This document shows, piece by piece, positions 1 to 38,052 of a DNA stretch of 38,052 nt. The stretch's first letter is position 1; each line of letters begins with the position of its first letter. Under the pieces are notes generated by a model. That model saw nothing but the letters and a program-made list of their open reading frames with translations, was not told the origin of the DNA and made no database searches. This stretch comes from Gammaproteobacteria bacterium (lineage in GTDB: Bacteria > Pseudomonadota > Gammaproteobacteria > Thiohalospirales > Thiohalospiraceae), in the NCBI GenBank assembly GCA_024277575.1, contig JAJRUX010000062.1, forward strand, positions 1 to 38,052. Reading direction: 5' to 3'. Position numbers and translations under genes: made by a program.

Positions 1-957
1 CACATCTATGTATCCAACTGGTTCTTCCTGGGCATGATGGTGATGATCACCTACCTGCATGTGGTCAACAGCCTGGCGATTCCGGTCAGCCTGTTCAAGT
101 CCTACTCGGTGTTCTCCGGGGTACAGGACGCGATGATCCAGTGGTGGTGGGGTCACAATGCCGTGGGTTATTATCTGACCGCCGGCTTTCTGGGCATCAT
201 GTATTATTTCGTACCCAAACAGGCTAACCGCCCGGTATTCTCCTACCGCCTGTCGGTTATTCACTTCTGGGCGCTGATGTTCGGCTATGTCTGGCTGGGC
301 GCTCACCATCTTCAGTACACCGCTCTGCCTGACTGGACCGGCTCTTTGGGTGCTGCAGTTTCCCTGGCCATGATCATCCCCTCCTGGGGTGGCGCGGTGA
401 ACGGCATGATGACCCTGTCCGGTGCCTGGGACAAGTTGCGTACTGACTATGTGCTGCGCTTCCTGGTAATGTCGCTGGCCTTCTATGCCATGTCCACCTT
501 TGAAGGTCCGGTTATGTCTTCCAAGACCGTGAATGCTCTTTCTCACTACACCGACTGGTCTATTGGCCATGTTCACTCCGGTGCATTGGGCTGGGTGGTC
601 ATGGTGGCAGCCGGTGCTCTGTATCACATGATTATGAAGCTGTGGAATACCGAAATGTACTCTGACAAGCTGGTCAACCTGCACTTCTGGATGGCAACCA
701 TCGGCGCGGTTATTTACATCGTTGCCATGTGGGTGTCCGGTATCATGCAGGGACTGATGTGGCGTGACTATGATGCTTTCGGAACTTTGAGCTACACCTT
801 CGCTGAGTCCGTTGCGGCCATGCACCCCTACTATGTGATGCGTGCTGTGGGTGGTGTTATTTTCTGGGGCGGTGCTGTAGTCATGCTGTACAACATGATC
901 ATGACCATTCGTATGGCCAGTGCGACTCGTGGCGTTGGCGCCCCTGCCAGAGCTTAA
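1..957 (+). CDS. ccoN: cbb3-type cytochrome c oxidase subunit I (5' partial)
   Basis: Catalytic haem-copper subunit of the cbb3 oxidase, an inner-membrane proton-pumping terminal oxidase with high oxygen affinity. The reading frame is open from base 1, so the N-terminal part (about a third of the usual 470-480 residues) lies outside the window; the 318 residues present are the C-terminal part. Visible motifs are [10 protein letters not shown] (CuB histidine and cross-linked tyrosine region), GAHHLQYT (the CuB histidine pair) and [11 protein letters not shown] (the two histidines binding high- and low-spin haem b), set among many hydrophobic helices. It ends TAA 23 bases before ccoO and heads the ccoNOQP operon. 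Its promoter is not in the window. Confidence 0.97.
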
Positions 958-980
958 TGGCTGAGAAGGAGTAGAAATCA

Positions 981-1694
981 ATGTCAAATGAAATTCATTC
1001 AACCAAATTTCAGGACAAGGTCGAAAGCAATGTCTTTGTCATGTTCATTATGTTGGCAATACTGCTCTCGGTTGGCGGCTTGGTGGAGATCGTTCCGCTG
1101 TTCTACCTGAAGGGGACGATGGAACACAACAAGCATCCCGAAATTGTCTGGCAGCGCCAGGCAGGGCAAACGCTGGCGGACTGGAAGCCGGGTGACGGCA
1201 TCCGACCCTATACGGCACTGGAGCTTGCTGGGCGTGAAGTATATATCCGGGAGGGGTGCTATCTCTGTCACTCCCAGATGATCCGGCCTTTCCGTGACGA
1301 GGCAGAGCGTTATGGTCACTACTCACTGGCTTCCGAGTCAATGTATGACCATCCGTTCCAGTGGGGGTCCAAGCGTACCGGCCCTGATTTGGCTCGAGTT
1401 GGTGGAAAATACTCCGATGAGTGGCATCGTCAGCATCTGATTGCACCACGCTCACTGGTTCCGGAATCGGTTATGCCGAATTATCCTTGGTTGGCGAAAA
1501 ACATGCTGAGTGGGGATAACGCAGTAGCTACCATGAAGGCGATGGCCATGGTTGGCGTACCTTATATCGACGCTGACTATGCTACAGCGGCAGATGAGGT
1601 CAGTGGTAAAACCGAGTTGGATGCAGTTGTTGCCTATCTGCAGGTATTGGGAACCATGGTGACCTTCGAAGAAGGTGTGGATTATCGTGAGTAG
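981..1694 (+). CDS. ccoO: cbb3-type cytochrome c oxidase subunit II, monohaem cytochrome c
   Basis: Membrane-anchored c-type cytochrome that passes electrons from CcoP to the CcoN active site. 237 residues, slightly long for the family. One N-terminal transmembrane anchor (residues about 17-40) is followed by a periplasmic domain with a single CxxCH haem site at C93-C96-H97 and a probable methionine ligand at M165 in the sequence [10 protein letters not shown]. The ATG is preceded by AAGGAG at 966-971, ten bases upstream. The stop codon overlaps the GTG start chosen for ccoQ, indicating translational coupling. Confidence 0.97.
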
Positions 1695-1893
1695 TCTTGC
1701 TGAATATTTTCATACGGATTGGGCGGCGCTGACGCTGAATGACTGGATTGGTCTGGTCACAACAGTCGCCGTTTTTATCCTGATGGTTATTGCGTATATC
1801 TATGTGTTTCACCCGGCCAACCGGGAGCATTTGGAGACGCGCAAATATATTCCGCTGGATGATGACCGTTTTGAGACGGAGGATAAGAGATGA
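1687..1893 (+). CDS. ccoQ: cbb3-type oxidase small subunit CcoQ
   Basis: Small single-pass membrane protein that stabilises the cbb3 complex. From GTG 1687 it has 68 residues: one transmembrane helix (roughly [21 protein letters not shown]) and then a polar cytoplasmic tail with the family-typical HPANREH and PLDDD segments. Two GTG starts are possible, 1675 and 1687. I chose 1687 because AAGAAGG sits about ten bases upstream and the codon overlaps the ccoO stop. The end overlaps the ccoP ATG as ATGA. Confidence 0.88.
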
Positions 1894-2747
1894 GTGATAA
1901 AAGTAATCCGTACAAAGTTCCTACTACCGGGCACGTATGGGATGATAATTTGGCTGAGTTGCTGAATGAGCCACCCAAGTGGTGGATGATCGGCTTTTGG
2001 GCCAGTATGGCATTAGTGGTTATTTACTGGTTGGTCTATCCATCGATTCCGCTGGTGAACACCCATTTCAAGGGAATTATGGGCTGGACTGCGATCAAAG
2101 AGCTCAAGCAGGATATGCAGGCTATTGAGCAGGTTCGCGCCAAATATGAGAACAGGCTTCCAGGTATGTCGGCTGCTGCCATTCTGGCGGATGATGAGTT
2201 GACTCAATATGTTACCCGTTCTGCCAAGGTGCTGTTTGGTGATAACTGTGCAGCCTGTCATGGTACTTCTGGTGCAGGTAACCCGAATTTCCCGGTGTTG
2301 GTGGATGATGACTGGCTGTATGGCGGAAAGATCGAAAATATCGTACAAAGCATCGCCAATGGTCGTCGTGGCAACATGCCGGCTCATACTGGCACGCTGA
2401 GTGATCAGGAGATAGCCGATGTTGCAAAACATGTCAAGGCGCTGAGTGAGGGTGGTGAATATGCTCCTGGCAAGGAAATATTCGCCGGTAAAGGCGCTTG
2501 TTTCGCGTGTCATGGGCAGGATGGCAAGGGAATGACAGCGTTGGGATCTGCCAATCTGACTGATGGTATCTGGAGGTTCTCACCTGGCACGGAAGAGGCG
2601 ATAGCGTACACAATTGCTCATGGTGTTAATGCTCCCAAGGATCCCAAGACGCGAGATGCTGTGATGCCCAAGTTTGGTGGCAAGATGAGCGAAGTTGAGA
2701 TCAACAAGCTGGCGGTTTATGTATACAAGCTTGGTGGTGGGCAGTAA
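1890..2747 (+). CDS. ccoP: cbb3-type cytochrome c oxidase subunit III, dihaem cytochrome c
   Basis: Dihaem membrane-bound cytochrome c that takes electrons from soluble cytochromes into the oxidase. 285 residues: a short N-terminal cytoplasmic segment containing GHVWDDNLAELLNEPPKWW (the CcoP signature), one transmembrane helix at about 32-52, then two cytochrome c domains with CxxCH sites at C120-C123-H124 and C204-C207-H208. The ATG overlaps the ccoQ stop, and the upstream GGAGG within ggaggataagag supplies a ribosome site. It closes the structural operon; a GC-rich hairpin follows about 40 bases later. Confidence 0.97.
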   Translation: MSDKSNPYKVPTTGHVWDDNLAELLNEPPKWWMIGFWASMALVVIYWLVYPSIPLVNTHFKGIMGWTAIKELKQDMQAIEQVRAKYENRLPGMSAAAILADDELTQYVTRSAKVLFGDNCAACHGTSGAGNPNFPVLVDDDWLYGGKIENIVQSIANGRRGNMPAHTGTLSDQEIADVAKHVKALSEGGEYAPGKEIFAGKGACFACHGQDGKGMTALGSANLTDGIWRFSPGTEEAIAYTIAHGVNAPKDPKTRDAVMPKFGGKMSEVEINKLAVYVYKLGGGQ

Positions 2748-2784
2748 TGCCTGGATCATTTGAAACCTGACCTGGATGTAGATT

Positions 2785-2808
2785 AGCGGGGCGGATTTCC
2801 GCCCCGTT
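2785..2808 (+). terminator. GC-rich hairpin after ccoP
   Basis: GGGGCGG (2788-2794) pairs with CCGCCCC (2799-2805) around an ATTT loop, and the outer C2787-G2806 and A2785-T2808 pairs extend the stem. No run of T follows on the plus strand, so it may attenuate transcription or protect the ccoNOQP mRNA 3' end rather than terminate fully. The short ORF at 2839 starts 31 bases later and could be reached by read-through. Confidence 0.45.
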
Positions 2809-2838
2809 GATTATGAAGATGAGAAAAGGGGACTTGTT

Positions 2839-2952
2839 ATGGATGCAGTATTTATCGGTGCTATCCTTTCGGTAATCGGTTCAATAGTGATTTTTATCGT
2901 GGTTGCCATTAAAATTATGAAGTTGATTAATACCACGCACTCGGAAGACTGA
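2839..2952 (+). CDS. 37-residue single-pass membrane protein, possible cbb3 accessory subunit
   Basis: Short ORF of 38 codons including the stop. The protein is one hydrophobic helix (about residues 4-24, rich in Ile and Val) followed by a basic stretch (KIMK) and a polar tail ending HSED. AAGGGG ends eight bases before the ATG, giving a good ribosome site. It lies 91 bases downstream of ccoP on the same strand. In Pseudomonas stutzeri a similarly sized single-helix subunit, CcoM, associates with cbb3 oxidase. I see similarity in size, topology and context but not clear sequence identity, so assignment to CcoM is an inference. The coding case rests on the ribosome site, the helix pattern and position. 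Confidence 0.55.
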   Translation: MDAVFIGAILSVIGSIVIFIVVAIKIMKLINTTHSED

Positions 2953-2988
2953 GCTGTTTCAACTATTGTAGTTGGACTATTTATTAAA

Positions 2989-3006
2989 CCTGAATCCGTG
3001 GGTTCA
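2989..3006 (+). repeat. left terminal inverted repeat of the MITE-like element
   Basis: 18 bp, preceded directly by TTAAA (2984-2988). It is perfectly complementary to the right end at 3130-3147. Confidence 0.85.
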
Positions 3007-3129
3007 TGATGGCGCATAGCACAAGCTCTTGATTCCACAGCGGTTCAAAAAATGCCCGCTTAACTAAGGGTGAAGCCAAGATTTTTTGATTCCACTGTGA
3101 AATCAATATCTTGCACTTTGCATCCGCCC

Positions 3130-3147
3130 TGAACCCACGGATTCAGG
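3130..3147 (-). repeat. right terminal inverted repeat of the MITE-like element
   Basis: 18 bp, followed directly by TTAAA (3148-3152), the second copy of the presumed target duplication. Confidence 0.85.
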
Positions 3148-3160
3148 TTAAAGTAATAAA

Positions 3161-3192
3161 ACAAAAAAAGGGGAGAAATCTCCTTTTTTTGT
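3161..3192. terminator. bidirectional intrinsic terminator
   Basis: ACAAAAAAAGG and CCTTTTTTTGT form long complementary arms, with an inner GGAG/CTCC stem. There is a run of seven T after the stem on the plus strand, and on the minus strand another T run followed by TTTTATTAC. It could end read-through from the ccoP and 37-residue ORF side and also end the possible minus-strand ORF at 3268-3483. Confidence 0.7.
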
Positions 3193-3267
3193 TTCTATAT
3201 ATTACGGCCCTTTTGTCAGGGAGTGTTTTAACTATTCTATCCATCTCTGATTTGTCTGGTTGTGGCA

Positions 3268-3483
3268 TCAAAAACGCTGGTTTGCAGGTTGGTGTAAACG
3301 GCATGTTTTATGTGCAATAAAGTCAGGTGTAATCTTAGTGGTTATGGTCTTACCTTTAACTGTGGTGAATAGTCCCGTTTTTTTATCCCAAGCTGTTTCT
3401 ATTCCTTTTTTAGTCGGTTTCCATTGCTTCTCTGTACATGGAATAATGCCTTTCGTGATACAATAATCCCTTCCACATTTCAT
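3268..3483 (-). CDS. possible 71-residue cysteine-containing small protein, unrecognised
   Basis: Minus-strand ORF starting ATG at 3483 with GGAG five bases upstream (minus-strand cggagatgcgATG), ending 75 bases before a terminator that works in this direction. The protein is Lys/Thr-rich, with cysteines near residues 3, 8, 15 and 61 (MKCGRDYC at the start). I recognise no family. The frame is open further upstream (to 3624), but that part would run over the ccoG start and is probably not translated. The ribosome site and terminator support a gene; the lack of any recognisable domain and the AT-rich context do not. It could also be debris left by a transposition event. Confidence 0.3.
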   Translation of the reverse strand: MKCGRDYCITKGIIPCTEKQWKPTKKGIETAWDKKTGLFTTVKGKTITTKITPDFIAHKTCRLHQPANQRF

Positions 3484-3613
3484 CGCATCTCCGTTTTTGG
3501 ATAACGGCATATTTGGCGATATGGTGCTTATCCTTCGGCTCGTCGACGCCGCTTCGATGCTTTGACAGGCAGGTGGACATATCGATGGTCTTGTATGTAA
3601 CGTGAGGAATGGT

Positions 3614-5041
3614 ATGAGCAACAACAGCCGGCCAGAGCAAAACGCTAATCTTTCTGACCTGTATGAAGAGGCGGGTCATTGGCATGTGAATACCGGTGGT
3701 GAGACTATCCATGCCAAGCGGATTGGTGGGCGTTTTCGCCGGCTCAAGTGGATGACGTCTTCAATCTGGCTACTATTTTTTCTTGGCCCTTATCTGCGTT
3801 GGGGTGGGCGTCAGGCCATTCTATATGATATTCCCAACCGTCAGTTTCACTTTTTTGGGCTGACTATCCTGCCTCAAGATGTGTGGATGCTGTCGCTGGT
3901 GTTGCTGTTTCTTGCCATCGTGCTGATTGGAGCCACGGTTATTGCAGGCCGGGTGTTCTGCGGTTTTTTCTGTTTTCAGACTGCGTGGACGGATGTTTTT
4001 ACCTGGATCGAGGACAAGCTGGAAGGGCCTCCAGCCAAGCGACGCAAACTGGATAAAGCGCCATGGGATGCCACCAAGATCCGGATCAAGTTTACCAAGC
4101 ATTTTTTGTGGTTGTTGATCGCCGTGGTAACTGGTGTAACTTTTGCCGGTTGGTTCACTGATATCTATCAGCTCTGGTATGACTTCTTCACCCTTCAGGC
4201 TCATCCTGCCGCATGGGTAACATTGGGCCTGTTTATTGCCGGTACCTATATTCTGGCTGGTTTTATGCGAGAGCAGGTCTGTTTCTGGTTGTGCCCCTAT
4301 TCACGTATTCAGGGGGTTATGTATGAGCCGGAAACTATTCTTCCCACTTATGATGTCAAGCGAGGCGAGCCCCGGGGAAGACTAAAAAAAGGGGCTTCCG
4401 TTGATGATGATCAGTTTGGGGATTGTGTGGACTGTAATTTGTGTGTAGCGGTATGTCCTACCGGAGTTGATATTCGCCATGGCCAGCAGGAGGGATGCAT
4501 AACTTGCGGCCTCTGTATTGATGCTTGCGATCAGGTAATGGATAAAGTCAATCGTCCTCACGGCCTGATTCGGTACGCATCGCTGGATGAAATTGAAGGA
4601 AAACCGAGAATAGCGTTGTTTAAGCGTCCCAAAGTACTGGTCAGTCTGGCCATAATAACGATTGCCTTGCTGGGAATAATATATGGCGTAGCAAATATTT
4701 CCGGGATTGAGCTTAAAGTTTTGCATGATCGGCAGCCACTGTTTGTGCTGCAAAGTGATGGTTCAATTCAAAACAGGTATGAGATTAAGGTACTTAACAA
4801 GACCAGTCAGGATATTCATGTCAAGCTCACCGCTGAGGGTCCTGCCGGTTTGAAGATTGCGGGTGCAGAGAAGGCGCTTGTTGCGCCCAAGGGTAATATT
4901 TCTGCATATACAGTGTTTGTCAGGGTTCCAAAGAAAAATCTTGCAGGGGAGCGCGTTCCTATAATCTTTCGGGTATCAGCACAGGAGCAGCCAGATCTGA
5001 GTACCGAATATGAAAGCATGTTTTTTGGCCCGCGCCGCTGA
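3614..5041 (+). CDS. ccoG: cbb3 oxidase assembly protein CcoG, ferredoxin-like cupric reductase
   Basis: Polytopic membrane iron-sulfur protein; the family reduces Cu(II) to Cu(I) for CcoI-dependent CuB insertion. 475 residues from ATG 3614. I prefer this ATG to GTG 3602 because GAGG lies six bases upstream. Several N-terminal membrane helices contain the pairs GRVFCGFFC and CFWLCPYSRIQ. Two 4Fe-4S cysteine clusters follow at C271/274/277/281 and C295/298/301/305, then another helix and a C-terminal immunoglobulin-like periplasmic domain. It heads the assembly operon ccoGHIS, with ccoH 18 bases downstream. Confidence 0.95.
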   Translation: MSNNSRPEQNANLSDLYEEAGHWHVNTGGETIHAKRIGGRFRRLKWMTSSIWLLFFLGPYLRWGGRQAILYDIPNRQFHFFGLTILPQDVWMLSLVLLFLAIVLIGATVIAGRVFCGFFCFQTAWTDVFTWIEDKLEGPPAKRRKLDKAPWDATKIRIKFTKHFLWLLIAVVTGVTFAGWFTDIYQLWYDFFTLQAHPAAWVTLGLFIAGTYILAGFMREQVCFWLCPYSRIQGVMYEPETILPTYDVKRGEPRGRLKKGASVDDDQFGDCVDCNLCVAVCPTGVDIRHGQQEGCITCGLCIDACDQVMDKVNRPHGLIRYASLDEIEGKPRIALFKRPKVLVSLAIITIALLGIIYGVANISGIELKVLHDRQPLFVLQSDGSIQNRYEIKVLNKTSQDIHVKLTAEGPAGLKIAGAEKALVAPKGNISAYTVFVRVPKKNLAGERVPIIFRVSAQEQPDLSTEYESMFFGPRR

Positions 5042-5059
5042 TTAACGGAGCAACGAAAT

Positions 5060-5590
5060 ATGAGTAAAACATTGGAAAACCGGTTCTCACAGAGCAGCAA
5101 GCGTGCCTGGCGGAATCCTTGGGTGGTCGGTTGGTTGGTGCTGCTTGGAATCGTTCTGGCAGTCAACGCAGGAATGATAACATTGGCGTTTGTTACCGGG
5201 CCGGGATTGGTGGACAAGAATTACTATGAACTGGGTCAGGAGTTTGAGAGAAATCGCCTTAAACGAGTAGCGGCCCGGAGTGCCCTTGGCTGGACGGCTC
5301 ATCTGGATATGCCAGAAGAGAACCAACAGGGTATCGGTGCGGTATATCGGTTCAGTGTGGTGGATCGTGTTGGGGTTCCAGTTGATAATCTGCAAGTACA
5401 GATCAGCACCTATCGCCCTTCAGATGCTGATGCGGACTTTTCTGTGCCAATGGAGCCTTATGCGCCAGGGATGTATCAAGCCGAACTGGTATTTCCTCTT
5501 AAAGGTCATTGGGAAATCACCCTTGTTGCAAAACAGGGTGAGGAAAGCTACGAGCTTATCAAACGGCGTATTTTTGTGCTTGGAAACTAG
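5060..5590 (+). CDS. ccoH: cbb3 oxidase assembly factor CcoH (FixH family)
   Basis: Single-pass membrane protein needed for assembly and stability of cbb3 oxidase. 176 residues: a short polar N-terminus with NPWVVGWL, one transmembrane helix at about residues 26-50, the family landmark DKNYYELGQEFE, and a C-terminal beta-rich periplasmic domain ending in GHWEITLVAKQG. It sits in the usual place between ccoG and ccoI, 18 bases after ccoG. Confidence 0.93.
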   Translation: MSKTLENRFSQSSKRAWRNPWVVGWLVLLGIVLAVNAGMITLAFVTGPGLVDKNYYELGQEFERNRLKRVAARSALGWTAHLDMPEENQQGIGAVYRFSVVDRVGVPVDNLQVQISTYRPSDADADFSVPMEPYAPGMYQAELVFPLKGHWEITLVAKQGEESYELIKRRIFVLGN

Positions 5591-5644
5591 TATGTTTCGT
5601 GGGCAATATAGAATTCACCATGAATAGTGTTACCAGGGCAGTGC

Positions 5645-8143
5645 ATGTCATCATATCAGCCTCAATCTGAGGCTGGCACCGGCGAACAGGGTTCTACGCA
5701 GAATGGCTGCTTTCATTGTGGTTTGCCGCTTCCCGAATGTGAACTGTTTGAAGCGGAAATCGAGGGTTGCTCAAGGCGTTTCTGCTGTCTGGGTTGTCAG
5801 TCCGTTTGTAAGGTAATCTATGATGCCGGGCTGGATGGGTTTTATCAGCGGGCTCCCGAAGGTACTCTGCTTGCTCCTCCCCCTGAACTGCCTAAAGATC
5901 TCGCTTTTTACGACTTGGATGAGGTTCAGAGTGAGTATGTTAGCGATCTGGGTGAGCAGCGGGAGATCGATCTGCTGGTAGAGGGGATCCACTGCGCTGC
6001 CTGTGTCTGGCTTATCGAGCGGACTCTGGCTGGGGTTCCCGGCGTGACTAGTGCCAATGTCAATTTGTCTGGCAGACGGCTGCATCTGCGTTGGGACAAC
6101 AACAAAATTCATCTGTCTCAAATTCTGGCCCGGCTGGGTGAAATTGGCTACGTTGCAGTACCGTTTGATCCGGATGCGGCGGAAGGTGCTCTCAAGCGCC
6201 AGAACCGGGCATTCCTGTTCCGCATCGCCTTTGCCGGGTTTGCCATGATGAATCTGCTATGGGTCTCCATAGCACTGTACACCGGGGCGGATGAAGGGGA
6301 GTTCCGCAACCTGTTTTACTGGGTAGGATTTGCGCTTGCCACCCCTACGCTGTTTTATTCCGGTTTCCCTTTCCTCAAGGGGGCCTGGACCGGGCTGCGG
6401 CGAATGCACCTGACCATGGATCTGCCCATCGCCATTGGTGCCACCTCGACCTATCTTTATTCCGGCTACGTCACCATGTTCAACCCTGTCCAGGGGCATG
6501 TCTATTTCGATACGGTGGTTAATCTGATTTTTGTACTGCTGGTCGGACGCTTTCTTGAGTCAACATCCAAGCGTCATGCCGTGGCGGCGAGTCAACGTCT
6601 TATGGATCTGCAGCCGCGCGTTGCAACGGTAGTGCGGGATGGTGTCGATCAGATAGTGCCGGTGCGGGCAGTCAAGGCAGGGGAGCTGATCCTGGTCAAG
6701 GCTGGGGAGCAGATTCCGGTCGATGGCACTATCACTGAGGGACGTAGTTCAATAAATGAGGCCATGCTTACTGGCGAATCCAGGCCGGTAGACAAAATGA
6801 GGGATGACAAAGTGTCAGCAGGCACCATGAACCTTACCAGCACGCTGCAAATTCGAGTAACCGGTGTTCTGAAGGATACTGCACTGGGGCGCATTATTCA
6901 CCTGGTGGAGGAGGCGCAGGCATCCAAAGCGCCAATTCAGCGAATTGCGGATCGAATTGTTCCCTGGTTTGTTACTGTTACTCTGGTACTGGCGGCACTG
7001 ACCTTTGGCTTCTGGTTGAACAGTGGGCTCGAACTGGCGCTGATGGCTGCCATTTCGGTGCTAATCATAACCTGCCCCTGCGCTTTCGGAATGGCAACGC
7101 CGATGGCAATTGCAGTAGCCTCCGGACTGGGCGCCCGTAACGGCATCCTGGTTAAAAATGGTGAAGTGCTGGAGACATTGTCCCGGATCTCCCACTTTGT
7201 GTTTGACAAGACCGGAACTCTGACCGAGGGGCGGATGAAAGTTCAGGTGCTGCATTTGGTGAAGGGTAGCCGTGAGCAGGATATTGTTGCTCTGGCGGCC
7301 TTGGTAGAGCGTTATTCAGAGCACAGTATCGCACAGGCGATTGTGTTGAAGGCGGAATCTGATGAGCTGGAGCATGGCACAGACCCTGTAATTAACTTTG
7401 AAAACCGGGCTGGTCTGGGTGTCAGCGCCGATGTAAATGGTCGGAAAATTTTGTTAGGGAGTCGAACCTGGCTGGCCCGGAATGGGGTGGAGGATTCCGG
7501 GGTATTCACCGATCCCTCCCGGCGTCTGGAAAAAGGTGCGGTAACCTGTATTTATATGGCTATTGACGGCCGGGAGGTGGCTCTGTTCGGTGTTGCCGAT
7601 CAATTGCGCCCTGGTGCGGCTGAACTGCTTGACTCATTCCGTCAGCAGGGAATTCGTTTGACTCTGCTCAGTGGAGACAGCAAACAGGTGGCCCAGGCCG
7701 TAGCCCGGCAGTTGGGTGGCATGGAGGTGATTGCCGAAGTGCTGCCGGATGAGAAAGACAGTGTAATCCAGCGGTTGCAGGAAGAGGGCGAACGTGTTGC
7801 CATGGTGGGAGATGGCATAAATGACGCTCCGGCTCTGATTCGGGCTGACGTGGGAATTTCGCTGGGTTCCGGTACCGATGCGTCCATGGAGAGCTCTGAT
7901 ATTGTACTGATGAGCGATGAACTGGACAAGGTGGAGCAGAGTGTGGCACTGTCGCGGCGTACGCTGCGCACTATCCGGCAGAATATCGGCATCTCCTTAG
8001 TCTACAATAGTATTATGGTGCCTCTGGCAATGATGGCCTATGTGACACCGCTGGTTGCAGCGATTGCCATGCCGATCAGCTCCCTGCTGGTAATCGGGAA
8101 TTCGGCGCGGATCCGGACACTGTTTGCCAAAAAATCATCTTGA
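5645..8143 (+). CDS. ccoI: copper-transporting P1B-type ATPase CcoI
   Basis: Copper-exporting ATPase that delivers Cu(I) across the inner membrane for the CcoN CuB site. 832 residues from ATG 5645. The frame also allows GTG 5627, but AGGG lies eight bases before the ATG. Order of domains: an N-terminal cysteine-rich metal-binding region (CFHCGLPLPEC, CCLGCQSVC) typical of CcoI/FixI; an HMA domain with C117AAC120; membrane helices; the actuator motif TGES at 376-379; the transport site CPC at 477-479; phosphorylation aspartate D521 in DKTGTLTEG; and the hinge VGDGINDAPAL. It lies between ccoH and ccoS as usual. Confidence 0.96.
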   Translation: MSSYQPQSEAGTGEQGSTQNGCFHCGLPLPECELFEAEIEGCSRRFCCLGCQSVCKVIYDAGLDGFYQRAPEGTLLAPPPELPKDLAFYDLDEVQSEYVSDLGEQREIDLLVEGIHCAACVWLIERTLAGVPGVTSANVNLSGRRLHLRWDNNKIHLSQILARLGEIGYVAVPFDPDAAEGALKRQNRAFLFRIAFAGFAMMNLLWVSIALYTGADEGEFRNLFYWVGFALATPTLFYSGFPFLKGAWTGLRRMHLTMDLPIAIGATSTYLYSGYVTMFNPVQGHVYFDTVVNLIFVLLVGRFLESTSKRHAVAASQRLMDLQPRVATVVRDGVDQIVPVRAVKAGELILVKAGEQIPVDGTITEGRSSINEAMLTGESRPVDKMRDDKVSAGTMNLTSTLQIRVTGVLKDTALGRIIHLVEEAQASKAPIQRIADRIVPWFVTVTLVLAALTFGFWLNSGLELALMAAISVLIITCPCAFGMATPMAIAVASGLGARNGILVKNGEVLETLSRISHFVFDKTGTLTEGRMKVQVLHLVKGSREQDIVALAALVERYSEHSIAQAIVLKAESDELEHGTDPVINFENRAGLGVSADVNGRKILLGSRTWLARNGVEDSGVFTDPSRRLEKGAVTCIYMAIDGREVALFGVADQLRPGAAELLDSFRQQGIRLTLLSGDSKQVAQAVARQLGGMEVIAEVLPDEKDSVIQRLQEEGERVAMVGDGINDAPALIRADVGISLGSGTDASMESSDIVLMSDELDKVEQSVALSRRTLRTIRQNIGISLVYNSIMVPLAMMAYVTPLVAAIAMPISSLLVIGNSARIRTLFAKKSS

Positions 8144-8177
8144 TAGGACAGCAATATAAAATGGTTGAATCAACTCG

Positions 8178-8393
8178 ATGGAAGTAATCTACTCATTGAT
8201 CCCCGGTATGCTGGTAATGGGCGTAGGTTTGGTGGGCGTACTGATATGGGCAATAAAACGGGGGCAGTTTGACGATCTGGAGGGGGATGGAAACCGTTTG
8301 CTGATGGATGACGATGATCCCCTGTTGCCTGATGAGATGCGCAAGGGTAGTAAGTCAAATGCCCGTCACTGGCCCGATGCAGAAGATGAGTAA
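8178..8393 (+). CDS. ccoS: cbb3-type oxidase assembly protein CcoS
   Basis: 71-residue single-pass membrane protein involved in maturation of the CcoN metal and haem cofactors. N-terminal hydrophobic helix at about 5-26, then the family hallmark GQFDDLEGDGNRLLMDDD and an acidic tail. It follows ccoI by 34 bases and closes the ccoGHIS cluster. A weak hairpin (ACGGGT 8401-8406 with ACCCGT 8417-8422) follows before thiD. Confidence 0.94.
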   Translation: MEVIYSLIPGMLVMGVGLVGVLIWAIKRGQFDDLEGDGNRLLMDDDDPLLPDEMRKGSKSNARHWPDAEDE

Positions 8394-8435
8394 CGTTGTA
8401 ACGGGTTAATATTTTGACCCGTGGAACAGAACAAC

Positions 8436-9233
8436 ATGGTTGCTGAAGAAAACAGAACTCCCGTGGTAATGGTCTTTTCCGGCAACGATCCCACTGGTGG
8501 AGCGGGCGTTCTGGCGGACGGCGAAGCGGTTGCCAGCATGGGATGTCGGTTGGCTCCGGTGATTACCGCTTTAACGGTACAGGATACCATCAATGTCCTC
8601 TCCTCCCAGCCGGTAGAGAGTGCTCTGGTGGTGGAGCAGGCACGTGCGGTACTGGAGGATGTGCCGGTCAGCGCATTCAAGCTGGGCATGCTTGGCAGCG
8701 TTGAAAATGTGGAGGTGATTCATACTTTACTGCGTGACTATCCGGATATTCCGGTGGTGTTGGACCCGGTGCTGGTAGCTGGTGGTGGTGCCCCCCTGGC
8801 TGATGAATCCCTGCGGCAAGTAATGATAACCCTGCTGTTTCCGCTTACCACTCTGGTGACTCCAAACAGCCACGAGGCGCGCATATTGGCACCGGAAGCG
8901 GATAGCCTGGATGCCTGTGCCCAAGAGCTGGAGGGCTACGGTTGCGAGTTTATACTTATTACCGGAACCCATGAAAATACGCCGATGGTGGAGAACACCC
9001 TGTACACCAATAAACGCAAGCTGGACAGCTGGCAGTGGCAACGGCTGGAGCATGACTATCATGGTTCAGGATGTACCCTGGCAGCCAGTATTGCCGCTTT
9101 GCTGGCCCACGGTAACGAACCTTGCAGCGCGGTACAGGAGGCGCAGGAGTATACCTGGCGGGCGTTGCTCAATGGCAGACGCCCCGGAATGGGGCAATAT
9201 CTGCCGAACCGGTTTTACTGGGTCAAAAAGTGA
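8436..9233 (+). CDS. thiD: hydroxymethylpyrimidine / phosphomethylpyrimidine kinase
   Basis: Phosphorylates HMP and HMP-P to the diphosphate used in thiamine synthesis (cytosol; ribokinase-like fold). Motifs: GNDPTGGAGV near the N-terminus (substrate site), VLDPVLVAGGG, TLVTPNSHEA, and the C-terminal YHGSGCTLAASIAALLAHG with the GSGC anion hole and catalytic cysteine. 265 residues from ATG 8436. GTG 8421 is in frame but lies within a hairpin arm and lacks a ribosome site. Its TGA overlaps the thiE GTG, so the two thiamine genes are coupled and the kinase product feeds ThiE directly. Confidence 0.93.
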   Translation: MVAEENRTPVVMVFSGNDPTGGAGVLADGEAVASMGCRLAPVITALTVQDTINVLSSQPVESALVVEQARAVLEDVPVSAFKLGMLGSVENVEVIHTLLRDYPDIPVVLDPVLVAGGGAPLADESLRQVMITLLFPLTTLVTPNSHEARILAPEADSLDACAQELEGYGCEFILITGTHENTPMVENTLYTNKRKLDSWQWQRLEHDYHGSGCTLAASIAALLAHGNEPCSAVQEAQEYTWRALLNGRRPGMGQYLPNRFYWVKK

Positions 9234-9853
9234 GTGGCCGACCGATCAGTGGTCTGTATGTTATTACAGCCGGAGCAAACAAGCATGAGGGGAGTGTTGT
9301 CACTCAGGTAAGGCTGGCAATTGATGGTGGTGCACGTCTGGTTCAGTATCGTGACAAATCGATGGATTCCGTGTGTCGGATGCGGGATGCATCTGCCTTG
9401 GTTGAACTGTGTAGAGGGCGTAGGATTCCATTTCTGATCAATGATGATATGGAGCTGGCTCGTGCGGTGGGTGCGGATGGTGTACATCTGGGAAAGGATG
9501 ATATTTCCCTGCGTGATGCCCGTGCTGTTCTTGGTTCTGCTGCTGTTATCGGCATCTCCTGCTACAATCGTTTGGAACTGGCCCGGCAGGCAGAGGCGGG
9601 GGGAGCGGACTATGTTGCCTTTGGCAGCTTTTTCTCGTCTCCCACCAAACCAGATGCTGCCCGTGCCTCCTTGGAGTTGCTGCAGCGTGCCAAGGAAGCG
9701 CTCCATGTTCCGATAGTGGCAATTGGCGGGATTTCCCCGGAAAATGGCCGCAAACTGATTGGCGCGGGAGCGGATGCGCTGGCAGTAATCAATGGAGTGT
9801 TTGGGCAATCAGATATTCTCACGGCAGCGCAGCGTTACGCCCGGCTTTTTTGA
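9230..9853 (+). CDS. thiE: thiamine phosphate synthase
   Basis: Joins HMP-PP and thiazole phosphate to make thiamine phosphate (TIM barrel, cytosol). 207 residues from GTG 9230, which shares its TG with the thiD stop TGA. Starting here places the ThiE opening GLYVITAG at the expected distance and matches family length; the open frame upstream within thiD is not conserved-looking. Motifs: VQYRDKS, NDDMELARAVGADGVHLG (pyrophosphate and substrate loops), GISCYN, YVAFGSFFSSPTK and VAIGGIS. Confidence 0.94.
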   Translation: MSGRPISGLYVITAGANKHEGSVVTQVRLAIDGGARLVQYRDKSMDSVCRMRDASALVELCRGRRIPFLINDDMELARAVGADGVHLGKDDISLRDARAVLGSAAVIGISCYNRLELARQAEAGGADYVAFGSFFSSPTKPDAARASLELLQRAKEALHVPIVAIGGISPENGRKLIGAGADALAVINGVFGQSDILTAAQRYARLF

Positions 9854-9975
9854 TAGGTTTTCCACGCGACGAATTCCTTCCCGACCCTCTGCGGCTGAAC
9901 ATGACATATTTGGCTGCCGGGTTAATAAAAACCGTAAGACTCAAGTTTATAGATTAAAAAGTTAAGGAAATAATA

Positions 9976-11259
9976 ATGCAACATTCACATGAGCTGTTCC
10001 AGCAGGCGCAGCAACACATTCCCGGCGGTGTAAACTCTCCAGTACGGGCTTTTCGCGGTGTTGGTGGCGAGCCGATTTTTTTCAAACGTGCTGAAGGTGC
10101 GCATCTCTATTCGGAAAGTGGCATGCGCTATATCGATTATGTGGGATCATGGGGTCCGATGATTGCAGGTCATGCTCATCCTGATGTGATTGATGCCGTG
10201 GTGGAGACGGCCCGTAACGGTCTCAGCTTTGGTGCGCCAACGGTATTGGAGACACATATGGCCGATCGCGTATGTGAGCTGGTGCCTTCCATGGAATTGG
10301 TGCGTATGGTTAACTCCGGGACCGAGGCTACCATGAGCGTGATAAGGTTGGCTCGAGGGTTTACCGGACGTGACAAGATCGTCAAGTTTGAGGGGTGCTA
10401 TCACGGCCATTCCGACTCGCTGCTGGTCAAGGCAGGTTCCGGGGCACTGACCTTGGGCGTTCCCAGCTCTCCCGGCGTGCCTGCAGCGCTAGCAGAGCAT
10501 ACGTTGACGCTACCCTATAACAATATCGATGCGGTACGTGAGGCGTTTGCCCAAGTGGGCGGGCAGATTGCCTGTATCATTGTTGAGCCGGTGGCGGGAA
10601 ACATGAACTGCATCCCTCCGGTTGCCGGTTTTCTGGAGGGTTTGCGGGAGATTTGTGATCAGTATGACAGCGTACTGATCTTTGATGAGGTAATGACCGG
10701 CTTTCGCGTTGCGCTCGGTGGTGCCCAGTCTTATTACGGGGTTGAGCCGGATCTGACCACCCTGGGCAAGGTGATTGGTGGTGGGATGCCGGTTGGTGCG
10801 TTTGGCGGCAAAAGGGAGATTATGGAACAGATTGCCCCGCTCGGACCGATCTATCAGGCAGGCACCCTGTCGGGCAATCCGGTAGCCATGGCGGCCGGTC
10901 TGGCTACGCTGGATATTATCAGCCAACCTGGATTTTATGAGCAGTTAACCCGCAAGACCGAGCAACTGGTCAGCGATGTTTTGGCGGCAGCAGAAAGAGT
11001 GGGAGCTCCCATGACGGCCAATACGGTTGGAGGCATGTTTGGACTGTTTTTCACCAAAGAAGAGAGCATAACCAGCTATACCCAGGTAGTGGAGCGGTGC
11101 AGTGTGGATCGTTTTAACCTGTTTTTTCACGGGATGTTGAACGAAGGGATCTATCTGGCTCCATCGGCATTTGAGGCGGGCTTTGTTTCCAGTGCGCATA
11201 GTAAGGACGATCTTGATGCTACAGTTGCCGCGGCAGGAAAAGTATTGGCAACACTGTAG
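9976..11259 (+). CDS. hemL: glutamate-1-semialdehyde 2,1-aminomutase
   Basis: PLP enzyme that converts glutamate-1-semialdehyde to 5-aminolevulinate, an early step of the C5 haem pathway. 427 residues, the normal length. Clear family segments are [12 protein letters not shown] at the N-terminus, [41 protein letters not shown] and FDEVMTGFR. The PLP lysine is K265 in [14 protein letters not shown], the same number as in E. coli. AAGGA lies 11 bases before the ATG. It stands alone after a 122-bp gap that shows no clear promoter. Its nearness to cbb3 genes, a haem-rich enzyme, may be functional but is common in this lineage only by inference. Confidence 0.97.
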
Positions 11260-11324
11260 ATGCTTTGGCATTATGATGCTTTATATCTGAATAGAATGGA
11301 AAAAATGTTTCCAATGGAGAAGTT

Positions 11325-11933
11325 ATGAATAAGAAAGTTTCTGGTGCCGCCGGCGTACTGTTGGCAGCCCTTTCCACAACTGCCAATGCCGCTGATTTCA
11401 GTTTCAGCCGGGTGATACCCTCATGGTTTTCATACAGCTATGCCGAGCTTGAATATGTTGATATGGATGAAGGGTTCAGCGGTTTGTCTGCAGGTGTCTC
11501 GTTTGATATCAAACCAAACTGGAACATTATGGGACAGTACCTGTTTGCCAGTAACTCAAAATACAATGTGGATCTTGATTATCGGGTGGTTTCGGTTGGT
11601 GGGGGTTATCATTATCAGCTAAAGAATTTTGAAAAAAGTGATCTGATGTTCCACGCATCCCTGTTGCAGGGCAAAAGCGAATGGGCCACGCAGAGTAACG
11701 TCAAGGGTGATGACAAGGATAGTGGTATTCGTCTTGGCGCCCGACTGCGTTTCGAGCCACAGCCCGATTTGGAGGTAAACGCAGATATCAGTTACAACAG
11801 TCTGTTTGACAATAACCTGACTTTTACTCCAGGTGTGTTGTACAAGATCAATCCGCAGTTTGCTGTGAAAGGGAGTTTCGAATTTGGTGATCTGGATATG
11901 TTGTCGATAGGTGTCAGATACTATATCAAGTAG
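11325..11933 (+). CDS. small outer-membrane beta-barrel protein
   Basis: 202 residues. An N-terminal signal peptide (MNKK, a hydrophobic core, cleavage near ANA-ADF at residues 21-24) is followed by alternating-hydrophobicity strands of about 10 residues (for example FSYSYAELEYVDM, GLSAGVSFDI, YRVVSVGGGYHY) and a C-terminus ending in VRYYIK. This is the pattern of an 8- to 10-stranded outer-membrane barrel of the OmpW/YfaZ-like broad class. No specific substrate can be assigned. GGAG and AAG occur just before the ATG. Monocistronic between hemL and ggt. Confidence 0.75.
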   Translation: MNKKVSGAAGVLLAALSTTANAADFSFSRVIPSWFSYSYAELEYVDMDEGFSGLSAGVSFDIKPNWNIMGQYLFASNSKYNVDLDYRVVSVGGGYHYQLKNFEKSDLMFHASLLQGKSEWATQSNVKGDDKDSGIRLGARLRFEPQPDLEVNADISYNSLFDNNLTFTPGVLYKINPQFAVKGSFEFGDLDMLSIGVRYYIK

Positions 11934-12045
11934 ATCCGCAAAGATTGATTTAATAACCTGTTCAAGATCCCGGATGTCCGCATGGCTTGAGGGAGTTGTA
12001 CGCTGATGCGACAATTTTTGCGTGCATCATGAAAAAGGATGTCCC

Positions 12046-13695
12046 ATGCGTATATTCGCTCTGCTGATTCTCATTCCGCTTTGTGCTTGGGCGGAAAAGC
12101 CTCCCGCCTCCGCAATTGCTACCGCGCATCCACTAGCGACGGAGGCTGGTTTCAAAATTCTCTCCGCAGGTGGAAATGCCTTTGATGCGGCTGTGGCTGT
12201 TACCGCAGCACTTGGCGTAGTTGAGCCTGCGGGCTCCGGGTTGGGCGGAGGTGGATTCTGGCTGTTGCACCGTGCCGCCGACGGTTATCAGACTATGCTG
12301 GATGGCCGTGAAATGGCTCCCGGCGCGGCTCATAGAGATATGTATCTGGATGAGCAGGGTCAAGTGATTCCCGGCCTCTCCATTGATGGCCCTCTGGCGG
12401 CAGGTATCCCTGGAACCCCGGCGGCACTTTCCCATCTGGCCAGCCGTTACGGGAAGCTGCCTCTTTCCGTTACCCTGGTTCCAGCAATCCGGTTGGCACG
12501 GGAAGGGTTTCCAGTGGATGAATCCTACCGTCACATGGCCCGGTTTCGGCTCGATGCGCTGCGCCGCTCACCTGCGGCAGCTGTTTTTCTGGATGATGGC
12601 CAGGTGCCGGCCGCGGGTTTTGTTGTCAGGCAGCCGGATCTGGCCGCTACGCTGCAAGCTATTGCTGAACGAGGCGCCGTCGGGTTTTACCAAGGGAAAG
12701 TAGCCGAAAAACTGGTGGAAGGTGTACGCCGCGCTGGCGGTATCTGGACACTGGCAGATCTGAAAAACTATCGCGTGGTGGAGCGAACTCCAATCAGCGG
12801 AGGCTATGGTGATATCACTGTCATCTCCGCAGCCCCTCCTTCGTCAGGGGGCATTGCGCTGCTTGCCATGCTGAATATTCTGGATCAGTATGATCTGAAG
12901 CGACTGGATCGGGTGACGCAGATCCATCTTATGGTTGAGGCGATGCGTCGGGTCTATCGCGATCGTGCTCAATATCTGGGGGATCCGGATTTTACCGATA
13001 TTCCCGTGAAACGCCTTGTCTCACCACTTTACGCCGCCGGACTGGCCGCAAGCATCCGGCTAGACCGGGCAACCCCCAGTGCGGCTTTGCCGGGCGCCAT
13101 GGGGCTGGAGGGTGGTACGAACACCACTCATTTTTCCATCCTCGATAGCGAGGGAAACCGTGTTGCCGCCACATTGAGCATCAACTATCCGTTTGGCTCC
13201 GGCTTTGTGTCACCCGGTACTGGTGTGTTGCTCAATGATGAGATGGATGATTTTTCTGCCAAACCGGGTGTTCCCAATGTGTATGGTCTGGTTGGCGCCG
13301 AGGCCAATGCCATTGCGCCGGGGAAACGTCCTCTATCCAGCATGACACCAACTTTTCTTGAGAGTGAAGGTGGCGTTGGCATCCTTGGTACACCTGGTGG
13401 CAGTCGTATCATTACCATGTTGTTACTGGCTACGTTGGAGTATGCGGCAGGCAGATCCCCCTCTGCTTGGGTGGCAGAACCTCGTTTCCATCACCAGTAT
13501 CTTCCCGATCTGATTCAGTTTGAACCAGAAGCGCTGACCGAAAAAGAGATGACGGCTCTGCAGGGGCGTGGTCACATATTCAAACAGCTGGACAGAGGCT
13601 ATGGAAATATGCAGGCGTTACTGTGGGACAAGCGTAATAAACGGGTGTTGGCAGCAAGCGATCCTCGGGGTATTGGACTGGCGGACAGCCGTTAA
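12046..13695 (+). CDS. ggt: gamma-glutamyltransferase (glutathione hydrolase) precursor
   Basis: Periplasmic N-terminal nucleophile hydrolase that cleaves the gamma-glutamyl bond of glutathione and transfers it to water or amino acids. 549 residues from ATG 12046, which has AAGGA six to seven bases upstream; GTG 12022 is in frame but lacks one. Signal peptide MRIFALLILIPLCAWA. Early motifs: HPLATEAG, GGNAFDAAVA, PAGSGLGGGGFWLL, LDGREMAP. The autoprocessing nucleophile is T360 in GGTNTTHFS, so the small subunit begins there. The donor-binding PLSSMTPT and GTPGGSRI loops are present. It appears complete and active. Confidence 0.95.
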   Translation: MRIFALLILIPLCAWAEKPPASAIATAHPLATEAGFKILSAGGNAFDAAVAVTAALGVVEPAGSGLGGGGFWLLHRAADGYQTMLDGREMAPGAAHRDMYLDEQGQVIPGLSIDGPLAAGIPGTPAALSHLASRYGKLPLSVTLVPAIRLAREGFPVDESYRHMARFRLDALRRSPAAAVFLDDGQVPAAGFVVRQPDLAATLQAIAERGAVGFYQGKVAEKLVEGVRRAGGIWTLADLKNYRVVERTPISGGYGDITVISAAPPSSGGIALLAMLNILDQYDLKRLDRVTQIHLMVEAMRRVYRDRAQYLGDPDFTDIPVKRLVSPLYAAGLAASIRLDRATPSAALPGAMGLEGGTNTTHFSILDSEGNRVAATLSINYPFGSGFVSPGTGVLLNDEMDDFSAKPGVPNVYGLVGAEANAIAPGKRPLSSMTPTFLESEGGVGILGTPGGSRIITMLLLATLEYAAGRSPSAWVAEPRFHHQYLPDLIQFEPEALTEKEMTALQGRGHIFKQLDRGYGNMQALLWDKRNKRVLAASDPRGIGLADSR

Positions 13696-13801
13696 TTCTG
13701 TTTCAACGCTACTTTGGTATCTCCTCCAGTCGCATTCAGATTGTTTCTACATTTTTCAAACCGGATAACCTCCAGCCCCGTTCACTGTTAAGATTCTGGT
13801 T

Positions 13802-15901
13802 ATGGATGCTGCGGCACTTATAGAAACCATAAGCCACTGGACCGCCGCCCATCCCGGCTGGGCCGGGTGGCTGGTATTTGCCATCGCGCTGGGTGAGTCG
13901 CTGGCGGTGGTGGGGTTGTTTGTCCCGGGTGCGGTGTTGATGTTTGTGGTTGGGGCCCTGGTCGGAGGAGGAATGATGGAGTTGTGGCCTACGCTGGCGT
14001 GGGCCGCGGCAGGCGCCGTTGCCGGTGATGGTATCAGCTACTGGATAGGCCGTTACTACCATCAGCAACTGCGCTCAGTATGGCCTTTCAGCCGTCATCC
14101 TGCCCTGATTGACAAGGGGGAGGTGTTTTTTCGGCGTCATGGTGGCAAGGGGGTGCTGTTTGGCCGCTTTGTCGGGCCGGTGCGCCCCATCATTCCGGTG
14201 GTGGCCGGAATGATGGATATGCCTGCCTGGCGTTTTTCCCTTATAAATGTGCTGTCAGCTCTGCTTTGGGCGCCTGCCTATATTCTGCCTGGAGTGGTAT
14301 TCAGCAGTTCGCTGAGCATGGCGACAGAGGTGGCCGGGCGTTTGGCAGTAGTGATGTTGCTGCTGTTTACCGTATTGCTGATTACTGTCTGGTTGATGCG
14401 GTGGATATTCTGGTTGCTGCAGCCACGCGCCAATCCGGTCATTACTCTGATACTGGCATGGAGCCGCCGTCATCCGTTTGTTGGCGGGATTGCTGAAGCA
14501 CTGCTGGATCCGGAACATCCCGAGGCGCGCGGTCTCGCTGTTCTTTCAGGGGTGCTTTTCGTGGCGGTGATAGCATCTGCACTGCTGATTACAGCAATCC
14601 AGGAGAGTCAACTTCTGGGTAATCTGGATCTGCTGATATTCAACTCCTTGCAGGCATTGCGTACCCCTTGGGCGGATCAGGTGATGGTATTTGTTACCTG
14701 GTTTGGGGATGCTTATGCCGTTGGCCTGCTTTTGCTGGTGGCCGCCGGTTGGTTGGGCTGGAAAAAAAACTGGCGTGCCGTGTCTCATTTGCTGGCCGCT
14801 GCTATCTGTACCGAGCTTATGGTGCTGGTACTGAAAACGGTCACTGCCATTGATCGCCCTGTTGCCATTTATCACGGTGTGAACACCTTCTCTTTCCCCA
14901 GCGGCCATACTGCGATGAGTACTGTAGTGTTCGGTATGCTGGCGATTATCATAGCCGGCATGCTGCCACTGCCACGGCGCTGGCTGGCTTATGGCCTGGC
15001 GGGCGTGCTGGCTGTACTGGTTGGTTTTTCACGTCTCTATCTGGGGGCGCACTGGTTCTCCGATGTCTTGGGTGGCTTTGTGTTAGGGGTTGCCTGGGCA
15101 TCACTGGTGGGAATTGCCTATCGAAGGCATCTGTCTCCCTCACAGAGGGATCGTCCGGTGACGGCGGGAGGTTTTTCCATGGTGATTGCTGGTGTGCTGC
15201 TGGTGACCGGATTGTGGGGGGCAACCCGGGTTGGAGAGGAGGTAGAACGCTATGTTCCTGTTCGCACAGTTCAGCAGTTAAATGTTGATGAGTGGTGGGA
15301 GGGTATGTGGGCAGAGTTGCCAGCCTACCGAGCTGATTTTCGCAGCTTGCACAATCACCCATTGACCGTTCAATGGATGGGAAGCCCCAGCGAGTTGCGT
15401 GATTACCTGGAGCAGGTGGGTTGGTCTGTCCCCCCTTCGCTGGATGTCACCCATGCCCTGCGCTTGCTGGCTTCACAGGCAGATGCAGAGAAACTGCCGG
15501 TACTCCCGCAGGTGAATGATGGCCGGCATGAGGCGTTGAGGCTGGTCCACAGCACCGCGCATGCCGATGTGTTAATGGTGTTGAGATTATGGCCAACCGA
15601 TATACTCCTTGTTCCGGGTGATGTTCCGCTGTGGCAGGGGAATGTGAGTTATCTTCGTTTTTCCCGGGTTGCCGGGCTGATTACTGAAGCTTCGACCGAG
15701 GCGGATTTTATCCGGCCATTTGATGTTTTTTCCAGAGATATTGAACAGATAAATGGGTTGTCTGCAAAGCGGGTATTTCGAAATGGAGAGCTGGCTAAAA
15801 CAGTGCAGTGGGATGGGCGGGTTATTTTGATCAGGGGTGATGAATCCCCAGTTTCTCCAGCAGAACATACAGGTGTTCCAGCCGCTGCAGAGGGTCGGTA
15901 A
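13802..15901 (+). CDS. DedA / PAP2 phosphatase / LssY-type three-domain membrane protein
   Basis: 699-residue inner-membrane protein with three parts. Residues about 1-200 are a DedA (VTT/SNARE-associated) domain with GESLAVVGLFVPGAVLM, FRRHGGKGVLFGRFVGPVRP and VAGMMDMP. Residues about 240-450 are a PAP2 lipid phosphatase with all three motifs: K345-x6-RP, PSGH at 366-369, and SRLYLGAHWFSDVLGG. The rest (about 480-699) resembles the LssY C-terminal domain of Legionella lssY-type proteins. A role in polyprenyl-phosphate or phospholipid recycling is likely from the domains; the substrate is unknown. The 3' end overlaps the convergent Lon-like gene by 71 bp. Confidence 0.85.
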   Translation: MDAAALIETISHWTAAHPGWAGWLVFAIALGESLAVVGLFVPGAVLMFVVGALVGGGMMELWPTLAWAAAGAVAGDGISYWIGRYYHQQLRSVWPFSRHPALIDKGEVFFRRHGGKGVLFGRFVGPVRPIIPVVAGMMDMPAWRFSLINVLSALLWAPAYILPGVVFSSSLSMATEVAGRLAVVMLLLFTVLLITVWLMRWIFWLLQPRANPVITLILAWSRRHPFVGGIAEALLDPEHPEARGLAVLSGVLFVAVIASALLITAIQESQLLGNLDLLIFNSLQALRTPWADQVMVFVTWFGDAYAVGLLLLVAAGWLGWKKNWRAVSHLLAAAICTELMVLVLKTVTAIDRPVAIYHGVNTFSFPSGHTAMSTVVFGMLAIIIAGMLPLPRRWLAYGLAGVLAVLVGFSRLYLGAHWFSDVLGGFVLGVAWASLVGIAYRRHLSPSQRDRPVTAGGFSMVIAGVLLVTGLWGATRVGEEVERYVPVRTVQQLNVDEWWEGMWAELPAYRADFRSLHNHPLTVQWMGSPSELRDYLEQVGWSVPPSLDVTHALRLLASQADAEKLPVLPQVNDGRHEALRLVHSTAHADVLMVLRLWPTDILLVPGDVPLWQGNVSYLRFSRVAGLITEASTEADFIRPFDVFSRDIEQINGLSAKRVFRNGELAKTVQWDGRVILIRGDESPVSPAEHTGVPAAAEGR

Positions 15902-16448
15902 GCTGTAACAACTGTTGTTTCTGACTGAGAGGCAGTGGTAGCAGCTCAGCGAGTCGGCAGCCAACCCAGCTGGCATCTTCATAATTGACCGGTGGTTTGT
16001 TGTAGGGCAATCCAAGCTGTTCCAGCATGCTGCACAGCAATTTTGATGCCCGCTGATAGTGAGTTGGAACGCAGCATTTTTTCTCGGCGGGAAGTGGTTT
16101 GACGGTGGCACGGGTCAGCTGATTTGCCAGTGTGCGACTGGAAAGAATCTGGAAGCGTTGCCCGCCCTGTACCGTGATCCCCAGCATGCCATTGGGGAGT
16201 CTCTGCCAGTAGCTGATGCTGCCAAGTGTGCCAATCTGTTGAAAAGTTGCAGCCTTGCCCGTTTCTGAACCTTCCCGAATCAGGCAGACTCCGAATTGAG
16301 TGCCGGATTTGAGGCACTCGCTTACCATCTCCAGATAACGTGGTTCAAAGATCCGTAACGGCATTGAACCACCGGGAAACAGGACAGTTCGAAGGGGGAA
16401 CAGGGGTATTTCAAGTTGTTTGATATCCTGTTTTGTCCCGTTTGTCAT
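15831..16448 (-). CDS. stand-alone Lon N-terminal (LON substrate-binding) domain protein
   Basis: 205 residues resembling only the N-terminal substrate-binding domain of the Lon protease: IPLFPLRTVLFPGGSMPLRIFEPRYLEMV at residues about 14-42, FGVCLIREG, GTLGSISYW, LGITVQGGQRFQI, and a helical end with LAELLPLPLSQKQQLLQLTDPLQRLEHL. There is no AAA+ or protease domain, so it is not a peptidase. Its function in bacteria is unknown; an adaptor or substrate-binding role is an inference. Single gene downstream of ubiX on the same strand (22 bases), tail-to-tail with the DedA/PAP2 gene, which it overlaps. Confidence 0.88.
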   Translation of the reverse strand: MTNGTKQDIKQLEIPLFPLRTVLFPGGSMPLRIFEPRYLEMVSECLKSGTQFGVCLIREGSETGKAATFQQIGTLGSISYWQRLPNGMLGITVQGGQRFQILSSRTLANQLTRATVKPLPAEKKCCVPTHYQRASKLLCSMLEQLGLPYNKPPVNYEDASWVGCRLAELLPLPLSQKQQLLQLTDPLQRLEHLYVLLEKLGIHHP

Positions 16449-16470
16449 ATTCAGAACTTCCCCGAAAGTA

Positions 16471-17103
16471 CTAAGATTGGTTGTTGTGGCCGTAACCCCA
16501 GCGCGGAACCAGATTATGTTCTATTTGCAGATGGTCGAGAATACGTGCCACCACATGATCGATCAGCGCCTCGACGGTCTGTGGTTGGTGATAAAAACCG
16601 GGATTGGCGGGCAGAATGGTGACTCCCAGCCGGGCCAGTTTCAGCATGTTCTCCAGATGGATGGCGGAGAAGGGCGACTCCCTGGGTACCAGTATCATAC
16701 GGCGTTGCTCCTTGATCATCACATCTGCAGCGCGCTCGATAAGATTGTTGCTGGCACCGCAGGCGACTGCCGAAACCATGCTCATGGAGCAGGGGCAGAT
16801 CACCATGGCGGCGGGAGGGTTTGAACCGCTGGCCACGGGAGCGGTCCACTGCTCCTGTCCAAATACCTGAAGCTGCTCCGGATTGGTGGAGAAGTGGTGA
16901 CTGAACCAGGCTGCCGTCTCGGCCGGGGTTCGGGGTAGTTTCAGCCGGGTTTCCGTGGCTATAACCACCCGTGCCGCTGAAGAGATGAGCAGACACACGG
17001 AATGCTCCGTATGTAACAGATATTCCAGCAGCCGCAGTCCATACGGTGCTCCGGATGCGCCGGTCATGGCAATGCAGACTGGACTCTTGTCCCCGCTTTT
17101 CAT
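16471..17103 (-). CDS. ubiX: flavin prenyltransferase UbiX
   Basis: Makes prenylated FMN, the cofactor of the UbiD decarboxylase in ubiquinone synthesis. 210 residues from ATG 17103, five bases after the mpl stop. A GTG at 17118 would overlap mpl and is less likely, though AGGTGG sits 11 bases before the ATG. Motifs: the FMN loop IAMTGASGAPYG at the N-terminus, PCSMSMVSAVACGASNNLIERAADV, and LVPRESPFSAIHLENMLKLARLG with ANPGFYHQP. Coupled to mpl. Confidence 0.95.
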   Translation of the reverse strand: MKSGDKSPVCIAMTGASGAPYGLRLLEYLLHTEHSVCLLISSAARVVIATETRLKLPRTPAETAAWFSHHFSTNPEQLQVFGQEQWTAPVASGSNPPAAMVICPCSMSMVSAVACGASNNLIERAADVMIKEQRRMILVPRESPFSAIHLENMLKLARLGVTILPANPGFYHQPQTVEALIDHVVARILDHLQIEHNLVPRWGYGHNNQS

Positions 17104-17107
17104 CGCT

Positions 17108-18469
17108 TCAATTACCACCTAAAGCATGTTGCAACCTGGTGTGAATATCACTGAATGCGCCGTTACTCATTACCACGATCTGATCGCTCGGGCGGGCCAG
17201 GTTTGCAACTGAGTTAACCAGCTCGGCAATATTAGTATAAACTTTAGCACATGCCCCCAGTGTTCGGGTGATCTCACTCAACTCCCACTCCAGTCCTTCT
17301 GGCTGGAACAGCATTACATGATCAGCCGGGGCGAGTGCCGGGGCCAGCTCATTTTTGTGTACCCCCATGCGCATGGTGTTGGAACGTGGTTCCAGCAGGG
17401 CGATGATGCGCTGGTTACCGGCATGTGCGCGCAGTCCTGCCAGGGTAGTGGCGATTGCGGTAGGGTGATGGGCAAAATCATCGTAAATGGTAATCCCATT
17501 GATGCAGGCCCGTCTCTCCATGCGGCGCTTGACGTTTTTGAAACGATTCAATGCGCCGATGGCGTGTTGTGCGGGAACCCCGGCGTGGCGCGCAGCCGCG
17601 ATGGCGGCCAAGGCGTTGTTGATATTGTGTTCGCCCATCAGTTCCCACTCCACTTTCCCCTGACAGGCAGTCTCCAGGTTAACCTCGAAACGGCTGCCAT
17701 CGGCGCTGGAGTTGCCGGTAGTCCAGTCGGCATTCTCTGTTGCGGAGAAAGTTTCCCGTGGAGTCCAGCAGCCCTGTGCCATAACTGGGTCGATATTCCG
17801 GGTATCGGCCGGGGTGAGGATAAGCCCGTTACCGGGTACTGTCCGGATCAGGTGATGAAACTGCTGCTGGATTGCAGCCAGATCGGGAAAGATGTCAGCA
17901 TGGTCAAACTCAAGATTATTGATGGTGAGCGTGCGTGGCCGGTAGTGGATAAATTTGGAACGCTTGTCAAAAAAAGCCGTATCGTACTCATCCGCTTCGA
18001 CCACGAAGAAAGGGGTAGAGCCCAGCCGTGCGCTGACGCCGAAGTTCTGGGGTATACCGCCGATCAGAAAGCCGGGTGCCAGCCCTGCATCTTCCAGAAT
18101 CCAAGCCAGCATACTGGATGTGGTGGTTTTACCGTGGGTACCCGATACCGCCAGCACCCATCGTCCTTGCAGGACATGTTCCGCAAGCCACTGAGGGCCT
18201 GACGTATAACGCAGGCCCTGCTCCAGCACATGTTCTATCAAGGGGTTCCCCCTTGAGAGGGCATTGCCGATGACAACTACATCGGGTTCCGGATCAAGGT
18301 GGCCAGGCTCGTAGCCCTCCCGCAGCTCAATCCCCTGGGACTGGAGCTGGGTACTCATGGGTGGATAGACATTTGTGTCCGAGCCGCTAACCTGATGGCC
18401 CAGTTCGCGTGCCAGTAGTGCTATCCCCCCCATAAAGGTACCGCAGATTCCGGCAATATGTATGTGCAT
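17108..18469 (-). CDS. mpl: UDP-N-acetylmuramate:L-alanyl-gamma-D-glutamyl-meso-diaminopimelate ligase
   Basis: Mur-family ligase that attaches the recycled tripeptide L-Ala-D-Glu-mDAP to UDP-MurNAc, re-using peptidoglycan turnover products in the cytosol. 453 residues, normal length. Starts MHIHIAGICGTFMGG (Rossmann UDP-binding), ATP loop GTHGKTTTS at 110-118, Mpl-specific VVEADEYDTAFFDKRSKF, NNLEFDHADIF, GEHNINNALAAIAAA and YDDFAHHPTAI. It begins divergently from the TetR gene, 237 bp away. Confidence 0.96.
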   Translation of the reverse strand: MHIHIAGICGTFMGGIALLARELGHQVSGSDTNVYPPMSTQLQSQGIELREGYEPGHLDPEPDVVVIGNALSRGNPLIEHVLEQGLRYTSGPQWLAEHVLQGRWVLAVSGTHGKTTTSSMLAWILEDAGLAPGFLIGGIPQNFGVSARLGSTPFFVVEADEYDTAFFDKRSKFIHYRPRTLTINNLEFDHADIFPDLAAIQQQFHHLIRTVPGNGLILTPADTRNIDPVMAQGCWTPRETFSATENADWTTGNSSADGSRFEVNLETACQGKVEWELMGEHNINNALAAIAAARHAGVPAQHAIGALNRFKNVKRRMERRACINGITIYDDFAHHPTAIATTLAGLRAHAGNQRIIALLEPRSNTMRMGVHKNELAPALAPADHVMLFQPEGLEWELSEITRTLGACAKVYTNIAELVNSVANLARPSDQIVVMSNGAFSDIHTRLQHALGGN

Positions 18470-18645
18470 GGTAATCCCTGCTCCTCTGATTCAACCTGAT
18501 AATCACACCACAATGGCACTTTATTTGAAAGCGGATCTTTTGTGTGCCATTGGACTGTTATTTGGCCTGGGCGCATGTGGGGTGAAATATCTGTCGTTAT
18601 ACCGCGAATAGATCAATGCTCAATGTGAGAAAAAATGATAAAACA

Positions 18646-18674
18646 TTGACGCAGTCAGTAACGCTTGCTAATGT
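18646..18674 (+). promoter_or_regulatory. putative sigma-70 promoter of the TetR gene
   Basis: TTGACG (18646-18651), a 17-base spacer, then TAATGT (18669-18674), which keeps the key T1, A2 and T6 positions. It lies 33 bases before the chosen TetR ATG at 18707, which makes the upstream in-frame ATG at 18671 an unlikely start because it falls inside the -10 element. Confidence 0.45.
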
Positions 18675-18706
18675 TTTTAACTAGAACCAAAGGGTACTAT
18701 CCAGAT

Positions 18707-19270
18707 ATGAGAGGCAGTCGCAAAAAAGTTATAGAGACCGCGCAGCGCCTGATGCGTGAGCGGGGCTACAAAGCTACCGGGATTAAAGAGATACTGGAGC
18801 AAAGCCGGGTTTCGCGTAGTAACTTCTACTATCACTTCACTTCAAAGCGTCAATTAGCCGAGGCTGTGATCGCTGTGTGGAAGGATAATCTGCAGTGTGT
18901 TTTTTCCTCCATTGTCGAGCAAGACCTCACCTATCGTCAGCAGATTGAGCTGTTTGTGCAGATATTTATTGATACCCAGACGCATGACGCCTTTACCGTT
19001 TGTCCTTTCGGGCGCCTTGCTATTGAACTGGGAAACTCCGAACCGACACTACACAAACTTGTTAATCAGGTTTTCACAGAGTTTCACATGGAGGTATCAC
19101 GGTTGATTCAGCTGGGTATTGATAACGGGGAGTTCAAGCAGGAAACCGATGCGGAGATGTTGTCCAATGCGCTTCTGGTGGCTATTCAGGGAGGGATTAT
19201 TCTGAGCCATGCTCACGGAAATGCTAAGGCAATGGCGGAGACCTGTCGTTATATTTTGGATAATGCCTGA
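18707..19270 (+). CDS. TetR/AcrR family transcriptional regulator
   Basis: 187 residues from ATG 18707; upstream in-frame starts (18665, 18671) fall in the putative promoter. N-terminal TetR DNA-binding domain: IETAQRLMRERGYKATGIKEIL then the recognition helix SRVSRSNFYYHFTSKRQLAEAV, a textbook match. The C-terminal ligand-binding half contains CPFGRLAIELG, like the CP-G-LA motif of the LmrA/YxaF-type regulators, and a helix LIQLGIDNGEFKQETDAEML. The ligand is unknown. It is 74 bp from the di-iron oxidase gene on the same strand and probably regulates it; its own operator may lie in the mpl/tetR gap. Confidence 0.9.
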   Translation: MRGSRKKVIETAQRLMRERGYKATGIKEILEQSRVSRSNFYYHFTSKRQLAEAVIAVWKDNLQCVFSSIVEQDLTYRQQIELFVQIFIDTQTHDAFTVCPFGRLAIELGNSEPTLHKLVNQVFTEFHMEVSRLIQLGIDNGEFKQETDAEMLSNALLVAIQGGIILSHAHGNAKAMAETCRYILDNA

Positions 19271-19344
19271 TGCCTTAATCCAATAATCAAAATCTGGAGT
19301 CACAGGTTATAGCTTATAGTATTGATCTCGGGGGAGGGGGGATA

Positions 19345-20085
19345 TTGGAAAACATGCAAACACCTTTCACGCAGGAAGAGTTGAATTCCATCCTGGTCAG
19401 AGAGAATCAGCTTTTTCTCAACGACCTTGAAGAGCGTGTACAGTCTCATGGGGTATTTGATCATCCGGTGCTGGTTAATATGGCAGATGGTCGGTACAGT
19501 CGGGATTTCATCAAGTTTTTCCTGTGCCAGTTTTCCAGGCATGTCCGGGTGTTTACCGCAGCGCTGTCTGCCTTGTTGGGGAATGCGCCGGATTTCAAGA
19601 GTCGTTTCGTGCTGTTTGATAATCTGTATGAAGAGATGGGCCGTGGTGATTATCGCAAGGGCCATTTCATGCTGTACCTGAGCATGCTGGATTCCATGGG
19701 AGTCAGTGACCAGGAGTTGCAGTCACTTCCACCACTTTGCTCGATAACCTTGTTGAACGACAGTCTGTTTTATGCGGTTACACAGAAGCCGTTTAATGTT
19801 GGGCTGGCTTGGTTGGGGTTAGGTGGTGAATTGACTATCCCTAACAATTTTCCCTATATAGTTGAGGCATTGAAAAAATTTTACTCCGACAGTAGCGTCG
19901 ATTGGAGTTTTTTTGACCGGCATGGTGGCCGTGATCAGATGCATAGCGATGATGCCAATACCGTTCTCGCCTTGTATATGACTGAGGAAGATAGGGAAAC
20001 CATTGAAGCAGAAGTATGGAAATCACTGGCTGCCCGCAAGGCAGTATGGGATGAACTGGAGTTATACGCTACAGAATACAAATAA
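19345..20085 (+). CDS. haem-oxygenase-like di-iron oxidase (HDO; CADD/PqqC/TenA-like fold)
   Basis: 246 residues, all-helical, of the Haem_oxygenas_2 type (iron-containing redox enzyme family). Visible putative metal ligands: E97 in NLYEEMGRG, H107, E162 in GGELTIP, then H193, D197 and H200 in RHGGRDQMH. The H-x3-D-x2-H spacing equals that of Chlamydia CADD, a p-aminobenzoate synthase, and the E162 to H193 distance is also close. Related enzymes do varied chemistry (UndA alkene formation, N-oxygenation, pABA synthesis), so the substrate is open. GGAGG at 19333-19337 is seven bases before TTG 19345, favouring it over ATG 19354. It lies between a TetR gene and a carrier-like gene. Confidence 0.8.
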   Translation: MENMQTPFTQEELNSILVRENQLFLNDLEERVQSHGVFDHPVLVNMADGRYSRDFIKFFLCQFSRHVRVFTAALSALLGNAPDFKSRFVLFDNLYEEMGRGDYRKGHFMLYLSMLDSMGVSDQELQSLPPLCSITLLNDSLFYAVTQKPFNVGLAWLGLGGELTIPNNFPYIVEALKKFYSDSSVDWSFFDRHGGRDQMHSDDANTVLALYMTEEDRETIEAEVWKSLAARKAVWDELELYATEYK

Positions 20086-20116
20086 AATCTGTAGTGAGTG
20101 AGCGCCGGAGGCGATG

Positions 20117-20395
20117 ATGAAGAACATAAGAACAGAGGTGTTCCGGCAGGTGGCGCTGTATGCTGGAGTCGACAAAAAGGATATCAGTGGCGAAAGTTTG
20201 TTGTATGATGAACTGGGCATGGATCCCTTGGTGATACTTATGTTGCTGATAACGCTGGCCGAGTCGCTGGGAAAAAATGTTTTTACTCTACGATTTGAGC
20301 TGGAAAATTTAAATAGTGTTGATGACCTTGTAACGGTTTTTCATCCGCCAGCAGTTTCGGTTAGTCAACCCCGGGTTCGTTACTGTCTTCACTGA
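20117..20395 (+). CDS. acyl-carrier-protein-like protein lacking the phosphopantetheine serine
   Basis: 92 residues from ATG 20117, which has GGAGG five bases upstream; ATG 20114 is only two bases from it. The layout is that of an ACP: helix 1 TEVFRQVALYAGVDKKDI, the loop LLYDELGMDPLVILMLLITLAESLG and a last helix NSVDDLVTVF. The canonical DSL becomes D36-P37-L38, so the serine that carries phosphopantetheine is absent (codons gat ccc ttg). If the frame is right it cannot be a classical acyl carrier. It starts 31 bases after the HDO gene, so the two are probably co-expressed. The C-terminal 17 residues are unlike ACPs. Confidence 0.7.
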   Translation: MKNIRTEVFRQVALYAGVDKKDISGESLLYDELGMDPLVILMLLITLAESLGKNVFTLRFELENLNSVDDLVTVFHPPAVSVSQPRVRYCLH

Positions 20396-20541
20396 GTTGC
20401 CCTAACCAAAAACCATCTGCTACCAAGGGAAGGGAAGAACCGTTCCCGGGGTTACGGATAGTGATTCCTTTCGTATTCAGGTTTTATCATTTGATGCACT
20501 GATGTATCCTGCCTGGACCTCAAGAGAAACAGGAAAATGCA

Positions 20542-21690
20542 GTGCAGGAACTCTATATTGATACTCCGCGGGAGCTGGGTGAACTGTGCCGTCGTTTGCG
20601 TGGCAGCACCTGGTTGGCGCTGGATACTGAATTTATTCGTGAAAAGACCTATTTCCCACGCCTGTGCCTGCTGCAGATAGCCAACGAAGAATTGGTTGCT
20701 TGTGTCGATCCACTCGTCTTATCAGATCTGGGTGAACTGCTTGATATCATCTATGATTCGGAAATCGTCAAGGTATTCCACGCCGGACGCCAGGATCTGG
20801 AGATTTTTTTCTATCTCAAGAATGAGCTTCCCCAGCCGCTGTTTGATACACAGATCGCTGCGGCTCTGCTGGGTTACGGCGATCAGATCGGCTATGGCGC
20901 CCTGGTCAAGGAGATGCTGGGGATAGAGCTGGCCAAGGCTCACAGCCGTACTGACTGGTCGTTGCGCCCGCTGGAGCTGGAACAGGTTCACTATGCGGCT
21001 GACGATGTGCGGTATTTACGGGAGCTGTATCAAAAACAGCGGAAAACGCTGGCCGATCTCGGGCGTCTGGAGTGGTTGGCGGATGACTTTGCTGTGCTGG
21101 CGGATCCCCACACTTATCAGAACACTGCCGGCGAGACATGGCGTCGGGTGCGCGGACACCAGCACCTCAGAGGTGCGCAACTGGCGGTTCTGCAAGCTGT
21201 CGCTGCATGGAGGGAGGAGCAGGCCCGGCAGCTGGACAAACCTCGAAAATGGTTGCTGCGTGATGACGTGTTGCTGGAACTGGCCCGTCGTCAGCCCAAG
21301 GATCGCCAGGCCCTGAACAGGATTCGGGGATTGGAAACAGGTAGCCAGCGTCGTTATGGCAGTGAGATACTCGCCTTGATTCGTACAGCGCGGGAACTGC
21401 CTGCGGAGCAGTGGCCCCGGGCGGATAAACGGGTACGTTTGTCATTGGAGCAGGAGAGTATGGTTGATGTAATGATGGGCTTGGTGCGGCTTGTGGCGAT
21501 GAGTAACCAAATCAGCCCCGCCAGTCTGATCAGCCGCAAAGAGCTGGAGCATCTTGCCAGTGGTGAGTTGGATATCCCGGTAATGCAGGGCTGGCGGGCC
21601 GAGTTGTGCGGCAATAAATTGCGAGCCTTTCTTGACGGCCGGATTCAGTTGCAGATGGAGCAGGGGCGGTTGGTAGAAACCAGCGTGTAG
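20542..21690 (+). CDS. rnd: ribonuclease D
   Basis: 3'-5' exoribonuclease that trims tRNA and other stable RNA. 382 residues from GTG 20542, with AGGAAAA seven bases upstream. DEDD exonuclease domain: D28-T-E30 in LALDTEFIREKTYFPRL, FHAGRQDLEIF, FDTQIAAALLGYG and YAADDVRYLREL (exo III). A C-terminal HRDC domain is present from about residue 205 (AWREEQARQLDKPRKWLLRDD) and a second helical HRDC-like part after 290. Family-typical length. Confidence 0.95.
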   Translation: MQELYIDTPRELGELCRRLRGSTWLALDTEFIREKTYFPRLCLLQIANEELVACVDPLVLSDLGELLDIIYDSEIVKVFHAGRQDLEIFFYLKNELPQPLFDTQIAAALLGYGDQIGYGALVKEMLGIELAKAHSRTDWSLRPLELEQVHYAADDVRYLRELYQKQRKTLADLGRLEWLADDFAVLADPHTYQNTAGETWRRVRGHQHLRGAQLAVLQAVAAWREEQARQLDKPRKWLLRDDVLLELARRQPKDRQALNRIRGLETGSQRRYGSEILALIRTARELPAEQWPRADKRVRLSLEQESMVDVMMGLVRLVAMSNQISPASLISRKELEHLASGELDIPVMQGWRAELCGNKLRAFLDGRIQLQMEQGRLVETSV

Positions 21691-21711
21691 TGAGCTGGTA
21701 TTTAGGACAGC

Positions 21712-22902
21712 ATGATTCTGCCCCAATCCTTCTCCACAAAACTGACCCGTGACGGATCTCTTCAGTCCGTATATCCTTGGCGCAGCAATAACCGGATATC
21801 TGTCCTGGTGGATGGGCCTTGTTACTATCCCCGAATGCTGGAGTGCATCGAAAATGCGCAGCACTATCTGTTGCTGGAGATGTATCTGGTTGAGTCCGGG
21901 GAGATTGCCAACCGGTTTATCGATGCCTTCAGTCGTGCGGCAGATCGTGGCATAGCGGTATATCTGTTGCTGGATGATTTTGGTGCGCGTGCCTTCGGTC
22001 AGAAGGACAGGCAGCGTCTGCTCGATGCCGGTGTGCAGCTGACATTTTTTAACCCCTTGCAATATGATAAATGGCGCGCCAATCTCTACCGGGATCACCG
22101 CAAGCTGTTACTGATAGACGGGAAGGTTGTTTTCACCGGTGGGGCCGGTATCACGGATGAGTTTGCTCCAACTGATTCTTCAGACGACTATTGGCACGAT
22201 ATCATGGTTGAATGCAGCGGGTCCGTGGTGGGGGATTGGCAGCATGCCTTTGCCGCTGTATGGAAACAGTGTAGTAAAACGGCTCTGCAACTGCCTCTCC
22301 CGAGGGCTGAGCGGGCCGGCGATCTGTCGGCTCGATTGACGCTTATTCATCCCCCCTTTCAAGAGGTGAAAGGTTCCCTGACAAACCAGTTGCGAAGCAG
22401 CCAGCAGCGTATCTGGATTATTACCGCCTATTTTATTCCGACCAGAAAGATACGCCGTCTTCTTCAGCGGGCGGCAAGGCGTGGTGTTGATGTAAGAGTC
22501 CTGGTGCCGGGAGAAAAGACCGATCACCCTGCAATTCGCCGTGTTGGTCAACGCTATTATCAGCGCTTGTTGCGTAATGGGGTACGCATTTTCGAGTATC
22601 AGCCGCGTTTTCTGCATGCCAAGATCTGGTTGTGTGATGATTGGGTCAGTGTTGGTTCCACCAACCTTGATCGTTGGACCCAGCACTGGAATCTGGAGGC
22701 AAATCAAGAGGTAAATGACAGCTCATTTGCAGCGCGAATGGCCGTCGTTTTAATGGATGATTTCGCCAGTAGCTGTGAGATTCAATATGCACAATGGCGC
22801 AGCCGACCGTGGTATCAGCGCTTGCTGGAGTCGTTCTGGAGCACCGTGGCCATGTGGATACAATACTATAGTCAGCGACGACTGCGCAGCAGAAGAAAAT
22901 AG
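21712..22902 (+). CDS. cardiolipin synthase-type phospholipase D (ClsB-like)
   Basis: 396 residues without N-terminal membrane helices, as in ClsB. Two HKD motifs: H129-x-K131-x4-D136 in YRDHRKLLLIDGKVVFTGG, and H302-x-K304-x4-D309 in FLHAKIWLCDDWVSVGSTNLD. These enzymes make cardiolipin at the inner membrane by transfer between phospholipids. The basic ending RRLRSRRK suits membrane association. It begins 22 bases after rnd and probably shares its transcript. The exact paralogue (ClsB or ClsC) cannot be settled by eye. Confidence 0.88.
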   Translation: MILPQSFSTKLTRDGSLQSVYPWRSNNRISVLVDGPCYYPRMLECIENAQHYLLLEMYLVESGEIANRFIDAFSRAADRGIAVYLLLDDFGARAFGQKDRQRLLDAGVQLTFFNPLQYDKWRANLYRDHRKLLLIDGKVVFTGGAGITDEFAPTDSSDDYWHDIMVECSGSVVGDWQHAFAAVWKQCSKTALQLPLPRAERAGDLSARLTLIHPPFQEVKGSLTNQLRSSQQRIWIITAYFIPTRKIRRLLQRAARRGVDVRVLVPGEKTDHPAIRRVGQRYYQRLLRNGVRIFEYQPRFLHAKIWLCDDWVSVGSTNLDRWTQHWNLEANQEVNDSSFAARMAVVLMDDFASSCEIQYAQWRSRPWYQRLLESFWSTVAMWIQYYSQRRLRSRRK

Positions 22903-22926
22903 CATCTCTCTGCAGTGCGCAACACA

Positions 22927-22953
22927 CCGTTGAAAAACGGAAATTGAGTTTCC
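22927..22953. terminator. weak hairpin pair between convergent genes
   Basis: CCGTT-GAAA-AACGG (22927-22940) has a stable GAAA tetraloop, and the overlapping GGAAA...TTTCC (22939-22953) is an alternative stem. There is no clear T run on either strand, but the place between the convergent cls and DUF6763 genes suits a terminator. Confidence 0.35.
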
Positions 22954-22966
22954 AGTGTCAGGAAAG

Positions 22967-23269
22967 CTATATCTCTTCAGGCTCAATGATATCCAGGGGA
23001 TTGTTTCCATCCCCGGGGTGAAGTGGTATCTCGGTATCACCAAAATCATCTGCGACAAGATCGTCAAACGGGCCAGACCAATCTTCAGGTGCGGCTATCT
23101 GTTCCAGCTCTGTTTCATACCAGGTGTCTAGACTCATCTCATCAACATCACCGCTAAAATACTGGATATCAATGGTTTCATCGCTGTCGTTGACTGCAAC
23201 TACCTTGAACTGCTCGCCTTCCCGGGTTGAGTACCAGCTTCCTACTTCAGGTTCATCTTGTGCAGGCAT
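22967..23269 (-). CDS. small acidic protein resembling the DUF6763 family
   Basis: 100 residues from ATG 23269, with GGAG nine bases upstream; the in-frame GTG 23284 has no ribosome site. Strongly acidic, no signal peptide or membrane helix. The core VGSWYSTREGEQFKVVAVN...ETIDIQYFSGDVDEMSLDTWYE reads as a small beta-barrel, followed by an acidic tail PEDWSGPFDDLVADDFGD. This pattern matches the DUF6763 type of small gammaproteobacterial proteins, function unknown. 115 bp downstream of mazG on the same strand. Confidence 0.7.
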   Translation of the reverse strand: MPAQDEPEVGSWYSTREGEQFKVVAVNDSDETIDIQYFSGDVDEMSLDTWYETELEQIAAPEDWSGPFDDLVADDFGDTEIPLHPGDGNNPLDIIEPEEI

Positions 23270-23384
23270 GATTTCAGGCTCCACAATTTGTTTGTTTTCA
23301 GCTCTGATAGAGATGAGAATTTTAGCCTCTTTGGCGGTTAATTCAAGAGATAGTGCAACCGACCGGGCAAATGTCAGCTAACCG

Positions 23385-24194
23385 TTATTTTTTCTGTTTT
23401 TCTGCCTGTTTGACTTGTTGCCAGACAGACTCCATCTCAGCCAGGGAGGCGGTTTGCAAGGGCTGATTACGGGAATGAAACTGTACCTCCATGGCGCGGA
23501 AGCGTTTCTCGAATTTTTGGTTGGCGGCTCTTAGCAGAGTTTCGGCATCGAATCCCGCAAGACGTGCCGCATTGCTGCTGGCGAATAGCAGATCGCCGAT
23601 CTCCTCCGCCAGCCGTTCGGGACCCTCTTTATCTTCCATGGTGGTGCGCACCTCTTCCAGCTCTTCGGCAACCTTCTCCAGTACCGGTCCAAGATCGGGC
23701 CAGTCAAATCCAACTTCCGCGGCTCGTTGTTGCAGCTTCTTTGCGCGAAGTAGGGCGGGCAGGGCGGTACAGATATGATCAAGCTGGCCGGGTTGGTTTT
23801 GTTCTGTTGCTGAAAGGCGGTTGCTGCGCTCTTTGTTTTTCAGTTCTGTCCACGCTTGTGCCTGTTCCTCGGCACAACTGATCTCTGTATCAGCAAACAC
23901 ATGGGGATGACGACGCTCCATTTTGTCAGCGGCTGCATCAGCGATATCATCAAAGCTGAACAGATTTTCCTCTTCGGCTATCCGGGCATGAAAAACTATC
24001 TGAAACAGCAGATCTCCCAGTTCGTCCTGCAAAGCGGTAGAATCACCCTGCTCGATAGCCTCCACAACTTCATAGGTTTCTTCAAGGAGATAAGGGACGA
24101 GAGAGGAAAAAGTCTGCTTTCGATCCCAGGGGCAACCGTTGGCGGGATCACGCAAGCTTGCCATAATATCGAGAAGACGGTGGAGGTTGTCCAC
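23385..24194 (-). CDS. mazG: nucleoside triphosphate pyrophosphohydrolase MazG
   Basis: Hydrolyses NTPs and dNTPs to monophosphates and pyrophosphate, a house-cleaning and stress-related enzyme. 269 residues with the two tandem MazG domains: the first opens LLDIMASLRDPANGCPWDRKQTF with metal-binding EETYEVVEAI and DELGDLLFQ, and the second has EELEEVR and EEIGDLLF. Starts at GTG 24194, three bases after the stop of the DUF4389 gene and without an evident ribosome site of its own, so translation is probably coupled. The start agrees with the usual MazG N-terminus. Confidence 0.94.
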   Translation of the reverse strand: MDNLHRLLDIMASLRDPANGCPWDRKQTFSSLVPYLLEETYEVVEAIEQGDSTALQDELGDLLFQIVFHARIAEEENLFSFDDIADAAADKMERRHPHVFADTEISCAEEQAQAWTELKNKERSNRLSATEQNQPGQLDHICTALPALLRAKKLQQRAAEVGFDWPDLGPVLEKVAEELEEVRTTMEDKEGPERLAEEIGDLLFASSNAARLAGFDAETLLRAANQKFEKRFRAMEVQFHSRNQPLQTASLAEMESVWQQVKQAEKQKK

Positions 24195-24197
24195 TGT

Positions 24198-24530
24198 TTA
24201 GCTGTCTGTGTCTGACGGGTTTTTCCTGGGTGCAGTCAGCTCCGGCTCCGAGTTGATATTGGGCCAGGGGTTGAACGGAAACGGTTTTTCCTCGCTGTTG
24301 AAGGTGAGGAACTGCATGGTCTGGAAAAAAAACAGACTCAGGCCCTTGCCGAATAATTTCAGCTGCTTGTTTTCCTCCCCGGTAACCAGTTTTGACAAAA
24401 ACTGCAGAATGGCTACTGCTACAACCACTATCTCGGCAATGTTGTAGAGAAAGGCACATATCAGCATGTAAAGGCCGCGGCGCCAGATAGCGGGGGAAAA
24501 CGGTTGGCTCTTGTTGCTGTCAGGTTCCAT
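24198..24530 (-). CDS. DUF4389 family membrane protein
   Basis: 110 residues. Membrane segments at about 20-48 (YMLICAFLYNIAEIVVVAVAILQFLSKL). The family core VTGEENKQLKLFGKGLSLFFFQTMQFLTFNSEEKPFPFNPWP matches DUF4389 proteins. Function unknown. AGGA lies nine bases before the ATG. Followed after three bases by mazG. A candidate leader hairpin, ACCCGG (24548-24553) with CCGGGT (24590-24595), lies in the 68-bp gap upstream, between the chemoreceptor stop and this gene. Confidence 0.85.
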   Translation of the reverse strand: MEPDSNKSQPFSPAIWRRGLYMLICAFLYNIAEIVVVAVAILQFLSKLVTGEENKQLKLFGKGLSLFFFQTMQFLTFNSEEKPFPFNPWPNINSEPELTAPRKNPSDTDS

Positions 24531-24598
24531 GATTGATTTCCTTTTTTACCCGGTAACCAAATATTCAGTATAGAACAACCGTTTTTACGCCGGGTGTA

Positions 24599-26266
24599 TT
24601 ATTTCACACCTTTTTCTCTCAGGAAGGGTACATATTTTTTGTCGGTACCTTGGATATGGTGTGCCAGCCAGTTTTTCAGGAACTGCAGCAGCTCTTCAAG
24701 AACGGTTTCATCCTTGGCGGTGACCCGGCCCTGAAATTCCATGATGCGGGCAACCAGCTTTTTGTGCTTGACCTGGTGTGGCCCCAGATCGGGATAGCCA
24801 TGCATTGCCAGCAGACCCTCCTCATAGGTAAAGTGGGTCTTGGTGTACTCCACCAGTCCGTTCAGGATCCGCCCCAGCATCTCATGGCCGCTGTTGTTGC
24901 CTGCTTCGTAATAGAGCTCGTTCACGATATCCACCAGCAGTTTGTGCTGACGGTCAACTTCGGCGATGCCAACCATAAGTGATTCATCCCAGCGAAACAG
25001 CAGATTACTGTCTTGGGCGGTTCGTCTCTCTTGTAGTGCTTTCTGGTTAATCCGGAACCGATCCAGCAGTACGCGTACCTCCGCAGCCATGGCGGCAACC
25101 CGGGTGCTTTCGGAACCGGCATGTTGGGCGTCATGGTTTATTTCATCCACTGCCTGGGAAATGCGGTTGATGTTGCTGTTAATATCCTCAGCCACGACAC
25201 TTTGTTGTTCAACTGCTGTTGCAATCAGCTCGTTCATTTCGGTAATGGAGGTGATGGCGCCGGCAATTTCATCCAGTACGGAACAGGTCCCGTTGGCCTG
25301 AGCCACACTTTGCTTGGCCCGCTCTCCGCTGGAGAGCATAACCTGGGCGGTTTCGCGGGTATCCCGTTGCAGATCCTCAATCATGCTCTGGATTTCCAGG
25401 GTTGACTCCTGGGTGCGTCTGGCCAGAGAGCGTACCTCATCGGCTACCACGGCAAAACCGCGTCCCTGTTCCCCAGCACGGGCCGCCTCAATGGCTGCGT
25501 TCAGTGCCAGCAGGTTGGTTTGTTCCGCGATATCACGAATGATATCCAGAATGCCATTGATATTGCTGCTGTGGTTCTCCAGCCGTCCAATTGCATCGAC
25601 TGCCTGTTGCACATCGCCGGCCAGGGCGTTGATGGAGCTGACGGCTTCTTCCACAACTTTTTGTCCACTTAGAATAGAGTTGTCTGCCTGTCTGGCTGCA
25701 TCAGCCGCTTGGGATGAGTTACGCGCAACCTCCTGTACCGTAGCTGTCATTTCGGTCATTGCTGCTGCTGCCTGTTCGATACTTTCGGCCTGGATGGAGA
25801 CGTTCTCTCCCGACTGTTTGTTGAGAACTGCCAGTTTGTCGGAAGTATCCGCCAGCACGCCTACGGTGGTGAGTACCGAGGTGATCGCCTGTCCGACGCC
25901 ATCGGATATATGATTGATGGAAGATGCAACCTCTGTCATTTCATCATGACTATTCAGGGACAGACGGGTACTCATGTCACCTTCGGCCATTTTTTTGCTG
26001 ACCTCCTGAAGCTGGTTAACGGTCGAGCAGATTGCTGCGTAGATAGCGAGATAAAGATAAGACAACAACAGCAGACTACCAACCAGAAGGGTGACATTCA
26101 GGTATTCCACTGTTTTACTTGTGGCTGTTTCTGCGCTGTTAGCACTGAAAAGCTCGTAACCAAAAATCAGCAAAGGTGCCGCACTGATTACAAACAGCAG
26201 AAAAAATTTGGTCCGGAAGCGAAGCTGGTTCATCAGATGGATAGCTGGCATCAATAAAACATTCAT
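24599..26266 (-). CDS. methyl-accepting chemotaxis protein with C-terminal bacteriohemerythrin domain
   Basis: 555-residue chemoreceptor. Two membrane helices at about 21-40 and 57-80 enclose only about 15 periplasmic residues, so there is no periplasmic sensor. A HAMP-like segment ([20 protein letters not shown]) and the signalling domain with [32 protein letters not shown] follow. From about 423 there is a complete hemerythrin domain: [20 protein letters not shown], and HHIQGTD, supplying the usual His/Glu/Asp ligands for an oxygen-binding di-iron site. The likely signal is oxygen, as in DcrH-type receptors. AGGA lies about ten bases before the ATG. Confidence 0.93.
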
Positions 26267-26303
26267 TGGGATATTTCCTTTATGTACTTTATTTAGCTTG
26301 CCA

Positions 26304-26342
26304 AATTCACTTCATGTTCCCGTTTCGGTCTGAAAGTGAATT
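26304..26342 (-). repeat. 9-bp inverted repeat in the leader of the hemerythrin receptor gene
   Basis: AATTCACTT (26304-26312) and AAGTGAATT (26334-26342), 21 bases apart, between the proposed sigma-28 promoter and the start codon. It could be a regulator site or an mRNA hairpin. Confidence 0.5.
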
Positions 26343-26353
26343 GTGTCTGAATT

Positions 26354-26380
26354 GTAACGGCCCTGTTTTATGAAACTTTA
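26354..26380 (-). promoter_or_regulatory. sigma-28 (FliA) type promoter for the chemoreceptor
   Basis: On the minus strand TAAAGTTT (26380-26373), an 11-base spacer, then GCCGTTAC (26361-26354). The -35 is identical to the E. coli consensus TAAAGTTT, the spacing is exact, and the -10 matches six of eight positions of GCCGATAA. It lies about 88 bases upstream of the receptor ATG. Confidence 0.7.
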
Positions 26381-26454
26381 GAAAATACTAATAAACCAAC
26401 AAAGAAAGGGGGGGATTTTGGGTGATTGGTGAAGGGAAAGGTGATCGGGTTGGC

Positions 26455-26485
26455 AATAAAAAAAGCCGCCGGGGGAGTGGCGGCT
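26455..26485 (-). terminator. strong intrinsic terminator on the minus strand
   Basis: AGCCGCC/GGCGGCT stem (26464-26470 and 26479-26485) with an eight-base loop. Read on the minus strand it is followed by TTTTTTTATTG. No minus-strand gene is seen to its right before cheV, so the transcript it ends is unknown. Confidence 0.65.
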
Positions 26486-26498
26486 GTAAAGTCTGGTT

Positions 26499-26760
26499 AT
26501 GGATAAAACACGATCCCTGTAGTGATAATTATCGGTTTGACAGCCGCGCTTATCCAGCTGAGTTTGTCAAAGGGATGTGAACAGTCTGCTCAATGAATTG
26601 CAGAATACCCCTCAAGTACATCAACCGGGTGGCCGTTATTGGGTAGTGACCGGTCATTACCGTCCGGCATCCAGTCGACTCTGTAGCAGGTCGGGTGGAT
26701 GGCTTGTGCGAGTCGATGGCAGGCGTGTGGTTTGTAACTGGACAAACAGGGTAGTGAATG
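26499..26760 (+). pseudogene. possible decayed small lipoprotein gene upstream of cheV
   Basis: Three reading-frame pieces look like one protein. ATG 26499 gives MDKTRSL and stops. A shifted frame from 26522 gives VIIIGLTAALIQLSLSKGC, which resembles a lipoprotein signal with its cysteine. The original frame from 26577 then gives QPGGRYWVVTGHYRPASSRLC and RVDGRRVVCNWTNRVV, resembling the two-cysteine RYWVxxG...Y-AS-C...C core of small gammaproteobacterial surface lipoproteins. Two opposite frame changes would be needed. If it is intact only from GTG 26577, it would be a 93-residue ORF overlapping cheV by about 100 bp, which I think is less likely. The resemblance is by eye only. Confidence 0.3.
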
Positions 26761-27720
26761 ATGTCAAATTTTCTAAAATCAGTAGACGATCGAACGGGTC
26801 TGGCGGGAGCCAATCGGCTGGAAATTCTGCTATTCAGTCTTGGTATGGATCAGAATAGCGGGCGTGAAGAGATGTTCGGAATTAATGTATTCAAGGTCAG
26901 GGAGGTACTCAGGGTTCCGGAAATAGTACGTGCTCCTGACATGCCTCCCGGCGTGGAGGGGATGGTAAGTTTGCGTGGAGTGATGATTCCGGTAATCCAG
27001 ATGTCACACTTCTGTGATGTCAACGTAAGCAGCAAACCGGATGCGCTGATTGTTACCGAGTATAACTATAACATGCAGGGTTTTCTGGTTGATTCGGTAG
27101 ATCAAATCGTGCGCATGGAGTGGAGTTCCATCAAGGAGCCACCGGCGATGATGGCGCATCGTCACGGGGGACTGGTGACCGCTGTTGCCGATCTGAAAGA
27201 TGATCGTATCGTGATGATTCTGGATGTGGAGAAGATACTGGATGAGACCACCGGCCGGACTGCCGATCCCCATCTGTTTGATGGAATAGGAAAAGCAGAA
27301 GTGCCGGCAAATATGTTTTTTGCCGATGATTCCTCGGTTGCCCGTACTCAGATTGAGATGACCATGGATCGGATGGGTATACACCATACCAGCGCAAAAA
27401 ATGGTAAACAGGCGTGGGAGAAACTCAGCCAGATTGCAGCTGAAGCCGAAGCTGAGGGGCTGACGGTAGCAGACAAACTCGACTTTATATTGACCGATGT
27501 CGAGATGCCGGAAATGGATGGTTATGTTCTGACCAAAAAGATAAAAAGTGACAAGCGCTTTGCCGGGGTCCCTGTCATTATGCACTCTTCACTGTCCGCT
27601 GCTGCAAACAGCAATATAGGTAAAAGTGTCGGTGCTGATGCTTATGTGGGTAAATTTAAACCTAAGGAGCTGGCTGAAGTACTGCTCCCCTTGCTGAAAG
27701 AGAAGAGTACTGCTGGCTGA
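26758..27720 (+). CDS. cheV: chemotaxis coupling protein CheV (CheW-REC fusion)
   Basis: 320 residues: an N-terminal CheW domain (ILLFSLG...FGINVFKVREVLRVPEIV, VEGMVSLRGVMIPVIQM) couples receptors to CheA, and a C-terminal receiver domain has FADDSS, phosphoacceptor D247 in LTDVEMPEMDG, HSSLS and the conserved lysine in YVGKFKP. It can be phosphorylated by CheA and may tune signalling. ATG 26758 and ATG 26761 are both possible; AGGG at 26748-26751 serves either. It stands back to back with the hemerythrin chemoreceptor, suggesting they work in the same aerotaxis pathway. Confidence 0.95.
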   Translation: MMSNFLKSVDDRTGLAGANRLEILLFSLGMDQNSGREEMFGINVFKVREVLRVPEIVRAPDMPPGVEGMVSLRGVMIPVIQMSHFCDVNVSSKPDALIVTEYNYNMQGFLVDSVDQIVRMEWSSIKEPPAMMAHRHGGLVTAVADLKDDRIVMILDVEKILDETTGRTADPHLFDGIGKAEVPANMFFADDSSVARTQIEMTMDRMGIHHTSAKNGKQAWEKLSQIAAEAEAEGLTVADKLDFILTDVEMPEMDGYVLTKKIKSDKRFAGVPVIMHSSLSAAANSNIGKSVGADAYVGKFKPKELAEVLLPLLKEKSTAG

Positions 27721-27821
27721 CCGTTGACATTTCCTTGCCAGAGCACCAGGGATTGTGGAAAACAACCGCTCTGCGGTAAAATCCTTACTATTTTATCTGT
27801 TACAGAGAGGTGTCTCTTTCC

Positions 27822-29177
27822 ATGAAGCGCAAGCTTTATGTCAAGACGTTTGGTTGCCAGATGAATGAGTACGACTCCGCGAAAATGGCGGATGTGCTCA
27901 ATGCATCGCACGGCTTTGAACTTGTGGAGGAGCCTGAGCAGGCGGATCTGCTGTTGCTCAATACCTGCTCGATTCGTGAGAAGGCGCAGGAGAAGGTGTT
28001 CTCCCAGCTGGGCATGTGGCGTGAGTTGAAAGAGCGCCGTCCGGGGCTTGTGATTGGCGTGGGCGGTTGCGTTGCCAGTCAGGAAGGCGAGCTTTTGCGC
28101 AAGCGGGCGCCCTGTGTGGATCTGGTGTTCGGTCCGCAGACCCTGCACCGTCTTCCGCAGATGCTGGATGATGTCCAGGGAGGGCAGGGCGGAGTGATTG
28201 ATGTCTCCTTTCCTGAAATCGAAAAATTTGACCGCCTTCCCGAACCCCGTGCCGAAGGGCCATCGGCCTACGTTGCCGTTATGGAAGGGTGCAGCAAGTA
28301 CTGCACCTACTGCGTTGTTCCCTATACCCGCGGTGAGGAGATCAGCCGCCCCTTCGATGATGTCATTGCCGAGGTGGTGCAGCTGGCGGATCAGGGGGTT
28401 CGCGAGGTGAACCTGCTGGGACAGAATGTCAACGCCTACCGGGGTGTCATGGATGATGGAGAATATGCCGATCTGGCGCTGCTTGTCTCTTATGTGGCAG
28501 CTGTCGATGGTATCGAGCGGGTTCGCTATACCACCTCCCATCCGGTGGAGATGAGCGACAGCCTCATCCAGGCCTATGCGGAGGTGCCGCAGCTGGTCAG
28601 TCATCTGCACCTGCCGGTGCAGAGCGGTTCGGATCGCATTCTGGCGATGATGAAACGGGGCCACAGTGTACTGGAGTACAAGCGGATTATCCGCCGCCTG
28701 CGCGCCGTGCGGCCGGATATCTCCATCTCTTCCGATTTCATCGTTGGTTTTCCCGGTGAGAGTGACGCGGATTTTGAGGCGACCATGAACCTGATCGCCA
28801 GCGTGGGTTTTGATCATTCATTCAGTTTCATCTACAGTGCCCGCCCCGGCACGCCTGCCGCCAGCTTGCCGGATGATGTCGCACCGGAAGTGAAAAAGCA
28901 GCGCCTTGCCATCCTTCAGCAGCGTATCAGCCAGCAGGCGGCGGAGATCAGCCGCGCCATGACGGGAACGGTGCAGCGCGTTCTGGTGGAGGGGGCATCC
29001 CGCAAGGACAGCCGTCAGCTGGCGGGCCGTACAGAAAACAACCGGATAGTTAATTTTAGCGCTTCTGATGATTCGTTAATCGGGCAGTTTGCCGAGGTGA
29101 TGATTACCGAGGCGTTGCCCAACTCCCTGCGTGGTGAGCTGGTCACACAACCGGTTCCCCGGAGCGTCACTGCATGA
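27822..29177 (+). CDS. miaB: tRNA-2-methylthio-N6-dimethylallyladenosine synthase
   Basis: Radical-SAM enzyme that adds a methylthio group to i6A37 of tRNAs reading UNN codons. 451 residues from ATG 27822; GTG 27810 is in frame but gives an atypical N-terminus. The N-terminal methylthiotransferase domain has its cluster cysteines in [22 protein letters not shown] and [11 protein letters not shown]. The radical-SAM CxxxCxxC is in [18 protein letters not shown]. The C-terminal TRAM domain holds QRVLVEGAS. It starts the long housekeeping operon, and its stop overlaps the phoH start. Confidence 0.97.
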
Positions 29178-30139
29178 GTGAAGCCCTGCAAACCGTTGAT
29201 TTCGTTCTTGAGCCTGCCGATAACCAGCGTCTGGCCAATCTTTGCGGCCAGCTTGATGAGCATCTCCGCCAGGTGGAGCGCCGTCTGGGGGTGGAGATTA
29301 ACAACCGTGGTAATACCTTCCGTGTTATCGGTGGCGGTGGCGCAGTTCAACTGGCCAGCAGGGTGGTTCAGGAGTTGTACCGGGAGACGGCTGAAAAGCC
29401 ATTGACACCTTCCGGCGTACATCTGTTTCTGCAGGAGTCGGGTGTTGACAGCCTGCTGGCACAGGAAACGGCCAAACTTCCGGAGGTTGTTATCCAGACC
29501 CCGCGTGGTCTGATTCGGGGGCGCGGGATCAATCAACAGCGGTATCTTCGGCAGATTCAGCAGGAGGACGCCATCTTTGGTATCGGTCCCGCCGGTACCG
29601 GCAAGACCTATCTGGCGGTAGCCTGCGCAATTCAGGAGCTGGAGCAGGACAAGGTAAGGCGTATCGTGCTGACCCGTCCCGCAGTGGAGGCCGGGGAGCG
29701 GCTCGGTTTTTTGCCGGGTGATCTGGCGCAGAAGATTGATCCCTACCTGCGTCCTCTCTACGATGCGCTGTACGAGATGCTTGGGTTTGAACGCGTTGCC
29801 AAACTGATTGAGCGTAACGTGATTGAAGTGGCGCCCCTGGCCTACATGCGGGGGCGCACGCTCAATGAGTCGTTCATCATCCTCGATGAGGCGCAGAATA
29901 CCACCGTGGAGCAGATGAAGATGTTCCTTACCCGGATCGGTTTTGGCTCCAGGGCGGTGATCACCGGCGATGTGACCCAGATTGATCTGCCGCAGGGCAG
30001 CCGTTCCGGACTGCGCCATGTGGTCGAGGTGCTGAAGGGTGTGAAGGGAGTCGGGTTTACCTTTTTTCAGGCCAGGGATGTGGTGCGCCATCAGTTGGTG
30101 CAGCGTATCGTGACGGCCTACGAGAAGTTTGAGGATTGA
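29174..30139 (+). CDS. ybeZ: PhoH-like ATPase (YbeZ)
   Basis: Cytosolic P-loop ATPase, 321 residues, associated with YbeY in RNA metabolism and ribosome quality control. Walker A GPAGTGKT at 138-145; Walker B-like ILDEAQNTT with D238; [18 protein letters not shown] and [17 protein letters not shown] are PhoH signatures. The N-terminal about 100 residues contain a KH-like segment ([12 protein letters not shown]). The ATG overlaps the miaB TGA as ATGA. The order miaB-ybeZ-ybeY-corC-lnt is the standard gammaproteobacterial one. Confidence 0.95.
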
Positions 30140-30168
30140 GCCATATCCATGCCTGAAGTTTTTTTGCG

Positions 30169-30642
30169 GTGAACTGTTGCAATATTACCGTTGATCTGCA
30201 GTCTGCTGTGGAGAAAACGGTGGAAATACCCGCCAGGGAGAGTATTGAGAAGTGGGTGCGGGCAACCCTTGAAGGGGCCGGTTTTGCAGGGCGGGAGGTG
30301 GAATTGACCATTCGCATCGTGGAGCCGGAGGAGAGCGCCCGCCTGAACCGGACCTACCGTCACAAAACCGGTTCTACCAATGTGCTTTCGTTCCCCTTTG
30401 AAAATCCTCCCGGGGTAACGCTCCCGCTGCTGGGCGATCTGGTAATATGTGCGTCAGTAGTGGAGCAACAGGCGGCCCGGCAGCACAAGACTGTGGTGGC
30501 CCACTGGGCGCACATGATTGTCCACGGTGTTCTTCATCTGCTGCGGTATGATCATATTGAACCGCAGCAGAGGCAGGAGATGGAAAGGCTTGAAATTTCC
30601 ATCCTGGCCGGATTAGGCTATGAAGACCCTTATTTAATGTGA
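30169..30642 (+). CDS. ybeY: endoribonuclease YbeY, rRNA maturation factor
   Basis: Zinc-dependent single-strand endoribonuclease for 16S rRNA 3' maturation and ribosome quality control. 157 residues from GTG 30169. The zinc site H119-x3-H123-x5-H129 is in IVHGVLHLLRYDHIEP, and the family segment RHKTGSTNVLSFPFE is present. The start has no strong ribosome site and lies 29 bases after ybeZ. Followed seven bases later by corC. Confidence 0.94.
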   Translation: MNCCNITVDLQSAVEKTVEIPARESIEKWVRATLEGAGFAGREVELTIRIVEPEESARLNRTYRHKTGSTNVLSFPFENPPGVTLPLLGDLVICASVVEQQAARQHKTVVAHWAHMIVHGVLHLLRYDHIEPQQRQEMERLEISILAGLGYEDPYLM

Positions 30643-30649
30643 ATGGAGT

Positions 30650-31558
30650 ATGAACGAAGAAGGTCAATCTGACAGTTCTGCGGCGGATGGAGAGAAGCCG
30701 CACCGCTCCTGGCTGGAAAAAATCGGCCAGGTTCTTTACCAGGGAGAACCCCGCGACAGGGAAGAGTTGCTGGAGGTGATGCGCGATGCATCGCGCCGCG
30801 GCTTGCTGGACAGTGATGCTCTGGCGATGATTGAAGGGGTGTTGCAGGTGGCCGAGATGCAGGTTCGGGATATCATGATCCCCCGCTCGCAGATGGTTGT
30901 TGTGGAGCATGATGCCGATCCCCGTTCCTTTCTTCCACTGGTTATCGAGTCTACCCACTCCCGGTTTCCGGTTATCGGCGAGAGCCGGGATGAGATTATC
31001 GGCATCCTGCTGGCCAAGGATCTGCTTGCCTGGCTTGCCCAGGGGGATGATGCAGCGTTTGATATTCGCGAAGCACTGCGTCCGGCGGCATTTATCCCTG
31101 AGAGCAAGCGCCTCAATGTGCTGCTGAAGGAGTTCCGCGCCAGCCGTAATCACATGGCCATTGTGGTTGATGAGTACGGGGGTGTGGCAGGATTGGTGAC
31201 CATTGAGGACGTGCTTGAGCAGATCGTGGGAGAGATCGAGGATGAGCATGACATCGATGATGACACTTACATCATGCGTTATGGCGCCAACCGGTATACA
31301 GTCAAGGCACTGACCCCCATTGATGAATTCAATGAATACTTCGGCACGGAGTTCAGTGACGAGGAGTTTGATACCATTGGCGGTCTGGTCATGCACGGTT
31401 TCGGACACATGCCGAAACGGGGAGAAATGGTTACCCTCGGGTCTTTCCAGTTTAAGGTGCTGCGGGCCGATAACCGCCGAATTCATCTGTTGCAGCTGCT
31501 CAAAATCGACAGCCCTGTAAAGCAGCAGCCGGAAGAGATGATTCCGGGTGAACATTGA
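30650..31558 (+). CDS. corC: CorC/HlyC family CBS-domain transporter accessory protein
   Basis: 302 residues, cytosolic: two CBS domains from about residue 70 (MQVRDIMIPRSQMVVVEHD; AAFIPESKRLNVLLKEFRASRNHMAIVVDEYGGVAGLVTIEDVLEQIVG) and a C-terminal CorC_HlyC transporter-associated domain (YTVKALTPIDEFNEYFG...GDLVxx-like GFGHMPKRGEM). In E. coli it aids magnesium/cobalt efflux with CorA. The GGAG before the ATG is unusually close (one base), so initiation may rely on coupling to ybeY. Confidence 0.93.
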   Translation: MNEEGQSDSSAADGEKPHRSWLEKIGQVLYQGEPRDREELLEVMRDASRRGLLDSDALAMIEGVLQVAEMQVRDIMIPRSQMVVVEHDADPRSFLPLVIESTHSRFPVIGESRDEIIGILLAKDLLAWLAQGDDAAFDIREALRPAAFIPESKRLNVLLKEFRASRNHMAIVVDEYGGVAGLVTIEDVLEQIVGEIEDEHDIDDDTYIMRYGANRYTVKALTPIDEFNEYFGTEFSDEEFDTIGGLVMHGFGHMPKRGEMVTLGSFQFKVLRADNRRIHLLQLLKIDSPVKQQPEEMIPGEH

Positions 31559-31594
31559 GAGCTGGTTAGTCGGACGTTCATTGCTCGTTCTCAG

Positions 31595-33160
31595 ATGAAT
31601 CGGGTACGCGGATTGTCCGATTTATCTGCGCATGGCGGGCATGGTTTGCTGGCCAGAGGCTGGCGCGGGGACGTGATTGTCCTCGGGGCGGGGGCGCTGT
31701 TGCCCTTGGCTTTTGCCCCTTACCATCTGTTTCCTGTAGCCATTCTTTCTCCCGCCCTGCTGTTTGCCACCCTGTTGACCCTTACCCCGGCTCAGGCGTT
31801 CTGGCGCGGCTGGCTGTTCGGTATCGGAATGTTCGGCGTCGGGGTTTCCTGGATCTTTGTCTCCATCCATGAATTCGGTTCTGCCAGCGTTCCGCTGGCA
31901 GCACTGCTTACCTTGCTGTTTGTCTCTGTTATCGCGTTGTACCCGGCTTTGCTGGGTTACGTTGCCACACGAGTGTTGAACTGGTTGCGTGGCACCAAAC
32001 GGTCTGCACAGGCGGTTGAGTTGCTGGTAATATTGCCGGCTCTGTGGACGTTGTTCGAGTGGTGGCGGGGATGGTTCCTCAGCGGTTTCCCCTGGCTGAA
32101 CCTGGGTGTCAGCCAGATTGGTACCCCGCTGGGGGGGCTGGCGCCGCTGCTGGGAGAGTATGGTGTCTCATGGGCTGCCGCATTCAGTGCCGGTGTGATT
32201 GTATTGATGGTGTTCCAGCCCGGTTCCCGGTGGCGTTATCCGGTTATGCTGTTTGCTCTCTGGACAGGAGTGTGGCTGGTGGGCCAAATCGAATGGACTC
32301 AACCCAAAGGCAACCCCCTCAAGGTGGCTTTGCTGCAGGGTAATGTACCCCAGGAGATCAAGTGGCTGCCTGAACAGCTGCGCCCCAATCTGGAGCTGTA
32401 TACCGGCTTGACTGCCCGGCACTGGGACAGCGATCTGATTATCTGGCCGGAAACGGCTGTTACCGCGTTTTACTATCAGTTGAAAGACGGTTTTTTAACC
32501 TATTTGCAGCAGGCGGCTGAGGATCACAATACCGATCTACTGGTAGGTCTACCTATCACTGATCAGGGTAGCGGCCGCTATTACAACGCCATGATGAGCC
32601 TGGGTAGCAGCCAGGGTTTTTACCGCAAGCACCATCTGGTTCCATTTGGTGATTTTGTCCCGTTCGAGGAACAGCTGCGCGGCCTGATAGCATTTTTTGA
32701 TCTGCCCATGTCCTCATTCAGCGCGGGCGCCCCAAGGCAGCCGTTATTGCAAGTGGCGGGTCACAAGGTAGGGATCTCCATCTGCTATGAGGACGCCTTT
32801 GGCGCCGAGGTGATTCGCACCCTGCCCGAGGCGGATTTTCTGGTAAACGTGAGCAACGACGCCTGGTGGGGGGACAGTTTTGGCCCTCACCAGCATCTGC
32901 AGATCGCCTCCATGCGGGCTCTTGAAGGGGGGCGTCCCCTGGTGCGGGCCACCAATACCGGTATCACCGCGATAGTTGATCATCATGGCCGGATTACATC
33001 CACTGCGCCACAGTTCGAGGTAGCGGTGCTGGCCGGGATGGTACAGCCCCGTCAGGGTGCGACTCCCTACGTGAGATGGGGAAACCTGCCGGTTATACTG
33101 CTCGTGGCGGGCCTGCTTGCGGTAGTTTTATTGCGCCGCGGTGGCCGGGCTGCAGAATAA
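31595..33160 (+). CDS. lnt: apolipoprotein N-acyltransferase
   Basis: Inner-membrane enzyme that adds the third acyl chain to lipoproteins. 521 residues: six or so membrane helices in the first about 215 residues (PLAFAPYHLFPVAILSPALL and others), then a nitrilase-like periplasmic domain with the catalytic triad E286 in IIWPETAV, K345 in YRKHHLVPFGDFVPFE, and C397 in ISICYEDAFG, and a last helix near the end. All triad residues are present, so activity is expected. No strong ribosome site is evident before the ATG. Works with LptE and other lipoproteins of the same operon. Confidence 0.96.
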   Translation: MNRVRGLSDLSAHGGHGLLARGWRGDVIVLGAGALLPLAFAPYHLFPVAILSPALLFATLLTLTPAQAFWRGWLFGIGMFGVGVSWIFVSIHEFGSASVPLAALLTLLFVSVIALYPALLGYVATRVLNWLRGTKRSAQAVELLVILPALWTLFEWWRGWFLSGFPWLNLGVSQIGTPLGGLAPLLGEYGVSWAAAFSAGVIVLMVFQPGSRWRYPVMLFALWTGVWLVGQIEWTQPKGNPLKVALLQGNVPQEIKWLPEQLRPNLELYTGLTARHWDSDLIIWPETAVTAFYYQLKDGFLTYLQQAAEDHNTDLLVGLPITDQGSGRYYNAMMSLGSSQGFYRKHHLVPFGDFVPFEEQLRGLIAFFDLPMSSFSAGAPRQPLLQVAGHKVGISICYEDAFGAEVIRTLPEADFLVNVSNDAWWGDSFGPHQHLQIASMRALEGGRPLVRATNTGITAIVDHHGRITSTAPQFEVAVLAGMVQPRQGATPYVRWGNLPVILLVAGLLAVVLLRRGGRAAE

Positions 33161-33172
33161 TCCGGAAAGTAA

Positions 33173-36164
<2,992 letters not shown>

Positions 36165-36168
<4 letters not shown>

Positions 36169-37196
36169 AACTCCGCGGAGAGCAACTTGCCGGGCATCTC
36201 GCCAGGGAGCTGGTGCCGATCTACCTGATCAGCGGAGATGAGCCGTTGCAGCTGGCGGAGGCCGCCGATGCCGTGCGCAGGGCAGTCAGGGAGAGGGGGT
36301 TTACCGGACGCGAGATATTGAGCGTCGAAAAGAGTTTCGACTGGAACCGGCTTGCCTCGGCAGCCAGCGAGTTGTCACTGTTTGCCGAACAGCGTCTGAT
36401 TGAACTGCGTCTGCCGGGTGGCAAGCCCGGTGATGCTGGAGGCAAGGCGCTGCGCGCCTGGGCGGAGAATCCGCCGGATGAGTGTGTGCTGCTGATTGTC
36501 AGCGCAAAGATCGACGCTTCCGCCCGGCGCAGCAAATGGTTCCAGGCGCTTGAGCGCAGCGGAGTGGTGGTGCAGCTGTGGCCGCCAAAACCGAATGAAC
36601 TGGCGGGCTGGATACGGCAGCGGATGCAGGCACGAGGGATGCGTGCCAGTGCAGAGGCGGTCGCCCTGCTGGCCGAACGGGTCGAGGGCAATCTGCTGGC
36701 AGCGGCGCAGGAGATCGAGAAACTGCACCTGCTTTATGGCGAGAAGCCGCTGGAGTTACCGGATGTTGTGGCCGCAGTGGCGGACAGCGCACGTTTCAAT
36801 ATCTACGAACTGGTCGATACCGCGCTTTCCGGTGATGCGTCCCGCAGTGTGCGTACCCTGCGTGGACTGCAGGGCGAAGGGATTGAACCGGTACTGGTGT
36901 TGTGGGCGCTGGCCCGGGAGATCCGGCAGCTGGCGGGAATGGCGCTGGAGATGGAGTCCGGCTCTCCACCGGATCAGGTGATGCGCCAGTATCGGGTATG
37001 GGAGCAGCGCAAGCCGGTGGTGCGTCAGGGCTTGCAGCGCCATAACCGATCACGCTGGCAGCAGATGCTGCGCCGTGCGGCCCGCATCGATCGGCTGATA
37101 AAGGGGATTGACAAGGGTAATCCCTGGGATGAGTTGCTACAATTGGTTTTGTTGATGGCGGGAATACGCCTGTTCAAGGGCGCCGCAGGTGTTTGA
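36165..37196 (+). CDS. holA: DNA polymerase III subunit delta
   Basis: Clamp-loader delta subunit that opens the beta sliding clamp. 343 residues from ATG 36165, matching the usual HolA length. The frame is open to 36087, but those extra residues overlap lptE. N-terminal domain: [25 protein letters not shown]; beta-binding and AAA+-like segments [54 protein letters not shown]; and [18 protein letters not shown]. Start overlaps the lptE stop. Confidence 0.94.
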
Positions 37197-37207
37197 TTGA
37201 GGGTTAT

Positions 37208-38052
37208 ATGACGATCAATATCAAGGAGTACATGAACCAGACGGGACGCAAGGCCCGCGCTGCCAGCCGGGCGATTGCCCGTGCTGAAACCGGTGTCAGG
37301 AACAGCGCCCTGCTGGCCACTGCAGAGGTCATCGAAAACAGCCTGTCCCGGTTGCTGGAAGAGAACCGCAAGGATATGGATGCCGGCGCAAAAAAAGGGC
37401 TGGATGCGGCGTTGCTGGATCGGCTGGAGCTCAACGAGTCCAGGGTAGCGACGATGGCCGAGGGTTTGCGCCAGATCGCTGCCCTGCCGGATCCGGTGGG
37501 AGAGATCACCGATCTGAAATACCGTCCCTCCGGCATCCAGGTCGGCAAGATGCGCGTACCCCTGGGAGTGATTGGCATTATCTATGAATCACGCCCCAAC
37601 GTGACCGCCGATGCGGCGGCGCTGTGCCTCAAATCCGGCAATGCGGCCATCCTGCGCGGTGGTTCCGAGGCGATTCACTCCAACCGGGCGATTGCGGGCT
37701 GTATTCACAGTGGGCTGGAGCAGGCCGGTCTGCCGCTGGATGTGGTGCAGGTGGTGGACAGCACCGATCGGGCGGCAGTGGGTGAGTTGATAACCATGCA
37801 GGAGTACGTCGATGTCATCGTGCCGCGTGGCGGAAAGGGGCTGATTGAACGGGTCAGCCAGGATGCCCGGGTGCCGGTGATCAAGCATTTGCACGGGGTG
37901 TGCCACGTCTATATCGATGCAGCAGCGGATCGTGACAAGGCCATCCGGGTGGCCTTCAATGCCAAGACCCAGCGCTACGGCACCTGCAACACCATGGAGA
38001 CCCTGCTGGTGGCGGAGGGGATCGCCGCTGATCTGCTGCCGGAGCTGGCGCA
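37208..38052 (+). CDS. proA: glutamate-5-semialdehyde dehydrogenase (3' partial)
   Basis: NADPH-dependent gamma-glutamyl phosphate reductase, second step of proline synthesis. 281 complete codons are in the window; the C-terminal third runs off the right edge. N-terminus [68 protein letters not shown]; catalytic C260 in [13 protein letters not shown]. Starts 11 bases after holA; upstream GAGGG at about 37200 may be its ribosome site. Confidence 0.97.

Follow-up and report, generated by a model that had tools for sequence, protein, structure and literature searches.

On balance, the three adjacent genes described here are best read as an autoregulated pair, encoding a TetR-family regulator and a haem-oxygenase-like dimetal oxidase (HDO), standing in front of a gene for a genus-specific protein with a probable acyl carrier protein (ACP) fold that would not need a phosphopantetheine arm; on this reading, the HDO would oxidise a free small molecule. 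The analysis was carried out on a window of 38,052 nucleotides, which is contig 15 of the 2.4 Mb draft genome of a gammaproteobacterium known only from environmental DNA.

Organization of the locus

As the original prediction had described, three genes lie on the same strand (plus): a tetR gene (18707–19270; 187 aa, of the TetR_C_13 type, with a conserved Cys99 in the motif VCPFG), the HDO gene (19345–20085; 246 aa) and the ACP-like gene (20117–20395; 92 aa), separated by 74 and about 31 bases. The ATG of tetR at 18707 is a start common to its relatives. The HDO starts with a TTG at 19345, an assignment supported by the conservation of residues M1 and E2 in five of five close HDOs. The ACP-like reading frame could begin at 20114 or 20117, and the second ATG is the one kept in genome G004. 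On one side lies an mpl-like gene (17108–18469, minus strand; UDP-N-acetylmuramate ligase type) and on the other an rnd-like gene (20542–21690, plus strand; RNase D type), both named by eye from the sequence rather than through a family search. The G+C fraction of the three genes is 0.45–0.48, compared with 0.56 for mpl and rnd.

The grouping extends beyond this contig, as two other genomes of the genus (G004 and G001) have all three genes together in the order TetR-HDO-ACP. In the three HDO-bearing genomes the mpl-like gene is the upstream neighbor of tetR. In three other genomes (G002, G005 and G007), the ACP-like gene stands by itself between mpl and rnd, with neither TetR nor HDO, and the mpl-like gene is then its direct upstream neighbor. 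Downstream of the ACP-like gene comes the rnd-like gene, in the window as in G002, G005 and G007, and the contigs of G004 and G001 end before this point. No trace of TetR or HDO was found between mpl and the ACP-like gene in G002, G005 and G007 (best E = 0.59), a result compatible with either a gain or a loss of the TetR-HDO pair. Gene trees of rnd and mpl lacked the resolution needed to tell whether the HDO-bearing genomes form one clade or more. An origin of the HDO from a plasmid or a virus was considered and rejected, a search having returned a single plasmid match at 25% and zero viral matches.

Elsewhere in the window we observed a cbb3 oxidase region (34–8140) with COX1, FixO, FixP, FixG and FixH and a metal-transporting P-type ATPase, a single 699-aa protein combining VTT (DedA), PAP2 and LssY_C domains (13802–15901), and a 555-aa methyl-accepting chemotaxis protein with a hemerythrin domain at its C-terminus (24602–26266).

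The oxidase is an HDO that lacks the consumed residues of CADD

By its sequence and its predicted fold, the protein encoded at 19345–20085 is an HDO. It matched PF14518 (Haem_oxygenas_2) with E = 1e-21, and its predicted structure (pLDDT 93.8) matched CADD, BesC, UndA, PqqC and TenA in the PDB. The model has the haem-oxygenase-like helical fold of the superfamily and the sequence supplies its three histidine and three carboxylate ligands, in the order E, H, E and H-x3-D-x2-H. This superfamily has more than 10,000 members, of which about a dozen have been characterised (PMC13108848). The ligands originally proposed (E97, H107, E162, H193, D197 and H200) are correct in the numbering that starts at the TTG, and were the only fully invariant columns in an alignment of 20 HDOs that included the one in the window. 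As the distant rows of this alignment were picked partly or mostly for the H-x3-D-x2-H motif, the fair test is provided by E97, H107 and E162, which were not selected for.

The nearest solved structure is that of CADD (TM-score 0.78 normalized by query and 0.90 by target), a p-aminobenzoate synthase in which Tyr27 is consumed and Lys152 is the amine donor (PMC13108848, PMC11965152). CADD and NePabS, another p-aminobenzoate synthase, resemble the window HDO in fold, size and the six metal ligands, and TIGR04305, the NCBIfam model for CADD, does match it. However, the score of that match (71.9 bits) is far below the cut-off of 200, identity to CADD and NePabS is about 20%, the gene neighbors differ, and in the alignment to 1rcw the residues Y27 and K152 of CADD correspond to L43 and I172. 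As both of these residues are absent, the HDO is not a CADD-type synthase, and a self-sacrificing route to p-aminobenzoate, already contradicted by the sequence, can be ruled out with hardly any doubt. Thus, of the CADD-type assignment made in the original prediction, the ligand pattern stands and the function does not. BesC, UndA and HrmI, HDOs that act on free amino or fatty acids, also share the fold and the 3-His/3-carboxylate pattern of the window protein, from which they differ in showing only 12–19% identity in structural matches. The substrate of the window HDO is probably a free small molecule.

Beyond the genus, the closest HDOs among those found were those of Sulfurimonas sp. CG01 (L013; about 48% identity), a Bathymodiolus symbiont (L014; 44%) and a Polyangiaceae genome (L015; 37%). 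The Sulfurimonas protein has all six ligands and an adjoining TetR_C_13 gene, as in the window; unlike the window protein, it carries a fused SnoaL_3 domain, and an ACP-like gene was not found nearby. In that locus (L013, 4896–7880) the TetR_C_13 gene comes after the HDO-SnoaL_3 fusion, which is flanked by this TetR and a DJ-1/AraC-type regulator. The HDO of the Bathymodiolus symbiont (L014, 2831–3600) is broken by stops in the tested frame and has a Tyr in place of H200. No carrier gene was detected beside the HDO in L013, L014 or L015 within up to 6 kb on each side. Apart from the genome of the window, 398 sampled genomes of the phylum yielded no member of the HDO subfamily at E ≤ 1e-20. Another arrangement was seen within the class, where an HrmI-like HDO (L009, 1270–2723; 347 aa, minus strand) is divergent from the gene of an 83-aa ACP with an apparent attachment Ser.

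The ACP-like protein and its missing serine

The window protein alone scored 15.8 bits against PF00550, below the Pfam cut-off of 20.8. A profile built from six relatives retrieved almost only acyl carrier proteins from the PDB (best E = 1e-4), and its similarity to proteins such as AcpP and Pseudomonas aeruginosa Acp3 spans the ACP domain. The structural model, of low confidence (mean pLDDT 60), places helices where ACPs have them, and in a fold search for which this model was too weak ACPs came first without reaching significance. The helix-II region (LMLLITL.ES) is the best conserved part. A search of the order's other genera found no member of the family, and among 369 sampled genomes of the class a single weak match (G347, E = 7e-6) came from beyond the genus.

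The phosphopantetheine position is a Pro in the window (GMDPL), which bears out its description as serine-less in the original prediction, and also in G002, G005 and G007, and it is a Ser in G004 and G001. The family thus differs from acyl carrier proteins in that four of its six members have Pro where the modified Ser would be, and also in its end, where a variable tail is followed by a C-terminal Cys-(Leu/Phe)-His in all six (Cys-Leu-His in the window, Cys-Cys-Ala-Leu-His in G005). A sequencing error at the serine codon was considered and rejected, as three other genomes also have Pro there. The dN/dS ratio of the ACP-like gene was about 0.18 between the window and G004 and 0.19 between G002 and G007, both of which lack the Ser; on these ratios the serine-less members are under purifying selection. 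A search of the literature on serine-less ACPs found nothing direct. A function independent of phosphopantetheine is the simplest account of this protein, at least in the four species with Pro, and with the attachment point lost in most of the related species, a role in binding or regulation is more probable than one as a carrier.

The original prediction had seen in it a dedicated carrier-like partner of the HDO. This part did not hold, as the ACP-like gene occurs at the locus without the HDO in three genomes, the Ser is absent in four of six members, and the other close HDOs have no counterpart beside them. A narrower version, in which the HDO of G004 and G001 is served by this protein as a genuine phosphopantetheine carrier and a recent T-to-C change cost the window copy its Ser, strikes us as unlikely, although several observations speak for it. 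The window and G004 do differ at the first base of the serine codon, the gap between the HDO and ACP-like genes is as short as noted above, and the HrmI-like HDO in the class has a Ser-bearing ACP as its divergent neighbor. Moreover, the Ser is found in two of three HDO-bearing genomes compared with none of three HDO-free ones (six sequences, mostly from draft genomes); the DSL motif is intact in those same two, and its Asp is confined to the HDO-bearing genomes, the HDO-free members being degraded (GPL, EPV). This pattern of Ser and Asp hints at a link between the HDO and a modified ACP, against the explanation that we prefer, and it would allow the protein to serve as a carrier in some species, with numbers too small to say more. 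On the other hand, neither the HDO nor the TetR of the window shows signs of decay (dN/dS 0.07 and 0.04, respectively, relative to G004), the window ACP-like protein has no excess of lineage-own amino acid changes (2–4, compared with 4–9 in G004), the serine-less copies without an HDO are still selected, and the close HDO relatives elsewhere have no nearby carrier gene.

A second alternative is that the ACP-like protein binds the HDO directly and thereby regulates it, by analogy with P. aeruginosa Acp3, a protein that represses the catalase KatA by binding to it (PMC6158461). In addition to this precedent, the loss of the attachment Ser in most members, the conservation centered on helix II and the recurrence of the same operon-like arrangement in three genomes would agree with such a role. 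Nevertheless, we regard it as rather improbable: in the three genomes with the ACP-like protein and no HDO another partner would be needed, and the Acp3 study leaves open what part phosphopantetheine plays in the binding of KatA (PMC6158461). A more speculative idea, to which we give little credence, is that the C-terminal tail replaces the phosphopantetheine arm on an ACP fold, the Cys thiol (or a metal bound at Cys-His) doing the job of the arm, and that this protein was recruited by the TetR-controlled HDO in some species.

The TetR regulator and its promoter region

In Pfam searches the regulator matched TetR_N (E = 8e-14) and TetR_C_13 (E = 1e-14), the helix-turn-helix and TetR_C_13 domains both scoring above cut-off, and by sequence it is of the AcuR/YxaF/NemR type. 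In NemR and AltR a conserved Cys senses reactive compounds, and an inverted repeat mediates repression of their own promoter (PMC13178969). The window TetR resembles AcuR, YxaF, NemR and AltR in the TetR_C_13 domain, in a Cys region (C99 being matched by region only) and in a palindrome at its own promoter, whereas identity is low and the palindrome is unlike the AltR box. C99 shares one aligned column with a Cys of the TetRs near HDOs in L013, L027 and L034.

A candidate promoter, TTGACG-N17-TAATGT, in which TGC precedes the second hexamer, lies in front of tetR on the plus strand (18648–18676, to within a few bases). It belongs to a block conserved in the window, G004 and G001, and falls short of the threshold used in the consensus scan. 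Just downstream is a candidate operator, the palindrome TAGAACC-AAAG-GGTACTA (18682–18699; TAG-N-ACC-N4-GGT-N-CTA), which is kept in G004 and has one half-site mismatch in G001. Allowing up to one mismatch, the palindrome has one copy in the genome, the pattern having been derived from that same site; this uniqueness fits a local regulator and says nothing for binding. The proposal of control by TetR thus gains a conserved candidate operator at the regulator's own promoter. A terminator-like site that overlaps the end of tetR (19231–19250) would speak against the explanation that we prefer, and is within chance expectation.

Discussion

In the explanation that we prefer, a ligand-responsive TetR would repress its own promoter through the palindrome and, thereby, the downstream HDO. 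An inducer, most likely an electrophile or a hydrophobic small molecule, would free the TetR and allow the HDO to be made, and the enzyme, with two metals bound by its six conserved ligands, would oxidise a free small molecule with O2. The ACP-like gene, which also exists as mpl-ACP-rnd without TetR-HDO, is here probably transcribed together with that pair, as the last gene. Its product may need no phosphopantetheine arm and would most likely act through binding to another protein, in which case it would not be an obligatory substrate carrier for the HDO.

This compact HDO subfamily, present in three phyla, twice found beside a TetR and devoid of the residues that CADD consumes, constitutes a tractable target, and the inducer of the TetR should point to the substrate of the HDO. 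Moreover, a small family in which the carrier Ser is present or absent depending on the species, under purifying selection, offers a natural test of the ACP fold without its arm.
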